Below are positions 1-64,000 of a DNA stretch of 64,000 bases, in pieces. Numbering within the stretch: the stretch's first letter is position 1; each line of letters starts with the position of its first letter. Made by a program: the position numbers and the translations under genes. Below the pieces are notes generated by a model that saw only the letters and a program-made list of their open reading frames with translations, searched no databases and was not told the DNA's origin. Origin of the DNA: Candidatus Chlorohelix allophototropha (lineage in GTDB: Bacteria; Chloroflexota; Chloroflexia; Chloroheliales; Chloroheliaceae); assembly GCF_030389965.1 (NCBI RefSeq), contig NZ_CP128399.1:1302001-1366000 (forward strand), given 5' to 3'.

Positions 1-219
1 ACGAATATTCGCTGTTAAATTTGCTGGTAACTGGCTACAAACTGTCATTCTTTTGTAAGTTCCGATACGGGTTTCTATTTCCTATAGCCCCGTTTATCTA
101 AACGTCAAGGTTAGTAACGCCCTTCTCTAAATGAGTAAAGGATGAATTGACTGTTTACAATAGTCGGAAACCATGATAAAAAGCACAAAATTGTAAGAGA
201 TGACCACCTTGCGTGGGCG

Positions 220-228
220 TGTTATAAT
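220..228 (+). promoter_or_regulatory. extended -10 promoter element for the TPR operon
   Basis: The sequence TGTTATAAT is an extended -10 element (TG, one base, TATAAT). It lies about 60 bases before the TTG start at 291. No good -35 is seen at 16-17 bases spacing, which is usual for extended -10 promoters. The preceding 219 bases hold no gene I can support. Confidence 0.5.
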
Positions 229-290
229 GTAAAATGACATGACATAACATGTGTTTGCCATTAGCTGCAAATTCCGAAAGGTGGAAATCA

Positions 291-1490
291 TTGACTACCG
301 GCAATTCCTCCAAGCAACTGCAAGAAGGCATCCAGAAGGTTAAAGATGGAAGCCTCGAAGAGGCTTATAACATTTTCAGAAAATTAACCGACAAGGACCC
401 CAACAACGAGTTTGCGTGGATATGGCTTGCTACTACCTCTACCAATCCGGCAGAGAAACGCAGCGCACTCGGACATGCTCTAGATATTAATCCGAATAGC
501 AGCCACGCCAAAGATGCTTTGCGCGAACTCGATATGAAAATGCGTTCAGCGCAAACTGTCGAAACCCCATATGCCCTCCCCCCATTGCCGGATAACCCGC
601 CAATCGGTATCCCTCCCGAAAATGATGACCCGCTGGCAACTTTAAGGGCAACTCCCGGCAGCAATAAAAATAAGAAACAAAAGAAAACTGCTACCCCTAA
701 AGTGAGTGGTAGGCAGCCCGGCAGGAGTGGTTCTCGCCGCTTCAGACTGGCAGTATTCGCTATCGCGGTTGCTATTTTGGTGCTGTCGATTGCTTTTGTG
801 GTCACGCGCAACCCGCAAACTACTGAGACGGTTGCCACTGACGAGACCGCTACTCCTACAGCATCGGCAACCACAACCGTTGCCACGGTAACTACCACTG
901 TACCAACTGAAACCACTGCGGTAGTAACCACTAACGCCCCAATTGAAACTGCTGCCACCACTACCCAAGCGGCTGTTCAAGCAACTACCGTTGTGGCAGG
1001 GCAAGCGGGTACAAGTGGGACAACCGCCGACCGAATTGATAAATTGGTGCTGGACAGTCGGAAAAGCGCGGATGCAGGTGATTTTAAAGCAGCAATTGCT
1101 TCTCTTAACGAGGCGCTAGGCATAGACCCGCGCAATATTCCGGCTAATTTTGAGCTTGGGTTAACCTATATGCGCGCCCCCGATGACCAATCGGTAGGTG
1201 GTGGCAATCGCTTTGAAGCAGCCACACAAGCTTTTAAACGTGTAACCGAACAAGCCCCGACTTGGGCAGGGGGCTGGGCTAGATACGGCGAGGCGCTTTC
1301 CGCACGTGGCGATGTGCCAGGGGCAATCAAGGCATTTGCACGCAGCCTTGAGCTTGACCCAAATGGATCTGAAAGATGGCTTGCGCTGGCAGTATTGTAT
1401 GAGCGCAATAACCAACAAGTTGAGGCAGGCTATGCCCGGCAGCGAGCGCAAGGCATCAATGCCACGCCTCCGCCGGGTGCGCCACGCTAA
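291..1490 (+). CDS. TPR protein with a single membrane span
   Basis: This encodes about 399 residues. An N-terminal TPR-like helical region (about residues 5-85) is followed by a basic linker, one hydrophobic span near residues 152-172, a Thr/Ala-rich spacer of about 70 residues and C-terminal TPR repeats (about 245-385). The likely topology is an inner TPR module, one membrane crossing and an outer TPR module. I chose the TTG at 291 over the ATG at 249 because AAAGGTGG at 278-285 sits five bases before it, and because the protein then aligns with its downstream paralogue from the start. The function is unknown; TPRs suggest protein-protein contacts. It is probably the first gene of an operon with the next two genes. 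Confidence 0.8.
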   Translation: MTTGNSSKQLQEGIQKVKDGSLEEAYNIFRKLTDKDPNNEFAWIWLATTSTNPAEKRSALGHALDINPNSSHAKDALRELDMKMRSAQTVETPYALPPLPDNPPIGIPPENDDPLATLRATPGSNKNKKQKKTATPKVSGRQPGRSGSRRFRLAVFAIAVAILVLSIAFVVTRNPQTTETVATDETATPTASATTTVATVTTTVPTETTAVVTTNAPIETAATTTQAAVQATTVVAGQAGTSGTTADRIDKLVLDSRKSADAGDFKAAIASLNEALGIDPRNIPANFELGLTYMRAPDDQSVGGGNRFEAATQAFKRVTEQAPTWAGGWARYGEALSARGDVPGAIKAFARSLELDPNGSERWLALAVLYERNNQQVEAGYARQRAQGINATPPPGAPR

Positions 1491-1570
1491 ATGTGTTTTT
1501 AGGCGCAGATTCTTATAACTTTATCAATTAATTTTCTCCGACAACCCGACAATCGAGGAGAAACACATAA

Positions 1571-2320
1571 ATGAATTTGAACACACAAGCTGAGCTTGAG
1601 AGCCGTTTCAAGCAGGGTGTTGACCTTGCAAAAAATGGCAATCAAGGCGAAGCTTATCGCATTTTCGTTGAAATTACCAAGCTACATCCTACCAACGAAC
1701 AGGCTTTGATATGGCGTGCTGCCGTTAGCGCCAACCCGGCTGAAACCCTAGCTTGTCTGGAACTGGTGCTGAAAATCAACCCGAACAACGAGCGCGCCAT
1801 AGCCGGACTGGAATGGGCAAAGCAGCGGATGAAAGCTGCAACATCTACTCCTGAAAATCCGGTAGTAGAACCCAATATAAAGCCTACAAATGTACAAAAC
1901 GAAACAAAAGCCGCCGACATTCCGTACAAAAGAAGTAGGTTTCAAAAGCAACAGGTAAAATTCATAACTCCTGAACCTGTATCCATTGAACGGGAAGTCA
2001 GGAAGGTTATGAACCAACCTGAGAAGAAGAGTAAACGCGCCTCGTCTACTAAAAAAAGAGTAGAAAGCGAGGTATTGCAAGCAGCGGTTCCAAGAATAGC
2101 GCTGACCATTTCAGAAAAGGTCAGATGGAATGCACAACGTACCGCAAGCAGTTTTAACGATACGCGTTTAGCTCTGAGGTGGTCTTTATTACTCTTCCTG
2201 ATGGCAGTATGTCTGGTATTAGCCGGGTTTGCGCTCGCTCAACTTGCCACGAGTTTGGGCGTTGCGGCACTTGCAATAACTTTACTTGGCGTTTACCTGC
2301 TTAGCCGATCAGATTATTGA
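1571..2320 (+). CDS. TPR-domain membrane protein, paralogue of the preceding gene
   Basis: This 249-residue protein starts with a TPR-like module (about residues 1-90) clearly related to that of the previous gene. Both contain the pattern EAYxIF, a PTNE/PNNE turn, NPAE and a following INPN. After a charged Lys/Glu-rich linker, the C-terminus has two hydrophobic helices (about 205-247) that would form a hairpin in the membrane. An ATG at 1571 is preceded by GAGGAG. The next gene begins at or just after its stop codon, so translation is probably coupled. The specific function is not recognised; it may be an accessory of the UPF0182 protein downstream. Confidence 0.8.
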   Translation: MNLNTQAELESRFKQGVDLAKNGNQGEAYRIFVEITKLHPTNEQALIWRAAVSANPAETLACLELVLKINPNNERAIAGLEWAKQRMKAATSTPENPVVEPNIKPTNVQNETKAADIPYKRSRFQKQQVKFITPEPVSIEREVRKVMNQPEKKSKRASSTKKRVESEVLQAAVPRIALTISEKVRWNAQRTASSFNDTRLALRWSLLLFLMAVCLVLAGFALAQLATSLGVAALAITLLGVYLLSRSDY

Positions 2321-2346
2321 AAAGTAGAGAGAAGAGAAAAGCATCT

Positions 2347-5300
2347 ATGTTTAAAGAGCTAAGAAAGCTTTTTACCGCACCCTTTGGCGGCACAGGTTAT
2401 AGGGTGAGCGGTACCGGTGGGGGTGGCGGAGGCGACGACTCCGATAAAGACCCCAAACGCGACAAACCCTCCGATGATGACAGCCCAAAATCTAAAGACC
2501 CCTTTGAAAATTTTGATTTCACCCAATTTCGTTCCCGCCGTTCAGGACCACCACCACGCAACCCCGATGATAACCCCCGCGGACGGCAACCTTTCGGCAA
2601 TTTTGATTTTAGCCAGTTCGGCGGCGGCAGAGGTAATATCCCGCAGGTGCAATTCAATATGCCGCGCCCTAGTCGGGGAGCAATAATCGGAATTATCGTT
2701 GCCGTAGTGGTAGTGGTATTTGCGATATTATTGCCCGGCTTGTTGGGATTCTGGGCAGACATCATGTGGTTTCAGGAAATCGGTCAACAGAGCGTGTACT
2801 GGACCGGAATTATTGCCAGAATTGGCGCATTCGCAGTAGCGGCGGTGGTCGCATTTATCGTCATAATGTTGAACGTATGGGTAGCGCGCCGTATCGGACC
2901 ACGCGGACCGGTAATTGATGCCGCACCTGATAACCCGCTTACTGCCCTGTTAGGTGGCAGCGTGCGCCTGTTGAATATTCTATTTGTGGTAGCTGCGATT
3001 ATCGTTAGTTTGGTAATGGCAGGCGCTTTTTCCAGCAATTGGCAGGTAATCTTAACCTATCTAAACGCAGCAAGCTGGACTGATACCGAGAAAATATTTA
3101 ATCAAACCGCCGGTTTTTATGTATTTGATCTACCCTTCTATAGTTTCGTACAAGGCTGGTTAATCGGATTGGGGGTAGTGTCGGTAATAGCAGCGGCGTT
3201 GGTGTACGGCTTGAACTTTGCCCTATCAGGGCGCACCATTAGCCTGACTACTGGCATAAAATCTCATGTTTCAGTGCTTGGCGCATTTTTGTTGGCGCTT
3301 TTCGCATGGGGTTACCAAATCGCAAACAGCAATTTGGTATATTCACCGCGTGGCGTAACACCGGGCGCAAGTGCAACCGATGTGGAATCGCAATTTCCAG
3401 CCAACAATATTCTTTCAATAATTGTGCTGGCAGCGGCGGTTTTATTGCTTGCCAATATTTTCGTGCGAAACGAACGGCTTGGTACTACGCTCCTGATAGG
3501 AGCAGCCGGCGTATGGTTGGGCGCTACCATCCTGATAGGCGGGGTGTTCCCCTCCCTTTACCAGAACTTCAGCGTGAAACCCAACGAAATTACCAAAGAA
3601 TCAAAATATATCAGCAACACAATCGAACAGACTCGCAAAGCTTTCGGTTTGGACAAGTTGGAACGAATTCCTTTCCAAGGTACAGTAGCGTTAACTCAGC
3701 AAGATGTACAGCAAAATCCTTTAGTGGTGGATAATATCCGGTTGTGGGATTACGACAAGGTACGCGCGGTGTATGACCAACGCGAAACTTTACGTCGTTA
3801 CTACAATTTTGAGGATGTTGACATTGATCGTTACCCGCTGCGAAACGGTAATCTAACCCAAGTGATGATTAGCGCCCGCGAGTTGCGTATCAGCAATCTG
3901 GATGCAAACGCACAGACTTGGCAAAGCCAGCATGTGCAATACACTCACGGATACGGCTTCCAAGCCAGCCCGGTTAACCAGTTTGACTCACAGGGACAAC
4001 CAGTCAATTTGATTACCCAGAGCTTCCCTATCAGTAGCACCGGTGTGTTAAAGATGGATCAACCGCGAATCTATTACGGTAGTTCTTACAATAACCGCAC
4101 CGATTACGCGATTGTCGGCACTAAGCTGCCTGAAATTGATTATCCTTTCACCGAAGCGATACCCGGTAAAACGGCTGGGCAAAGCGGAGATAACGCCACT
4201 TACGCCTACGCAGGACAAGGTGGTATCAAACTGGATAACTTCTTTGTGAAACTGGCGTTTTCCGCTAAATTGGGCGATTTCAACCTGTTAATCAGCGACT
4301 CGGTTGGCGATAATAGCAAATTGCTAATCAACCGCAACGTCACAGACAGGATTCGGCTGGTAGCGCCTTTCCTGCGATTGGACTCGGATCCATATCTCGT
4401 GGTGAGCGGTGGGCGTATGTACTGGATAGTAGATGCCTATACCTCAACCCAACGTTACCCACACGCAGGTTATCTGGATAGCGCCAAAACCGTTAACTAC
4501 ATTCGTAATTCGGTCAAAATCGTAACAGATGCGTATGACGGCACAATGTCCTTCTACATCGTGGACGATACTGATCCGTTGGTTAAAACATGGGCGAATA
4601 TTTATCCTACACTGTTCAAGCCTTCCAGCAGTATCCCGGCAGACATAAAAGCACACTTCCGCTATCCGGAAGATTTATTCCGATGGCAAAGTCTGTTGTA
4701 CCTCACTTACCATGTGGATGACCCAACTGCTTATTATACCCGTAGCGATCAGTGGCAGTTGCCGCAAGACCCTCGCCCGGATCAGGCGGGTCAGGCGCTT
4801 CCGGCTACCTATCTGGTAACTCAATTACCGGGAGGACAAACCAAACCAGAATTTGTGTTGATCCAACCATTTGAGCCGCAAGGCAAACGCAATATGGTTG
4901 CGTGGATGGCTGCTCGGATGGATGGAGAAAATTATGGCAAGTTGGTTATTTATGACTTCCCCGGTTCGGTGAACGTCAACGGTCCAACACAGTTCTTCTC
5001 AACACTCTCGAATGATCAAGAGTTCTCACGTTATCGCAACCTGTTAAATCAGGGCGGTTCAAAATTCGAGGCAGGTCCTATCATCATCATTCCGATTGAT
5101 AAATCGGTGCTATACGTATTGCCATATTATTTGAGCAATAGTAGCAACCCGATTCCACAACTTAATACGGTGGTGGTAGGCACTTCGGATAATCGGATAG
5201 CAACTGGGAATAACCTGACGGAAGCGCTTACAAAGGTCTTCCAAGCGCAACCTAACCCTGCGCCCGGTGATACTACCAGCGGCGGTACACAGCCAACCCC

Positions 5301-5529
5301 CGGTACAACTACAACACCGGTGGTAACTGTGCCTGTCGGTACTCCTGCACCGGGTGGTGTCACTCCAGAGCCGGCTTCGGTAGCCGAGTATATTCTTTCT
5401 AGCCAAGCTCACTTGAAAAAGGCTGATACGGCGCGGCTAGGTGGCGACCTTACCACTTACCAGAAAGAACTGAGTCTTGCTCAGCAAGATTTGGACAAAC
5501 TCCAGAAACTACTCGGCTTAAGCAAGTAG
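2347..5529 (+). CDS. UPF0182 family large membrane protein
   Basis: This roughly 1060-residue protein has the layout of the UPF0182 (DUF995-like) family. An acidic, Gly/Pro-rich cytoplasmic N-terminus (about 110 residues) contains repeated DF-rich pieces such as FENFDFTQF. About seven or eight membrane helices follow up to residue 400. A large extracytoplasmic domain comes next, then a Pro/Thr-rich linker and a short C-terminal coiled-coil-like helix. I prefer the ATG at 2347, which has a purine-rich upstream stretch. A TTG at 2317 overlapping the previous stop is the alternative and adds 10 residues. The biochemical role of the family is unknown. The length exceeds the usual 900-1000 residues because of the N-terminal extension and C-terminal tail. 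Confidence 0.9.
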   Translation: MFKELRKLFTAPFGGTGYRVSGTGGGGGGDDSDKDPKRDKPSDDDSPKSKDPFENFDFTQFRSRRSGPPPRNPDDNPRGRQPFGNFDFSQFGGGRGNIPQVQFNMPRPSRGAIIGIIVAVVVVVFAILLPGLLGFWADIMWFQEIGQQSVYWTGIIARIGAFAVAAVVAFIVIMLNVWVARRIGPRGPVIDAAPDNPLTALLGGSVRLLNILFVVAAIIVSLVMAGAFSSNWQVILTYLNAASWTDTEKIFNQTAGFYVFDLPFYSFVQGWLIGLGVVSVIAAALVYGLNFALSGRTISLTTGIKSHVSVLGAFLLALFAWGYQIANSNLVYSPRGVTPGASATDVESQFPANNILSIIVLAAAVLLLANIFVRNERLGTTLLIGAAGVWLGATILIGGVFPSLYQNFSVKPNEITKESKYISNTIEQTRKAFGLDKLERIPFQGTVALTQQDVQQNPLVVDNIRLWDYDKVRAVYDQRETLRRYYNFEDVDIDRYPLRNGNLTQVMISARELRISNLDANAQTWQSQHVQYTHGYGFQASPVNQFDSQGQPVNLITQSFPISSTGVLKMDQPRIYYGSSYNNRTDYAIVGTKLPEIDYPFTEAIPGKTAGQSGDNATYAYAGQGGIKLDNFFVKLAFSAKLGDFNLLISDSVGDNSKLLINRNVTDRIRLVAPFLRLDSDPYLVVSGGRMYWIVDAYTSTQRYPHAGYLDSAKTVNYIRNSVKIVTDAYDGTMSFYIVDDTDPLVKTWANIYPTLFKPSSSIPADIKAHFRYPEDLFRWQSLLYLTYHVDDPTAYYTRSDQWQLPQDPRPDQAGQALPATYLVTQLPGGQTKPEFVLIQPFEPQGKRNMVAWMAARMDGENYGKLVIYDFPGSVNVNGPTQFFSTLSNDQEFSRYRNLLNQGGSKFEAGPIIIIPIDKSVLYVLPYYLSNSSNPIPQLNTVVVGTSDNRIATGNNLTEALTKVFQAQPNPAPGDTTSGGTQPTPGTTTTPVVTVPVGTPAPGGVTPEPASVAEYILSSQAHLKKADTARLGGDLTTYQKELSLAQQDLDKLQKLLGLSK

Positions 5530-5546
5530 AATCGGTATCAAATAAT

Positions 5547-5584
5547 GGCTCTCTTCTCGTTTTGAACGAGGGGAGAGCCTTTTT
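5547..5584 (+). terminator. intrinsic terminator after the UPF0182 gene
   Basis: A strong hairpin pairs GGCTCTC with GAGAGCC and, further in, CTCGTT with AACGAG. It is followed directly by TTTTT. It begins 18 bases past the stop codon at 5529, so it ends the TPR-UPF0182 operon before the rRNA promoter. Confidence 0.9.
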
Positions 5585-5694
5585 AATTGGGTATTTCCGA
5601 AGCGGGGGTAGTGGAATAAGCGGAGGGCTGAATAGATAGAAGTAGGCATTTTCTACTAAGTCAAAACCCTCCTAGAAAATGACCCTAAAAAGGC

Positions 5695-5723
5695 TTGACA
5701 AAGAGAGGGCGCGGTGGTATATT
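5695..5723 (+). promoter_or_regulatory. rRNA operon promoter
   Basis: TTGACA at 5695-5700 and TATATT at 5718-5723 are separated by exactly 17 bases. This is a near-consensus housekeeping promoter. Transcription would start near 5730, giving a leader of about 290 bases before 16S. Confidence 0.85.
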
Positions 5724-5729
5724 ATCCAA

Positions 5730-6021
5730 GCACTCCGAACAGGGGTACAAAACAAGCTCACAGAGATACACCAGAGGGAAACAACTTCCCAAAGCCCCAA
5801 CCCAAAAACATAAGGTTGAGGAGCGTTGAAAGAAACGCTGGTATTTATGTCGGACGCAACTCGCAGGAAACAAAGGCTGGATAAGGCTTTGAGGAGAGCG
5901 GGCGTGAAGGTGGTACGTTAATAATCGAAGAGTGATAGAGAACATATTCAAGCAAGGTTTTTTTAGCTCTGTCAATTCGCCTTTTGAGCTTCGGGACCGC
6001 AAGGTAACGAGGTAAAAAGAA
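5730..6021 (+). other. rRNA operon leader
   Basis: This is the transcribed leader between the promoter and 16S. It holds a small hairpin (AGCGTT at 5822-5827 with AACGCT at 5834-5839), which could act as a boxB-like element. A boxA-like AGCTCTGTCAAT lies at 5965-5976. The left arm of the 16S processing stem is at 5918-5943. The antitermination reading is inference; the pairings are visible in the sequence. No coding gene is supported here. Confidence 0.6.
5918..5943 (+). repeat. left arm of the 16S processing stem
   Basis: These 26 bases are complementary to 7721-7746 in the 16S-23S spacer. Eighteen pairs are contiguous Watson-Crick and the outer part adds pairs with two G-U wobbles. The two arms enclose the whole 16S gene, as expected for an RNase III processing stem. 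Confidence 0.8.
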
Positions 6022-7500
<1,479 letters not shown>

Positions 7501-7867
7501 TAGGGATTAGAGCTGATCTCACGATCAGTTATCCCAGGTCAATATCGTAACCGGTGAAGGTAACGAGGTTGTCAGAGTAAGTGCGAAAGTAGGCATAGCC
7601 GAAAAGTAGCCTCAACTCGGATTTCTTTACTGGAGGAAACGAAAACCTGTACGGTTCTAAAAGAACCAATGAAAAGAGCGGTGGGTTGTAACAGGGCATA
7701 AAACAGAACCTGCAAAGAAGGTTCTCTATCACTCTTCGGTTGTTAAAATAACTACCGAACAAGCACATTAAAAAGCGAATAGAGGATTTGAGGTCCAAAG
7801 AAATAAAGAAAATTGTAAGAGTAACCTGTAAAAGTGTCTCGGAATAAGCGAGGGACTTAACGGGGGA
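7501..7867 (+). other. 16S-23S internal transcribed spacer without tRNA genes
   Basis: This spacer is about 367 bases long. I looked for tRNA-Ile and tRNA-Ala signatures (acceptor stem, GTTCGAATC-type T arm) and found none. It carries the right arm of the 16S stem (7721-7746), the left arm of the 23S stem (7833-7871), and a 13-base copy (7557-7569) of a sequence that also lies just before 16S (6001-6013). Confidence 0.85.
7721..7746 (+). repeat. right arm of the 16S processing stem
   Basis: This is complementary to the leader arm at 5918-5943. Its core GTTCTCTATCACTCTTCG pairs perfectly. It lies about 220 bases past the mature 16S 3' end. Confidence 0.8.

Positions 7868-7871
<4 letters not shown>
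7833..7871 (+). repeat. left arm of the 23S processing stem
   Basis: This arm pairs with 10743-10784. The blocks AGTGTCTC, TAAGCGA, GACTTAAC and GGGGAGTTA each find an exact complement in the same order, with small internal loops and one G-U pair. Together they bring the 23S ends together for RNase III cleavage. Confidence 0.85.
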
Positions 7872-10742
<2,871 letters not shown>

Positions 10743-10748
<6 letters not shown>

Positions 10749-10784
10749 CCCTGTTAAGTCTATCGCTTAATTATGGGAGACACT
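10743..10784 (+). repeat. right arm of the 23S processing stem
   Basis: This is complementary to 7833-7871 in four blocks, beginning TAACTCCCC and ending GAGACACT. It marks the 3' side of the 23S precursor. Confidence 0.85.
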
Positions 10785-10925
10785 AGAGTAAAGGGTTACT
10801 CGCTCGTATTGAATGAAGTAAGTTAAAACGCAATAGAATGAAACAATTTTCTTTGAAAAGCTTTGGATTGATGAAACTCTATTCGACAGAGGGGTTGTGC
10901 CTCTCTACCAATTTAGAAAACGAAA

Positions 10926-11043
10926 AAGCCGTGGCAAGAGCGTGGTGGACCCACCTAGCTCCATCCCGAACCTAGAAGTGAAACGCCTCAGCACCGAAAA
11001 TAGTCCTACCGCAGGGTAGTGCCAAGATAGGTCGCTGCGGCTT
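10926..11043 (+). rRNA. rrf: 5S ribosomal RNA
   Basis: The 118-base gene contains the 5S signatures GGTGGACCCACCTAGCTCC, CCGAACCTAGAAGTGAAACGCC and a terminal stem between AAGCC and GGCTT. It lies about 140 bases after 23S with no tRNA between. The paired ends extend beyond the mature gene into a 15-base perfect inverted repeat. Confidence 0.95.
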
Positions 11044-11052
11044 TTTCGTTTT
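11038..11052 (+). terminator. extended 5S stem, probable rRNA operon terminator
   Basis: CGGCTTTTTCGTTTT at 11038-11052 is the exact complement of 10917-10931. The stem ends in T-rich sequence. I see no separate terminator hairpin between here and the next gene, so the closed 5S stem may serve both for processing and for termination. Confidence 0.5.
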
Positions 11053-11128
11053 ATACCCTCTAATCTAAAGCTGCCTGATAGTTAAATTTGCCTATGTAGT
11101 TTCAAGCGGAAAGTAGTATAATCTAGCC

Positions 11129-11137
11129 TGTTATACT
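11129..11137 (+). promoter_or_regulatory. extended -10 promoter element for the HAD gene
   Basis: TGTTATACT matches the TGnTATAMT extended -10 form seen at several other genes in this window. It lies 42 bases before the proposed TTG start. A second TATAAT at 11117-11122 is also possible. Confidence 0.5.
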
Positions 11138-11178
11138 AGTTCATTTTTGTAGCAAATTTATAAGTGAGGGAATTATCT

Positions 11179-11856
11179 TTGTCTGAACAGAACCTATACG
11201 CGGTAATCTGGGATGTGGATGGTACGCTGGTAGATACCGGAGAGCTTCATTTCCAAGCCTGGGTGCAACTGGCACAGGACTTGAAGATGCCCTTTACCCG
11301 CGATGATTTTACCGCTACCTTCGGCAGACGCAACCCTGAGATTATCGGCGCACTTTTCCCCGGACATACTCCCGAAGAAATTGCACAATTGGGCGAGCAA
11401 AAAGAGCTTTACTATCGAGCAGAAGCGCGTCACGGGATTGATTTATTGCCCGGTGTGCGCGAATTGTTGGATGGATTGAAAGCTGCCGGCTATAAACAGG
11501 CGCTTGGCAGTAGCGCACCCCATAAAAACCTCGAGATGATTACCGAAATTACCGAAAGCCTACCGTATTTTCAGGCTATTGTCGGTATGGAGGACACTAA
11601 ACGAGGTAAACCCGACCCAGAAGTCTTTCTGGTAGCAGCACAACGAATGGGAGTCCCTCCCCAGAACTGTTTGGTTATGGAAGATGCGGTAGCTGGCATC
11701 GAAGCGGCGACAGCCGGGGGTATGAAAAGCATTGCTATCACCTTTGTAGGACATCACAGCGAAGATAGTTTACGGGCAGCAGGTGCGAACCTAGTAGTGC
11801 CATCGCTGGAGGGAATTACAGTTGAGACAATAAACCGCCTTCTTTCACGAAGCTAA
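11179..11856 (+). CDS. HAD-superfamily phosphatase (beta-phosphoglucomutase-like)
   Basis: The 225-residue protein has all HAD motifs. Motif I is DVDGTLVDT near the N-terminus (nucleophile and acid/base Asp). Motif II is the Ser in LGSSAPHKN. Motif III is the Lys of RGKPDPEVF. Motif IV acids lie in MEDAVAGIEAA. A helical cap between motifs I and II makes it subclass IA, closest to beta-phosphoglucomutase and phosphoglycolate phosphatase-like enzymes. The substrate cannot be told from sequence. I chose the TTG at 11179 because GTGAGGG at 11164-11170 is a good ribosome site for it; a GTG at 11164 has none. Confidence 0.88.
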   Translation: MSEQNLYAVIWDVDGTLVDTGELHFQAWVQLAQDLKMPFTRDDFTATFGRRNPEIIGALFPGHTPEEIAQLGEQKELYYRAEARHGIDLLPGVRELLDGLKAAGYKQALGSSAPHKNLEMITEITESLPYFQAIVGMEDTKRGKPDPEVFLVAAQRMGVPPQNCLVMEDAVAGIEAATAGGMKSIAITFVGHHSEDSLRAAGANLVVPSLEGITVETINRLLSRS

Positions 11857-11864
11857 GCGGTATA

Positions 11865-11894
11865 TTGCATGTGATATGTCCCTTATGTTACAAT
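11865..11894 (+). promoter_or_regulatory. argG promoter
   Basis: TTGCAT at 11865-11870 and TACAAT at 11889-11894 are 18 bases apart, with TG at 11886-11887 giving an extended -10. It is 50 bases before the argG start. Confidence 0.6.
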
Positions 11895-11945
11895 CAACCT
11901 GTTACATGACATAATTATTATTTCTGCGAGGAGAACGAGAGAACA

Positions 11946-13220
11946 ATGCAGAAGGTTGTACTGGCATATAGCGGTGGTCTTGATACCAGCGTTGCAATTA
12001 AATGGATTAAAGAAAAATATGATATGGACGTGGTTACGCTCACTGTAGATGTGGGAGCAAATGACCGCGACCTTGAATCCATCCGTAAGCGCGCCCTTGA
12101 AATCGGCGCAGTTAACGCCTTGGTACGCGATGTTAAAGAAGAATTCGTTAAATATTTCATTTGGCCCGCGCTTCAAGCAGGCGCATTGTACGAAGGCGAA
12201 TACCCGCTGGCAACCGCGTTGGCACGCCCACTAATCGCCTGGAATCTGGTACAGGTAGCACGCGAAGAAGGCGCTACTGCCGTAGCACATGGCTGTACTG
12301 GAAAAGGCAACGATCAGGTGCGCTTTGATATCTCGGTAAACGTGTTAGCGCCTGATTTGAAAATCATTGCTCCGGTGCGTGAATGGCGCATGACTCGCGA
12401 TGAAGAAATCGAGTATGCTGCTCAAAATAACATCCCCTTGCTCTCGGTCAGCCAGAAACGCTACAGCGTCGATCAAAACCTGTGGGGGCGTAGCATCGAG
12501 GCGGGACCGCTGGAAGACCCCCGCAACGAGCCATCCGAAGAAGTTTACGAGTGGACGGCAAACCCAGACAAGCAACCCGATAACGCCGAATATGTGGAAA
12601 TCCAGTTCGAGCGTGGTATTCCGGTCGCTCTAAACGGTGAGCGTATGGACGGTGTGACCCTAATTACCAAACTACATGAAATTGCCGGACGGCATGGCAT
12701 TGGGCGCATTGACCACATCGAGAACCGCCTGGTGGGTATCAAAAGTCGCGAAATTTACGAAGCGCCCGCTGCAATTGTACTGCACCGCGCCCATCGCTGG
12801 CTGGAAGACCTCACCCTAACCAAAGACTCGGCGCGTTTCAAAACCCGGGTAGCCGCCGAATACGGTGATCTGGTTTACAACGGCTTATGGTTCAGCCCCC
12901 TCCACCAAGACCTTGCCGCCTATGTAGCCAGTAGTCAACGCTATGTAAGTGGTACAGTTACGGTCAAACTGTTCAAGGGCAATGTGATAAAAGCCTCCTG
13001 TGATTCGCCTAAATCACTCTATAACTTCGCGTTGGCAACCTACGACAAAGGCGACCAGTTCAAACACGAAGCCTCTGTAGGCTTTATCAACATCTTCGGG
13101 CTATCCTTGCGCAACCAATCGCAAATCCAACTGGCAGGGCGCACTCAGGGCGAAATGCTATCGTTGGCATCACCCGATGCGATATCACCTGATGCCCCTT
13201 CTGAAGAAGTAAAGAAGTAG
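11946..13220 (+). CDS. argG: argininosuccinate synthase
   Basis: The enzyme joins citrulline and aspartate with ATP to give argininosuccinate, the penultimate arginine step. The N-terminal P-loop of the PP-type ATP pyrophosphatases is seen as YSGGLDTS (about residues 7-14). HGCTGKGNDQVRF (about 117-129) is the family's citrulline/aspartate-binding signature. At 424 residues it is slightly longer than the usual 400, with the extra residues in a Ser/Pro-rich tail. The ATG follows GAGGAG. It heads the arginine cluster and has its own promoter and terminator. Confidence 0.97.
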   Translation: MQKVVLAYSGGLDTSVAIKWIKEKYDMDVVTLTVDVGANDRDLESIRKRALEIGAVNALVRDVKEEFVKYFIWPALQAGALYEGEYPLATALARPLIAWNLVQVAREEGATAVAHGCTGKGNDQVRFDISVNVLAPDLKIIAPVREWRMTRDEEIEYAAQNNIPLLSVSQKRYSVDQNLWGRSIEAGPLEDPRNEPSEEVYEWTANPDKQPDNAEYVEIQFERGIPVALNGERMDGVTLITKLHEIAGRHGIGRIDHIENRLVGIKSREIYEAPAAIVLHRAHRWLEDLTLTKDSARFKTRVAAEYGDLVYNGLWFSPLHQDLAAYVASSQRYVSGTVTVKLFKGNVIKASCDSPKSLYNFALATYDKGDQFKHEASVGFINIFGLSLRNQSQIQLAGRTQGEMLSLASPDAISPDAPSEEVKK

Positions 13221-13230
13221 GGGATATGAC

Positions 13231-13261
13231 GCGCCGGAAGGTTAATCTTCCGGCGCTTATT
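13231..13261 (+). terminator. terminator after argG
   Basis: GCGCCGGAAG at 13231-13240 pairs perfectly with CTTCCGGCGC at 13247-13256 around a six-base loop. A T-rich tail (TTATTATTAG) follows. It separates argG from the beta-propeller gene. Confidence 0.85.
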
Positions 13262-13317
13262 ATTAGTACAAAAACGGCAAGTTTCTCGCCCATATGAAGT
13301 AAAAAAGGAGAACGGCT

Positions 13318-14820
13318 TTGGAAAATAAACCCGACAAAAAAGCCAAACCGAAATCCAACCAACCCGGCGTTGAACTCGATAACGACCCACCGGAAAACCG
13401 TCAAGCGGTGTTGGTTCGCGATACTTCGTCTAAGAATAACGCCGCAGTTCCTACCACGATTAAGCCGTCAAACGGCACACCTAGAAAAAAACAAGGACGC
13501 GGTCTTGAAATTGCCCTAGTGATGGTGCTGGTGGGGTTGGCTATCGCCTTCTTCCTAATCCTTACCTCAAATACTACCGGAAATAACACCGATAGCGCCA
13601 CAAAAGTAGCAAACGGTACGCCTGCCCCATTAGTGGGAAACAACGGGCTAAATGTCGGCAATCTCCAGACGGCAAATGCAATCGCTACAATGGCAACCGA
13701 CCTTGATTTAAGCACCGCCGTACCGCTTCCGCCTACTCCAACCGGACCTGCTGCCCAAAGCAGCGGAGATAGCAGCGGGCAAAGCTGGCCCAATAGCGGC
13801 TTAAATCCCGGTAGAACTCGTGCGCTTGACGCTAAAATTAACACTCCTCTCAACCGCTTATGGGCAAAAACTTACGGGCAGGATTTACCTGGCTCGCCCG
13901 TAATTGTGGGGGATACTATTTATCTTGGTTCAGACTATGGCGCGCTCTATGCGATTGATATAAAAACAGGCGATAAGAAATGGTTCTTTACCTCCGGACC
14001 TATCGTTGATACGCCCGCAGTAGCCGGAAACACCATCTATTTTGGCTCTCAAAACGGCTTCTTTTACGCGGTTGACCTGACCACCCAGAAAAAGAAATGG
14101 GACTTCCCGACTCTTTCACCGATTACGGGGTCGCCACAGGTAATCAATGGCGCAGTTTATTTTGGCGGTCAAGATGGTAGTTTCTATGTAGTAGATGCGA
14201 ATACCGGGCAGAAACGCTGCGCTCTTTCACTGGGACAACCCTTCAATAACGGTGTTACAGGCAGCCCTGCAATAGTCAATAACCTTGCCCTTTTTGGAGT
14301 CAACGATGGGCGTTTTATCGGCATGGACACCGCCACTTGCAAAGTCAAATGGACTTACGAAGTGCCGGGCAAGAAAGGCATTGCATCATCTCCTGCTGTT
14401 GCCAATGGGGTGGCATATTTCGGAGCGGACGATGGCAACGTTCACGCGCTGGATATAAACACTGGCGCACAAAAATGGGAGTTCAAAACAGGCGCTGCTA
14501 TTCGTTCTTCGGCGGCAGTAGCGGGGGGGAAAGTCTTCATCGGCTCTTTCGATAAGAAGCTCTACGCCTTAGATGCCACGAGCGGAACAAAAGTATGGGA
14601 ATTTCTGACCGGGGATGGGATAGCTTCTGCCCCACTGGTAGCAAGCGATACCGTTTTCTTCGGTTCTAACGATAGCCGTTTCTACGCGCTTGAAGCTGCG
14701 ACAGGCAAGAAAAAGTGGGATTATCAAGCAGATGATATAATAGCCTCTGCACCTGCGGCTGCCAACGGGAAGATTTATTTCACCTCGTTTGATAACCGTT
14801 TGTATGCTTTCGGTAATTAA
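13318..14820 (+). CDS. membrane-anchored PQQ-type beta-propeller protein
   Basis: The 500-residue protein has a charged cytoplasmic N-terminus (about 1-60), one membrane helix (about 64-83), a Thr/Pro/Ser-rich linker and then at least seven repeats of about 40 residues (about 175-500). Each repeat has the blade pattern of PQQ/BamB-like propellers: GSPAxVxxTIYxGS, xxLYALD, and TGxKxW. It is probably an extracytoplasmic scaffold or a ligand-binding propeller. It lacks the alcohol dehydrogenase catalytic context, so an enzyme is unlikely. The start is a TTG at 13318 behind AAAAGGAG. It sits between argG and argH without an obvious link to arginine. Confidence 0.88.
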   Translation: MENKPDKKAKPKSNQPGVELDNDPPENRQAVLVRDTSSKNNAAVPTTIKPSNGTPRKKQGRGLEIALVMVLVGLAIAFFLILTSNTTGNNTDSATKVANGTPAPLVGNNGLNVGNLQTANAIATMATDLDLSTAVPLPPTPTGPAAQSSGDSSGQSWPNSGLNPGRTRALDAKINTPLNRLWAKTYGQDLPGSPVIVGDTIYLGSDYGALYAIDIKTGDKKWFFTSGPIVDTPAVAGNTIYFGSQNGFFYAVDLTTQKKKWDFPTLSPITGSPQVINGAVYFGGQDGSFYVVDANTGQKRCALSLGQPFNNGVTGSPAIVNNLALFGVNDGRFIGMDTATCKVKWTYEVPGKKGIASSPAVANGVAYFGADDGNVHALDINTGAQKWEFKTGAAIRSSAAVAGGKVFIGSFDKKLYALDATSGTKVWEFLTGDGIASAPLVASDTVFFGSNDSRFYALEAATGKKKWDYQADDIIASAPAAANGKIYFTSFDNRLYAFGN

Positions 14821-14878
14821 GCTGGAAGCCGGATTTGACGCTTGTTGATCGGCTTCTGATTTCTAATCGAGGATAATA

Positions 14879-16294
14879 ATGAAATTGTGGGGGGGACGCT
14901 TCGGTAAAGAAGTTGATAAAACTGCCGAAGAGTTCGGGGCTTCGATTCCGTTTGATCGCAATCTATACCGACAGGACATCGCCGGTTCCATCGCGCATGC
15001 CCGTATGCTGGCAAAACAGGGCATCATTTCACCCGAAGACTCGAATACAATAATTGCAGGGCTAGAAAAAATCCGCGCTCGTATCGAACGAGGCGAATTT
15101 GAATTCAGGCTCGACCGCGAAGATATCCATATGAACATTGAAGCGGTACTGGCAGAGGAAATCGGGTCTGCCGCAGGACGGCTTCATACCGGGCGTAGTC
15201 GCAACGATCAAGTAGCATTGGATGTGCGCCTCTATACCTGCTCGGCGATTGTGACGATTGTTGAGCGCATCGCCAATTTGCAGGAAACCTTGCTAAAGCT
15301 GGCACAAAAATGGCATGGGATAATTATGCCCGGCTATACCCACCTACAGCGGGCACAACCTGTTTTACTTTCCCACCACTTGCTGGCTTACTTCGAGATG
15401 TTACAACGCGATGCCGGGCGTTTTTACGATTGCTATACCCGCACTGATGTGTCACCGCTCGGCAGCGGCGCGCTGGCGGGCGTACCCTACCCACTTGACC
15501 GCGAATATGTGGCGGAACAACTAGGGATGAACGCAATCACACGCAACAGCCTTGACGCGGTAAGCGATCGCGATTTCGTGGTAGAAACGCTCTCTGCCGC
15601 TGCTCTTTGTGCAGTGCATTTGAGCCGTTTCGCCGAAGAAATTGTTTTGTGGTCGAGCGGCGAGTTCGGTTTCATCGAACTGGATGATGCCTATAGTACC
15701 GGCAGTAGTATTATGCCCCAGAAGAAGAACCCCGATATGGCGGAACTGGTGCGCGGTAAAAGCGGGCGCATGGTGGGCAATCTGGTATCAGTATTGACCA
15801 TGCTCAAGGGATTGCCGCTAGCTTACAATAAAGATATGCAGGAAGACAAAGAACCGCTCTTTGATTCGGTAGAGACTCTAGTTAACAGCCTGACCGTTTT
15901 CAACGGAATGATCGCCACTATGCAAGTGCGTGCCGCAACATTATATCGCGCCGCTCAAGGAAGTTTTGCTACCGCCACAGATATTGCCGATTATCTGGTG
16001 AAAAAGGGTATCCCCTTCCGGCAAGCGCACGAGGTATCAGGTAAATTGGTCAAAAAGTGCGTCGAAGAAGGGCGTACCTTTGCAGACCTCAAGCTAGAAG
16101 AATATCGAGCGTTCGCCTCTGAATTTGATGAAGATATTTTGCTGATAACGGTTGAGTCCAGTCTCGGCTCACGTAAGACTACCGGTGGTACTGCCCCCGA
16201 ACAAGTTGCTAATGCGCTTACTGCTGCCGAAAATCTGCTAATGGAAACACGGGATTGGTTAAAAGAGAAAAGCACAGGACAAGATGAACGATAA
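14879..16294 (+). CDS. argH: argininosuccinate lyase
   Basis: This enzyme splits argininosuccinate into arginine and fumarate. The fumarase/aspartase superfamily signature GSSIMPQKKNPD is present at about residues 277-288, and the N-terminal WGGRF opening is typical. The length of 471 residues is normal for the family. The ATG at 14879 follows a CGAGGATAAT ribosome site. It overlaps argF by 11 bases, which implies coupled translation. Confidence 0.97.
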   Translation: MKLWGGRFGKEVDKTAEEFGASIPFDRNLYRQDIAGSIAHARMLAKQGIISPEDSNTIIAGLEKIRARIERGEFEFRLDREDIHMNIEAVLAEEIGSAAGRLHTGRSRNDQVALDVRLYTCSAIVTIVERIANLQETLLKLAQKWHGIIMPGYTHLQRAQPVLLSHHLLAYFEMLQRDAGRFYDCYTRTDVSPLGSGALAGVPYPLDREYVAEQLGMNAITRNSLDAVSDRDFVVETLSAAALCAVHLSRFAEEIVLWSSGEFGFIELDDAYSTGSSIMPQKKNPDMAELVRGKSGRMVGNLVSVLTMLKGLPLAYNKDMQEDKEPLFDSVETLVNSLTVFNGMIATMQVRAATLYRAAQGSFATATDIADYLVKKGIPFRQAHEVSGKLVKKCVEEGRTFADLKLEEYRAFASEFDEDILLITVESSLGSRKTTGGTAPEQVANALTAAENLLMETRDWLKEKSTGQDER

Positions 16295-17237
16295 TAAAGT
16301 TTCATTTAAACCCATTCTAAAGGGTAGGCATCTACTTTCGTCTGCCGACCTTAACGCGCAAGAGTTAGCACAAGTGCTGGATACAGCGCTTGATCTCAAA
16401 GCACGCCTCAAGCGAGGGGAACCAACCCATATACTAGAAGGTAAATCGCTGGCGATGATTTTTGAGCATCCCTCGCTGCGTACTCGTCTTTCCTTTGACA
16501 TCGGCATGTACCAACTGGGCGGGCGCGCCTTTTACCTCGCCCCCACCGAAATCGGATTGGGCAGACGCGAAACCCCCTCCGATGTAGCGCGGGTCATCAG
16601 CAGCATGGCAGACGGTATTCTAGCGCGAGTGCGTGACCATACCACCTTGCTGGAACTCGCCAACTATTCCAGTAAGCCACTAATCAACGGGCTTACCGAC
16701 CGGGAACATCCTTGTCAGGTGCTCGCCGACCTATTGACCATCCGAGAGCGATTCGGCAAGCTTACAGGCTTGACAATGGCTTATATCGGAGATGGTAACA
16801 ATATGGCGCAAAGCCTTGCGCTCGCCTCCGCTTTGAGTGGATTGAACATTACAATTATCACCCCTCCACAGTATTGGCCTGACGAAGAAATCGTGCATCA
16901 GGCGCGACAACTAGCCAACGGCAAAAGCTTTGTAAAGGTCAGCAACAGCCCGGAAGCGGTAGGCGATGCCGATGTAATCTACACCGATGTGTGGGCAAGT
17001 ATGGGACAGGAAAGCGAAGCCGAATTACGCCGCCGCGTTTTCAAACCCTACCAGATTAATTCTAACTTGCTAGAAATGGCAAAGCCTAACGCCTTGGTAT
17101 TGCATTGCCTACCGGCGCATCGGGGCGACGAAGTGACCGAGGAGGTACTAGAAGGTTCGCAGAGCGCAGTATTCCAACAAGCTGAGAATCGCTTACATGC
17201 TCAAAAAGGATTGCTGGTACATTTACTGGCAGACTAA
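16284..17237 (+). CDS. argF: ornithine carbamoyltransferase
   Basis: This enzyme makes citrulline from ornithine and carbamoyl phosphate and feeds ArgG. The carbamoyl-phosphate motif reads SLRTR (usually STRTR) in EHPSLRTRLSF. HPCQVLADL and the ornithine-loop HCLPAHRGDEV are intact. At 317 residues it has normal length. The start lies inside the end of argH, and the GGACAAG before it is a modest ribosome site. The Leu in place of Thr in SxRTR is a mild deviation. Confidence 0.95.
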   Translation: MNDNKVSFKPILKGRHLLSSADLNAQELAQVLDTALDLKARLKRGEPTHILEGKSLAMIFEHPSLRTRLSFDIGMYQLGGRAFYLAPTEIGLGRRETPSDVARVISSMADGILARVRDHTTLLELANYSSKPLINGLTDREHPCQVLADLLTIRERFGKLTGLTMAYIGDGNNMAQSLALASALSGLNITIITPPQYWPDEEIVHQARQLANGKSFVKVSNSPEAVGDADVIYTDVWASMGQESEAELRRRVFKPYQINSNLLEMAKPNALVLHCLPAHRGDEVTEEVLEGSQSAVFQQAENRLHAQKGLLVHLLAD

Positions 17238-17246
17238 ATTAAATAG

Positions 17247-17276
17247 GGGCTTTGCTTATTATACTTTGCAAAGCCC
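17247..17276 (+). terminator. hairpin after argF, possible terminator
   Basis: GGGCTTTGC at 17247-17255 pairs with GCAAAGCCC at 17268-17276 over a 12-base loop that is rich in T. No T run follows on the plus strand, so termination strength is uncertain. It lies between the convergent argF and marR-like genes. Confidence 0.5.
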
Positions 17277-17324
17277 TCGCAACAGATTGGGTTTTAATTC
17301 TATTCTTAACTATAGTGCTTCGAG

Positions 17325-17954
17325 TTATGAAGTCAGGATAGGGCGAGTGCTATAAGAGTCAAAACGCAAATGATTGCTAGTGATAGAGCTTGCGTTAGAA
17401 TTCGCAGTTTCACGCACTCCCATCAAACGGCGGCGTTTCCGACGATTTCCATTATTATCTTCTACAGGCTCGGCTTTCTTGCCTCCATTAGATTCAACAT
17501 TATGCCGTTGTTGCTCGGAAAGCTCACAGAATCGATTAAATACTTTGTGAGTAATTCTTAACTCTTCCTCACTCATGGTATTAAACACTTCTTGTAATAC
17601 CGCGGTTTTTAAAGCGCCAACCATGTTAGTAACTTCCAATCCGGCATCTGTTAAACTAGCTCGTACTTCACGGCGATCTTCTGGGCTAGTTTCACGCACC
17701 AACAAAGGAGTGCCATTCCGGCGTTCAATCAGGCGATTTACGATGCCGGTAATTGTCGGCATGCTTACCTGAAGATGCTCGTGCAATTCACTCATAGTTA
17801 GCGATCCGAATTGGCGAATGATATATAACACTTTCATTTGCTGGAAGGTGAGGTCAAGTTGAAGCCAATCAGGGGTAGCAGCTGCATTTAACTGTTGAAA
17901 AGCGCGTTGATAAAGTTGGGACAACTCTTGAGAGTCCTTTGATTTTTCACTCAT
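17325..17954 (-). CDS. MarR-family transcriptional regulator
   Basis: The 209-residue protein has a MarR-type winged helix (about residues 25-140). It includes the recognition segment LTMSELHEHLQVSMPTITG and a wing segment with SPEDRREVRASLTDAG. An unusual C-terminal extension of about 60 residues is rich in Lys, Arg and Asn (NRRKRRR) and may add DNA contacts. The ATG at 17954 is preceded by GGAGGGGGAG. A good promoter overlaps a small palindrome upstream, which suggests autoregulation. The controlled genes and ligand are unknown; the neighbouring minus-strand sigma cluster is the nearest candidate. Confidence 0.88.
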   Translation of the reverse strand: MSEKSKDSQELSQLYQRAFQQLNAAATPDWLQLDLTFQQMKVLYIIRQFGSLTMSELHEHLQVSMPTITGIVNRLIERRNGTPLLVRETSPEDRREVRASLTDAGLEVTNMVGALKTAVLQEVFNTMSEEELRITHKVFNRFCELSEQQRHNVESNGGKKAEPVEDNNGNRRKRRRLMGVRETANSNASSITSNHLRFDSYSTRPILTS

Positions 17955-18052
17955 CAAAACTCCCCCTCCAAAAGGGAAATTCTCTTAACTTCTTAGTTCG
18001 AAAAAAGTAACGTGAACAGTATTGGGGAACACCCAAAACCCTAAATCTAATA

Positions 18053-18086
18053 GTATGATAATACCAAATCTTTAGGTAAATGTAAA
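18053..18086 (-). promoter_or_regulatory. marR-like gene promoter with overlapping palindrome
   Basis: Read on the minus strand, TTTACA (18081-18086) and TATTAT (18058-18063) are 17 bases apart. The palindrome GTATGATAATAC (18053-18064) covers the -10. This is where a MarR dimer would be expected to repress its own gene. Nothing else is supported in the gene-free stretch 17955-18253 apart from the hairpin at 18201-18223. Confidence 0.55.
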
Positions 18087-18200
18087 GGGCTTCCACAGTA
18101 ATTTGTATTAAATAAACACAAAGAATCGTTGAATTTTACTGTAATTAAAATTAAAGAATATATATGAGCACTATTTATATCAAGGGACAAAATATATAGG

Positions 18201-18223
18201 AAACAGCCCTTGAAGGGCTGTTT
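18201..18223 (-). terminator. terminator after the sigma/anti-sigma pair
   Basis: AAACAGCCCT and AGGGCTGTTT form a near-perfect stem with a short loop. Read on the minus strand it follows the stop at 18254 by about 30 bases and ends in TTTCC. It could work in both directions. Confidence 0.65.
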
Positions 18224-18253
18224 AAATTCAGAACCACACGGATCTTTTATTAG

Positions 18254-19309
18254 CTAATCTTTTGAGTCTTTAATCTTCTCCGACTTTTCCTGGTTATCGC
18301 GAGTGGCATCTGGAGTCGGAGTTGGAGTGGCATCCGACTTTTTCTTATCATCGTGACTGGCATCCGGAGTTGGAGTCGAAGCGGCATCCGAAGTCTGGTC
18401 GGCAACTGGAGTGGCAGTAGCAACCGGAGTTGGAGTCGAAGCGGCATCCGACTTTTTCTTATCATCGTGACTGGTATCCGGAGTCGGAGTCGAAGCGGCA
18501 TCCGACTTTTTCTTATCATCGTGACTGGTATCTGGAGTCGGAGTCGAAGCGGCATCCGACTTTTTCTCATCATCGTGATTGGTATCTGGAGTCGGAGTCG
18601 AAGCGGTATCCGACTTTTTCTCATCATCGTGATTGGTATCCGGTGCCGAAGACTCTGTCGTAGCCTGTTTAGGCGTAGTTTGTGGTTTAGCCGGAACCTG
18701 CACTGTACCAGTATTAGCCTGCAAACTGGGGGTGGACGGGAGCGTAGTGGTTGGCTCGTTAGTGGGCAGCGGCGTAGTCACTACTATAGGAGTTGGCTCC
18801 TCAGTTACGGCGGTTTCCGGTGCGGAAGTAGGGATTTCTATATTATTAGTTTCAAAAGTAGCCGCCGGCAAGCTGGTATATGGCGCAACAAGATTAGTAA
18901 CTGGTTGCTCGGAAATCAACAGCCATACCAGTAAGCCCATCGCCAACACCACTGAAGCCGCCACCATAACAAGTTGCAATCCGTGCGCACGATTTAAGCG
19001 GCGCGGTTGGGTATCGTTAGCGACTCTGCGAGGCTCTAACACACGGATATTGTCAGGGAGAGGCGGTATAGCAGTAAAGCTGGATTTCGCTTGCATACGA
19101 GCCTTAAGATCAGCCGTAAGCGCTTGCCGTTTCTCCATACTCAAGGCAAAGCTTGGCGCTTGGCGACTTTGTGCCACCAGTTCCAGCATATCTTCCAGCG
19201 CCTCTTCTTGCTCAAGAGTAATTTTTACATCCGGTTCAAGGCTTTTACCTTGCTGTATATACCCGACTCTACTTTCAAATAGATCTTCGATGTGTTTATC
19301 TCTATTCAT
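18254..19309 (-). CDS. membrane protein partnered with an ECF sigma factor (probable anti-sigma factor)
   Basis: The 351-residue protein has a helical cytoplasmic N-terminus (about 1-108), one membrane helix (about 111-133) and a long outer tail rich in Thr, Pro, Asp and Lys. It overlaps the ECF sigma gene by eight bases, the usual layout of a sigma/anti-sigma pair. I do not see the HxxxCxxC zinc motif of ZAS anti-sigma factors, so binding to the sigma factor is inferred from context. Residues about 224-341 consist of about six 18-residue repeats of the type DTSHDDKKKSDAASTPTP, encoded by a 54-bp DNA repeat. The tail probably lies in or across the cell wall. Confidence 0.75.
   Translation of the reverse strand: MNRDKHIEDLFESRVGYIQQGKSLEPDVKITLEQEEALEDMLELVAQSRQAPSFALSMEKRQALTADLKARMQAKSSFTAIPPLPDNIRVLEPRRVANDTQPRRLNRAHGLQLVMVAASVVLAMGLLVWLLISEQPVTNLVAPYTSLPAATFETNNIEIPTSAPETAVTEEPTPIVVTTPLPTNEPTTTLPSTPSLQANTGTVQVPAKPQTTPKQATTESSAPDTNHDDEKKSDTASTPTPDTNHDDEKKSDAASTPTPDTSHDDKKKSDAASTPTPDTSHDDKKKSDAASTPTPVATATPVADQTSDAASTPTPDASHDDKKKSDATPTPTPDATRDNQEKSEKIKDSKD
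18287..18640 (-). repeat. 54-bp tandem repeats in the anti-sigma-like gene
   Basis: About six in-frame copies of a 54-bp unit encode an 18-residue Asp/Lys/Thr/Pro repeat. The middle copies are nearly identical at DNA level, so copy number probably varies by slippage. One copy is interrupted by a VATATPVADQ segment. Confidence 0.85.
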
Positions 19310-19901
19310 ACCCTACCCGCCGTTTTTTTCCGCAGTTATTATCGTCTAGGATTTGCCGTAAGTTCCGAGTTGCCCGGAATTGTAAGCTTTTGATTGATGC
19401 TATACTTTTATTTAGAATAGTGACAACCTGTTCAAGGTCGTTACCTTCAATAAATCTCAAAATAAATACTGTGCGTTGATCTTCTGGCAATAAATTCAAG
19501 GCTTGCCGCAAATCCTCGCGTTGTGCCACCTGAGTGGCTAACTCGCCCCCATCCGCTCCGCCATAATCGCTGCTAAGCGTCTCGTAGAGTGAACTGCTTT
19601 CGTCACTTGCTGCTTCCAGTGAAACAGAGGGATGTCGGCTACGATGGCGATAATGATCTGCTAAGAGGTTACGAGCGATGCGGAAAACCCATGCTTTGAA
19701 TGGCACCTCGCGTTGCTGGTAATCCCCAATCTTCTCGACAATTCGAGTAAGAGTTTCACTAACTATATCTTCAGCTAAATGATGATCGCTGCTATGGTAG
19801 TACGCATAGTTATATAACCTATCGGCAAAACGGGACATTAACACATCCACTGCTTCAGGCTCAAATCTTTGAAGTTGTGCTACCAGTTCGACATCATTCA
19901 T
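19302..19901 (-). CDS. ECF-type RNA polymerase sigma factor
   Basis: The 199-residue protein has sigma region 2 (about residues 10-80), with the -10 binding helix around AEDIVSETLTRIVEK and FKAWVFRIARNLLADHYR. A linker follows, then region 4 (about 130-190) with LLPEDQRTVFILRFIEGND and an HTH ending in RATRNLRQIL. It lacks region 3, as expected for the ECF group. The gene overlaps the membrane protein gene that follows, so its activity is likely set by that protein in response to an envelope signal. The ATG has no clear ribosome site. Confidence 0.92.
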   Translation of the reverse strand: MNDVELVAQLQRFEPEAVDVLMSRFADRLYNYAYYHSSDHHLAEDIVSETLTRIVEKIGDYQQREVPFKAWVFRIARNLLADHYRHRSRHPSVSLEAASDESSSLYETLSSDYGGADGGELATQVAQREDLRQALNLLPEDQRTVFILRFIEGNDLEQVVTILNKSIASIKSLQFRATRNLRQILDDNNCGKKRRVGYE

Positions 19902-19974
19902 TTATAAGCACTAACCAAAACTCGCTTAAATAATCGGTTTACAATGTAAATGCTCAATATTTCACCTGTCGGGT

Positions 19975-20892
19975 TCATACTAAGCGACCTTCTTGATCTA
20001 TCATATAAACTCGGCAATTTTCTTGCTGGCTAATAAATTCTTTGCCTTCTTCAAGACCCAGTATCAAAGCTGTTTTAGCCAGCACATCTGCCAACATAGT
20101 AGTGGGCGCAACTATCGTTACAGCCGCTAAACCATTATTAACCGGCTCAGAGGTACGTGGGTCAATCAAGTGATGGTGTAACTGGTTACCTTTCAACCAG
20201 CGACGGCGAGTGGTGGAAGAAGTTGCCACTGCCCCTTCGGTAACCGACAAAGTAGTTAGAGTACCTTCTAGGGTAATTGGATTTTGCATATCAACTTCCC
20301 AACCGTTTTTTCCGGGTTGATTGCCGCCAAGACGCATATCGCCTCCAGCGCTAACCATAAAATCCTTGAATCCCTGCCCTTGAATAACTGCGGCAACCCG
20401 GTCAACGATCATGCCTTTGGCGATACCACCCAGATCAATCCTGGCACCTTTAGCTAGCTGAATACTGCGTCGGGCATGGTTCAACTCGACGTAGTGGTGC
20501 GAGGGTGGGCGAAATGTATTCATTTTAGTTGCCAGACCGGGAGCAAGCGTACCGATTTGCTCAAAACTGCGGTCATACCCTGCATGTTCCAACGCATCCA
20601 AGATGGTGGGATCAAAAATGCCGCGAGTTAGTTCTGCCATTTTTAGGGCAGCGTTGACACATTCAAAAAACAGGGGAGAGCTTTGTTCAATATAACCCTT
20701 CTGGTTTAACCGGGATAGCTCGCTATCCGGTAGGAAACGACTGAGGGTTAATTCAGCATGTCGGAATATCAGTTGTGCAGTGCTGACCAAATCGCGCGCC
20801 CGTAACTTGGTGGCTTTGGACTCACTACTCAAATATATGAGCACCTGCACATCTGTATTCATTGCCCTGAATGTTGAAAAAACCTCGCTCAT
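19975..20892 (-). CDS. apbE: FAD:protein FMN transferase, ApbE family
   Basis: This 305-residue protein matches ApbE enzymes, which attach FMN through phosphoester bonds to Ser/Thr of target proteins. The flavin and Mg-binding regions are visible: RIDLGGIAKGMIVDRVA (about residues 150-166), SAGGDMRLGG (about 180-189) and the late ADVLAKTALILG. No signal peptide or lipobox is seen at the N-terminus, unlike many ApbE proteins. It lies 73 bases upstream of the sigma gene in the same direction. A target protein such as RnfG, NqrC or an FMN-bind domain protein is not in the window. Confidence 0.9.
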   Translation of the reverse strand: MSEVFSTFRAMNTDVQVLIYLSSESKATKLRARDLVSTAQLIFRHAELTLSRFLPDSELSRLNQKGYIEQSSPLFFECVNAALKMAELTRGIFDPTILDALEHAGYDRSFEQIGTLAPGLATKMNTFRPPSHHYVELNHARRSIQLAKGARIDLGGIAKGMIVDRVAAVIQGQGFKDFMVSAGGDMRLGGNQPGKNGWEVDMQNPITLEGTLTTLSVTEGAVATSSTTRRRWLKGNQLHHHLIDPRTSEPVNNGLAAVTIVAPTTMLADVLAKTALILGLEEGKEFISQQENCRVYMIDQEGRLV

Positions 20893-20935
20893 AACCTGTT
20901 TATAACCAATCTTTGTCTAACAATCCAATCAAGTA

Positions 20936-20964
20936 CTAAGCCTGTTCTAAAAAAACAGGCTTAG
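20936..20964 (-). terminator. hairpin between the Pro-rich protein gene and apbE
   Basis: CTAAGCCTGTT (20936-20946) and AACAGGCTTAG (20954-20964) form an 11-bp perfect stem. On the minus strand the loop, not the tail, holds the T run. It may be a terminator or an RNA-stabilising hairpin between the stop at 20977 and apbE. Confidence 0.5.
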
Positions 20965-20976
20965 ATTCTATCATAA

Positions 20977-21624
20977 TTAGGAAGCCTTCGTAACAGGAGG
21001 CGGTGGCGGCTTCGGAGTCGCAGTCGGTGCGGGCTTCGGAGTCGCCGTTGGCGCAGGCTTCGGAGTCGCAGTCGGTGCGGGTGGCGCTGCCGTAGTATTC
21101 ACCGGTGGTTGCACCGCAGCCGTAGTGGGCGCTGCAACCGGTGCGCTGGTAGTCTGCGCCGGCGGATTGTTTACCGGTCGCGCTACCACCGTAGTACTCA
21201 CCGGCGGAGGGGACGCACCTGCCGCAGTAGTGGCAGGATTAGGTGGCGCACTGGCTCCACTTTTAGAAGGAGCTACACCTGTAACCGTAGTGCGGTTTGG
21301 CGCTACGGGAGAGTTAGGGTTGCTCTGCACCGGTGTGTCGGTAGGAGTCGGTACATCGGTAGGCAAGGGCGTATCGGTAGCTACTACCGGATCAGGTCCT
21401 ACGTTTACCGCTGCTTGCGGCACATCGGCTACTTCGACTTGACCTGTCGCTGCTGCCTGCGCCGCAGGGAGCAACGACTTTCCGATTACAAAACCGAACT
21501 GGTAGCAAAGCACTACTAGAACCATAATCAGGCTGACAAATACTAGCAGATTTAGTTTCCAATGGTTTATCGTCGTAGTTTTCACGTTGCGTCTTTCTGC
21601 TGTATTATCGTTAGTCTTAATCAT
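20977..21624 (-). CDS. single-span membrane protein with Pro/Thr/Ala-rich outer tail
   Basis: The 215-residue protein has a short charged N-terminus, one membrane helix (about residues 23-45) and a low-complexity tail. The tail ends in a repeated TPKPAPTA motif of about nine residues. I do not recognise a family. The ATG at 21624 was chosen because it overlaps the previous stop by eight bases and follows AAGGA. The longer reading up to 21840 would only translate another gene in the wrong frame. The architecture, like that of its partner upstream, suggests a cell-wall-spanning anchor or stalk. Confidence 0.7.
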   Translation of the reverse strand: MIKTNDNTAERRNVKTTTINHWKLNLLVFVSLIMVLVVLCYQFGFVIGKSLLPAAQAAATGQVEVADVPQAAVNVGPDPVVATDTPLPTDVPTPTDTPVQSNPNSPVAPNRTTVTGVAPSKSGASAPPNPATTAAGASPPPVSTTVVARPVNNPPAQTTSAPVAAPTTAAVQPPVNTTAAPPAPTATPKPAPTATPKPAPTATPKPPPPPVTKAS

Positions 21625-22198
21625 GTTCCTTATCGTCTTTATGCTCAGGCTCTTTAGTCGCTGGTTTCTTCGTCGGCTCTTGTTCCTTCTTCTCGGTTGG
21701 CTTAACTTCCGGAGTCTTAGCAACACTAGTCGGGGCAGAAGTAGCCTTAGTTGTAGTGGGAGCAGGCGTTGTTGTATTAGATTCAGGCTTATCGGTTGAC
21801 TTAGTCTCTTTTGTCTCTCTGGTCTCTGTCGTTGTAGCAACAGGCTGATGCGATTCTTCTACTTTTTCGGTAACTATTACCACCGGGTTATTAAACACTG
21901 GCTCAGGAGTGCTATACTGCTGCACAGGTTGTTCTGTATATAAATCCGCAACTACAGGTTCAGGGTTAACCGTAACTATGGGAAGTTCGGTAGTGGTAAC
22001 AGTTTCAGGCTGTGCTGCGGTAGTTCCGGCAGTAGCAGCCTTAGCAGGCTTAGCTACAGTAGTTTTCGAAGCTACTTGAGTTGGGGCGCTGGTTGGGGTA
22101 GGGCTAACACCTATGCCCGCGGCTTGCACACCAAACGCAAAAGCCGCTACAAAAGCCAATCCTAATAGTAATCCGGGTAATATGTGCTTTAGTTTCAC
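21617..22198 (-). CDS. Thr/Pro-rich exported or membrane-anchored protein
   Basis: The product is about 193 residues. A basic start (VKLKHILPG) leads into a hydrophobic segment (about residues 6-26) ending in VQAAG, which fits a signal peptide or membrane anchor. The rest is low complexity, rich in Thr, Pro and Glu/Lys, and ends in a Lys/Glu/Asp-rich tail. I do not recognise a domain. The GTG at 22198 is chosen because AAAAGGAG lies six bases before it. Translation is likely coupled to the next gene, which it overlaps by eight bases. Confidence 0.7.
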   Translation of the reverse strand: MKLKHILPGLLLGLAFVAAFAFGVQAAGIGVSPTPTSAPTQVASKTTVAKPAKAATAGTTAAQPETVTTTELPIVTVNPEPVVADLYTEQPVQQYSTPEPVFNNPVVIVTEKVEESHQPVATTTETRETKETKSTDKPESNTTTPAPTTTKATSAPTSVAKTPEVKPTEKKEQEPTKKPATKEPEHKDDKEHD

Positions 22199-22502
22199 TG
22201 GATGCTCCTTTTCGATAGAACCTTGATACTTTTTTCTTCGAGACCCTAAACGCAATAAAAGAGCAAAAGTTGCGGGCAAATTTATCAATTTTTAAAATTC
22301 ACACATTTTATTTTAATCTTGCGGGGCAAAGTTCTCCTTTACCAAGAACAGGGTTTTTACGGTACTTCTATTGACAAGTCAAACCCAATAGCGGTTAAAT
22401 AGTGGTACAACAGACTCCTAGTTGTTCCTGCATTAGAAAGCAGGAAATTGTAGTTAGGAAACATCAAAACTTTAACTCAAGGTCGAGTAGATTGGAACAA
22501 GA
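22199..22502. other. divergent intergenic region
   Basis: This 304-base region separates the minus-strand Thr-rich gene from the plus-strand small gene. It holds a plus-strand promoter candidate at 22371-22400 and a hairpin, TTCCTGC (22425-22431) with GCAGGAA (22440-22446), in the leader. I see no gene in it. Confidence 0.5.
22371..22400 (+). promoter_or_regulatory. promoter candidate for the small-protein/GT87 operon
   Basis: TTGACA at 22371-22376 is a perfect -35. TTAAAT at 22395-22400 lies 18 bases later. Transcription would start near 22407, leaving a leader of about 95 bases with one hairpin. Confidence 0.5.
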
Positions 22503-22739
22503 ATGCCAGCTATTTCTCACAAATATCTCGAGAAACTGAGGCGAGAAGTCGCTGCTTTCGAGCAATGGCTAGCCCAGACGCAAGCAGCAGAAGATGGGAG
22601 CGCCAGCCCGGCGAATTTGCGAGATGCCTTTACCAAGGCTAACTCGATTTATATAAAAGCGCTTGAACTGTACCGTACCACTTCTGAGAATGATTCTGAG
22701 CCTGACGAACAAGGTGAACGAATTATCACTCCCGGCTAG
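22503..22739 (+). CDS. small helical protein of unknown function
   Basis: The 78-residue protein is predicted helical from composition, with two amphipathic stretches (about residues 5-28 and 38-60), and ends in an acidic tail. No family is recognised. A promoter and a leader hairpin precede it, and it points the same way as the large glycosyltransferase gene. Coding status rests on the composition, the clean ATG and the context. Confidence 0.55.
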   Translation: MPAISHKYLEKLRREVAAFEQWLAQTQAAEDGSASPANLRDAFTKANSIYIKALELYRTTSENDSEPDEQGERIITPG

Positions 22740-22825
22740 AATGCCGGAGGTCTCTCATTAATTACCCGCTTCACTCGCTGATTAGCAAATTAACACTATG
22801 GACTTTACCCATGAGGTAATAGGAT

Positions 22826-25138
22826 TTGTTGCCGACCAAACCGGCAGGTCATAAACCGGTTCTAACTTACCGGCAAACTCTGGGAAAAGCGCTACCGTTG
22901 TCACTCGCTGTTGCGCTGCTGGTGATGGTGCTGCTTTTTCTAATAAATCTCCTGCGCCCCCCTATGGTGCTGGATATTGGCACCGATGATCATCTTGATC
23001 GCTTGTACCTGAACGTGGGTGATGGCGGTTTTTATGAACCGGAAATCCAGCACAGCACAAGCCTAGAAACAGGTAATCGCGACCTTACCTATCGCTGGTC
23101 AGGACAAGTTGCCTATTTGAATCTACCCTGGCCGCTTGATTCTGTGCCACTCAAATTAACGCTGCGCCTCTCTGCCCCTCGACCAGACCGACCTCCCGAC
23201 CAAACCGGAGTTACTTTGAGTGTAATCGGGCAGATTGAATACGATCAGTATGATTTCGGTTCGCAAAATATAACGGGCTATTATGATGGGCGCGAGTATA
23301 TACTAACCCTTCCGTTACATATTCGCCCTACCCTTGAATATTTGCGGCTCAGATTTGAAGCCAGTAATGCCTATACTCCGAGTAGCGGTGATACTCGTAG
23401 CCTCTCCACCATCTTTTTTCAGGCAAAAATAGAACCGGATTATAACAATTTCGGGGTGGAAGGCTGGCTTTCTACCCTATGGGAACCGGGTTTGCTGGCA
23501 ATAATTTGCCTTAGTTGCTGGGGTATCGCCCGTTTGTTGGGTATGCCAAAGAAATGGGCGCTTTTGCTGGAAACCACCGCCGGAACAATTTTACTGGCAG
23601 GGTTGTTCATTGCCCCGCTGGCGCTTAAACCCTATCTTTCCGCATGGGGGTTTATCCTTCCCATCGGTTGGCTATTACTTTGGTTGGCAGGCTTATTTTC
23701 AAAACGCGCCCCAAAATTACCTGCCCCATTTGTATATGCCGCCACCCTTTACATTCTCATCCCGCTGGCGCAATTTGCTTTTCTGCGTCTCCATCTCTAC
23801 AGTTTAAACCCTTCCTCACTTACTTCAGGGGTTTTTACCGGAGCGCTGCTTTTTAGCGCGGGTATGTACAATTCGCACAACCTGCGACCAGAAGATAACT
23901 CACCGGATGGGCTAACTGTTTTTGAACGCTGGTTTTCTCGTGCGATGTTGGCAGCAGCTTTCATTTCTTTTCTCTACAATCAGATATATACGTTTCAAGT
24001 TGACCCATTTCGAGGGGTGGAGTTCCGCAGCCATTATGTGACGCTGTTAAACAGCCAAAATGGGCGTAATTTATATGATCTTGACCGTTTACTCAGCCAA
24101 CCTTCCGTTGCGCCGCGTCTGCCCCCCTTCTATGCTGCTTTATTCTGGCCATTAACCCAGTTATTTGGTACAGATCAGCAAATAGCGCTTCAGCTTTGGC
24201 GGGTTATAAATTTACTATTGCTCGTACCGACACTACTATTTTTATTGCGCTTGTTCGGACAGAATTCGGGCAAGATTCACTTTCGCGCCCCTGTGCTGTT
24301 TCTGGCATTGAGTTTCAGTCCCGTAACCGATACCATCGGCTTTGGACAAGTAAACACAATTGCGCTGCTGAGCTTATTACTCGCACTCCAAAAACTAAAT
24401 GAGAAGCGTGACGTTAAAGCAGGTTTATATCTGGCAATTCCGTCAGGGCTGCTTTTATTTCCCGCTGCGCTGTCATTCTATTTCGTTCTCACCAAACGCT
24501 GGCGCGGTCTGGTAAGTTTGGGAGTAGGTTTTTTGGGAGTGGGGTTGTTAGGGCTAATAGCAATGGGCTGGGATAACTTTATTCTCTATTTCAGAGCCGT
24601 TGGTATTATCCTGACAAGACCGGACATGGATATTTCTAACCAATCAATCTTCGGCGCATTGGCGCGATTGAGCATTCCCGAAATAACCTTGAGCTACCGA
24701 GGTGATTATCCTTTCTGGGCATTGTTTATGGGATATGTTTGCTCATTTGGGCTAATCGCTTTCACCATTAGGCGGCTATGGCAAATCCGGCACGAGGTGG
24801 ATAAGCCCTCTACGGCAAGGTTACTGCCCGGTATTCTAATCCTGACCGGACTGATTGTGCCACCTATTGCCCTGATGAATAATGAAATGTTGGCGTTACC
24901 GGCGTTGGCGCTTTTATTGCAAGTGTTGAGCAACGCAAAGACCCCTCGCTGGCAGTTATTGGTGTTTGGGGTATGTTTCGGGCTGTTGGGATACGGCAGT
25001 ACCTATGATTTCTTTCCGGGTGAAGCGGTAGGTCTGGCGCGACTCGGCGCAAGTTATCGCCTTGCCGCGCTGCTAACCCTGTGGGGCTTGTACCTGTGGC
25101 TGATTAGGTGCTCTAATCAGAATAAGAATAGATACTAG
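22826..25138 (+). CDS. polytopic glycosyltransferase, GT87/DUF2029-like
   Basis: The 770-residue membrane protein has an N-terminal helix (about residues 20-42), an extracytoplasmic beta-rich domain (about 45-205) and then about a dozen membrane helices. The segment around residues 390-470 (FRGVEFRSHYVTLLN, GRNLYDL, LPPFYAALFWPL) resembles GT-C fold polyprenol-phosphate mannosyltransferases of GT87. These move a sugar from a lipid carrier to an outer acceptor. The N-terminal non-membrane domain is unusual for the family. The TTG at 22826 follows GAGGT by eight bases; another TTG follows at once. The exact acceptor is unknown. Confidence 0.7.
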   Translation: MLPTKPAGHKPVLTYRQTLGKALPLSLAVALLVMVLLFLINLLRPPMVLDIGTDDHLDRLYLNVGDGGFYEPEIQHSTSLETGNRDLTYRWSGQVAYLNLPWPLDSVPLKLTLRLSAPRPDRPPDQTGVTLSVIGQIEYDQYDFGSQNITGYYDGREYILTLPLHIRPTLEYLRLRFEASNAYTPSSGDTRSLSTIFFQAKIEPDYNNFGVEGWLSTLWEPGLLAIICLSCWGIARLLGMPKKWALLLETTAGTILLAGLFIAPLALKPYLSAWGFILPIGWLLLWLAGLFSKRAPKLPAPFVYAATLYILIPLAQFAFLRLHLYSLNPSSLTSGVFTGALLFSAGMYNSHNLRPEDNSPDGLTVFERWFSRAMLAAAFISFLYNQIYTFQVDPFRGVEFRSHYVTLLNSQNGRNLYDLDRLLSQPSVAPRLPPFYAALFWPLTQLFGTDQQIALQLWRVINLLLLVPTLLFLLRLFGQNSGKIHFRAPVLFLALSFSPVTDTIGFGQVNTIALLSLLLALQKLNEKRDVKAGLYLAIPSGLLLFPAALSFYFVLTKRWRGLVSLGVGFLGVGLLGLIAMGWDNFILYFRAVGIILTRPDMDISNQSIFGALARLSIPEITLSYRGDYPFWALFMGYVCSFGLIAFTIRRLWQIRHEVDKPSTARLLPGILILTGLIVPPIALMNNEMLALPALALLLQVLSNAKTPRWQLLVFGVCFGLLGYGSTYDFFPGEAVGLARLGASYRLAALLTLWGLYLWLIRCSNQNKNRY

Positions 25139-25162
25139 CGAATCCGTGCTTCGATTTTCTTT

Positions 25163-25990
25163 CTAATCCTCGCTAGTTTTCACAATGAGTTTTCTTTCTC
25201 TTAGCTCATTAACAAAATCACCAATAAGCTTGATCGACATTTCCTTGTAGTCACTATCGGGCTGACTTTTCAGCCCCTCTAACTCCTGAATAAAGAATAG
25301 CCCAATCTGTGACCAAGTTGCAGCACCTAAAACCAGTTGCCCAAGAGTTTCCTCTACCGCCGGTTTAAGTTCTTCGTAGGGGGCTAAAAGTTTTGGCGGC
25401 AGCAACTCATGCAGTTTGTACTTCAGTTGAGCCAAATCAAACAAAGCACTAGAGCCTGTAAAGAACTTTTCTCGCTCAGCCTTATTCCACTGAAGCCCAA
25501 GCTCTTTTTTCGTTACAAAGAATAAGCAAGGCTTTTTAGAGGGGGAATTGATTTTATTCCAGTGCGCCAGAAGCAGGATATATTTAATAAACTGCTCTAC
25601 TTCAATAACGGCAGCTACTTTTAGTTCCAAAAATGTTCTTGTTTCCGCGCTCTCCAAAGTGACATCCGGTTGTATGAAGTCTATCTTGGAGTCAATTTGC
25701 TCAAGAAAATCAAAAATAGACCATGTACTAGGATTGAAGCTTTTTTGTCCTTCAATCTCAAAGCAATTCAAGAACCTCGTAATCGTACTGCTGGGCAGTA
25801 GCCTGAGTAAAACCGTCAGAACCCCATTAAGTGGTACTTCCGAGCGGTAGATACCCTTTCTCAGATCCTCAATTGAAGAAGCCCGATTGAAATGTTGACG
25901 CTCCCAGTAATAGTGTTCGATAAAGTAATGATAACTATGCTTAACCCATGAGTTACCGACTATACCTTCTTTGTGTCCATCCGTATCCAT
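25163..25990 (-). CDS. unknown protein with PD-(D/E)XK-like signature
   Basis: I do not recognise this 275-residue protein by name. Residues D109 (in QPDV), E122 and K124 (in FLELKV) are spaced as in the PD-(D/E)XK nuclease core. A following helix with EQFIKYILLLAHW and the preceding Glu-rich strand (CFEIE) fit the fold. It could be an endonuclease or an inactive relative. The ATG is preceded by GGGAGG. It stands alone between a glycosyltransferase and an FAH-family operon, with no methylase or ATPase partner nearby. It has no membrane segment. Confidence 0.7.
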   Translation of the reverse strand: MDTDGHKEGIVGNSWVKHSYHYFIEHYYWERQHFNRASSIEDLRKGIYRSEVPLNGVLTVLLRLLPSSTITRFLNCFEIEGQKSFNPSTWSIFDFLEQIDSKIDFIQPDVTLESAETRTFLELKVAAVIEVEQFIKYILLLAHWNKINSPSKKPCLFFVTKKELGLQWNKAEREKFFTGSSALFDLAQLKYKLHELLPPKLLAPYEELKPAVEETLGQLVLGAATWSQIGLFFIQELEGLKSQPDSDYKEMSIKLIGDFVNELRERKLIVKTSED

Positions 25991-26325
25991 CCAACTACCT
26001 CCCTTTTTTCATTTATAGGTGTTGCGATTACTAAGTTACTACTATGCTACTCTGGTGGAATCTGGCAGTTTTTTGGAATATTAACAATAAAAACTTTTTC
26101 CTAAAGCATGGGACACTGGTTTACCAAAGCTACCCATCCAGTTCAAGAACGTAGGGAGCAAAAAGGGCTGATGCAAAAATAGCGCATTGCAGTGCTACAA
26201 ACTAGTATAGCCTAAGTAGTCAAGCATAGTTCATTATATGTAGGTTAGAATGAATAATGTGTGGTTCAGGCGAGGGGCAATAACCCCTCGTCTCGAAGTA
26301 CATGTTGGCAAAGGTTGGCGTATTG
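25991..26325. other. intergenic region without a gene
   Basis: These 335 bases hold no supported gene. The only structure I see is the hairpin at 26271-26290 next to the end of the FAH-family gene. Confidence 0.5.
26271..26290 (-). terminator. hairpin after the FAH-family gene
   Basis: CGAGGGG (26271-26277) pairs with CCCCTCG (26284-26290) around a six-base loop. It is about 35 bases past the stop at 26326 in the minus direction. No T run follows, so it may be a weak terminator or an mRNA 3' end. Confidence 0.45.
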
Positions 26326-27180
26326 CTAGGCTTCAGGCGCAACAAATAAATTTCTTAGCATGCCCAATCCCTCAATCTCTACTTCACACACATCACCGGG
26401 TTGCAAATAACAGGGAGGGTTGAGAGTAAAGCCGACTCCCGGAGGTGTACCGGTCAAAACAACATCGCCCGGTTCAAGAGTGATGCCATCGCTGAGAAAC
26501 GCTACTAGCGCGGGAATCTTGAAGATAAGCTGCGCGGTGTTTGAATCCTGTCGGGTTTGTCCGTTTACCCGGCACTGGATTCGCAGGTTATGGGGGTCGG
26601 AAATTTCATCGCGAGTGGCAATATAGGGACCAAGCGGGCAGAAGCCGTTAAGCGACTTGCCGCGCACCCACTGGCTTTGCGAGAATTGCAGGTCGCGTGC
26701 GCTCACATCGTTGGCGCACAAATAGCCCGCGATGTACTCGAAAGCGTTTTCCTCTTTTACCTGATAAGCAGTTTTACCAATTACAAAAGCTAACTCTGCC
26801 TCATAATCCACCCTCTGAGTAGCTTTATCCACTACGATTTCCTCAGTCGGTCCCGACAACGTGTTGTGCCATTTGGAGAAAATAACCGGCTCAGTGGGTA
26901 CTTGCGCCTTAACCTCAAGCACATGATCCATAAAATTCAAGCCTATACAAATTATTTTACCGGGCGTTGGTAATGGATTATGTAAAGTCACCTCGTCTAA
27001 ATCCGGTAAGGTCGTTACATCCAACGCATTTATTTCGCTTAACATCTGCTCAAGTTGGGCATCGCTCAGGTCATTATAGCCGCCGGAAACAGGTGCAACC
27101 TTCTGACCGCTTGCGGTCTCTATTAAAGCCCCGCGCTGTGGGCGAGGGTTTTTCTTAGCGCTAAAGCTCACCAGCTTCAT
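26326..27180 (-). CDS. fumarylacetoacetate hydrolase family protein
   Basis: The 284-residue protein has the FAH fold from about residue 70 on. Metal-binding acids are visible in DYEAELAFVIG (about 124-134) and NDVSARDLQ. The substrate-site stretch QWVRGKSLNGFCPLGPYI and the GDVVLTGTPPGVG signature follow. The short N-terminal domain begins MKLVSF. Family members hydrolyse, decarboxylate or isomerise beta-diketo acids, so the substrate is open. It is the last gene after recN and the glycan genes, 48 bases behind the WecA-like gene, and may be a passenger in that operon. Confidence 0.92.
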   Translation of the reverse strand: MKLVSFSAKKNPRPQRGALIETASGQKVAPVSGGYNDLSDAQLEQMLSEINALDVTTLPDLDEVTLHNPLPTPGKIICIGLNFMDHVLEVKAQVPTEPVIFSKWHNTLSGPTEEIVVDKATQRVDYEAELAFVIGKTAYQVKEENAFEYIAGYLCANDVSARDLQFSQSQWVRGKSLNGFCPLGPYIATRDEISDPHNLRIQCRVNGQTRQDSNTAQLIFKIPALVAFLSDGITLEPGDVVLTGTPPGVGFTLNPPCYLQPGDVCEVEIEGLGMLRNLFVAPEA

Positions 27181-27228
27181 AATATATCTTCTCCTAAAAT
27201 TTATTTTGGTTTTTTAAGCTTGATTAAA

Positions 27229-28371
27229 TTATTTAATTTCTGGTTTTGTCGTTTCTGCATTATTTTTCAAGCCTTTGCCGCTTCCTTTTACCGCCGGGTT
27301 GGTATTCACCAACGGGACATGCTCAAGGCGCAACACTGCCCATCCAGCAAGCACCGCCACTACCCCACCCACCACATAACCATCCCGTACTGAAGCGCCC
27401 ATAATAACCAGCGCAGCAACGCCCAACGCACCGCTCGCCATCCAGAGGATCAGCACCGCCTCACGACTCGACAGCCCCAACGCTACTAACCGATGGGAAG
27501 TGTGGTCTTTACCGCCTCGCGCTATGGGCAAACTGCGTCTGAGCCTCGATAATGTGACAAGCGTTATATCGAACAACGGCACACCTAGCACCAGCACCGG
27601 AACCATCCATGTTACAAAATCGGTATTGGGAAAGCGCAATTTGATGCCGCATGCTGCTAACAAGAAGCCCATAAAAAGTGAACCACTATCACCCATAAAT
27701 ATTTGGTGAGGCGATTTCTGCGAGAATATCCCGAAATTATGATAAACAAAACCTGCCCCTGCACCCGCCAACGTTGCACCCAATGCCCCTACCAACCACT
27801 GCCCACTCTGGTAGGCGGAAAGGAAGAAAAATGCAGCGGCGATTACGCTAACGCCACCTGAAAGCCCATCCATATTGTCCAGAAAATTCATGGCGTTAGT
27901 AATAGCCACTACCCACAAGAGCGTAATCAATACATTTAAAACCGAGACGCGAAACACCTCAATTTGTACACCGCTGATAATCAGCCACAAACCTACCCCC
28001 AGTTGTGCCAACAGCTTTACCAAAGGGGGCAAACCATACTTGTCATCCAGAAACCCAGTAATACTCATCAAAGTTGCGCCAAACAAAATCGCGGCTAACT
28101 GCAAGAAATAAAACGGCAGTATCCAGCCGGTCAAGCCCAACAGCGCCAGCGTAAAGGCTAGGTAGATTGCTACTCCACCTAATAAAGGTACGGGCGAGCT
28201 ATGTATCTTGCGAAGACCGGGCGCATCTACAATCCCGGACTTTAGCGCAATCCGGCGCACCAGAGGGGTAATCAACAGCGCCAGCAACAATGCCCCCACA
28301 AACAACGCCAGATAAAAACCCATACCCGGATTTTCGGGAGCAGACTGAATTGTCGCCTGCTGATATATCAT
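27229..28371 (-). CDS. WecA/MraY-family polyprenyl-phosphate sugar-1-phosphate transferase
   Basis: The 380-residue protein has about ten membrane helices. Family motifs are present: RKIHSSPVPLLGG near residue 55, FLDDKYGLP near 105, NAMNFLDNMDGLSGG near 160, MGDSGSLFMGF near 215 and the late DHTSHRLVALGLS. These belong to enzymes that load HexNAc-1-phosphate on undecaprenyl phosphate. The late HTSHRL form points to WecA/TagO rather than MraY. It overlaps the preceding ligase gene by the four bases ATGA. It probably starts a cell-surface glycan. Confidence 0.92.
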   Translation of the reverse strand: MIYQQATIQSAPENPGMGFYLALFVGALLLALLITPLVRRIALKSGIVDAPGLRKIHSSPVPLLGGVAIYLAFTLALLGLTGWILPFYFLQLAAILFGATLMSITGFLDDKYGLPPLVKLLAQLGVGLWLIISGVQIEVFRVSVLNVLITLLWVVAITNAMNFLDNMDGLSGGVSVIAAAFFFLSAYQSGQWLVGALGATLAGAGAGFVYHNFGIFSQKSPHQIFMGDSGSLFMGFLLAACGIKLRFPNTDFVTWMVPVLVLGVPLFDITLVTLSRLRRSLPIARGGKDHTSHRLVALGLSSREAVLILWMASGALGVAALVIMGASVRDGYVVGGVVAVLAGWAVLRLEHVPLVNTNPAVKGSGKGLKNNAETTKPEIK

Positions 28372-31300
28372 GCCTTAAAATAGTTGGACAGGAAGCCTTG
28401 AATTGTCACTTTTGTATCGGTGTTTTGCGCCGAAAGGTCTAAAGCCTTCTGGTACTCTTTTTGCGCCAAATCGGTACGCGCGGTTTTCTGGTAAATTGCA
28501 GCAAGGTAAGCGTGTGTATAAGCGCTGGTAGCATCTAGCTGGTTAGCCAGATTTAGGCGTTGTTCTGCCTCTGACAGCCGCTCAAGATGGAACAGGTAAA
28601 TCCCGGCAGTTTGATTGTAATAGGCTTTATCCGGGTCGGTAGGAGGGGTTGTCACGTAGGGTCTGGGTATTTCCAAGCAAGAATTGGTAAATTGCCCGAT
28701 TTGAGAAGATTGGATTGCAACGGGAGCAAGCGGCTTTAACAAGGTTTGAACCATCAACGCTTGATCGATCTGCTTACTTTGCGCCATAACCTGAATTCGC
28801 TGCAAATAGCGTTGGTTATTGATTAGTTCTTTTGGATTCAGGTCGGATAGGTAGCCGAATTGGATTGCCGCATCGTCATTGCGACCAGCACCAAGATAAA
28901 TATCGCCTAACACCCAACGCCCGAAGTCGTAACAGCGGTCTATCTTCACCGACTCCTCACCCGTCTTGATAGCGTGATCCTGTACCGCTTGATCAACTGA
29001 GCCATCGGTAGCACGACTGGAGTTGATCAGAGCAATTGCATATTCCGACCACACCCGAACATTGCGGGGGGCATATGCAACCGCTTTATCGTACCAATCA
29101 AGTTGTTTTGCGACCAGTTCCTTACGTTTTGTCGGTTCATAGGTTACCCATGAACCATACATACGCGCCAAGTTGGAATAGTGGTCGGGATTCAGGGGGG
29201 CGAGGTCACGGGCGCGAAGCAGTTCGTTTTCGGTTGCGTGCAGATAGCCAAGAATCTGGTTTTGAGCATTGGGGTCAGCTTGTTGGTTTTGTGCCTTTTT
29301 TTGCTGATCAGCTTGTCGTACTTTATCGGCAAGATCAACATAGGCTTGACCCAAAAAAAGCGCATAACGGTCTTCAGTAGGAGCGGTGCTGGCAGCTTGC
29401 TTGTAATAAATAGCGGCTTCTTCAGAGCGTTTGGAAAAAAACAGGTTTTGACCCTGCTTAAAGGCAACATCGGCAACTATCGGCATCCAGTTGATAACAA
29501 CCGTAAAATAGAGCGTAAGGACAATAACCGCCCCGCTTACAGTCCAGAACCATACCTTGAGGCTAGACTCCGGCACATTCAGCAGCGCGGTATCGAAATA
29601 ACCCTGACCAGAAACCGCCGAAGAACCACGCACAGTTGTGACACGCGCAGGCGCAACGACTCGTTCATTTCCGCGAGTGCGCTTCGAGCTTGCCGCAACC
29701 TTTTCAACTACCTTCTCCTCTACCGGAACGGGCATAGTTGCTTCCACGTTAGAGGCATGGCTACCCTGTACCAACCCACCCAAAACTGCGACCAGTCCGG
29801 CAAACAGGAAAAACATCATGAAGCTACTGACCACTTGGATTCCGGTAAATATTTCCACCAAATGCGAAAGCATGCCCGCTATAAGGCATGCCAGCAAAAC
29901 CCGATATTCATATCGGCGCGAACGGCGCAAGAATTTTACACTGTAATAGAAGAATAACAGCACAAAGCCCAGATATGCCACAAATCCAAAGATTCCGGTA
30001 TTCACCAACGCATCTAGATAGGCATTGTGCGAACGATCGGGAATAGCGTTGCGAGCTTCAAACCAGCCTAGTTCCGGTTGATAAAATTGGGGGGAGATGT
30101 AATACATAGATTCGGGACCATGCCCAAGCAAAAGACGCAAAGGGTCTTTGGCAGCAGTATCACCCAGTAGTTCAAAATCGGTCTGCCAAATCAACCGCCT
30201 AACCCTACCGGTACCGTCCTCTGTCTGTAAAAACTCGCCAAAGCGGGCAATTTCCGGGTTCTGTCGAAGTGTAGAAAATACTGGCTCAAGCGGGGTCGAG
30301 CCTTGCGGCAAGTTAAAGAGCAGCAGCAATACACCACCGAGTATTCCCACCCCCAACCAGCCCGTCAACCAACGCCAGCGCTTATAGGTAGCAAATAGGA
30401 GCGGAGGTAAAATATACAAGCCGACAAGCATACCGGCAAGCGGTCCGCGACTTTTGCTGAATACTATTACCGCTAGTATCAGCCCTAGTAACAAGATATA
30501 ACAACCAAACTCCCCCAACCGGAACAGGAAATTATTATCAGTATCCTTGCGCTTGACCGTAAACATGAAGAATATGCCAAAGCTAATCAGCAACACCAAT
30601 GGAAGTGACCAAATAGGTCCGATAGAAGTGCCACCCACAAGCTGATTAGAATTTCCGGCGGCGGTATTGGCTTGGTCGATCAATTGCTGTGTGGAATTCT
30701 GCGCTACCCCGGTGGATTCGGGGCGGTAGTTAGCGTTCAGGTTGAGAATTACATAGAACAAGCCCAACTCAAAGATAAAGAAAAAAGCGTAAAGCCCAAA
30801 CCAACTAAAGGCAATGTTTCGAGCGCGTCCGCTGTTAGAACGGCTTGCATTGGCGCGATTTTCCAGCAACCAACGCCCGGTAGTAAGGATTCGATACACC
30901 ACGATAGGTACTACCATTATCAGGTAAGCTGCTATAAAGATAGCATTACCCATCGTGCTGGTAACACGAAAGGTTGTATCGCCCTGCCACGGCAGCGGGT
31001 CAGCTTTGTAGTGCTGCATCACCCCATAAATACTAACGGGCACATTGGTAAGCAGGATAAAACTGATAATGCGCTCTATCTGACGACGTTCGCGTAGGTT
31101 AAAGACTATAGCGAGAAAGAACACCACATAACTGAGAAAGGTATAAGTACCCTCTAAGCGGTCATAGCTACCCCATAAGCTGACACCGGGAACTACCGAA
31201 ATGAGGGTAGCGGCAATATAAGCAAAAGTCAGGATATAAGCGGGCAGAACAAGGGGGCGCGTGGCAATTCGTTGAAATAAAGGGAGGTTGTCAGGTCCGA

Positions 31301-31580
31301 TTACCTCACCATCGGGCAGGAATTCCTCGCGAGGGGGTCGAGAAACCCGACGTGGGTTAGCGCGAGTCGCAACAGTTACATTCACGGCAGCACGCAACGC
31401 CACCGCTTTAAGTAGCCATGCTACCCCTATTATCAACACCAATGAGCGGAAAAGCGCGATTTTGTCAGGCTCAAAGACGCGGCTGGTATAGATGTTAAAA
31501 TAAAGCGGAATTGACACCAACGCCAGCAGCCAGGTAACTTCCATCACCACATTGCAAACCTGGATTACGCGCCTTGTCAT
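28368..31580 (-). CDS. O-antigen ligase-like membrane protein fused to TPR repeats
   Basis: The 1070-residue protein has about twelve membrane helices in its first 640 residues. The Wzy_C/WaaL-type segment DRSHNAYLDALVNTGIFG (about residues 535-552) carries the characteristic His. A C-terminal domain beyond the last helix (about 720-1065) consists of TPR repeats that would lie outside the membrane. Ligases of this type join lipid-linked glycans to an acceptor; the TPR part may bind the acceptor. It overlaps recN and the WecA-like gene by four bases each. A long Arg/Lys-rich linker contains KRTRGNERV. Confidence 0.88.
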   Translation of the reverse strand: MTRRVIQVCNVVMEVTWLLALVSIPLYFNIYTSRVFEPDKIALFRSLVLIIGVAWLLKAVALRAAVNVTVATRANPRRVSRPPREEFLPDGEVIGPDNLPLFQRIATRPLVLPAYILTFAYIAATLISVVPGVSLWGSYDRLEGTYTFLSYVVFFLAIVFNLRERRQIERIISFILLTNVPVSIYGVMQHYKADPLPWQGDTTFRVTSTMGNAIFIAAYLIMVVPIVVYRILTTGRWLLENRANASRSNSGRARNIAFSWFGLYAFFFIFELGLFYVILNLNANYRPESTGVAQNSTQQLIDQANTAAGNSNQLVGGTSIGPIWSLPLVLLISFGIFFMFTVKRKDTDNNFLFRLGEFGCYILLLGLILAVIVFSKSRGPLAGMLVGLYILPPLLFATYKRWRWLTGWLGVGILGGVLLLLFNLPQGSTPLEPVFSTLRQNPEIARFGEFLQTEDGTGRVRRLIWQTDFELLGDTAAKDPLRLLLGHGPESMYYISPQFYQPELGWFEARNAIPDRSHNAYLDALVNTGIFGFVAYLGFVLLFFYYSVKFLRRSRRYEYRVLLACLIAGMLSHLVEIFTGIQVVSSFMMFFLFAGLVAVLGGLVQGSHASNVEATMPVPVEEKVVEKVAASSKRTRGNERVVAPARVTTVRGSSAVSGQGYFDTALLNVPESSLKVWFWTVSGAVIVLTLYFTVVINWMPIVADVAFKQGQNLFFSKRSEEAAIYYKQAASTAPTEDRYALFLGQAYVDLADKVRQADQQKKAQNQQADPNAQNQILGYLHATENELLRARDLAPLNPDHYSNLARMYGSWVTYEPTKRKELVAKQLDWYDKAVAYAPRNVRVWSEYAIALINSSRATDGSVDQAVQDHAIKTGEESVKIDRCYDFGRWVLGDIYLGAGRNDDAAIQFGYLSDLNPKELINNQRYLQRIQVMAQSKQIDQALMVQTLLKPLAPVAIQSSQIGQFTNSCLEIPRPYVTTPPTDPDKAYYNQTAGIYLFHLERLSEAEQRLNLANQLDATSAYTHAYLAAIYQKTARTDLAQKEYQKALDLSAQNTDTKVTIQGFLSNYFKA

Positions 31581-33502
31581 GTAGTTTTAAGTTCCTCCCA
31601 CAATTGCCCCTGTCCGGTAGCTTGATTGGAATGGCGTTGCGCCAAAAATTGTTCGAGTGTGCCATTATGCACCGCTTCTTTCCAGCCCTTCACATCCTTC
31701 AGCATTTCAACGGCGCTGTTGCGCATAGAATCGCTAACGGGCAACCCGCCCAGCATCGCCGCTAATTCTTCGATAATAGCTTCATAATCTAGCTGTCGCA
31801 CAGTGGTAAGGGTGCGGTCGTCCACCACCTTTTTCATTATATTGAAGTGCGAGTCACCGAAAGCGGCAATCTGCGGCAAGTGGGTAATACATATTACCTG
31901 ATGGTTGTTTGAGTTGGTAAGTTGCCAGAGCTTTTCGCCCACTACCTGACCGCTACGCCCACCCACGCCCACATCCACCTCATCAAAAATCAGCGTAGGA
32001 ACAGAATCTGCGCTTGCCAGAATAGATTTGAGCGCCAACATCAGGCGGCTGGTTTCACCACCGCTGGCAACCTTCTGTAGCGGTTTGGGAGGCTCACCGG
32101 GGTTGAGGGAAACATAAAACTCCACGCGATCCACCCCATGCCCATCAAAAGCGAAAAGCCCTTTACGCCCATCGAGAAGCGTTACGGGCGCGCCGGAGAA
32201 GTCTTCTCTCTGCGTGATATTGACCTCGAAACGAGCACGTAACAGCTTCAAATCACGCAGAGATTGCTCTACTTCCTGCGCTAGTTTGTCGGCGGCGCTA
32301 CGGCGAGCTTTCGAGATTTCACCCGCCAACACCCCAATTTGTTGTAACAAGTCTTGTTCTTGCGCATGCAACTCTGCCAACCGCTCGTCGCTGTGTACGA
32401 TTTGTTCCAGTTCGGTAGCAGCTTTTTGACGATACACCAGTATTTCGGGGATGCCGTTGCCGTATTTGCGCTTGAGAGAGCGAATCATTTCAAGCCGCTC
32501 TTCAATACCCTCCAAGCGTTTGGGGTCGTATTCCACGCGGTCGCGGAAATCGCGCAAGGCATGCGCTACATCTTCCAACTTAATGGCAGCTTCCTGCACT
32601 GTTTCAAGGTGTTTGCCAATCTCAGCCTCAAACTTCAGCAAATCGCTCAGCAATCGCTCGATTTCAGCCAACGCTGCGTGTACCGCCATTCCGCTACCAC
32701 GCCCACGCTTGCCATACCCACCTTCTTCTCCGCCCTCTTCAAAACCTTCGTACAGCAATTTATAGGCGCGGTCAGAAACAGCGGTTAGTTTTTCTGCACT
32801 GTTTAAAATCTGCCGCTGCTTGAGCATTTCTTCTTCTTCACCGGGCTGGAGGCGTGCCGCATCAATTTCTTCAAGCTGAAATTTAAGCAGGTCAACCCTA
32901 CGCGCCATTTCCCGCTCATCCCGTTGCATTCCATTGATGTCACGGCGCACCATGCGCAATTGCCCCACCAGATCGCTCAACCGGATACGCCGCTGAATCA
33001 CCCCGGCATATTGGTCGAGCAATTCCAGATGTTCGCTGACGCGCAATAGTGAGATATGCTCGGTTTGCCCGTGAATATCCACCAATGCCTCGCCTACTTC
33101 GCGCAGTATATCCTGCCGTACCGAACTACCGTTGATTCGGCAAACCGAACGCCCACTGAGATTCACTTCACGGCTAAGGTTTAGGCGAAGGGTTTGGTGA
33201 GCATAATTTTCATCTTCCAACAGATTCTCACGCTGTAGCAATTCCAACAGGTGGCGAAACCGCTCATCCTCAAGCATTTTGTCGGACATCGCTAACTCGT
33301 AGTAGCCTTCCACCCGCGCCTGATTCTGCCCATGCCGAATAAATTCTGCGCCGGTTTTCGCGCCGAGAATTGCGCCCACCGCATCGATGATAATAGATTT
33401 GCCCGCACCCGTCTCCCCGGTAAGCGTATTAAAACCGGGCGAAAAACGCAGCGAGAGCGAATCTATGATGGCAAAATTGGAGATATTTAACTCTACCAGC
33501 AT
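31577..33502 (-). CDS. recN: DNA repair protein RecN
   Basis: The 641-residue SMC-like ATPase acts in double-strand break repair. The N-terminal Walker A is GETGAGKSIIIDAVGA (about residues 29-44). The C-terminal half has the ABC signature region KVASGGETSRLMLALK and Walker B with LIFDEVDVGVGGR. Coiled coils lie between. It is about 85 residues longer than typical RecN. A Gly/Glu-rich insert near residue 255 (EEGGYGKRGRG) accounts for part of this. It leads an operon with surface-glycan genes, an unusual setting. Confidence 0.95.
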   Translation of the reverse strand: MLVELNISNFAIIDSLSLRFSPGFNTLTGETGAGKSIIIDAVGAILGAKTGAEFIRHGQNQARVEGYYELAMSDKMLEDERFRHLLELLQRENLLEDENYAHQTLRLNLSREVNLSGRSVCRINGSSVRQDILREVGEALVDIHGQTEHISLLRVSEHLELLDQYAGVIQRRIRLSDLVGQLRMVRRDINGMQRDEREMARRVDLLKFQLEEIDAARLQPGEEEEMLKQRQILNSAEKLTAVSDRAYKLLYEGFEEGGEEGGYGKRGRGSGMAVHAALAEIERLLSDLLKFEAEIGKHLETVQEAAIKLEDVAHALRDFRDRVEYDPKRLEGIEERLEMIRSLKRKYGNGIPEILVYRQKAATELEQIVHSDERLAELHAQEQDLLQQIGVLAGEISKARRSAADKLAQEVEQSLRDLKLLRARFEVNITQREDFSGAPVTLLDGRKGLFAFDGHGVDRVEFYVSLNPGEPPKPLQKVASGGETSRLMLALKSILASADSVPTLIFDEVDVGVGGRSGQVVGEKLWQLTNSNNHQVICITHLPQIAAFGDSHFNIMKKVVDDRTLTTVRQLDYEAIIEELAAMLGGLPVSDSMRNSAVEMLKDVKGWKEAVHNGTLEQFLAQRHSNQATGQGQLWEELKTT

Positions 33503-33581
33503 ATATGTATATTACTCATAAAACTATCAATTATATCTGTATATATTATAATTGGATTTTCCAACGGGCTACACAAATTAA

Positions 33582-34289
33582 TCATTTATTGGGCTGTGTA
33601 CGTTGGTATTGCCAAATTAGGTAATCCAGTTTACGAGGCGTTAGAGTTGGGTACTCAAGCTTAAGTTCAGAGTTTACCGCCGCAAGAGCTTGCTGAACCG
33701 TATCTAATTTTATCGGATAACCTAATGCCTCTCCCATAAATCTGAGTACCATTCTGTCGGGCTTTACCAAATCATCCGAGCCTGCCAGCATAAAGAAATA
33801 CTGTAATGAAACACCACTATGCTGTCCCGGTATTTTCTTGATAGCCGTCTCGAAAGCCTCGTTTCCTAGCACCTTGCTAATATCCTGGAAATAATTCACC
33901 TCAAACTGTTCAAGAACTTGAGCGAATTGTAATACTGCCTCAGCTTTTAGCAGACCGTTCTTTGGTGATGTCCGCTGCCGATTTTGATACACCTTTTCTG
34001 CCATTTCCTCAACTCCTAATCGGGTGTATAAAGCTGTAAAAACCGATAGGGTAAGTTGATCAGAAAAGGCTGGGGGGCGCATATCAGCATATCGTTCCAA
34101 ACCAAAGTAATTGCAAAACCGTAAAACAGTATTAGAAGTTGAGGTATAAGTAACACCGATTGAAAAAACCGCATCTATCACACAAAGCGGTAAACTGCGA
34201 TAAGAATATTCGGGCGGTAAACTGGAGTTTTCTAGGCTCAAGACCTGTTTACAATACCCTGCTAGTTTCGGGATTTCAATATTTTGCAT
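33582..34289 (-). CDS. unknown protein resembling HhH-GPD DNA glycosylases
   Basis: The 235-residue protein is helical throughout and I do not know it by name. Residues 153-170 (IPGQHSGVSLQYFFMLAG) resemble the hairpin of the HhH-GPD fold. Asp178 in VKPDRMVLRF stands where the catalytic Asp of EndoIII/MutY-type glycosylases stands. The late PRKLDYLIWQYQR resembles the helix after it. The iron-sulphur Cys cluster is absent. This is a fold-level suggestion only. It lies between recN and a Ppx/GppA gene, all on the minus strand. Confidence 0.72.
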   Translation of the reverse strand: MQNIEIPKLAGYCKQVLSLENSSLPPEYSYRSLPLCVIDAVFSIGVTYTSTSNTVLRFCNYFGLERYADMRPPAFSDQLTLSVFTALYTRLGVEEMAEKVYQNRQRTSPKNGLLKAEAVLQFAQVLEQFEVNYFQDISKVLGNEAFETAIKKIPGQHSGVSLQYFFMLAGSDDLVKPDRMVLRFMGEALGYPIKLDTVQQALAAVNSELKLEYPTLTPRKLDYLIWQYQRTQPNK

Positions 34290-34413
34290 AAAGATCGAGA
34301 ATACCTTAACTAAATTCCAGCAAAGGGTTTTAAGATATTAGCGGAGTTCTTTCCCCAACCAAATTTTAACTCCGAATTCCGAACACGTTTTCTAATAAAG
34401 CGGTTACATTTTA

Positions 34414-35352
34414 TCATACCGCTAGCGAATCTCGCCAGCCCTCATGGAAATGCGCATATGAAAGTAATAAGCCCTCGCGGATACCGTAGCGGCTTACCAA
34501 CATACTATTCAGCTTGAATTTATCCATAATCGCATGGATTATCAGCGCACCGGTAGAAAAGGTTTGGGCGCGGCTGGCAACGAGGTTGTATTCTTGCGCG
34601 ATTTGCTCGGATGATTTGGACATCGCTAAATTAACCGCTCCCAATAGCTCGGCAGAACGCAAGAAGTCGCCACGCCGCCCTCGATTGAAAAGACGGGTGA
34701 CAGCTTTGGCATTCCCACCCGCCACTATCCCAAAATTAGGACCAAGTGGAAGGCGCGGCCATTGGGCAGCACCGAATATCTCACCGAGTCGGAACTGGGC
34801 AGCATGCACTTGCGCCTGTGTAAGGGGGTCTCCGGCGTTACACAAAGCGCGCAACTTAATCGAACCTACCGGCAACTTAATTATGGATTGAATCTGGTGG
34901 AAATTCACCACCACAATTTCGGTGCTACCACCGCCCACATCCGCCATCACAAAGTGAGAGGGCAAATTTATATTGAAAGTTGCCCCTCTAAAGCTAAGTA
35001 TTGCTTCTTCTGGCTGAGACAGCACATTGATATTGATGCCCAGTTCTTCGCGGGCGCGTTGTACCAGTTTGATAGAATTGCGGGCTGCTCGTAACGGTTC
35101 TGTGCCTGTTACCACTAGATGGGCGTTGCGGTTATCGGAAAGCTGGCGATAGTTTTTTAGGAGGTTCATGGTTAATTCCAGCTTGGGGGGCGAAATTTCA
35201 CCTTGATAGCTAACGTCATCACCAAGACGCGCCATCTCTTTCTGGTCTTCCAGAATTTCAATTTCGGTGCCATCAGTACGGGCTATGACAAGATGCACCG
35301 TATTACTGCCAATATCAACTGCGCCAACTGTAACCGTTTCAGCAATTTTCAT
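34414..35352 (-). CDS. Ppx/GppA family phosphatase
   Basis: The 312-residue protein has the ASKHA fold of exopolyphosphatase and guanosine pentaphosphate phosphatase. The phosphate-1 loop is GAVDIGSNTVHLVI (about residues 9-22) and the second loop is DVGGGSTEIVVV (about 140-151). It matches the short, two-domain forms that lack the C-terminal HD-like domain of E. coli Ppx. The substrate (polyP or pppGpp) cannot be decided. I chose the ATG at 35352 (MKIAET); GGGAGG lies 14 bases before it. A TTG at 35376 would add eight residues. Confidence 0.92.
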   Translation of the reverse strand: MKIAETVTVGAVDIGSNTVHLVIARTDGTEIEILEDQKEMARLGDDVSYQGEISPPKLELTMNLLKNYRQLSDNRNAHLVVTGTEPLRAARNSIKLVQRAREELGININVLSQPEEAILSFRGATFNINLPSHFVMADVGGGSTEIVVVNFHQIQSIIKLPVGSIKLRALCNAGDPLTQAQVHAAQFRLGEIFGAAQWPRLPLGPNFGIVAGGNAKAVTRLFNRGRRGDFLRSAELLGAVNLAMSKSSEQIAQEYNLVASRAQTFSTGALIIHAIMDKFKLNSMLVSRYGIREGLLLSYAHFHEGWRDSLAV

Positions 35353-35638
35353 CCGTTTGCAGTAGTCCTCCCTCAATAACCGAGTTCTGATACGTGAGGC
35401 TAACGACAGTTATTGATTATAAAGCCTGAGTTAACTAATCGCAATCCAGCGGGGTTCAACATTTAGGGCTATACAAACCTGAATCTTTTTTGAAAATAAG
35501 ATTAGAAACTTCTACTCCACTTATACGTAATCTATATGTGCTTTTGCCCTCTCAAAGCTGATATAAGCCTATAATATTTAAGCGTAGTGTATTAAAAGAA
35601 CCTTATTTAAGAAAATTTAGATGGAAACATTATAAAAT

Positions 35639-37438
35639 ATGGCAACAAGAATAGAAAAACGCGAATTGCGCGAGATAGTAGATAGAAAACCACAAGCCCG
35701 ACCTCGCCTTCAACGCAACGAATTGGTGCGTTTGTTGGCTTTCGCCAAACCATACTGGGTGTGGCTGGTAGTAGCGGCAATTGCGATGATAATCGGAAGT
35801 GTGCTTGGTCTGGCGCTACCGGCGATGGCAGGTGGCTTGATAGATACTGTTTTTGTTAAAGCTGATCGCAACGGTCTTAACAACATCGCCCTGATTCTGC
35901 TGCTGGTATTCGCCTTCCAAGCGTTTTTCATCTTCCTGCAAAGTTATCTGCTGAACAATGCGGGCGAGCGTATCGTCAACGATCTGCGAGTAAAGCTCTA
36001 CAGCCACCTGCAAACACTGTCACTCGGCTTCTTCAACGAACGGCGCACCGGCGAACTCATGAGCCGCCTTACTAATGATGTGACGATGGTACAGAATGCC
36101 GTCACTACCAACTTGATAAGCGCGGCGCAAAGCCTTCTGACTCTGATTGGCGCAATTGTCATGATAGTGACACGCGATTGGCGTATGACGCTGCTTATAT
36201 TGGCGTTGATACCGATACTAACTGCCGTTGCCATAACTGTGGGCAAGCGCATCCGGTTTCACTCTAATGAAGTACAGAAGTATCTGGGCGAGACCACCAC
36301 GATTCTGGAAGAAACCATTAGCAATCAGAAAACCGTGATGGCTTTTACCCGTGAAAGCTACGAGATAGGTCGCTACAAGAGCGGAATCGGTCAGGTGTAC
36401 GCTGCTGCCATGCGCCGTATTCGTTTACAGAGCGGTTTTGTGGCTTTGATCACCTTCCTCAGCTTCAGCGCCATTATTGTAGTGCTGTGGTTTGGCGGAC
36501 AGCAGGTATTAGATGGACATCTCACCCCTGGCGAACTGGTTTCAATCCTGATTTATATGGGCGTAGTAGCAGGTCCCATCGGCACTCTTACCGGGCTATT
36601 CAGCGAGTTCCAGAAAGCGTTGGGCGGGGCAGAACGTATCTTCAATCTACTTGACGAACCCGCCAGTGTAACCGATTTGCCGGATGCAAAACCGCTAGCA
36701 CAGGGAAGCGGCAATATGCGCTTTGAAGAGGTCTTTTTCGATTATGACGAGCGCAGCAGTGTATTACGCGGTGTAAGTTTTGAAGCAAAACAAGGTCAAG
36801 TTGTCGCTCTGGTTGGACCAAGCGGCGCAGGTAAAACCACTATCGCCAATCTGATACCGCGTTTCTATGACCCTAAAATGGGACGTATCACGCTGGATGG
36901 GCATGATATTCGGGACGTAACCCTAAAAAGCTTGCGCGAGCAAATTGGTATAGTCCCGCAAGAGCCAGTATTATTTGGCACTACCGTACTTCAGAACATT
37001 GCTTACGGAAGGCTAGAAGCAAGTCGCGCAGAGATCGAAGAAGCAGCACGCGGGGCTAACGCCCACCAGTTTATCGAGAAATTACCGGATGGCTATGAAA
37101 CGTTGGTGGGTGAAAGAGGGGTAAAACTTTCCGGTGGGCAACGCCAGCGCATTGCTATTGCCCGCGCCATTCTACGCAACCCACGTATCCTGATTCTGGA
37201 TGAAGCCACCAGTTCGCTAGATAATGAAAGCGAGAGCTTGGTGCAGGAAGCGCTGGATCGGTTGATGAAAGACCGTACCACCATTGTGATTGCACATCGC
37301 CTTACCACTATTGAGAAGGCAAATAAAATCGTGGTGATGGATAAAGGCGAATTGGTAGAAGAAGGCACGCATGCGGATTTGATAGAGCGAGAGGGTTTGT
37401 ATTACCGCCTCTATACCCGTAATTTTCAAGACGACTGA
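35639..37438 (+). CDS. ABC exporter, fused permease and ATPase (MsbA/BmrA type)
   Basis: The 599-residue half-transporter has six membrane helices (about residues 38-335) followed by an ATPase domain. Walker A is GPSGAGKTT near 398, the signature is LSGGQRQRIAIARAI near 500 and Walker B is ILILDEATSSLD near 522. The switch His lies in AHRLTTI. It would work as a homodimer exporting a lipid, drug or peptide. The ATG at 35639 has an AT-rich leader and no clear ribosome site. It is divergent from the Ppx/GppA gene; the 286 bases between them show nothing certain. Confidence 0.94.
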   Translation: MATRIEKRELREIVDRKPQARPRLQRNELVRLLAFAKPYWVWLVVAAIAMIIGSVLGLALPAMAGGLIDTVFVKADRNGLNNIALILLLVFAFQAFFIFLQSYLLNNAGERIVNDLRVKLYSHLQTLSLGFFNERRTGELMSRLTNDVTMVQNAVTTNLISAAQSLLTLIGAIVMIVTRDWRMTLLILALIPILTAVAITVGKRIRFHSNEVQKYLGETTTILEETISNQKTVMAFTRESYEIGRYKSGIGQVYAAAMRRIRLQSGFVALITFLSFSAIIVVLWFGGQQVLDGHLTPGELVSILIYMGVVAGPIGTLTGLFSEFQKALGGAERIFNLLDEPASVTDLPDAKPLAQGSGNMRFEEVFFDYDERSSVLRGVSFEAKQGQVVALVGPSGAGKTTIANLIPRFYDPKMGRITLDGHDIRDVTLKSLREQIGIVPQEPVLFGTTVLQNIAYGRLEASRAEIEEAARGANAHQFIEKLPDGYETLVGERGVKLSGGQRQRIAIARAILRNPRILILDEATSSLDNESESLVQEALDRLMKDRTTIVIAHRLTTIEKANKIVVMDKGELVEEGTHADLIEREGLYYRLYTRNFQDD

Positions 37439-37534
37439 CAAAAAAAACCTCCCTGGAAACTAGGAGAGGCTTTGAAGAATTCGTGGAGAAAAAACTTAGA
37501 AGAAAACGGTGATGGAGATGAAATATGTATGCTA

Positions 37535-37556
37535 CAGTAAACTAAAAGAGCGCGAA
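37535..37556 (+). repeat. left arm of a 21-22 bp inverted repeat
   Basis: The arm begins CAGTAAACTAAAAG and ends GCGCGAA. It matches the complement of 37855-37875 at every position except one extra T. The enclosed length is about 340 bases. Confidence 0.85.
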
Positions 37557-37854
37557 AGGCTAGGACGTTGTTGTGATTTGGTTGCATATAGCTAGGTTTG
37601 TGCTGCGACTTGACTAAGAATATATAATGACTAGGCTGGTTGATGGGACGTTGCTGCATTAGTTGCCAAGACGTTATCTGATTTTGAGTACGATGGTGCT
37701 ATAGCTATAGTGAAACGTAGTGCCTCATATGTGCCCATTAGTAGTAAGACGATGCTGCGGCTAGAGTGTGTCGTAATTAGATAGTTAGTATGACTATGTT
37801 GAATAAAAACGTTAGTATGATGATTAGGACGATAACTGTATTTGTTAAGTTACG

Positions 37855-37875
37855 TTCGCGCTCTTTTGTTTACTG
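37855..37875 (-). repeat. right arm of the 21-22 bp inverted repeat
   Basis: The sequence TTCGCGCTCTTTTGTTTACTG is the complement of the arm at 37535-37556 less one base. It lies 62 bases before the next gene. Confidence 0.85.
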
Positions 37876-37937
37876 ACACTTTTAATTTAACAGAAAAACA
37901 TTACGAAAAACATTACTATGGTACCAAAACACATTAA

Positions 37938-39101
37938 ATGATTTTTATGCCTGATAACTCATCTCTCTTACTTGCAACAAAAAATCTTTATAAGAGTTAT
38001 GTTTCCGATGAGGGCTTGCTGAGCATTCTCTCCGGTGGCAAACGTATTCCGGCGCTCAACGGCGTTTCTCTGGAAATCCAAGAAGGAGAAATCCTCGGCT
38101 TAACCGGGGAAAGCGGCAGCGGTAAAAGCGCGCTAGGTAGAATTATTGCCGGGCTGGATAAGCCTGATCGTGGTGTTGTAATGTTCATGGGTAAGCCCTT
38201 AAGCGGACAGAGCGAAGCCGAAGTCAAAAAGGCGCGTCGTTATTTGCGCTTTATCTCTGAGGAAAATTTTAGTGGGTTGAACCAAGTTGCCAAGAATCGC
38301 CTGGATAACTTACTCTATGAGATGGTTGATCGCTATTCCGGAGCAGGTGGTAAAGCGGAAGCGCACGCTCTTGCCGATGAACTAGTCGATAAATTCGGTA
38401 TCCCCCAAGAATTTTTGAGCCGTTATCCAAACCAAATCAGTGGTGGTCAGCGACAACGTTATGCCATCGCCCGCGCCTTTGCCACACAACCCCGTCTAGT
38501 AGTAGCGGATGAACCGGTCAGCAATTTGGATTTGAACAGTCGCACCGAAATTCTGGATAAAATGCTGGCGGTCGGGCGCAGGTTTGGTACTGCTTTCCTA
38601 TTTATCTCTCATAATCTTTCGATGGTACGCTACTTCGCCGCTAAAGGACGTACCGCTATAATGTTTGGCGGACGTATCATGGAAATCGTGCCAACCGCAC
38701 GCCTATTTGAGTTTTCGGCGCATCCCTATACCCGCAATTTGCTTGAAATTAACCCATCCCCTAGCCCTTTGCCCGGTGCAGCCCTCGACCCGGCGCAAGC
38801 ATTGGCGGAATATGAACATTATCAGGAAAACGACCCGGCGCTTGCAACCCTAGAATCAGAAGCCAGCAACCTAAGCTTTCAGGGTAATTTTGCAGCAGCC
38901 GCACAACTTACCGCTGCCAGTCAGCCCGGTTGCGTGTTCTATCGCTGGTGTACCGAAAGAGTTGAAGAATGTGGCAAAGTATCCCCAACGTTATCTCCGG
39001 TCGCTTTCAAACGCGGCGACAAAAGTACGCCGATACCTCTTTCTGAAGCAGAAGCCAACCCTCACCATTTGGTAGCTTGTTTGCACTACGGCAAGGAGTA
39101 G
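37938..39101 (+). CDS. oligopeptide/dipeptide-type ABC transporter ATP-binding protein
   Basis: The 387-residue ATPase has Walker A GESGSGKSALGR near residue 56, the signature ISGGQRQRYAIARAF near 165 and Walker B LVVADEPVSNLD near 187. The C-terminal region HPYTRNLLEINPSPSP and a late Cys-containing stretch (CVFYRWCTERVEECG) match the DppF/OppF group, which bears an oligo-HPY domain. No permease or binding protein is encoded nearby, so it is an orphan subunit here. The start is uncertain: ATG at 37938 or 37947, neither with a clear ribosome site. The LLSILSGGKRIPA insert before Walker A is typical for this group. Confidence 0.9.
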   Translation: MIFMPDNSSLLLATKNLYKSYVSDEGLLSILSGGKRIPALNGVSLEIQEGEILGLTGESGSGKSALGRIIAGLDKPDRGVVMFMGKPLSGQSEAEVKKARRYLRFISEENFSGLNQVAKNRLDNLLYEMVDRYSGAGGKAEAHALADELVDKFGIPQEFLSRYPNQISGGQRQRYAIARAFATQPRLVVADEPVSNLDLNSRTEILDKMLAVGRRFGTAFLFISHNLSMVRYFAAKGRTAIMFGGRIMEIVPTARLFEFSAHPYTRNLLEINPSPSPLPGAALDPAQALAEYEHYQENDPALATLESEASNLSFQGNFAAAAQLTAASQPGCVFYRWCTERVEECGKVSPTLSPVAFKRGDKSTPIPLSEAEANPHHLVACLHYGKE

Positions 39102-39106
39102 AGCGG

Positions 39107-40087
39107 TTGAAAGCAATTGTAATTACTCATCCGGGCGAACCGGAAGTCCTCGAATTGCAAGAGGTAGCCGATCCCATACCCGCAACGGGCGAATTATTGG
39201 TGCGAGTGCATGCTACCGCCTTAAATCGCGCCGATACGTTACAAAGGCGTGGATTATACCCGCCACCGCCCGGTGCCTCGGAAATTCTCGGACTGGAAAT
39301 GGCAGGAGAAGTTGTAGAGGTAGCGGCAGATAGCGGAGGGCAAGTGGGACAGCGCGTAATGGCGCTTCTGGCAGGTGGAGGTTATGCCCAATACGTGACC
39401 ATTCCTGCGCCGATGGCAATCCCTATCCCGGACGGCATGGGCTATGAGGAAGCGGCAGCTTTGCCGGAAGCCTGCCTTACCGCCTATATGAACCTGTTTA
39501 TGTTAGGCAAGTTACAAACGGGTGGTGTAGCATTGGTGCATGCGGCAGGCAGTGGCGTAGGCAGTATTGCAGTGCAGATGGCAAAAGCCGCAGGTACAAC
39601 GGTATTGGCAACCGCCCGCAATGCTTCCAAACTTGAGGCGGTGCGTAAATTGGGCGCAGATTTTACCTACGATACCGGAAACGCAACCGATTTTTCTGGC
39701 TGGGTGTTACAAAGCACCGAAGGGCAAGGGGCAGATGTTATTCTCGATTTTGTGGGCGCACCTTACCTGAGCGAAAATCTGAAAAGCCTTAACCTGAACG
39801 GCAGACTGGTGTTGATTGGACAACTGGGTGGAAGCAAAACCGAAGTTGATCTCGGCTTGGTGATGCGCCGTCGCCTGCACATTCTCGGCGCTACTCTGCG
39901 AGCGCAACCGCTTGAGCGCAAAATCGAGATTACCCGCCGCTTCTGCGAGTTCGCCACACCTCTACTGGCACAAGGTCGCCTTGTCCCTGTAGTTGACCGA
40001 GTATTTGAACTTGCCGAAGCAAGCGCGGCACACCACTATATGGAGAGCAACGCCAACTTTGGAAAAATCGTGCTAAAGGTTTCCTAA
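39107..40087 (+). CDS. NAD(P)H quinone oxidoreductase, zinc-independent MDR family
   Basis: The 326-residue protein belongs to the medium-chain dehydrogenase/reductase family, closest to PIG3-type quinone oxidoreductases. Typical blocks are LNRADTLQRRGLYPPPPGASEILGLE split over residues 43-68, the NADPH loop AAGSGVGSIAVQMAKAAG near 145, and LIGQLGG near 245. It has no catalytic zinc Cys. The TTG at 39107 is chosen because AAGGAG ends eight bases before it and the protein then starts with the usual KAIVI. It starts five bases after the ABC ATPase stop. Confidence 0.92.
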   Translation: MKAIVITHPGEPEVLELQEVADPIPATGELLVRVHATALNRADTLQRRGLYPPPPGASEILGLEMAGEVVEVAADSGGQVGQRVMALLAGGGYAQYVTIPAPMAIPIPDGMGYEEAAALPEACLTAYMNLFMLGKLQTGGVALVHAAGSGVGSIAVQMAKAAGTTVLATARNASKLEAVRKLGADFTYDTGNATDFSGWVLQSTEGQGADVILDFVGAPYLSENLKSLNLNGRLVLIGQLGGSKTEVDLGLVMRRRLHILGATLRAQPLERKIEITRRFCEFATPLLAQGRLVPVVDRVFELAEASAAHHYMESNANFGKIVLKVS

Positions 40088-40145
40088 TTCACAACCCTAC
40101 AAAATCACGCACTACTATATACACCCTCAAATCCTTTTTCACGGC

Positions 40146-40174
40146 TTGCCCTTTGATTCACGGTTTGTTACAAT
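40146..40174 (+). promoter_or_regulatory. mltG promoter
   Basis: TTGCCC at 40146-40151 and TACAAT at 40169-40174 are 17 bases apart, with TG at 40166-40167 for an extended -10. It is about 30 bases before the start, so the leader is short. Confidence 0.6.
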
Positions 40175-40204
40175 TAGCGGGCTTACAATTAAAGGAGACG
40201 TGGT

Positions 40205-41266
40205 TTGAATATCATCTCCCGGCTATCCGGCATAACCCTCAAAATCATTTTCGGTCTAATAATGATAGTAGTAGTGGTAGTAGCAGGATTCGGCGTATAT
40301 TTCTTTATGGAAGTAGGCTCACGCCCAAGCTCCAGCACCGATGTAGTGCCTTTTAACATCAACGTCGGGGAGAGCTTCAGCCAAGTTACGGGGGATTTAT
40401 ACGATGCCAAGTTGGTGCGTAATACCTTTGTCTTTCGGATACGCGCCCGTTTGTTAGGGGCAGAAGAGCGCATACAATCAGGCTATTTCTACTTGCGACG
40501 GGATATGACGATGGATGAAATCCTCGAAACCATCACCAGCGCCCGTTTAGTAGAACGACAAGTCACTATCCCAGAAGGGCTGCGACTGGAGCAAATAGCC
40601 GCCCGCCTTGAAGAAAAGGGCTGGAACAAAGAAAAGTTCATCCAGCTTGTCAAAAAGGGCGATTACCAGTTTGGCTTCTTGGACGACAAGCCGCCGGGCG
40701 CTTCGGTAGAAGGTTTCCTGTTTCCCGATACCTATCGTATACCCGCCAGCTATACCGAAGACGACATTATTATCATGATGCTCAAACGCTTCGGCGACCA
40801 ATATAGCGCACCCTTGCGCGATAAGGCGCGTACTGGTATGGGCATTTACAAAGTCGTGACCATGGCTTCGCTGATAGAACGCGAGGCGGTGGTAGCGTCC
40901 GAACGTCCTATAATCGCCAGTGTGTTTTACAATCGCCTAAACAAAGGAATGATGTTACAATCAGACCCAACCGCTCAGTGGGCGCGCGACACCGAAAATG
41001 CCCGGAATAACCTGAATTTTAGCAAATGGTGGGATAAGCCTGTACCCAAAGACCTTGAAATAGACTCACCCTATAATACCTACAAAGCGAAAGCTTTACC
41101 ACCCGGTCCAATCTGTAATCCGGGTTTGGCTTCACTCAGTGCCGCTACCGAACCTGCCACCACCGATTATTATTACTTTGTGGCAACAGGGGACAAGGAA
41201 GGCACGCACGATTTCTCACGCACTTACGAAGAACACGCCCTAAAAGTAAAGCAGTATAGCAGTTAA
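40205..41266 (+). CDS. mltG: endolytic murein transglycosylase MltG
   Basis: The 353-residue protein has an N-terminal membrane anchor (about residues 13-35), a LysM-like small domain and the YceG-type catalytic domain. The catalytic Glu is in ASLIEREAVV near residue 222, followed by VFYNRLNKGMMLQSDPT. GLASLSAAT and YYYFVATGDKEGTHDFS close the domain. MltG cuts nascent peptidoglycan strands to end glycan synthesis. The TTG at 40205 follows AAAGGAG. Confidence 0.95.
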   Translation: MNIISRLSGITLKIIFGLIMIVVVVVAGFGVYFFMEVGSRPSSSTDVVPFNINVGESFSQVTGDLYDAKLVRNTFVFRIRARLLGAEERIQSGYFYLRRDMTMDEILETITSARLVERQVTIPEGLRLEQIAARLEEKGWNKEKFIQLVKKGDYQFGFLDDKPPGASVEGFLFPDTYRIPASYTEDDIIIMMLKRFGDQYSAPLRDKARTGMGIYKVVTMASLIEREAVVASERPIIASVFYNRLNKGMMLQSDPTAQWARDTENARNNLNFSKWWDKPVPKDLEIDSPYNTYKAKALPPGPICNPGLASLSAATEPATTDYYYFVATGDKEGTHDFSRTYEEHALKVKQYSS

Positions 41267-41301
41267 CCATACATGAAAAACCGAAATTATAAAAAAGTCA
41301 G

Positions 41302-41361
41302 GATTTTCGCTCGGAACTGGATAAAGAAAGGGATTTAAGCCCTTTGCCGGAAGCGAAAATC
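41302..41361 (+). other. two-level RNA stem upstream of aroE
   Basis: GATTTTCGCT (41302-41311) pairs with AGCGAAAATC (41352-41361), and CGG pairs with CCG just inside. A second hairpin, AAAGGG (41327-41332) with CCCTTT (41340-41345), lies within. The element ends 26 bases before the aroE start and could be a leader structure. It has no T run after it. Confidence 0.5.
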
Positions 41362-41387
41362 TTAAAGCTGAAACATTAGGTGAGCAA

Positions 41388-42296
41388 ATGACCCAGTTGC
41401 CGGAAACAACCAAACGTCTTTATCGCGCCGATGGAACACCCCGCCCGGTTGGTGTCATCGGATATCCAGTCAGCCATTCGCGTTCGCCCCAATTCCAGAA
41501 CGCTGCCTTCGAATATTACAACTTGCCGCATCGCTACGAAAAATGGGAAGTAGCGCCGGAAGATTTGGCTGCTTTCCTGCTAGAAATGAAAAATCAGGAT
41601 TTTTTGGGCTTAAATGTAACTATCCCACATAAGGAAAGTGTACTAGATCATCTGGAAACCGGTACGCCTGAAGTGGGCGATGTAGGCGCAGCAAATACTT
41701 TGTTCTTACATGAAGATCAATACATGGCAGGGCACAATACAGACGTGGGCGGTTTCCTACAAGTTCTGAAAGAGGAAGGTTGCGAAGTAGCAGGTATCCG
41801 GGCGATGGTGCTTGGCGCAGGAGGGGCAGCACGCGCCATAATTTACGCCTTGGCAAAGGCAGGCGCAATAGAAATCTCCATAGCAAACCGCACTATCGAA
41901 CGCGCCGCCGAGCTATGTGATGTTTTCGCAGAACAGTTCCCTAATTGTCATATTTTCCCCTTGCCCTTTGACTCGGCGGGTTGGCCTCCCAACCGTAACC
42001 CCCGCAACCTGATTGTAAATACTACTTCCTTTGGCTTAAAACCCGAAGATAAGGATAAACCTTTCCCCTTTACCGCTTGGCAATTGAGCGGGCATCACCC
42101 TGATCGAATGACTTATTTCTTTGATTTGGTCTATGGGGACACCCCGTTCCTGAAGCAGGCGCGTAGCGAGAAAGCGCAACACATGATAGACGGTACGAGT
42201 ATGCTGGTGTATCAGGGTGCGCTCAGTTTTGAGCTTTGGACTGGCTTGCCCGCGCCCCGCGAGGTTATGCTCGCGGCGGTACAAGCGCCACAGTAA
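41388..42296 (+). CDS. aroE: shikimate dehydrogenase
   Basis: The enzyme reduces 3-dehydroshikimate with NADPH in aromatic amino-acid synthesis. Substrate-site motifs are GYPVSHSRSPQFQNAAF (about residues 25-41), NVTIPHKE with the catalytic Lys (about 78-85) and NTDVGGF. The dinucleotide loop VLGAGGAARA is near 148. It is 302 residues, slightly above the usual 270-290 through an N-terminal extension. The ATG follows AGGTGAG. The prepilin peptidase gene begins 11 bases downstream. Confidence 0.95.
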   Translation: MTQLPETTKRLYRADGTPRPVGVIGYPVSHSRSPQFQNAAFEYYNLPHRYEKWEVAPEDLAAFLLEMKNQDFLGLNVTIPHKESVLDHLETGTPEVGDVGAANTLFLHEDQYMAGHNTDVGGFLQVLKEEGCEVAGIRAMVLGAGGAARAIIYALAKAGAIEISIANRTIERAAELCDVFAEQFPNCHIFPLPFDSAGWPPNRNPRNLIVNTTSFGLKPEDKDKPFPFTAWQLSGHHPDRMTYFFDLVYGDTPFLKQARSEKAQHMIDGTSMLVYQGALSFELWTGLPAPREVMLAAVQAPQ

Positions 42297-42307
42297 CCGG
42301 GCTTAAT

Positions 42308-43177
42308 TTGGAGATTCTGGCTTACATATTGTGCGGTCTCGCCGGATTGGGAGCAGGTTGGGTAGCCAATATTGTGGCTAATCGCTTCCCGATTGAAGAA
42401 CGCGCTCTTTTCGCTCCCCTGCGTTGTATGAAGGGGGGCGAACCCTTGCACTGGTACGATCATTTCCCTGTGTTCGGCTTTTTGTTACAAAAAGGGGTTT
42501 GCCGCCATTGTGGGAAGAAACTCCCACTCCGTTTCCCACTACTCGAATTGTTATTAGTTGCCTGCTTCGTCACTGCATGGGCGCGCTTCCAAAATGCTCC
42601 ACTCTATATTTATGCGGTTAGCGTCTTCTACATTACCCTGATGGTGGTGGTTGGCGCAATTGATCTGCGTCACCGTTTGATATTTCCCGCCATGATTTAC
42701 TTGGGCTGTCTGGTGGCAATCCTCACCGGCATCCTGAGTGGTGCACACCCTGACGGTTTTTTGCCGGACGGAATTGGAAGTGGGATACTAGGCGCGCTTT
42801 TCTGCGGCATAACCTTCCAATTGCTCTATTGGCTGGCAATCGCGATCTACCGAGTCAGGGCGTTAGGCTTTGGCGATGTGCTACTGGCAGCTTTGATGGG
42901 CTTCATACTTGGCTTTCCCGGTTCGGTGGCGGCACTTTTTATGGGTGCGGTGCTTAATGGAATCGCGGCAGGGCTGGTGATGCTTCTCGGTAAAAAAGGG
43001 CGACGAGAATTCATCCCTTATGGTACTACCCTGTGCCTCGCAACGATGCTAACCATAATGTTCGGCGAAAGTGTCTGGCGCTGGGGACCTTTAGGCATAC
43101 TCACGGACTTGCTTGGTTTGCTATTTGAAATAATCTTCCGTTTTATGCTCAATATCCTCGGCGTGCAGGCAAGCTAA
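42308..43177 (+). CDS. prepilin peptidase (A24 family)
   Basis: The 289-residue polytopic protein has the PilD layout. An N-terminal helix (GLGAGWVANIVANRFP) is followed by the cytoplasmic Cys-rich loop and then catalytic helices. Catalytic Asp residues are in GAIDLRHRLIFPA and GFGDVLLAA. Only one CxxC remains intact (CRHCGK); the first is reduced to a single Cys (CMKGG). The enzyme cuts type IV prepilin leaders. No pilin gene is in the window. The proposed TTG at 42308 lacks a strong ribosome site, so its start is less certain. Confidence 0.88.
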   Translation: MEILAYILCGLAGLGAGWVANIVANRFPIEERALFAPLRCMKGGEPLHWYDHFPVFGFLLQKGVCRHCGKKLPLRFPLLELLLVACFVTAWARFQNAPLYIYAVSVFYITLMVVVGAIDLRHRLIFPAMIYLGCLVAILTGILSGAHPDGFLPDGIGSGILGALFCGITFQLLYWLAIAIYRVRALGFGDVLLAALMGFILGFPGSVAALFMGAVLNGIAAGLVMLLGKKGRREFIPYGTTLCLATMLTIMFGESVWRWGPLGILTDLLGLLFEIIFRFMLNILGVQAS

Positions 43178-43492
43178 TTTAGGCATTATCACTGCAAGCG
43201 TTGAATATTGACTCCGCTTTACAGGACTGTTAGGATAAATTAAGCTAACAACCCTATTATTACAAATAGGTTGTAAATTCGCCTCACTTTCCATTTTATC
43301 AAAATAAATATACAGAAGTGTTCGTTCCTTTTTGCTGCGAAGAGATAGCATTTCAATTGTGTCGGTATACGGATGCGAGTTACTTTTCCCATTCCCTTGT
43401 ACAGGTTCATACTTGTACTGACTTTCTTATGGCAAAAGGAGTCGAAAGCCCCTTTCTTGTGGTTTAGTATGAGCGTTGCTTATGGAGGTCTC
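43178..43492. other. intergenic region before the carboxylesterase
   Basis: These 315 bases contain a hairpin (ACAACCCTATT at 43248-43258 with AATAGGTTGT at 43265-43274, one bulged C), which may end the aroE/pilD transcript. An in-frame upstream ATG at 43373 exists, but the ribosome site at 43484-43488 supports the later start. Nothing else is supported. Confidence 0.5.
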
Positions 43493-44977
43493 ATGCCTGA
43501 CTTAGTTGTAAATACCAAATATGGAGCCGTGCGTGGTGTCAGCATTGATAATGTAGTTGCATTCAAAGGTATTCCCTATGCTGCCCCGCCCTTTGGCGCA
43601 AACCGTTTCAAAACACCGCAACCGGTTGTAGCTTGGGATGGAGTGCGAGATACTTCAAATTATGGACCGACAGTGATAAAACCGCCATACTTCCCACCTT
43701 TCGATTCTCTTTTTGTAGAACCGCAGTACCCCGGTGAGGAGTGCCTAAATCTTAACATTTGGACTCCCGATTTAGGACAAGCAAGGTTACCGGTTTACGT
43801 CTGGGTGCATGGGGGTGCCTTCGCTAACGGTTCAAACGCTGTACCAGCTTATGACGGGGCGAAGTTTGCCCGCGATGGAATAGTATGCGTAGTTATAAAC
43901 TATCGATTAGGAGCGGACGGCTTCCTATTTCTAGACGATGGTATTTCTAACCTCGGAATACTTGATCAGGTTACCGCACTACGATGGGTACAAGAGAATA
44001 TTCGCGCCTTCGGGGGTGACCCAGAAAATGTGACAATCGGGGGCGAGTCAGCCGGAAGTTTTAGCGTGACCACGCTGCTTTCTATGCCACTTACCAAAGG
44101 CTTGTTTCGTCGAGTAATTGCGCAGAGCGGGGCGGGACATCATGTGCTATCAACCGGAACCGCCAAAAGGGTGGGGGGCTATCTTGCCGATAAATTGGGA
44201 GTTGCACCCACCCGCGAGGCAATTGCTGCCGTATCCTTTGAAAAACTTGTAATGGCGCAGGCACGATTAAGCGGGGAGGTCTTTGCAAACCCGAATCCCG
44301 CAGTATGGGGTGAAGTTGCCGGAAACGTTATGCCTTTCGAGCCAGTGGTGGATGGTGATATAATCCCCGCCCGCCCCATTGACGGGCTTTTTGCCGGAGC
44401 AGGAGCCGGAGTTGACCTGCTAGTTGGAACTAATACCGAAGAATACAGGCTATTTATGGTGCCGAATAACTCAATTGCCTATATCAATGATACCTTTCTG
44501 TCGAGGGCAATTATGGCATATGGATTGCCGCTACACGAAACGTTGTTCACCTATAAAGAAAAACGCCCTGAAGCGAGTGCAGGAGAGTTACTGGAGGCAA
44601 TAGCTACCGATTGGTTCTTCCGCATTCCTGCTATTCGCCTTGCCGAAGCGCAGCAGAATCAGGGAGGCGCAACTTATATGTATGAATTCAGTTGGCGCTC
44701 TCCTGAATATGATGGGCGACTTGGAGCTTGCCATGCGCTAGAAATAGCCTTCGCCTTTGATAATCTAGACAAGGATAACGGACGCTTGGGAACGGGCAAT
44801 CCGCAGCATCTTGCCGATAGTATGCATGCCTCTTGGGTTTCGTTCATTACCACCGGAAATCCCGGTTGGCAACAGTACGAACTTGACCAACGCGCCACTA
44901 TGAATTTCAACCTTACTAACCAACTCCAATTTGACCCACGTTGGGAAGAGCGGATTCTGTGGGAAGGTAAACGCTAA
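43493..44977 (+). CDS. type-B carboxylesterase
   Basis: The 494-residue alpha/beta hydrolase belongs to the carboxylesterase/cholinesterase family. The oxyanion-hole loop is WVHGGAFANG near residue 105. The nucleophile elbow is IGGESAGSFS near 180. The catalytic acid lies in TNTEEYRLF and the catalytic His in GACHALEIAFAF. EECLNLNIWTP is the family's second signature. No signal peptide is seen. I chose the ATG at 43493, six bases after GGAGG. It hydrolyses esters of unknown identity. Confidence 0.93.
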   Translation: MPDLVVNTKYGAVRGVSIDNVVAFKGIPYAAPPFGANRFKTPQPVVAWDGVRDTSNYGPTVIKPPYFPPFDSLFVEPQYPGEECLNLNIWTPDLGQARLPVYVWVHGGAFANGSNAVPAYDGAKFARDGIVCVVINYRLGADGFLFLDDGISNLGILDQVTALRWVQENIRAFGGDPENVTIGGESAGSFSVTTLLSMPLTKGLFRRVIAQSGAGHHVLSTGTAKRVGGYLADKLGVAPTREAIAAVSFEKLVMAQARLSGEVFANPNPAVWGEVAGNVMPFEPVVDGDIIPARPIDGLFAGAGAGVDLLVGTNTEEYRLFMVPNNSIAYINDTFLSRAIMAYGLPLHETLFTYKEKRPEASAGELLEAIATDWFFRIPAIRLAEAQQNQGGATYMYEFSWRSPEYDGRLGACHALEIAFAFDNLDKDNGRLGTGNPQHLADSMHASWVSFITTGNPGWQQYELDQRATMNFNLTNQLQFDPRWEERILWEGKR

Positions 44978-45296
44978 TTTGCAAAGGGTTGCGCATAATA
45001 CAATAACTTTGGCGCAACCCTTTCTCCTTCAGTAAATTTCAAACCGACAAGCTGATAGTGTAACTCTGAATACTGCCTCTGTTCAGATCACTCGCCATTA
45101 TCCCTAATAAATAGCCGCCTCTATTCTTACTGGTTTTCCTTAACTAAAAATAACGATTTGGAATACCACTTTCATGGATTCTCAATTCATATTGTGAAAT
45201 TTTTATCAAAGTCTTACTTATTATTAACCTAAATTTCGTGATTCTAGTTGTACAATATTATTGTTAATAATTTCACAATAAAGGGTGAGGGTGTCT
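44978..45296. other. intergenic region
   Basis: Apart from the hairpin at 44983-45023, this AT-rich stretch of 319 bases shows only a TACAAT at 45251-45256, a possible -10 for the next gene. I see no gene or repeat. Confidence 0.45.
44983..45023 (+). terminator. terminator after the carboxylesterase gene
   Basis: AAAGGGTTGCGC (44983-44994) and GCGCAACCCTTT (45012-45023) form a perfect 12-bp stem over a 17-base loop. It begins six bases past the stop codon. The tail is CTCCTTC, so it is only moderately T-rich. Confidence 0.7.
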
Positions 45297-45680
45297 ATGC
45301 GTAACTCTGCTTATGTGTTTAGTTGGTTGTTTTTCATTATCAATATTATGTTAGTGATAGCACTGTTTTTTTGCTGGTTGGTTATGGCTGTTACCAATCA
45401 GCCTAGCGAAGCATACGTTGGCGTATTCTGCACAATGCTTATTGCGATGATTTTGCTAGGTATGGTGCATCATGTGGCGAGTCTGCAAATCTGGATGAGA
45501 CCTGTGCTAGCAGGAGCTATCGAGTTTATCCCGGCTATTTTATTCATCGGCTTATGCTTCATTTCGGGGCAAGCGCTATTTCTGGCGTTAGCATCGCCTC
45601 ATCTGATAGTGGGGTCTATGACGCTACTCTCGGCAGATGAGAAGTTGGAACTTGTTAAGCTAGAGGACAGAATGCGCTAA
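45297..45680 (+). CDS. small four-helix membrane protein of unknown function
   Basis: The 127-residue protein has four hydrophobic helices (about residues 5-30, 42-62, 70-90 and 93-112) and an acidic C-terminus. I do not recognise a family. The ATG at 45297 follows GAGG by six bases. It converges with the next gene, and its stop lies inside the shared terminator hairpin. Confidence 0.75.
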   Translation: MRNSAYVFSWLFFIINIMLVIALFFCWLVMAVTNQPSEAYVGVFCTMLIAMILLGMVHHVASLQIWMRPVLAGAIEFIPAILFIGLCFISGQALFLALASPHLIVGSMTLLSADEKLELVKLEDRMR

Positions 45681-45696
45681 AGTTAGCGCATTTTGA
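45671..45696. terminator. bidirectional terminator containing both stop codons
   Basis: AATGCGCTAA (45671-45680) and TTAGCGCATT (45683-45692) form a 10-bp perfect stem with a two-base gap. The plus gene ends with TAA at 45678-45680 and the minus gene with TAA at 45685-45683, so both stops sit in the stem. TTTT follows on the plus strand. Confidence 0.75.
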
Positions 45697-46708
45697 TTTC
45701 AGCAGCAGGCGTTGTTAATGATTCCTGTTCTAAAGTTTTATCCACTTTGCCCAGTTTCAAACCTTCGTGCCAAGTATAAAACGCGCCCAGCAAAACTACC
45801 GGCAGGAAGCCCACGATATGTTCGAGTAGAGCGTAAGTAAATACGAGGTCACGGTTAGCGTAGGCAACATTCAACGAGGCGGGTAACACCGCCAAAATCA
45901 CCACTTCAAAAGTACCGATGTAACCGGGAGCAGCTGGTACTACCATACCTAAATTGCTGGCGATCATCACCATCATGCCGACCTCGAACGACATAGGCAA
46001 ACCCACCGCCCAAGCAACCCACAGATATACCAACGAATTGAGAGTCCACTGCACCATCGATTGAATAAACAAGATAAACGCAAGGCGAGGGTCGAGTAAG
46101 ATTGAAACGGCATCCAGTACTTCTTCGGCAAAACCGTACAACTTATTGCCAATTTTCGCAGGTAGCAGTTTTAGTACAAACTTGATAAATTTCTCAGCCC
46201 GATTGCGTTGCCAAGCCATTAACAAACAGACTAGAAACGCCCCCACCATTACACTACCCAACAGTAATACACTGGTCTTAAAGCCATCTTCTATCGAAAG
46301 GAAAGGAATAAGCCCCAAAAGAAGTACAAAACAAGGGATAATGTCTAGAATTTTTTCCAGCAATATGGCGGAGAATACCCTAACCGTACCAATCTTTTCG
46401 GTACGAGCTACGGTATAGGCGCGTACCACCTCACCCAAACGCGCCGGTAAAATAGTGTTCCATAGGTAACTGATCATCAGCGCGGTGAAAAGACGATATT
46501 TATGTACGTGGTCGGGCTTTAGCAATATTTGGTTGCGCCACACTTTCAAGTAGATAACTATCGCAGTGGGGATACTAATTGACAGAAGCCACCACCAATT
46601 GAGCGTGCCAAGCGCATCGCCTACTTTAGCAAACTGAATATCCTTGATCGCCAACCAAAGACAAACGCCGCTGATCAGTAACCCGATTACAAATTTGAGA
46701 TACTTCAT
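45683..46708 (-). CDS. UPF0104/lysylphosphatidylglycerol synthase-type membrane protein
   Basis: The 341-residue protein has about eight membrane helices and matches the membrane (flippase-like) domain seen in MprF and in AglD-type proteins. Recognisable segments are WNTILPARLGEVVRAYTVAR (about residues 80-99), ILLEKILDI, and ASNLGMVVPAAPGYIGTFE (about 245-263). Without a catalytic domain it may move a lipid-linked molecule. I chose the ATG at 46708 (MKYLKF) over the codon at 46759. It diverges from the GT4 glycosyltransferase. Confidence 0.88.
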   Translation of the reverse strand: MKYLKFVIGLLISGVCLWLAIKDIQFAKVGDALGTLNWWWLLSISIPTAIVIYLKVWRNQILLKPDHVHKYRLFTALMISYLWNTILPARLGEVVRAYTVARTEKIGTVRVFSAILLEKILDIIPCFVLLLGLIPFLSIEDGFKTSVLLLGSVMVGAFLVCLLMAWQRNRAEKFIKFVLKLLPAKIGNKLYGFAEEVLDAVSILLDPRLAFILFIQSMVQWTLNSLVYLWVAWAVGLPMSFEVGMMVMIASNLGMVVPAAPGYIGTFEVVILAVLPASLNVAYANRDLVFTYALLEHIVGFLPVVLLGAFYTWHEGLKLGKVDKTLEQESLTTPAAEIKMR

Positions 46709-46740
46709 TAGGTTTAAGATTCCTTTTCCGGCGCACTTTC

Positions 46741-46769
46741 TTGAGGCAACCGTGAGCATGAGTTATACT
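46741..46769 (+). promoter_or_regulatory. promoter of the GT4-tsaE-tsaB-rimI operon
   Basis: TTGAGG at 46741-46746 and TATACT at 46764-46769 are 17 bases apart. Transcription would start near 46776, about 50 bases before the first gene. Confidence 0.55.
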
Positions 46770-46827
46770 ATGGCGCGCTGAAAATATCATAGCATTACAG
46801 GCTTGTCAAGAAAAGGGCATTATTTAA

Positions 46828-47979
46828 ATGCGTTTCGCAATTAACGCTCATCTGGTAGCGGCTAATTCTACCTACCGTCAAGCGGGGGTCAGCCGCTATA
46901 CCGAACTTCTAATCAACAACCTCGCCGAACTTGATCGGGAGGACGAATTCATTATCTACACCGCGCCGGGACAACAACCGCCCGGTTTCGCAGAAGCACC
47001 CAATTTTCGGTTGGCGATTAGCCATTTGCCCACCGTTAGACCTCCGGTACGAATCGGCTGGGAGCAATTTCTCGCCCCGTCCATACTATTAAAAGACCGT
47101 CCGGCGTTGTTGCATTGTCCCGTGAATGTCGTTCCGTTGGCAGCGCCCTGCCCTACCGTTCTGACTATTCATGATTTGGGCTTCCTGCGCTTCCCAGAGC
47201 GTTACAAAACCGCAAAACGCCTGTACCTAACCACTGCCACCAAGCTTTCGGCGAAACGTGCCGCCCATATCATCACCGATGCCGAAGCAATCAGGCAAGA
47301 GGTTATAGAGTTGCTGAAAGTACCGCCCCACAAGGTGACAGCCATTCCGCTCGCTGCCGACCAACGCTTCAAGCCAATAACCGACACGGCACAACTGGAA
47401 GCCTTCCGCCGCGAAAAAGAATTGCCCGCCCGTTTCGTGTTATATGTAGGAACGCTTGAACCCCGCAAAAATCTACCCTTGCTGTTGCAGGGCTTTGCCC
47501 GTTTGCGCCACGAACAGCCCCATACAGTAAAAGGGGTGGAACTGGTATTAGGAGGGGGCAAAGGCTGGATGTACGAGGAGATTTTCCGGTTGGTACGCGA
47601 ATTGGGACTTGCGGAAATAACTCGCTTTCCGGGCTACATTAGTGATGCTGATTTGCCCTTATGGTATAATATCGCAGATGTAATGGTGTACCCAAGCCTT
47701 TATGAAGGTTTTGGTTTTCCACCTCTGGAGGCAATGTCTTGCGGAACGCCCGTAATTACCAGCAATACCAGCAGCCTGCCAGAAGTGGTAGGAGATGCCG
47801 GTATTACAATAACACCAACGGATGACAGGGAACTAGCGCACGCGCTGGCACGTATTCTTACTGAACCCGGTTTGAGCGAAGATTTGCGCCGTCGAGGGTT
47901 GGCACAAGCCGCCCGGTTCAATTACCGTGAAACTGCACGCAGAACTCTGGAAGTTTACCGACAGGTTGCATCGAAATAA
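46828..47979 (+). CDS. GT4-family glycosyltransferase
   Basis: The 383-residue enzyme has the GT-B fold. The donor-binding half shows YVGTLEPRKNLPLLLQGF near residue 208 and VYPSLYEGFGFPPLEAMSCG near 288, with the E-x7-E pair of retaining GT4 enzymes. The N-terminal half has the usual early Gly-rich loop (QAGVSRYTELLI). It adds a sugar from a nucleotide donor to an unknown acceptor. It leads a tight operon with the tRNA t6A genes but is probably not functionally linked to them. Confidence 0.93.
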   Translation: MRFAINAHLVAANSTYRQAGVSRYTELLINNLAELDREDEFIIYTAPGQQPPGFAEAPNFRLAISHLPTVRPPVRIGWEQFLAPSILLKDRPALLHCPVNVVPLAAPCPTVLTIHDLGFLRFPERYKTAKRLYLTTATKLSAKRAAHIITDAEAIRQEVIELLKVPPHKVTAIPLAADQRFKPITDTAQLEAFRREKELPARFVLYVGTLEPRKNLPLLLQGFARLRHEQPHTVKGVELVLGGGKGWMYEEIFRLVRELGLAEITRFPGYISDADLPLWYNIADVMVYPSLYEGFGFPPLEAMSCGTPVITSNTSSLPEVVGDAGITITPTDDRELAHALARILTEPGLSEDLRRRGLAQAARFNYRETARRTLEVYRQVASK

Positions 47980-47994
47980 TAGGAATAGAGATTA

Positions 47995-48207
47995 ATGGAT
48001 CCCTCAATTATTTTCATCGTAATGATGGTAATCGCGGTAATTATTTTTACAGTGATAAACAGCCGCAATAAGGGTGGACGCAATGTCTGTACTCGTTGTG
48101 ACGGCACCGGCGAAGTTCACGAGAAATGGCCCGACCCCAACGCTCCTAACGGCTGGCACATTCTGGACGGGATTTGCCCCAAGTGTAAGGGCAAGGGTAA
48201 GGTTTAG
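47995..48207 (+). CDS. small membrane protein with DnaJ-like zinc ribbon
   Basis: The 70-residue protein has one N-terminal membrane helix (about residues 4-21). A Cys-rich module follows, with CTRCDGTG near 32 and CPKCKGKG near 61. The paired CxxCxGxG motifs match half of a DnaJ zinc domain and would hold one zinc ion. It is 15 bases after the GT4 gene and 21 before tsaE, so it is cotranscribed. The function is unknown. Confidence 0.82.
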   Translation: MDPSIIFIVMMVIAVIIFTVINSRNKGGRNVCTRCDGTGEVHEKWPDPNAPNGWHILDGICPKCKGKGKV

Positions 48208-48228
48208 GTACTGCTGGAAGGAATTACT

Positions 48229-48771
48229 TTGACGCAACCCTCTCCGTCCACCTCCGGATTCTCCCGCAAAAAAAACTTCGACCCGGCTACGGTGGTAGAT
48301 TTTGTAAGCCATTCCGCCTCACAAACTCGCTCTACCGGAGTTGTGCTAGGTAAGTTGGCGCAACCCGGCGATATTATTTTGCTGGCGGGCGAACTAGGCG
48401 CAGGTAAAACTACCCTTACCAAAGGTATAGCCGAAGGTCTGGACATCAAGGGTATCGTTAATTCACCTACTTTTACGCTGGTGAACGAATACCGCGGAAG
48501 AATCCCGCTTTACCATATGGATTGTTATCGCCTTGAAAACGGACGTGACGCGCTCGATTTCGGAGTGGAAGAATACCTGTATGGGGATGGTCTGACGGTT
48601 ATAGAATGGGCAGAACGCATTGAGGATGTTTTGCCGAAAGAAACCCTCACGGTGCGCCTTACTACACTGAATGAAACCAAGCGGGGAATACGCCTTGAGC
48701 CGATAGGGGAGCGTTACATCACTTTTGTTGCTAGATTTAAGGAAGAAGCCTTCGGGATATACAAATCATGA
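48229..48771 (+). CDS. tsaE: tRNA threonylcarbamoyladenosine biosynthesis ATPase TsaE
   Basis: TsaE is the ATPase that drives turnover of the TsaB-TsaD complex in making t6A37 of tRNA. Walker A is GELGAGKTTLTKGIAEGL near residue 50. NSPTFTLVNEY follows near 80, and HMDCYRL is the Walker B-like region. It has 180 residues with a short N-terminal extension of about 20 residues. The TTG at 48229 follows GGAAGGA by six bases. It overlaps tsaB by four bases (ATGA). Confidence 0.95.
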   Translation: MTQPSPSTSGFSRKKNFDPATVVDFVSHSASQTRSTGVVLGKLAQPGDIILLAGELGAGKTTLTKGIAEGLDIKGIVNSPTFTLVNEYRGRIPLYHMDCYRLENGRDALDFGVEEYLYGDGLTVIEWAERIEDVLPKETLTVRLTTLNETKRGIRLEPIGERYITFVARFKEEAFGIYKS

Positions 48772-49436
48772 TTATCGCTTTCGACACTTCAACCGCATAT
48801 GCCGGAGTAGCGCTGTTCCGCGAGGATGGGCTATTGGCAGAATGTAACTGGCGCGCACATCGCGACCAAACCACCCAGTTGTTACCCATGACCAAAAAAT
48901 TGCTCGAAAGCCAAAACCTGAAGCCCGATACCATAACCGGGGTAGCGGTAGCATTGGGTCCCGGTTCATTCAACGGTTTACGGGTAGGAGTCAGCACTGC
49001 AAAGGGCATGGCGTTGGCGTTGGGCTTGCCGCTTTACGGAGTAAGCAGCCTTGATATGCTGGCATACCAACACAGCTACCTGAACGGCAACCTTTGTACT
49101 ATCATTGAAGCAGGAAGAGGCAGGCTCGGAATCGGATTTTATAAGGTGAAAAACGGCAAGTGGAACAGGCAGGGCGACTACGAGAATGTAACGGCAAGTG
49201 AATTGGCAACCAAAATTAGCGTCCCTACCTTTATCGCCGGTGAACTTACCGTCGCTCAGTTGCAAGAATTAGAGAGTTTAACCGGAAAAAATGTCCAGAT
49301 ATTACCCGCCGCCGCAAGCCTTCGACGCGCTGGTTATCTGGCGGAAATGAGTTGGCTAAGGCTAAAACAGGGCGATATGGGCGATGATATTGCCGATTTA
49401 CAACCTATTTATTTGCATCAACCCGTCAAGCAGTAG
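48768..49436 (+). CDS. tsaB: tRNA threonylcarbamoyladenosine biosynthesis protein TsaB
   Basis: TsaB is the ASKHA-fold partner of TsaD in t6A synthesis. It starts with IIAFDTSTAYAGVAL and has the family segment GVAVALGPGSFNGLRVGVSTAKGMA split over residues 60-84. The length of 222 residues is normal. The start overlaps tsaE and rimI begins 11 bases after it. tsaD is not in the window. Confidence 0.95.
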   Translation: MIIAFDTSTAYAGVALFREDGLLAECNWRAHRDQTTQLLPMTKKLLESQNLKPDTITGVAVALGPGSFNGLRVGVSTAKGMALALGLPLYGVSSLDMLAYQHSYLNGNLCTIIEAGRGRLGIGFYKVKNGKWNRQGDYENVTASELATKISVPTFIAGELTVAQLQELESLTGKNVQILPAAASLRRAGYLAEMSWLRLKQGDMGDDIADLQPIYLHQPVKQ

Positions 49437-49447
49437 AGGAGTACAGG

Positions 49448-50131
49448 ATGCCTTTCTTGATCGAGTCTATGCGAGTTGAAGACATCCCCGAAGTGGTGGA
49501 AATTGAACGAATCTGTTTTGCCACGCCTTGGCCCGCCAGTGCGTACCGACGTGAACTGCAAAATACCAGTTCAACCCGTTACGTGGTAGTTCGTCAACTT
49601 GAAAACGAGTCAGAAGCGCCCACCGACACCGAACCGCCTTTTCTCGACCGCCTGATGTCACACTTGGATAATACCCGCCCCGATAAACCATCCCCCGCCA
49701 CTGCTAACCCGGTGGTTGGTTATGCCGGACTTTGGATGATGATGGATGAAGCCCATATAACAACAATCGGGGTTCACCCTTTATACCGAGGCAAGCGATT
49801 GGGTGAGCTAATGCTGGTGGGCTTGATTGATATTGCCATGCAGTTGGGTTCAAGCTGGCTAACCCTTGAGGTACGAGTCAGCAATAACGTGGCGCAAAAC
49901 CTCTATCGAAAATATTATTTCGATGTTAAGGGAGTGCGCCGCAAATATTACACCGATAACGATGAAGATGCCTATGTAATGTGGACTGATAATATTACTA
50001 CCCCAGAATATCGGCAGCGTTATTACCAAACTAAACGCGAGCTTCTTGATTCACTGGCAAATCAAGGTGAAGTAACGCCTGTTCCAGATGCCTTTGCGCC
50101 GCTGGTAGACTCTCCTTCGCCCGCTTCGTAA
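49448..50131 (+). CDS. rimI: ribosomal-protein-alanine N-acetyltransferase, RimI-like
   Basis: The protein has the GNAT fold: N-terminal IPEVVEIERICFATPWPASAYRREL (residues about 13-37), the beta-strand ITTIGVHPLYRGKRLGELML with the acetyl-CoA loop RGKRLG near 115, and LEVRVSNNVAQNLYRKYYF near 139. RimI acetylates the N-terminal Ala of ribosomal protein S18. At 227 residues it is longer than the usual 150, through an insert near residues 55-85 and a C-terminal tail of about 50. Its place after tsaB is the usual bacterial order. Confidence 0.9.
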   Translation: MPFLIESMRVEDIPEVVEIERICFATPWPASAYRRELQNTSSTRYVVVRQLENESEAPTDTEPPFLDRLMSHLDNTRPDKPSPATANPVVGYAGLWMMMDEAHITTIGVHPLYRGKRLGELMLVGLIDIAMQLGSSWLTLEVRVSNNVAQNLYRKYYFDVKGVRRKYYTDNDEDAYVMWTDNITTPEYRQRYYQTKRELLDSLANQGEVTPVPDAFAPLVDSPSPAS

Positions 50132-50154
50132 AAAGCCGAGCGCGGGGCACAATC

Positions 50155-50592
50155 TTAAACTAAAGCACGCAACGACAAAGTAGCGATAAAGCTACCTGCT
50201 ACCTTGCGATCTCCCGTAGCATCCACCGCTTGCACTTGCGCCTCAATATAGCCCTTACCCGCCTCTTCATATTTGCTAACCACATAACCGCTACAGGTTA
50301 TTACATCGCCAAGGCGAGTCATGTTCTGAAAGCGCACCCGAAAGCGGCGCAAATTCGTTGGGTCACCCAGATAATCACTAACCATTTGACCTACAAAGCC
50401 CATAATCAGCATTCCATGTGCGATAGTACCGCCAATACCAACCGCCTTGCCAACATCCGAGTCGGTGTGGAGTGGGTTAAAATCGCCTGATGCGCCCGCA
50501 TAGCGCACCAATTGAACATGAGTTACGGGCGCTTTGGTAAGAGAAGGAAGTTGATCGCCTATTTGCACATCCTCAAAATACAGTTTGTTCAT
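50155..50592 (-). CDS. MaoC-family (R)-hydratase
   Basis: The 145-residue hot-dog protein carries the hydratase-2 motif YAGASGDFNPLHTD (about residues 31-44), with the Asp and His of the active site. IAHGMLIMGFVGQM follows. Such enzymes hydrate trans-2-enoyl-CoA or dehydrate 3-hydroxyacyl-CoA/ACP. It lies 12 bases after the other MaoC-like gene and together they resemble the HadA/HadB-type heterodimers of actinobacteria. Confidence 0.92.
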   Translation of the reverse strand: MNKLYFEDVQIGDQLPSLTKAPVTHVQLVRYAGASGDFNPLHTDSDVGKAVGIGGTIAHGMLIMGFVGQMVSDYLGDPTNLRRFRVRFQNMTRLGDVITCSGYVVSKYEEAGKGYIEAQVQAVDATGDRKVAGSFIATLSLRALV

Positions 50593-50604
50593 GTGCTTTT
50601 CCCC

Positions 50605-51051
50605 CTAACGCGCCACTACCACCTGATGCCCATGTAAAACTTCTTCCCCACGCTGGTTAGTATGCACTACCTCGAAAAGGATTATTTCCAACTTGCCGGT
50701 ATTGCCCTGTTTTTCCTCGACACTTTTCAGGGTGATAGTGCTGGTAATGGTATCCCCGGCGTACACCGGCGCAAGATAGGTATAATCTTCCTCGCCATGC
50801 AAAAGGCGCGGACTTGGCACACCCAACGCATCTGGAATAGAAAATCCTTCATTATTACCCCAGATATTTACCACGGTGGGAAAGGTGGGCGGCACCGGGA
50901 TAGCAGGATAACCGGCGGCGTGTGCCGCTTCCTCGCTGCGATAAATAGGGTTGGGATCACCAATTGCGCTCACAAACTCACGAATTTTGCCCTTCTCAAT
51001 CTCAAAGGTATAGGTAGACAGAACCTTACCGATTAACTCGCGATTAACCAT
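50605..51051 (-). CDS. MaoC-like dehydratase, FAS1/HadA-type N-terminal subunit
   Basis: The 148-residue protein is a hot-dog-fold relative of HadA/HadC subunits. YTFEIEKGKIREFVSAIGD and PIPVPPTFPTV (about residues 50-60) are typical, as is LHGEEDYTYLAPVYAGDTI (about 84-102). It lacks the D-x4-H hydratase motif of its neighbour. It probably makes a heterodimer with the hydratase encoded next and supplies the acyl-binding part. The ATG at 51051 follows GGAGGA. Confidence 0.9.
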   Translation of the reverse strand: MVNRELIGKVLSTYTFEIEKGKIREFVSAIGDPNPIYRSEEAAHAAGYPAIPVPPTFPTVVNIWGNNEGFSIPDALGVPSPRLLHGEEDYTYLAPVYAGDTITSTITLKSVEEKQGNTGKLEIILFEVVHTNQRGEEVLHGHQVVVAR

Positions 51052-51137
51052 TCTTCCTCCTTATTTTCCAAACAGGGGTATTTTTGATGGCACGAATGTT
51101 AGCAGAAGAGAAGGCAGGCTGCAAACTTGTATGAAAT

Positions 51138-51162
51138 AAAAAAGGACCGGTATCGCCGGCCC
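51138..51162 (-). terminator. minus-strand terminator-like hairpin upstream of the MaoC genes
   Basis: On the minus strand GGGCCGG and CCGGTCC (one G-U pair) form a stem over CGATA, followed by TTTTTT. It lies about 87 bases before the MaoC start and no minus-strand gene ends near it. It may attenuate the MaoC transcript or end a small RNA. Confidence 0.65.
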
Positions 51163-51356
51163 GTTGGGAAACGTAGTTGGGTATCTGTCTGGTGAATAGT
51201 TCGTGTTGTGTATCACTGCACTATTGGTTCGAGCGTTGGAAACTTTTTATTTTTTCTTTCGCCCACTAACACTATAGCGCTGGAATGTTACGGGGGTTTT
51301 ACGGGAGTTTTACAGGAGTGTGACGAAACTATAATGTTTATTACAAAATAGGGTTG

Positions 51357-51365
51357 TGTTATACT
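51357..51365 (+). promoter_or_regulatory. deoC extended -10 promoter element
   Basis: TGTTATACT is an extended -10 element 39 bases before the deoC start. The -35 position reads TTTATT, a weak match. Confidence 0.5.
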
Positions 51366-51403
51366 AATTAAAAAGCGTTACGCACATATTGGAGGAAAAC
51401 ACC

Positions 51404-52144
51404 ATGTCTGAAAACCCGACCGATGTAGTGACCGAAGAAACTCCAAAACTCAATGTTGAACCTGGAAAACTAGTTACGATGATAGACCATACGTTGCTAA
51501 AGCCCCAAGCAACCGAAGCCGACATCAAACGACTATGTGAAGAAGCACGTTTCTACGCATTCGGCGCTGTATGTGTCAATCCCATCTATGTGAAGTTATG
51601 TGTAAGGGAATTGGCGGGTTCTAATGTAAAAGTTTGCACAGTAGCAGGTTTCCCATTGGGTGCAAACGTGGAAGCCATCAAAGTTTCCGAAGCGCAAACC
51701 GCTATAAATCATGGGGCTAAAGAAGTGGACATGGTTATCAATATCGGGTTGCTCAAGGCGGGTGAATTTGATCTGGTAAAGCGTGAAATTTCCAGCGTGG
51801 CGCACCATTGCCATACCGGACGCTCCATCTGCAAAGTCATAATTGAAGCCGCGCTATTGGAAGAAGCCGAGAAAATCAAAGCCTGTGAACTGGCAAAAGA
51901 AGCGGGCGCAGATTTTGTAAAAACCAGTACCGGTTTTGTACCGGGTGGCGGCGCGCGCGCAGTTGATGTACGCCTAATGCGCAACGTGGTAGGTCCGAAG
52001 ATGGGTGTAAAAGCCTCTGGCGGTATCCGCAACCTTGATGATGTGTTAAAGCTCATCGCAGCGGGTGCAACTCGTCTCGGCACCAGTAGCAGCGTAAAAA
52101 TTATGCAGGAATTGCTGCACCCTAGCGAACCCTCAGAAGAATAA
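51404..52144 (+). CDS. deoC: deoxyribose-phosphate aldolase
   Basis: DeoC splits deoxyribose-5-phosphate into glyceraldehyde-3-phosphate and acetaldehyde in nucleoside breakdown. The Schiff-base Lys lies in DFVKTSTGF near residue 175, and GVKASGGIR supplies the second Lys near 204. KVIIEAALL and VCVNP are family blocks. The protein is 246 residues. The ATG at 51404 follows GGAGG by eight bases; a TTG at 51389 would lie before that site and is rejected. Confidence 0.96.
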   Translation: MSENPTDVVTEETPKLNVEPGKLVTMIDHTLLKPQATEADIKRLCEEARFYAFGAVCVNPIYVKLCVRELAGSNVKVCTVAGFPLGANVEAIKVSEAQTAINHGAKEVDMVINIGLLKAGEFDLVKREISSVAHHCHTGRSICKVIIEAALLEEAEKIKACELAKEAGADFVKTSTGFVPGGGARAVDVRLMRNVVGPKMGVKASGGIRNLDDVLKLIAAGATRLGTSSSVKIMQELLHPSEPSEE

Positions 52145-52159
52145 AAATTTGGGCAAATA

Positions 52160-52186
52160 AAAGGGCGCACCTTGCGATGCGCCTTT
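52160..52186 (+). terminator. first hairpin after deoC
   Basis: AAAGGGCGCA and TGCGCCTTT pair with one bulged G and are followed by ATAC. It starts about 15 bases past the deoC stop. Confidence 0.55.
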
Positions 52187-52202
52187 ATACTAATCTTGAG
52201 GT

Positions 52203-52225
52203 AGCGGTTAGCCAACCGCTTTTTT
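52203..52225 (+). terminator. intrinsic terminator after deoC
   Basis: AGCGGTT (52203-52209) pairs with AACCGCT (52214-52220) over AGCC, followed by TTTTT. This ends deoC transcription just before the convergent lipoprotein gene's stop. Confidence 0.75.
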
Positions 52226-54026
52226 ATTTCACCGGGAAGTGAATATAAATCGTGCTATTAGACTCGGTAGTTCCGGACTTGCTACCGCCCACCACACTCT
52301 TAAGATCGGTCAGTTTGCCACTGATTGCGGTTAACTGTTGCTGGTTTTTAGCATTATCGGGGGAGGATGGCATACTTGCCGCTACCGCAAAGGCTTGCTG
52401 CGCATCCACGAAGAAATAGCCTTTGTTGCTATCCGGCACGCTGGCTTTTACTTTGGTGAACTCGGCATAGCTTGCGCCCTTGCTAAAGTTCGTACCACCT
52501 GTAGCAGAAGTGATAGTCGCCTCAGTTTGGTCAGATGCGGTGCTGATAAAGACATAATTGCCCGCCACGCCCATTTCTAGAGTAGTAGATTTGCCGTTGT
52601 TTTTGGTGGTATCTTTAGGAGTCATCACGCCGGATTTATAGGTTACACCACCAAAAGTTTTCTGGTCGAACTTGACGGTTGCATCGGGCGATTTCTCAAG
52701 CGCCGCCGCCAATTTATCCAGCGAAGCCTGTGCCGAAGCCTTATCGGTCACCGCGGTCAAGAAACCAACGCCCACTTTCTGGTCAGTGGTAGAAGGCACG
52801 GCAAATACCGCGAATTCGCCCGCGAACAGCGGCGCAATATCCTTTTGGATACTCAACCCGGAGTTAGTTTCAAATTTGGTAAGTGCGTCGGTAATCTGTT
52901 TAGTCTGGTCGCTCGGCATCTGCGACAACATACTATTTAGCTGATCGTACGCGCTCTTGCCATCCTGCCCATTGGCAAAGAAGAAGGTCTTTTCTGGCAA
53001 CGCCTCAAGAATTTTGCCAGACACAGCGGGTTTGCTCAACGAGGCTTTAATCTCAGGGGTGAGCTTGCTTTCGTCATAAGCCTCGTACACATCCACCTTC
53101 AAGCCCTCGTCGGCAGCAGAAAATGCCATGCCCATGCCCTTCAAGTAATCCTTATTCATTGAAGTCGTGCTCTGGGACATATTGGGTATCGCAGACATTG
53201 CGCTAGAGGCACTAGCGGCATCTGTGTACATAAAGCCGAGATTTGTGGTTGGCAATTTGGCAGCAACCGCTTTGTACTGAGCATTCGCGGAAAGGCTAGT
53301 TCCGGCAGTCTGGTCTATCGCATTTTTAGCAGCGGTAGAACCAAGCGTCAGGAAAAGCTTATCATTTCCTACCGCCACCGAAAGCTGGAGTACAAACAGG
53401 TTCAGATTGTAAATGGTGTAATCCTTATAAGTTTCGATAGTCGGTTTGATATTCAAACCGGAGGTATTGCCACCAAGCGCTGAACCGAGTAACTTGTTTA
53501 CAAAGACATCGGCTTTAGCTTTATCTTTTACCTGCACTGCCACCATCAAAGGAATATCAAACGAAGCCATAGCCATATTGGGGGTCGGGGTCGGGCTGCT
53601 ACTGGATTTTCCGGTCATACTGCCAAGACTACCGACGAGTTTCCCTAGCTTTTGCATATCGGTCACACCAATTGCGGCCTCATTGCCAAGCCATGGGCGT
53701 ACATCTTTCTCAAAATCAATCTGCCCGGTAGTGGTGGAAGATGCCAGATTTAAACTCTTGAGCGAATCCTGAATCTCAGGAATTGCCGAAATATAATCTA
53801 TCATCTTCTTTGCGCTTAGGGATTGTGCGCTATTCTGATCGGTGTTCAGACTGACAAAAAGCGAGGTAGTGCCGGGGAAGTTGGCAGCCAACGCGCTGTT
53901 ATAGCCCAGATTGGAATTTTGAGCCGGACTGGTTTGGTTATTATCGCCGCAAGCTGCCAGTAGCAGACCGAGGCTTAGTAACGCGACCAGAAACAGGCTA
54001 AAGCGAGATGCTTTTCGGTAGGACAT
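52224..54026 (-). CDS. DUF3352 lipoprotein
   Basis: The 600-residue protein begins with a lipoprotein signal: basic MSYRKASRF, a hydrophobic stretch and the lipobox LLAAC with Cys26. The body matches DUF3352, with repeated segments such as NTDQN, PLMVAVQVKDKAKADVFVNKLL and GYFFVDAQQAFAVA. The function of the family is unknown. It probably faces the outside, anchored by the acylated Cys. Related repeats within the protein suggest internal duplication of an alpha/beta unit. Confidence 0.9.
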   Translation of the reverse strand: MSYRKASRFSLFLVALLSLGLLLAACGDNNQTSPAQNSNLGYNSALAANFPGTTSLFVSLNTDQNSAQSLSAKKMIDYISAIPEIQDSLKSLNLASSTTTGQIDFEKDVRPWLGNEAAIGVTDMQKLGKLVGSLGSMTGKSSSSPTPTPNMAMASFDIPLMVAVQVKDKAKADVFVNKLLGSALGGNTSGLNIKPTIETYKDYTIYNLNLFVLQLSVAVGNDKLFLTLGSTAAKNAIDQTAGTSLSANAQYKAVAAKLPTTNLGFMYTDAASASSAMSAIPNMSQSTTSMNKDYLKGMGMAFSAADEGLKVDVYEAYDESKLTPEIKASLSKPAVSGKILEALPEKTFFFANGQDGKSAYDQLNSMLSQMPSDQTKQITDALTKFETNSGLSIQKDIAPLFAGEFAVFAVPSTTDQKVGVGFLTAVTDKASAQASLDKLAAALEKSPDATVKFDQKTFGGVTYKSGVMTPKDTTKNNGKSTTLEMGVAGNYVFISTASDQTEATITSATGGTNFSKGASYAEFTKVKASVPDSNKGYFFVDAQQAFAVAASMPSSPDNAKNQQQLTAISGKLTDLKSVVGGSKSGTTESNSTIYIHFPVK

Positions 54027-54416
54027 ATCTTAATTCTCCCATTTCATTACGATTCATCTAATGTTCACAATCATGATATACGTTCGTGCAAGCCAAATCG
54101 TTTCTCATTTCTCTTTGATTTGCAAAACATTAATCTAGCTAACCGATTTGTGCTAATTGTCCTAAAATCACCGATTAATTTCTGTCAAAATGACAATTGT
54201 TATTAACAGTAGAAATTGTATATTCTTACCTTTAAGATTAATTTTGAAGCCTACTCCAAAATCCCAAAAGTTGTTTCAAAAAATCCTACTCAATATGAGC
54301 TTGTAATCAGGAATGAGTTGCCTGACACCTCCTGTTAAAGCTATATCTAACTTCCTAAAATTGTTCGGGTTATAAATTCAAGCTACACACTTTATATATC
54401 ATATCAGGAATCAAGA
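54027..54416. other. divergent intergenic region
   Basis: These 390 bases between the lipoprotein gene (minus) and the glutaminase gene (plus) are AT-rich. The only small feature is a TGTCA-AAA-TGACA palindrome at 54183-54195, a weak operator candidate. I see no gene. Confidence 0.45.
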
Positions 54417-55424
54417 ATGAATAAACAAGACGATCGTAACGACCTCGAAATATTAGTAAGTGAAATGAAAGCCATCAAATCTCCCTTACGCCGCTATCTA
54501 AACGAATTGTATGCCAAATACAAAACCTTAGACGAGGGTAAAGTGGCAGATTATATACCCGAACTGGCTAAAGCTAAGCCAGATTGGTTTTCTATTTGTG
54601 TGGTAAAAACGAATGGGCAGGTTTTTGAGGTGGGTGATAGTCGCCAGGACTTTACTATCCAATCTATGTCCAAACCATTTATGTACGGGCTTGCGCTCGA
54701 ACAACATGGGCGCGAATTTGTAAGCACGAAAGTAGGGGTTGAGCCTACCGGTGAAGCTTTCAACTCCATTATTTTAGATGAAGCCTCTAACCGACCTTTC
54801 AACCCGATGGTAAATGCCGGAGCAATTGCTACTGCGGCTCTTATCAGGGGCGAGGATCCGCCCACCCGGCTCAACAGGGTGCTTGATATGTTCGAACGCT
54901 ATACCGGACGAAAAGCAAGTGTGGATATAGCAGTTTTCGCTTCGGAAAAGCAAACCGGGAATCGCAATCGAGCTATCGGTTATTTGATGCTTAACTTTGG
55001 AATGGTTCCGCCAAACCTAGATGAGTCACTAGACCTTTATTTCCAGCAATGCTCTTTATTGGTCAATTGCCGCGATATGGCTGTTATGGCTGCAACCCTA
55101 GCCAACAACGGGATTAATCCTACCACCGGGCAACGCGCTGTAGAAGCACAGTATATTCCTGATATTCTCAGTGTAATGTACACCAGTGGAATGTATAACT
55201 ATGCCGGGCAATGGGCTTACAGTGTAGGTATTCCCGCAAAAAGCGGGGTAAGTGGAGGAATAATAGGGGTAGTACCGGGTAAATTAGGGATTGCCGTATT
55301 TTCACCGCTCCTTGACTCTCAGGGAAACAGCGTAAGAGGCATAAAGGTATGCGAACAATTATCTCGCGAACTGGGATTGCATATTTTTAATTTGAGCAAC
55401 CAACAAAGCGAGCTACTGGATTAG
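54417..55424 (+). CDS. glsA: glutaminase
   Basis: The 335-residue serine-dependent beta-lactamase-fold enzyme turns glutamine into glutamate and ammonia. The SxxK motif is SMSK within [15 protein letters not shown] (about residues 82-96). [19 protein letters not shown] and AKSGVSGGI are family signatures. It is slightly longer than the usual 310 through an N-terminal helix. It is 30 bases before the MinD-like gene and probably cotranscribed with the next two genes. Confidence 0.94.
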
Positions 55425-55454
55425 AAATAGTGATAGGTTTAGGAACAGGAAAAC

Positions 55455-56231
55455 ATGGGTAAAATTATTTCGATTCACTCTTATCGGGGCGGCACCGGTA
55501 AATCAAATATAACTGCTAATCTGGCGGCTACAGTGGCTATGCAAAGGCAACGTGTTGCTATTATAGATACAGATATTCAATCGCCCGGAATACATATTCT
55601 TTTCGGTATGGACGAGGATGATTTATCGCCTTGTCTCAACGATTTTTTATATGGGAAATGTAGTATCAAAGAAGCGGCACACGATGTTACTTCTCGGTTA
55701 GTAGATTCGGAAGGGACTGATATATCAGGGGGTGGGAAGCTTTATCTATTGCCGTCCAGCATCAAGGCAGGCGATATTGCCCGAATATTGCGGGAAGGTT
55801 ATAAGGCGCATTTGTTAAATGATGGGTTAATTGAGTTAATTGAGGTGCTTAACCTTGACTATCTATTCATTGATACGCATCCCGGCTTAAATGATGAAAC
55901 CTTGCTGTCTATCGCCATTTCAGACGATTTGCTGCTAATTATGAGACCTGACCGACAAGACTATCAGGGAACTGCCGTTACTGTGGAAGTAGCCCGCAAA
56001 TTGGATGTAGAAAATATGCTGATGGTGATAAACAAGGCGCTGCCAGAGATGGATTTTGACGGTCTAAAACATTCGGTTGAGGAGATTTATAAAGCAGAAG
56101 TAATCGCAGTATTACCCTCTTCGGATGACTTGATTCGAGCCGGTAGCGCTGGTCTGTTTAGTCTGAAGAATCCGCAGCATCCTTTCAGTCAAGGAATAAC
56201 TGCTATTGCAGCGCGACTGATAAGGCAGTAA
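55455..56231 (+). CDS. MinD/ParA-like ATPase
   Basis: The 258-residue P-loop ATPase starts with SIHSYRGGTGKSNITANLAA. This is a deviant Walker A in which the signature Lys of KGGxGK is replaced by Arg. The DTDIQSPGIH (A') and FIDTHPGLNDETLL (Walker B region) motifs are intact. No partner of the ParB, MinE or CpaF kind is nearby. The next gene (11 bases on) encodes a cyclic-nucleotide-binding protein, as in some cyanobacteria and Chloroflexota from general knowledge. The role is probably in regulation or polar localisation and remains unproven. Confidence 0.9.
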   Translation: MGKIISIHSYRGGTGKSNITANLAATVAMQRQRVAIIDTDIQSPGIHILFGMDEDDLSPCLNDFLYGKCSIKEAAHDVTSRLVDSEGTDISGGGKLYLLPSSIKAGDIARILREGYKAHLLNDGLIELIEVLNLDYLFIDTHPGLNDETLLSIAISDDLLLIMRPDRQDYQGTAVTVEVARKLDVENMLMVINKALPEMDFDGLKHSVEEIYKAEVIAVLPSSDDLIRAGSAGLFSLKNPQHPFSQGITAIAARLIRQ

Positions 56232-56241
56232 GGGGTTAGAA

Positions 56242-57021
56242 GTGGTAAAAACAACCGAAAAGATAGAATTTCTTCGGGGAGTGGGTATCTTTGGCGATGC
56301 TACCGATGAGATGCTCCAAGAGATGCTGAACCTACTGGTTGATGTGGAAGTGCCTATCGGGCAAACCATTTTCCAGAAAGGAGACCTCGGGGACTCCATG
56401 TTTATTGTTCGGGAAGGAATCATGCGAGTCCATATAGATGAACATACCCTCGGTATTGTCGAAAAGGGTAACTTTTTTGGTGAAATGGCGGTGTTGGACT
56501 CTGAAACCCGAAGCGCTTCTATTACCGCTATAACAAATACCCATCTTTGGTGTCTGAGCCAACAGAACCTATACTCCCTAATGTCCAAAAGGCAAGAGGT
56601 AGTACAAGGAATAATTCAATTGCTGTGTTCGCGCCTTCGCACCCGTATTAAAACCAGTTTTGATGACTTCCAGTATATGCAACAGTTTTCAAAGGTAATC
56701 AACGCTGCTATCGCCCTAGAAGATGGCAAATACCAACCTGAGATTCTTGATGGGGTAATTCAGCGCACCGACCCACTAGGACAGCTTGCCCGGATTTTTG
56801 GGCATATGGCACAGGAGGTATATAATCGTGAGCAAACTTTGAAACGACAGGTGCAAGAGCTAAAGATAGAAATCGATCAAGTGAAGTTAGCGCACCAAAT
56901 CAGCCAGATTACCGATAACGATAATTTCAGCGATTTGCAAGCTCAAGCGCGCGACCTTCGCAAAAAAAGGTTCACTTCAAACAAACAACCCTTTGAAACC
57001 GATAGCCTGAGCGAGTTATAA
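56242..57021 (+). CDS. cyclic nucleotide-binding (CNB) domain protein
   Basis: The 259-residue protein has a CNB domain (about residues 10-130), with the phosphate-binding cassette region in FFGEMAVLDSETRSASI. A helical tail follows, with the coiled-coil motif TLKRQVQELKIEIDQVKLA (about 196-214) and then ITDNDNFSDLQAQARDLR. This tail motif recurs in CNB, FHA and cyclase-linked proteins. There is no DNA-binding HTH, so it is not a CRP-type activator; it probably senses cNMP and binds another protein. The GTG start at 56242 lies 10 bases after the ATPase stop. Confidence 0.88.
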   Translation: MVKTTEKIEFLRGVGIFGDATDEMLQEMLNLLVDVEVPIGQTIFQKGDLGDSMFIVREGIMRVHIDEHTLGIVEKGNFFGEMAVLDSETRSASITAITNTHLWCLSQQNLYSLMSKRQEVVQGIIQLLCSRLRTRIKTSFDDFQYMQQFSKVINAAIALEDGKYQPEILDGVIQRTDPLGQLARIFGHMAQEVYNREQTLKRQVQELKIEIDQVKLAHQISQITDNDNFSDLQAQARDLRKKRFTSNKQPFETDSLSEL

Positions 57022-57070
57022 AGACGCTGGTTACCAATCAATAAGGTTATTTTGCAGAATTATCCAAAAG

Positions 57071-57108
57071 AAGAAAGGCACATCGTCTGCTGGAGATGTG
57101 CCTTTCTT
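57071..57108 (+). terminator. terminator after the glutaminase operon
   Basis: AAGAAAGGCACATC (57071-57084) and GATGTGCCTTTCTT (57095-57108) make a perfect 14-bp stem. It closes the glutaminase/ATPase/CNB operon. Confidence 0.8.
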
Positions 57109-57185
57109 GTGTAACATTTAGTAAAAACGGTTAGATCAGGATATAATGGGAAAACTCTAGCAAAATCATAGTAGGACGAGCAGTA

Positions 57186-57455
57186 ATGATTCCCGATGCT
57201 ATTGTAAAGATTTTTGCTTTTGTTCTTTTCACTATCCTGATAGTGTTTTTTATTGCTATCTTTTTGATGCTCCTCGTTCTACCTTTTATCGCTACTGCAT
57301 GGTTAACATTCGGAGTGGTCTGGCTCATCAAGGCTAAGCCCTCACGTACACGAACCACTCTACTGATATTGGGGTTGCCACTTTTGATAGTTGCTTTAAG
57401 CGGAATACTCTGGGTATTCTTTAATTTTACCCGCGTTATTATAACCGGACGTTAA
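57186..57455 (+). CDS. small two- or three-helix membrane protein of unknown function
   Basis: The 89-residue protein is almost all hydrophobic: helices at about residues 6-36, 38-48 and 58-80, with a short basic loop (KAKPSRTRTT). No family is recognised. TATAAT at 57142-57147 lies about 40 bases upstream, and AGGACGAG precedes the ATG. It stands alone between two larger transcription units. Confidence 0.65.
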   Translation: MIPDAIVKIFAFVLFTILIVFFIAIFLMLLVLPFIATAWLTFGVVWLIKAKPSRTRTTLLILGLPLLIVALSGILWVFFNFTRVIITGR

Positions 57456-57516
57456 ATGTTGCCTATTCTAAACCGCCGATTTGATGGCTGCAACGCGAAA
57501 TAAAAGCGTAAAGGTA

Positions 57517-57545
57517 TTGCCTGTGAAATAGTTTTATGTTAAACT
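57517..57545 (+). promoter_or_regulatory. promoter of the GH5-like gene
   Basis: TTGCCT at 57517-57522 and TAAACT at 57540-57545 are 17 bases apart, with TG at 57537-57538 for an extended -10. It lies about 65 bases before the start. Confidence 0.5.
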
Positions 57546-57610
57546 GACATTGCAATTATTACTTATGTTGAGTTACATTTCCCGTATTAAGCTCACAGGT
57601 ACGCACCCTG

Positions 57611-60253
57611 ATGAAATCTGGATATAATAATCCTCGCCGGGGTCCCCAAAAAAATAAATCAAAAAATAAATATGTACTGGCGTTTTTCTCACTGGTTGCG
57701 CTGGTGGGTATTTTGATACTCTGGAATTTCTCCTCAATCCCAGCCTTGCACCCTTACTCGGTAGATGCCGCTTACTTGCCTGAGCCAACCTATGGTCCGG
57801 TGCGCTATGAAATTGCGCCCGTCACTCCGCAAGCCCGCACCCAGAATCCGGTACAAGCGCAATCTGATCCAAACCAGAATCCGATTATCAAGCCCACGCA
57901 GAACTCGCAGCAGAGCTATTTACCCGCTTTGCCGACCTATGGCGTGCCACCCACTATTGCGCCGGGAGTGCCGATTAACCCCATTCCTACCGTTCCGGGT
58001 AGCAACAGTACGGTCGATTCTACCGCTTACCCTGTAATTTTTGACAAGCCGGTCTACACTCAGCCGGTTGCGCCGATTAGTGTCAAAAACGGGCAACTGG
58101 TGGATGGTATCGGGGCGCGCTTCTTCCTAGCAGGGGTTAATTACGAGGGAGCTACCGATCGCGCCTGGGTGATGTGGAATAATGACCGCTTCGACCCCGC
58201 CTTAATCCAGAAAGACTTCGCCGCAGCAACGGCAGGCGGCTACAATACTGTACGCATATTTGTGCAAACCCAATTGCGGGATGATATTCTCAAGGGCGAT
58301 TTCTCCAAGTTGGATAAAGTGCTGGAATTGGCACGCTCTAATAATCTCTTTATTTTGCTCACCTTCGCCGACTATGACGAGATGGATTTGCGCAAACTAT
58401 CAAAAGTAAATGCGCTGGTAGCCGAACGCTACGTGAATCAACCCTATATGCTCGGCTATGATCTGAAAAATGAGCCAAATTTTGTGCATATTGCCGGAGC
58501 AATTTATCCTGATAGCGTGCAGCCACCCTTCCAGACCGACTTGCTAATCAAGACTTACGGTGAGCGCATGAACCAAACTGCCGCCGATGCCTATCGCCGT
58601 ACCAATGTAGGCTGGCATACTGTTGGGGCGGCACTCGATTCACGTCTGGGGTATTATGCCGCAAACGCCTATGTATTGTATGAAGAATATTTGGGAGATG
58701 CCTCAACGTGGGCGGTAAAAAACGGCACAACCACGCTTGATTATATGAGTTCGCCTGAAGCACAAGGCAAATGGAAAGTATTTCTTGATGCTGCTAATGG
58801 CACGTTGCAAGCTTGGTATGATTCGTTGCTCAACCCCATTCGCCAGTTTGACAAAAATAAGCCGGTAACTGCCGGGTTTAACAGCACTTTCTGGGCGCGT
58901 CTTTCCGCCGGAGATAGCCTGAGCTTTGTCTCGATCCACCGCTATGCTCCTTCCGGTACGGACGGCTTGAAAACCACCTTCGCAGTGATGGACGCGCTTA
59001 AACGAGCGTTTCCCGGTCGCCCAGTTTGCCTAGAAGAATTTGGCTATAGCAACTCGGATTATTCTGGACGTGCAACCTCTAGTTTGACTACCGCTGCACA
59101 TGAAACCGCACTCTGGCTCTACATGTATGGCAAAGGCTTCGCCGGAGGCTACAAATGGATGTTGCGGAATTTCAGTATCGGCGCAAACGTCTATGAAAAT
59201 AACTTCGGGTTGTCCGACGATAACAATAATCCCAAACCGGCGTTCTTTGCCGCGCGTGCCATTTTACGCATGACCGATGCGAACCGTGCGCCGAGTGGTG
59301 ATTTTAACACCCTCGAAGATAGCGACAACGGCAATATCAATTACTTCTGGACTTCCGGCAATAGTTTCTTTGGAAATAGCGCCAGCTTTAAAAACAGCCG
59401 AGTGCAACTTGACCAGAAAGAACGTGCGCCTTGGGCGGTTTGGTGGCCTAGCAATGGATTGGGACAAGTCTATGTAATTACCAGTTCACCCGCCCACGTT
59501 ACCCTAGATTTACGCGCCTTTTTCCCTAGCTGGAATCCAAAACTTGCCCCGGTTTTGCAGGTACAAGACGGGCAAGCGCCTTCAGTGGATCGCACCGCCG
59601 CCGGTTTGCTCTCCTTCGATGCTACCGCAGGAACGGTGTACACTGTCAGTCTGCCGGTGCCACCCGCTACCTTTGCACGCACCGAATCGCTAGGGGGTTC
59701 GAACACCCTCTATTTCAAAGAAACAGGACATAACCTCTCCAACTCCTTCAAGCGTTTCTGGGAACAACGCAGCGGTTCGACTCTACTAGGCATGCCCATC
59801 AGCGAGGAATTTCAGGAAGGCGGTCTCACAGTACAATACTTTGAACGCGCGCGACTTGAGTATCACCCCGAATACAGTGGCACCAGCGCCGAGGTACAGC
59901 TTGGTTTGCTCGGCAGGCTAGTTTCGGCGGGCAGACGTGAGTCAGACGCACCCTTCAAAACTATTGTAGCTTTCCCTAACTCAACCGATCGCATCTACTT
60001 TAAAGAGACCGGACATAGCCTGTCCACCGGGTTCAAGGTTTTCTGGGAAAAATACGGGGGGCTTACTCAGTTTGGCTACCCTATCAGCGAGGAATTTACC
60101 GAAATTAATCCGGTTGATGGCAAAACCTACAATGTTCAGTATTTTGAACGTGGCAGGCTGGAATACCACCCCGAAGCTAAAGGCACACCTTTTGAAATTC
60201 AGGTGGGCTTGCTTGGCATGCAGGTACTCAAAGCGCGAGGCTGGATTCAGTAA
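57611..60253 (+). CDS. surface glycoside hydrolase, GH5-like, with C-terminal repeats
   Basis: The 880-residue protein has an N-terminal membrane anchor (about residues 20-40), a Pro/Thr-rich linker to residue 150 and a (beta/alpha)8 GH5-type domain. The acid/base Glu is in LKNEPNF (about 288) and the nucleophile Glu is in CLEEFGYSN (475 or 476). Related enzymes are beta-mannanases and beta-glucanases. The C-terminus has two copies of a repeat of about 85 residues with YFKETGH, FKRFWE or FKVFWE, GYPISEEF or GMPISEEF, QYFERxRLEYHPE and VQLGLLG (about 690-870). I infer a carbohydrate- or cell-wall-binding role for it. No clear ribosome site precedes the ATG. Confidence 0.9.
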   Translation: MKSGYNNPRRGPQKNKSKNKYVLAFFSLVALVGILILWNFSSIPALHPYSVDAAYLPEPTYGPVRYEIAPVTPQARTQNPVQAQSDPNQNPIIKPTQNSQQSYLPALPTYGVPPTIAPGVPINPIPTVPGSNSTVDSTAYPVIFDKPVYTQPVAPISVKNGQLVDGIGARFFLAGVNYEGATDRAWVMWNNDRFDPALIQKDFAAATAGGYNTVRIFVQTQLRDDILKGDFSKLDKVLELARSNNLFILLTFADYDEMDLRKLSKVNALVAERYVNQPYMLGYDLKNEPNFVHIAGAIYPDSVQPPFQTDLLIKTYGERMNQTAADAYRRTNVGWHTVGAALDSRLGYYAANAYVLYEEYLGDASTWAVKNGTTTLDYMSSPEAQGKWKVFLDAANGTLQAWYDSLLNPIRQFDKNKPVTAGFNSTFWARLSAGDSLSFVSIHRYAPSGTDGLKTTFAVMDALKRAFPGRPVCLEEFGYSNSDYSGRATSSLTTAAHETALWLYMYGKGFAGGYKWMLRNFSIGANVYENNFGLSDDNNNPKPAFFAARAILRMTDANRAPSGDFNTLEDSDNGNINYFWTSGNSFFGNSASFKNSRVQLDQKERAPWAVWWPSNGLGQVYVITSSPAHVTLDLRAFFPSWNPKLAPVLQVQDGQAPSVDRTAAGLLSFDATAGTVYTVSLPVPPATFARTESLGGSNTLYFKETGHNLSNSFKRFWEQRSGSTLLGMPISEEFQEGGLTVQYFERARLEYHPEYSGTSAEVQLGLLGRLVSAGRRESDAPFKTIVAFPNSTDRIYFKETGHSLSTGFKVFWEKYGGLTQFGYPISEEFTEINPVDGKTYNVQYFERGRLEYHPEAKGTPFEIQVGLLGMQVLKARGWIQ

Positions 60254-60305
60254 GCTTTAGTTATCAGTTATCTGGTTCTAGCCCATAGTTTCGAACCATT
60301 TCGAA

Positions 60306-63300
60306 TTAAACTTGCTCTTGGAACACTCCCTGTAGAATCTTGCCAAGATCTACCAACCTATAGGGTTTAGCCAACCTTCCCACGAAACCATACTCTAAAT
60401 AATTTGCCATTATTGGATCTTCTGAATAACCGCTAGATACTATTGCCTTTACTTTACAATCAATTTCTCGTAGCAATACTACAGCTTCCTTTCCGCCCAT
60501 CCCGCCGGGTATAGTCAAGTCCATTATTACCGCTCCAAAGGGGTTCTCCTCTTTTAAAGCTGCCTGATAGCACTGAATTGCGGTAAGTCCATCTGCAACG
60601 ATTTCTACTTGGTACCCCAACTTACTGAGTCCGGCTTTCAGTGCCTTCTGCACCAATACTTCATCTTCTAAAACCAGCACCCGCCCCTTCCCTTGTAAAA
60701 TCGGTAAGGTTACTACTCCGGTTGGCGCTGAAATTTTAGCGGAAGAGGCGGGCAAATAGAGATGGAAGGTAGTACCTTTTCCCAATTCTGATTCCACCGT
60801 TATTTGTCCCTTGTGTTTCTTTAGTATTGAATAGCAAATGGCTAACCCAAGACCATGCCCTTGCCTTTTTGTTGTAAAGTACGGGTCGAATATCTTGGCT
60901 AAGTTCTCCTTGCTTATGCCTATACCATGATCTTTTATTATTATTTCCACATACTGACCTGCTTCAAGATGCAGAGCAGAAGCTGAAGGCAAGGTAAGAT
61001 TATTCGCCTCTATCCTTAAAACCCCTCCGCCGGGCATAGCCTGAACCCCGTTGATAACCAGATTCTGAATCACTTGACCCAGTTGCCCCTTATCAGCCAG
61101 CACATGCCATAAATCTTCTGGGAGAGTAAAAACAGATTGCACATTGGAACCACGCAAAGCAAAACTAGACGAATCCCGAATAATCTCGATTAGGCTAGCA
61201 GTTTGGCGAATAGGCTCACCCCCTCTGGCAAAAGTAAGCAATTGATGTATCAGGTTTCTGGCTTGCACAGAAGCTTTTTCTGCTACTTCCATCGAAGTGT
61301 AAAGGTCACTTTCAGGCTCGGTTTCCAGCATTACCAACGAAATGCTGCTTAGAATTGCGGTCAAGAGGTTATTGAAATCGTGAGCAATACCACCCGCCAG
61401 TATTCCGAGACCTTCCAACTTTGAGGCTCGTTGCATTTCTTCCGCTTGTTTTTGCCTTTCCGTAACATCGCGGAGAACCATCACTGTACCAAAACTTTGG
61501 GGAAGAGGGGCAATGCTATACTCAATAAAACTTTCGACCCCTGCAGAAAAAATATGCAAAGGAGTTTGGCAAACTTTTCTCTCCCCGGTGTGTATTACTG
61601 CGTGGGACAAGTTTAGCAATGGTAACCATTCCGGTTCAGAAAATACATCCGATAAGGACAAATTCTTAAGCGCAAGGTCAGGCTTGTCTATGATACTTTC
61701 AGCGCTCTTATTGATCAGTAAGATCATCCCATTTAAATCAGTCTTTATTACGCCCTCATCGAGAGACTCAAGTGTAACAGCCAAACGGTCTTTTTCGGCA
61801 ACGACTTTTTCTTCTGCTTCTCGGCGTTCTAGGTCTAGGGATAATGCCCCGGCGGCTGCCTGTAATAGCGCTACCTCCCACGGAGCATATTGCTCATCAC
61901 TATCAAAGCCCATAAAACCATAAAACTTCCCATTTACAATCAGTGGTAAGGCTAGGATTGATACAAAACCCTGAGAATTTAAAATCTGACGTTCTGATTC
62001 AGGTAAGTTTTCTACCAAGCTTACAATTGGCTGCCCGCTTTTCAGAAGTTGTTCCCAGCGAGAAAACGAAGGAGCATAGTGCCCGTTTTGAAAAGAGCAA
62101 AGCGCTTTTTCAGTAGAACTGTCTTCAATGCCCCACTCGGCAACCTGTTTCAAAAAAAGCTGTCCCTTAGAATCTTGCAAGTTCCGAAAAATACAGGCTG
62201 TACGTGAGCCACAAGCTTTACCCAACCAAGCCAAAACTTTAGAAAGCTCAAGCTCATTATCATGGTGTGACAAAAGAAGACGTTGTACTTCAATCAAAGC
62301 TGTATGGTAGAGTTCGCGCTTTAGTAGAGCGTTTTCGGCTTCTTTACGAGGCGTAATATCTCTCAGAATAAACAAAGTGGCAGGATTGTCGTTATATTCT
62401 AAGAGCAGCGTTACAATTTCAAGGGCAAGCATCTTGCGGTCTAGGCGCATAAAACGTATTTCAAAAGTTTCGTGAGGAGTTTGCTTCTGTTGTATTTGTC
62501 GGGCTAATGCCTCTAGGGAATCTCTAGAATCGGGATGTGCCAGTTCCAACATTGTTTTACCAATGAGTTCTTGGTTATTTGTAAAATTGAAAATCTCGAC
62601 TGCCGCTTTATTGGCAAAATTTATCCCATTTTGGCTCTGAATAATAATTCCGTCTGGTGAAAGCTCTACCAGTTGGCGATATCTTTGCTCACTATCTTTA
62701 AGCTCAGATTGGGAATATTCTAGGGCTTGAAAGGTTTGGTTGATAACCCTAGCAAAAGTTGAGAGTTCGTCCTTTCCTTTCACCTCAAGCCGAACCGATA
62801 AGTCGGCAAGCGCTCCAATTTTGCTAATGCTTTTGCTCAGGAGAGTTAAGCGGTTAAGGAAAAATCTTTTAACAAGCACAACCCCTAGCAACTCAAACAT
62901 AGCCCCCAGCAGTATTAACGAAAAAAGGAGATATTTCAGGCTAGTTTGCCCCTCCATATAGATGTCTCTAGAAGTGGTGACCTTTAAGAGCAAACTGGAG
63001 TTATCATAAATATCTTTTTCCACAGAATAGACCGAGATAGTATTTTCAGTTAAAGTTTTATATATAACCTCTCCACTCCTGTTCGCAAGAATTTGTGGAA
63101 TAAGGGCGCGGGCGTCAGAGGGTAGTTCTTGACTGTCAACCCTGTATAAGCTTAATCCAGCTTGAATCGTTTCCTCCATGTCCTTTAGCTCTATCAAATC
63201 CAGATATTTACCCATTATCAATGCGCCTCGCATAGGTCCCTCACCTTGGCTAGTCAAGATTGGTCTAGAAACAATAATAAGAGGAGAAAGACCGGGCAGC

Positions 63301-63767
63301 GAAAGGATACCTGACAAGCTATTCTGCTGGGCAGGTAAACTTAATAGCAAGTTATCAGGGTTGAGAAGTTTCAAAAAAGAATCTGGAACGGGAGTTTTCT
63401 GTTGACTATTCCTGTCAAAAGCTGTTCCGAATACTACCTGCCCATTGTTATTAACAAATACTAGCAAATTTATTTGCAGGTTTGTTAATTCCTGCTCTGT
63501 TAGATTTATTTGCTCATAAATGTGATTGCTATCTGCGATATACTCATAAGTATCGTCCCAATCTGACCATTCTCGATCTAGAAGATTTAGATTAGCGGCT
63601 AGGTGAGAAATAAAAGTCTGAGTTCTGGTAATATTTTCACGACTTTCCTGTTCTTCCAGCCGACTAAAGCCGCTCAGCATTATATTTGAAAGAATCAGGT
63701 ATAGAGAAAAAACCAAGAGCAATAGGGTGGAGCTAATAATCAGAATGGTTTTAGAAGCAATAGACAT
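60306..63767 (-). CDS. hybrid sensor histidine kinase with CHASE4, HAMP, PAS, GAF and receiver domains
   Basis: The 1153-residue membrane kinase has TM1 (about 5-27), a CHASE4-like outer sensor with LDREWSDWDDTYEY (about 55-68), TM2 (about 280-303), HAMP, a PAS domain with ELSPDGIIIQS, a GAF domain, a second PAS, and a HisKA with GGIAHDFNNLLTAI holding the phospho-His. The ATPase domain has N box VINGVQAMPGGG and G boxes DHGIGIS and GHGLGLAICY. The C-terminal receiver has phospho-Asp in VIMDLTIPGGMGG and Lys in RLAKPYR. The ATG at 63767 was chosen over a GTG at 63779. It can autophosphorylate and pass phosphate to its own receiver. Confidence 0.93.
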   Translation of the reverse strand: MSIASKTILIISSTLLLLVFSLYLILSNIMLSGFSRLEEQESRENITRTQTFISHLAANLNLLDREWSDWDDTYEYIADSNHIYEQINLTEQELTNLQINLLVFVNNNGQVVFGTAFDRNSQQKTPVPDSFLKLLNPDNLLLSLPAQQNSLSGILSLPGLSPLIIVSRPILTSQGEGPMRGALIMGKYLDLIELKDMEETIQAGLSLYRVDSQELPSDARALIPQILANRSGEVIYKTLTENTISVYSVEKDIYDNSSLLLKVTTSRDIYMEGQTSLKYLLFSLILLGAMFELLGVVLVKRFFLNRLTLLSKSISKIGALADLSVRLEVKGKDELSTFARVINQTFQALEYSQSELKDSEQRYRQLVELSPDGIIIQSQNGINFANKAAVEIFNFTNNQELIGKTMLELAHPDSRDSLEALARQIQQKQTPHETFEIRFMRLDRKMLALEIVTLLLEYNDNPATLFILRDITPRKEAENALLKRELYHTALIEVQRLLLSHHDNELELSKVLAWLGKACGSRTACIFRNLQDSKGQLFLKQVAEWGIEDSSTEKALCSFQNGHYAPSFSRWEQLLKSGQPIVSLVENLPESERQILNSQGFVSILALPLIVNGKFYGFMGFDSDEQYAPWEVALLQAAAGALSLDLERREAEEKVVAEKDRLAVTLESLDEGVIKTDLNGMILLINKSAESIIDKPDLALKNLSLSDVFSEPEWLPLLNLSHAVIHTGERKVCQTPLHIFSAGVESFIEYSIAPLPQSFGTVMVLRDVTERQKQAEEMQRASKLEGLGILAGGIAHDFNNLLTAILSSISLVMLETEPESDLYTSMEVAEKASVQARNLIHQLLTFARGGEPIRQTASLIEIIRDSSSFALRGSNVQSVFTLPEDLWHVLADKGQLGQVIQNLVINGVQAMPGGGVLRIEANNLTLPSASALHLEAGQYVEIIIKDHGIGISKENLAKIFDPYFTTKRQGHGLGLAICYSILKKHKGQITVESELGKGTTFHLYLPASSAKISAPTGVVTLPILQGKGRVLVLEDEVLVQKALKAGLSKLGYQVEIVADGLTAIQCYQAALKEENPFGAVIMDLTIPGGMGGKEAVVLLREIDCKVKAIVSSGYSEDPIMANYLEYGFVGRLAKPYRLVDLGKILQGVFQEQV

Positions 63768-63876
63768 GACGTTCCACACTCCGTTGTGAAGAAGGCAAGG
63801 TAACTAGGCGAAACCTATCTGTACGCCAGAGGTGGGCTGCGCTTGCGAATGAAAATCCGAAAAACTCCTTGCCAAT

Positions 63877-64000
63877 TTAGATACCAGTCTCCCTATCCAA
63901 CATCAAACGCACTTTCCTTACAAGATCTATAGATGAAAAAGGCTTCTGAATAAAATCCGCTTGTGGGAATAAACCTTCATTACAGACCAAATCAGCCGAG
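63877..64000 (-). CDS. C-terminal end of a receiver-domain protein (cut by the window edge)
   Basis: Read on the minus strand from 63999, the frame gives about 41 residues ending at a TAA (63879-63877). They include PQADFIQKPFSSIDLVRKV, with the Lys-Pro of receiver beta-5 and the helix that follows. Only the end of a response regulator or of a hybrid kinase is seen. It is directly upstream of the hybrid kinase and in the same direction, so both belong to one signalling locus. Confidence 0.7.
   Translation of the reverse strand, partial: SADLVCNEGLFPQADFIQKPFSSIDLVRKVRLMLDRETGI

What the first reader, a model, noticed from the sequence alone, without database searches (positions are those of the whole stretch)
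37535..37875. 340-bp gene-free block bounded by a 21-22 bp inverted repeat
CAGTAAACTAAAAGAGCGCGA at one end is mirrored at the other end less one base. Between the ends the plus strand is poor in C and rich in G and T. The motif ACGWTGNTG occurs at 37565, 37648, 37690 and 37749, and further ACG-start variants occur at 37671, 37715, 37809 and 37829, often about 20 bases apart. This could be a transposase-less mobile element (MITE), a structured RNA closed by a terminal stem, or an array of protein-binding sites. Nothing in the flanking genes explains it. I see no target-site duplication.
Basis: partly seen in the sequence, partly recalled or inferred. Interest (0 to 1): 0.6.

Follow-up and report, generated by a model that had tools for sequence, protein, structure and literature searches.

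The report
Undescribed loop-shaped noncoding RNA gene
The gene-free block looks like a gene for a previously undescribed bacterial RNA of about 440 bases, whose ends zip together around a long unfolded loop carrying short repeated motifs, probably docking sites for a partner that is still unknown.

Summary
The inverted repeat is real: 21 base pairs with one extra base, about 300 bp apart. It is single-copy in the genome, which matches 'Ca. Chlorohelix allophototropha' chromosome 1. It is not a MITE. The block is most likely a minus-strand noncoding RNA gene. A direct-repeat promoter box (37915-37897) and an extended -10 (37892-37884) predict a start at about 37876, where one arm begins. The other arm ends at 37535, and an intrinsic terminator follows (37467-37440).

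All five genomes held for this order carry such a block in the same place, divergent from an order-specific ABC ATPase. In four, the arms pair, with compensatory changes between genera. The loop is G-poor and largely unfolded. In three relatives GUC motifs recur at about 10.5-10.75 nt over some 300 nt, and CGUC is better conserved than the rest of the loop. In the window genome this phasing is weak. The same box drives a second conserved RNA carrying an anti-Shine-Dalgarno-like stretch. No Rfam family matches.

Best guess at function: a CsrB-like multivalent decoy or scaffold for an RNA-binding factor (Rho fits the composition). Transcription and binding are both inferred, not shown; RNA-seq would decide the first.

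The parts
37440..37876 (-). predicted noncoding RNA gene (RNA1), about 437 nt, from predicted start to end of the terminator U-run
   Evidence: promoter, terminator, conserved unit in relatives; not shown to be transcribed
37897..37915 (-). direct-repeat promoter box TAATGTTTTTCGTAATGTT, candidate activator site
   Evidence: confined to the order
37884..37892 (-). extended -10 element TGT-TAAATT, TG at a fixed place after the box
   Evidence: same layout in at least 13 loci
37855..37875 (-). 5' arm of the closing stem, beginning at the predicted transcription start
37535..37556 (-). 3' arm of the closing stem (one extra base)
37557..37854 (-). G-poor, largely unstructured loop with CGTC/ACG-type motifs
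   Evidence: phasing in relatives; motif conservation in relatives
37440..37467 (-). intrinsic terminator hairpin and U-run
37938..39101 (+). divergent neighbour: ABC ATPase with oligopeptide-transporter C-terminal region, order-specific lineage

Best explanation
The block is a minus-strand noncoding RNA gene. Transcription is predicted to start at about 37876, at the outer end of one arm, from an extended -10 promoter preceded by a direct-repeat box that looks like an activator site. It ends at an intrinsic terminator about 437 nt later. The two arms pair in the RNA and close a loop of about 300 nt. The loop is kept nearly free of structure by being poor in G, and displays many short GUC/CGUC motifs. 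Most likely mechanism: when the box-binding regulator switches the gene on, the open loop acts as a multivalent landing pad that sequesters or assembles an RNA-binding factor, in the way CsrB sequesters CsrA. Supported by sequence comparison: conserved position, paired arms with compensatory changes, motif conservation and regular spacing in relatives, promoter and terminator patterns. Inferred: that it is transcribed, that it is bound, and by what. Confidence given is for noncoding RNA gene plus multivalent binding; I put the noncoding RNA gene alone at about 0.85.
For: Same unit upstream of the orthologous ATPase in all five genomes. The box plus extended -10 occurs at unrelated loci always reading into a transcript, and is order-specific: 14 of 15 matches in its five genomes, one in 153 others. 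Terminator on the same strand. Closing stem beats 300 of 300 shuffles in G000, G001 and G003 and 297 of 300 in G002; five of 13 inner pairs change on both sides, 92% of cells paired against 27-50% when slid. CGTC aligned positions 86% against 58% for the rest of the loop, G001 vs G003. GTC period 10.55 and 10.75 nt, p <= 5e-5 each. Unstructured loop. A second, similarly G-poor RNA with box and terminator follows smpB in G004.
Against: No expression data. The window genome shows little GTC phasing (p = 0.77). G004 does not pass the closing-stem test. Covariation rests on four sequences and essentially one split between genera. No binding partner was identified. The motif was chosen after looking at the sequences, so the p-values are optimistic.
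Confidence: 0.45

Rival explanations
1. The RNA is a Rho decoy or a Rho-controlled RNA: the C-rich, G-poor loop with regularly spaced C is a long Rho-loading (rut-like) region. This is a specific form of the best explanation.
For: 78-nt windows with more C than G and six C at 11-13 nt spacing: 52% (G000), 70% (G001), 49% (G002), 61% (G003) of RNA windows against 13.5% in sampled genome; none on the other strand.
Against: Only 9% of windows in G004. Composition alone would produce this; my rule is a home-made version of published rut predictors. Presence of rho in these genomes was not checked.
Confidence: 0.15
2. The RNA is a base-pairing regulator: the many GUC/UCCU-containing sites pair with target mRNAs.
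For: C-rich unpaired motifs are typical of sRNAs that pair with Shine-Dalgarno sequences in Hfq-independent bacteria (background knowledge; B. subtilis example in PMC8216469). The sister RNA2 under the same box carries TTAAATCTCCTTT, complementary to AAAGGAGATTTAA.
Against: RNA1 loop sequence diverges freely between motifs and even between species of one genus, and a 4-nt motif repeated at a fixed step is unusual for a seed. No targets were predicted.
Confidence: 0.15
3. The array works at the DNA level: helically phased GACG sites bound by a DNA-binding or DNA-wrapping protein, with the inverted repeat as boundary.
For: The period, 10.5-10.75 bp, equals the DNA helical repeat.
Against: Does not explain the strong strand asymmetry, the promoter aimed into the block, the arm starting at the predicted +1, the terminator, or compensatory changes in the arms.
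Confidence: 0.12
4. The block is a decayed minisatellite or otherwise neutral spacer downstream of a promoter.
For: G004 holds an internal duplication of 142 nt, and loop sequence turns over quickly.
Against: Arms and CGTC are conserved well above the rest; Tandem Repeats Finder finds no array of this period; conserved position in five genomes.
Confidence: 0.08
5. MITE, a transposase-less mobile element.
For: Terminal inverted repeat and no open reading frame.
Against: Single copy, same place in five genomes, own promoter and terminator, no related phage or plasmid DNA.
Confidence: 0.02

Closest known systems
CsrB/CsrC/RsmZ RNAs (sponges of CsrA/RsmA)
   Same: Noncoding RNA with about 20 short repeated motifs, regulated promoter, intrinsic terminator; logic of multivalent sequestration (PMC7652899).
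   Different: CsrB motifs are GGA in hairpin loops; here GUC/CGUC in an unfolded loop closed by one terminal stem, with a fixed step in relatives. Different phylum, no Rfam match.
Rho utilization (rut) regions
   Same: C-rich, G-poor, regularly spaced C, unstructured (PMC6407284, PMC9160355 listed).
   Different: Occurs inside an RNA with its own intrinsic terminator and a closing stem; far longer than one Rho-binding site.
6S RNA and tmRNA (stable RNAs whose ends pair)
   Same: 5' and 3' parts pair; in G004 a similar G-poor RNA lies directly after smpB.
   Different: No Rfam or ARAGORN match; loop unstructured, no tag frame tested positive.
MITEs
   Same: Short, gene-free, terminal inverted repeats.
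   Different: Single copy, fixed position, promoter and terminator.

Membership tests
CsrB/RsmZ family | Rfam family match | tested here: not met
   Window and block searched against Rfam 15, nothing at gathering or relevant E-value
CsrB/RsmZ family | Many GGA motifs in hairpin loops or single strands | tested here: not met
   Minus-strand RNA is G-poor; repeated motif is GUC/CGUC
CsrB/RsmZ family | Binds CsrA | not testable with these tools
   needs pull-down; csrA presence in the genome not checked
Noncoding RNA gene | Own promoter and terminator on one strand | tested here: met
   Pattern level only:
Noncoding RNA gene | No conserved reading frame | tested here: met
   Stops in the RNA-sense frames of all genomes except one open frame in G003, not shared by the others
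Noncoding RNA gene | Conserved secondary structure with compensatory changes | tested here: met
   Closing stem in G000-G003; G004 not met; few sequences
Noncoding RNA gene | Transcript observed | not testable with these tools
   no RNA-seq available
MITE | Multiple copies in the genome | tested here: not met
MITE | Target-site duplication | tested here: inconclusive
   None evident by eye in the flanks; no empty site exists among the five genomes
Rut region | C over G with regularly spaced C | tested here: met
   except G004
Rut region | Rho binding or Rho-dependent termination | not testable with these tools
   needs biochemistry
6S RNA / tmRNA | Covariance-model or ARAGORN match | tested here: not met

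The most novel reading that the evidence does not exclude
An order-specific class of noncoding RNAs in which a terminal stem closes an unfolded loop whose motifs are held at a step of about 10.6 nt over 300-800 nt, read by a repeating or filament-like protein assembly that takes one site per step. I know of no bacterial RNA organised this way.
Probability: 0.18. Interest if true: 0.85.

Novelty: new variant of a known kind. Interest (0 to 1): 0.58.

Why it matters
The genome matches that of the cultivated Chloroflexota phototroph that uses a type I reaction centre (PMC10972752). If transcribed, this is a new family of RNAs with an unusual design rule (G-poor open loop, fixed motif step in relatives), together with an order-wide promoter box that points to a regulon. 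It gives a concrete bait for finding an RNA-binding partner in a group whose RNA-level control appears little studied.

Tried and rejected
MITE: single copy and fixed position. Leader RNA or operator of the plus-strand ATPase: my first reading, dropped when the same box was found reading leftward into unrelated transcripts, one of them after smpB in G004. Origin, terminus or centromere: coarse GC-skew sampling was uninformative. tmRNA near smpB: ARAGORN negative at all five smpB loci. Coding sequence: no shared open frame. Ordinary tandem repeat: none of this period found. Phage or plasmid origin: no hits; viral matches to the box lacked the promoter layout and a G-poor RNA. Weak BLAST matches elsewhere: the two I read, L009 and L010, looked like coding sequence. 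Phylum-wide ATPase search scored only four candidates per genome and was uninformative at its cut-off; the class-level one was used instead.

Full report
Observation. The inverted repeat is at the stated place: 13 perfect base pairs plus 8 more, with one extra base on one side. The block is C-poor on the plus strand and contains the listed ACG motifs. It has one copy in the genome and no match in phage or plasmid records or in Rfam. The contig sizes (2.96 Mb, 2.45 Mb, 375 kb, 241 kb) match the closed genome of 'Ca. Chlorohelix allophototropha' L227-S17 (PMC10972752).

Relatives. Four further genomes of the order are held. The downstream ATPase has orthologues at 46-53% identity in all of them; outside the order the best matches in the class are about 40%. 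Upstream of each orthologue lies a gene-free block of the same style: C-poor on that strand, rich in GACG and TAG in G001-G003 and in GCTA and GACG in G004. The window's block is too diverged to find the others by BLAST. The gene on the far side differs between G001-G003 and G000/G004, so the block stays with the ATPase.

Strand and gene structure. Between block and ATPase all five share a CATTAC-n5-ACATTA box, about 35 bp from the arm. The same box elsewhere in these genomes sits at the start of unrelated transcripts reading the opposite way from what I first assumed. Read on the minus strand it is TAATGTnnTTCGTAATGTT, four bases, TGn, and a -10-like hexamer; by my reading at least 13 loci have TG at that exact place. 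In the window this predicts a start at about 37876, one base before the arm. An intrinsic terminator on the same strand ends at 37440, and hairpins with U-runs close the transcripts of G001-G003. The box is confined to the order: 14 of 15 matches lie in its five genomes, one in 153 others.

Closing stem. The first 26 nt of the RNA pair with the distal arm better than any of 300 shuffles in G000, G001 and G003, and better than 297 of 300 in G002. In the inner 13 pairs five have changes on both sides and 92% of cells pair; sliding the partner by 1-3 columns gives 27-50%. That alignment joins the two arms through an artificial linker, and the changes fall mostly on one split between two genera, so this is good but limited evidence. 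G004, whose RNA would be about 960 nt, does not pass the duplex test.

Loop. In RNA sense the loop has 12-16% G. In the window RNA it is predicted to be mostly unpaired between the closing stem and the terminator. GTC sites recur at 10.55 nt in G001 and 10.75 in G002 (p <= 5e-5 each), 10.5 in G003 (p = 0.007) and 10.85 in G004 (p = 0.015). The window genome shows only an AA signal at 10.55 (p = 0.014), with no GTC phasing (p = 0.77). I chose the motif after looking, so these p-values are optimistic; but sampled genome windows with at least eight GTC never exceeded a power of 5.7, against 13.3 and 11.5 in G001 and G002. Aligned CGTC positions are 86% identical (G001 vs G003) and 81% (G001 vs G002), against 58% and 46% for the rest of the loop; the aligner may favour the motif somewhat. 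CGTC was the best or second-best kept tetramer in all three comparisons. Tandem Repeats Finder sees no array of this period, though G004 holds one internal duplication of 142 nt, about 13 units of 10.9.

Sister RNAs. The same box precedes a second conserved RNA (RNA2) in G000, G001, G002 and G004, with the core GTTAAATCTCCTTTCGTTGTTCGTTTCGCAACA followed by a terminator; its TTAAATCTCCTTT is complementary to a strong Shine-Dalgarno sequence. In G001 its 5' end also forms a closing stem (1 of 300 shuffles as good), and in G001 and G002 its 5' part is G-poor with CGTC. In G004 a further G-poor RNA of about 650 nt with box and terminator follows smpB. So RNA1 appears to belong to a group of transcripts under one regulator.

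Function. What is supported is a conserved gene-like unit for an RNA with a closed end and an open, motif-bearing loop. Multivalent binding is an inference. CsrB is the best-known analogue in logic, a noncoding RNA with about 20 short motifs that sequesters a protein (PMC7652899). It is not a relative: motif, motif context and phylum differ. Rho fits the composition and is the first partner to test. Base pairing seems likelier for RNA2 than for RNA1. A purely DNA-level array explains the 10.5 period but not the strand asymmetry, the promoter, the terminator or the arm at the predicted start.

Uncertainty. No expression data were available: start site, promoter activity and binding are predictions. 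The window species is one of the weakest examples of the phasing, and the covariation set is four sequences.

Noticed in passing
L126 (G000:C1:1701055), L109, L110, L112: Second conserved predicted RNA (RNA2) under the same promoter box, with core GTTAAATCTCCTTTCGTTGTTCGTTTCGCAACA and terminator; carries a 13-nt complement to the Shine-Dalgarno-like AAAGGAGATTTAA.
   Followed up: partly
L104 / L140 (G004:C196): A G-poor predicted RNA of about 650 nt with the same box and a strong terminator directly follows smpB in G004; ARAGORN finds no tmRNA at any of the five smpB loci.
   Followed up: partly
L129, L127, L130, L116, L132, L122: Near matches to the promoter box also lie upstream of pilin-like, response-regulator-like and lipoprotein-like genes, suggesting a wider regulon; some of these may be chance.
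   Followed up: no
L118 (G001:C47): A short C-rich predicted RNA with CGTC motifs and a terminator-like hairpin behind a two-mismatch box.
   Followed up: no
window 37938-39101: The divergent ABC ATPase is an order-specific lineage followed by a zinc-type dehydrogenase and a YceG/MltG-like gene; the three genes from it onward include no permease.
   Followed up: partly
window 6024-11043: Complete rRNA operon (16S, 23S, 5S) without any tRNA gene; ARAGORN finds no tRNA in the whole 64 kb.
   Followed up: no
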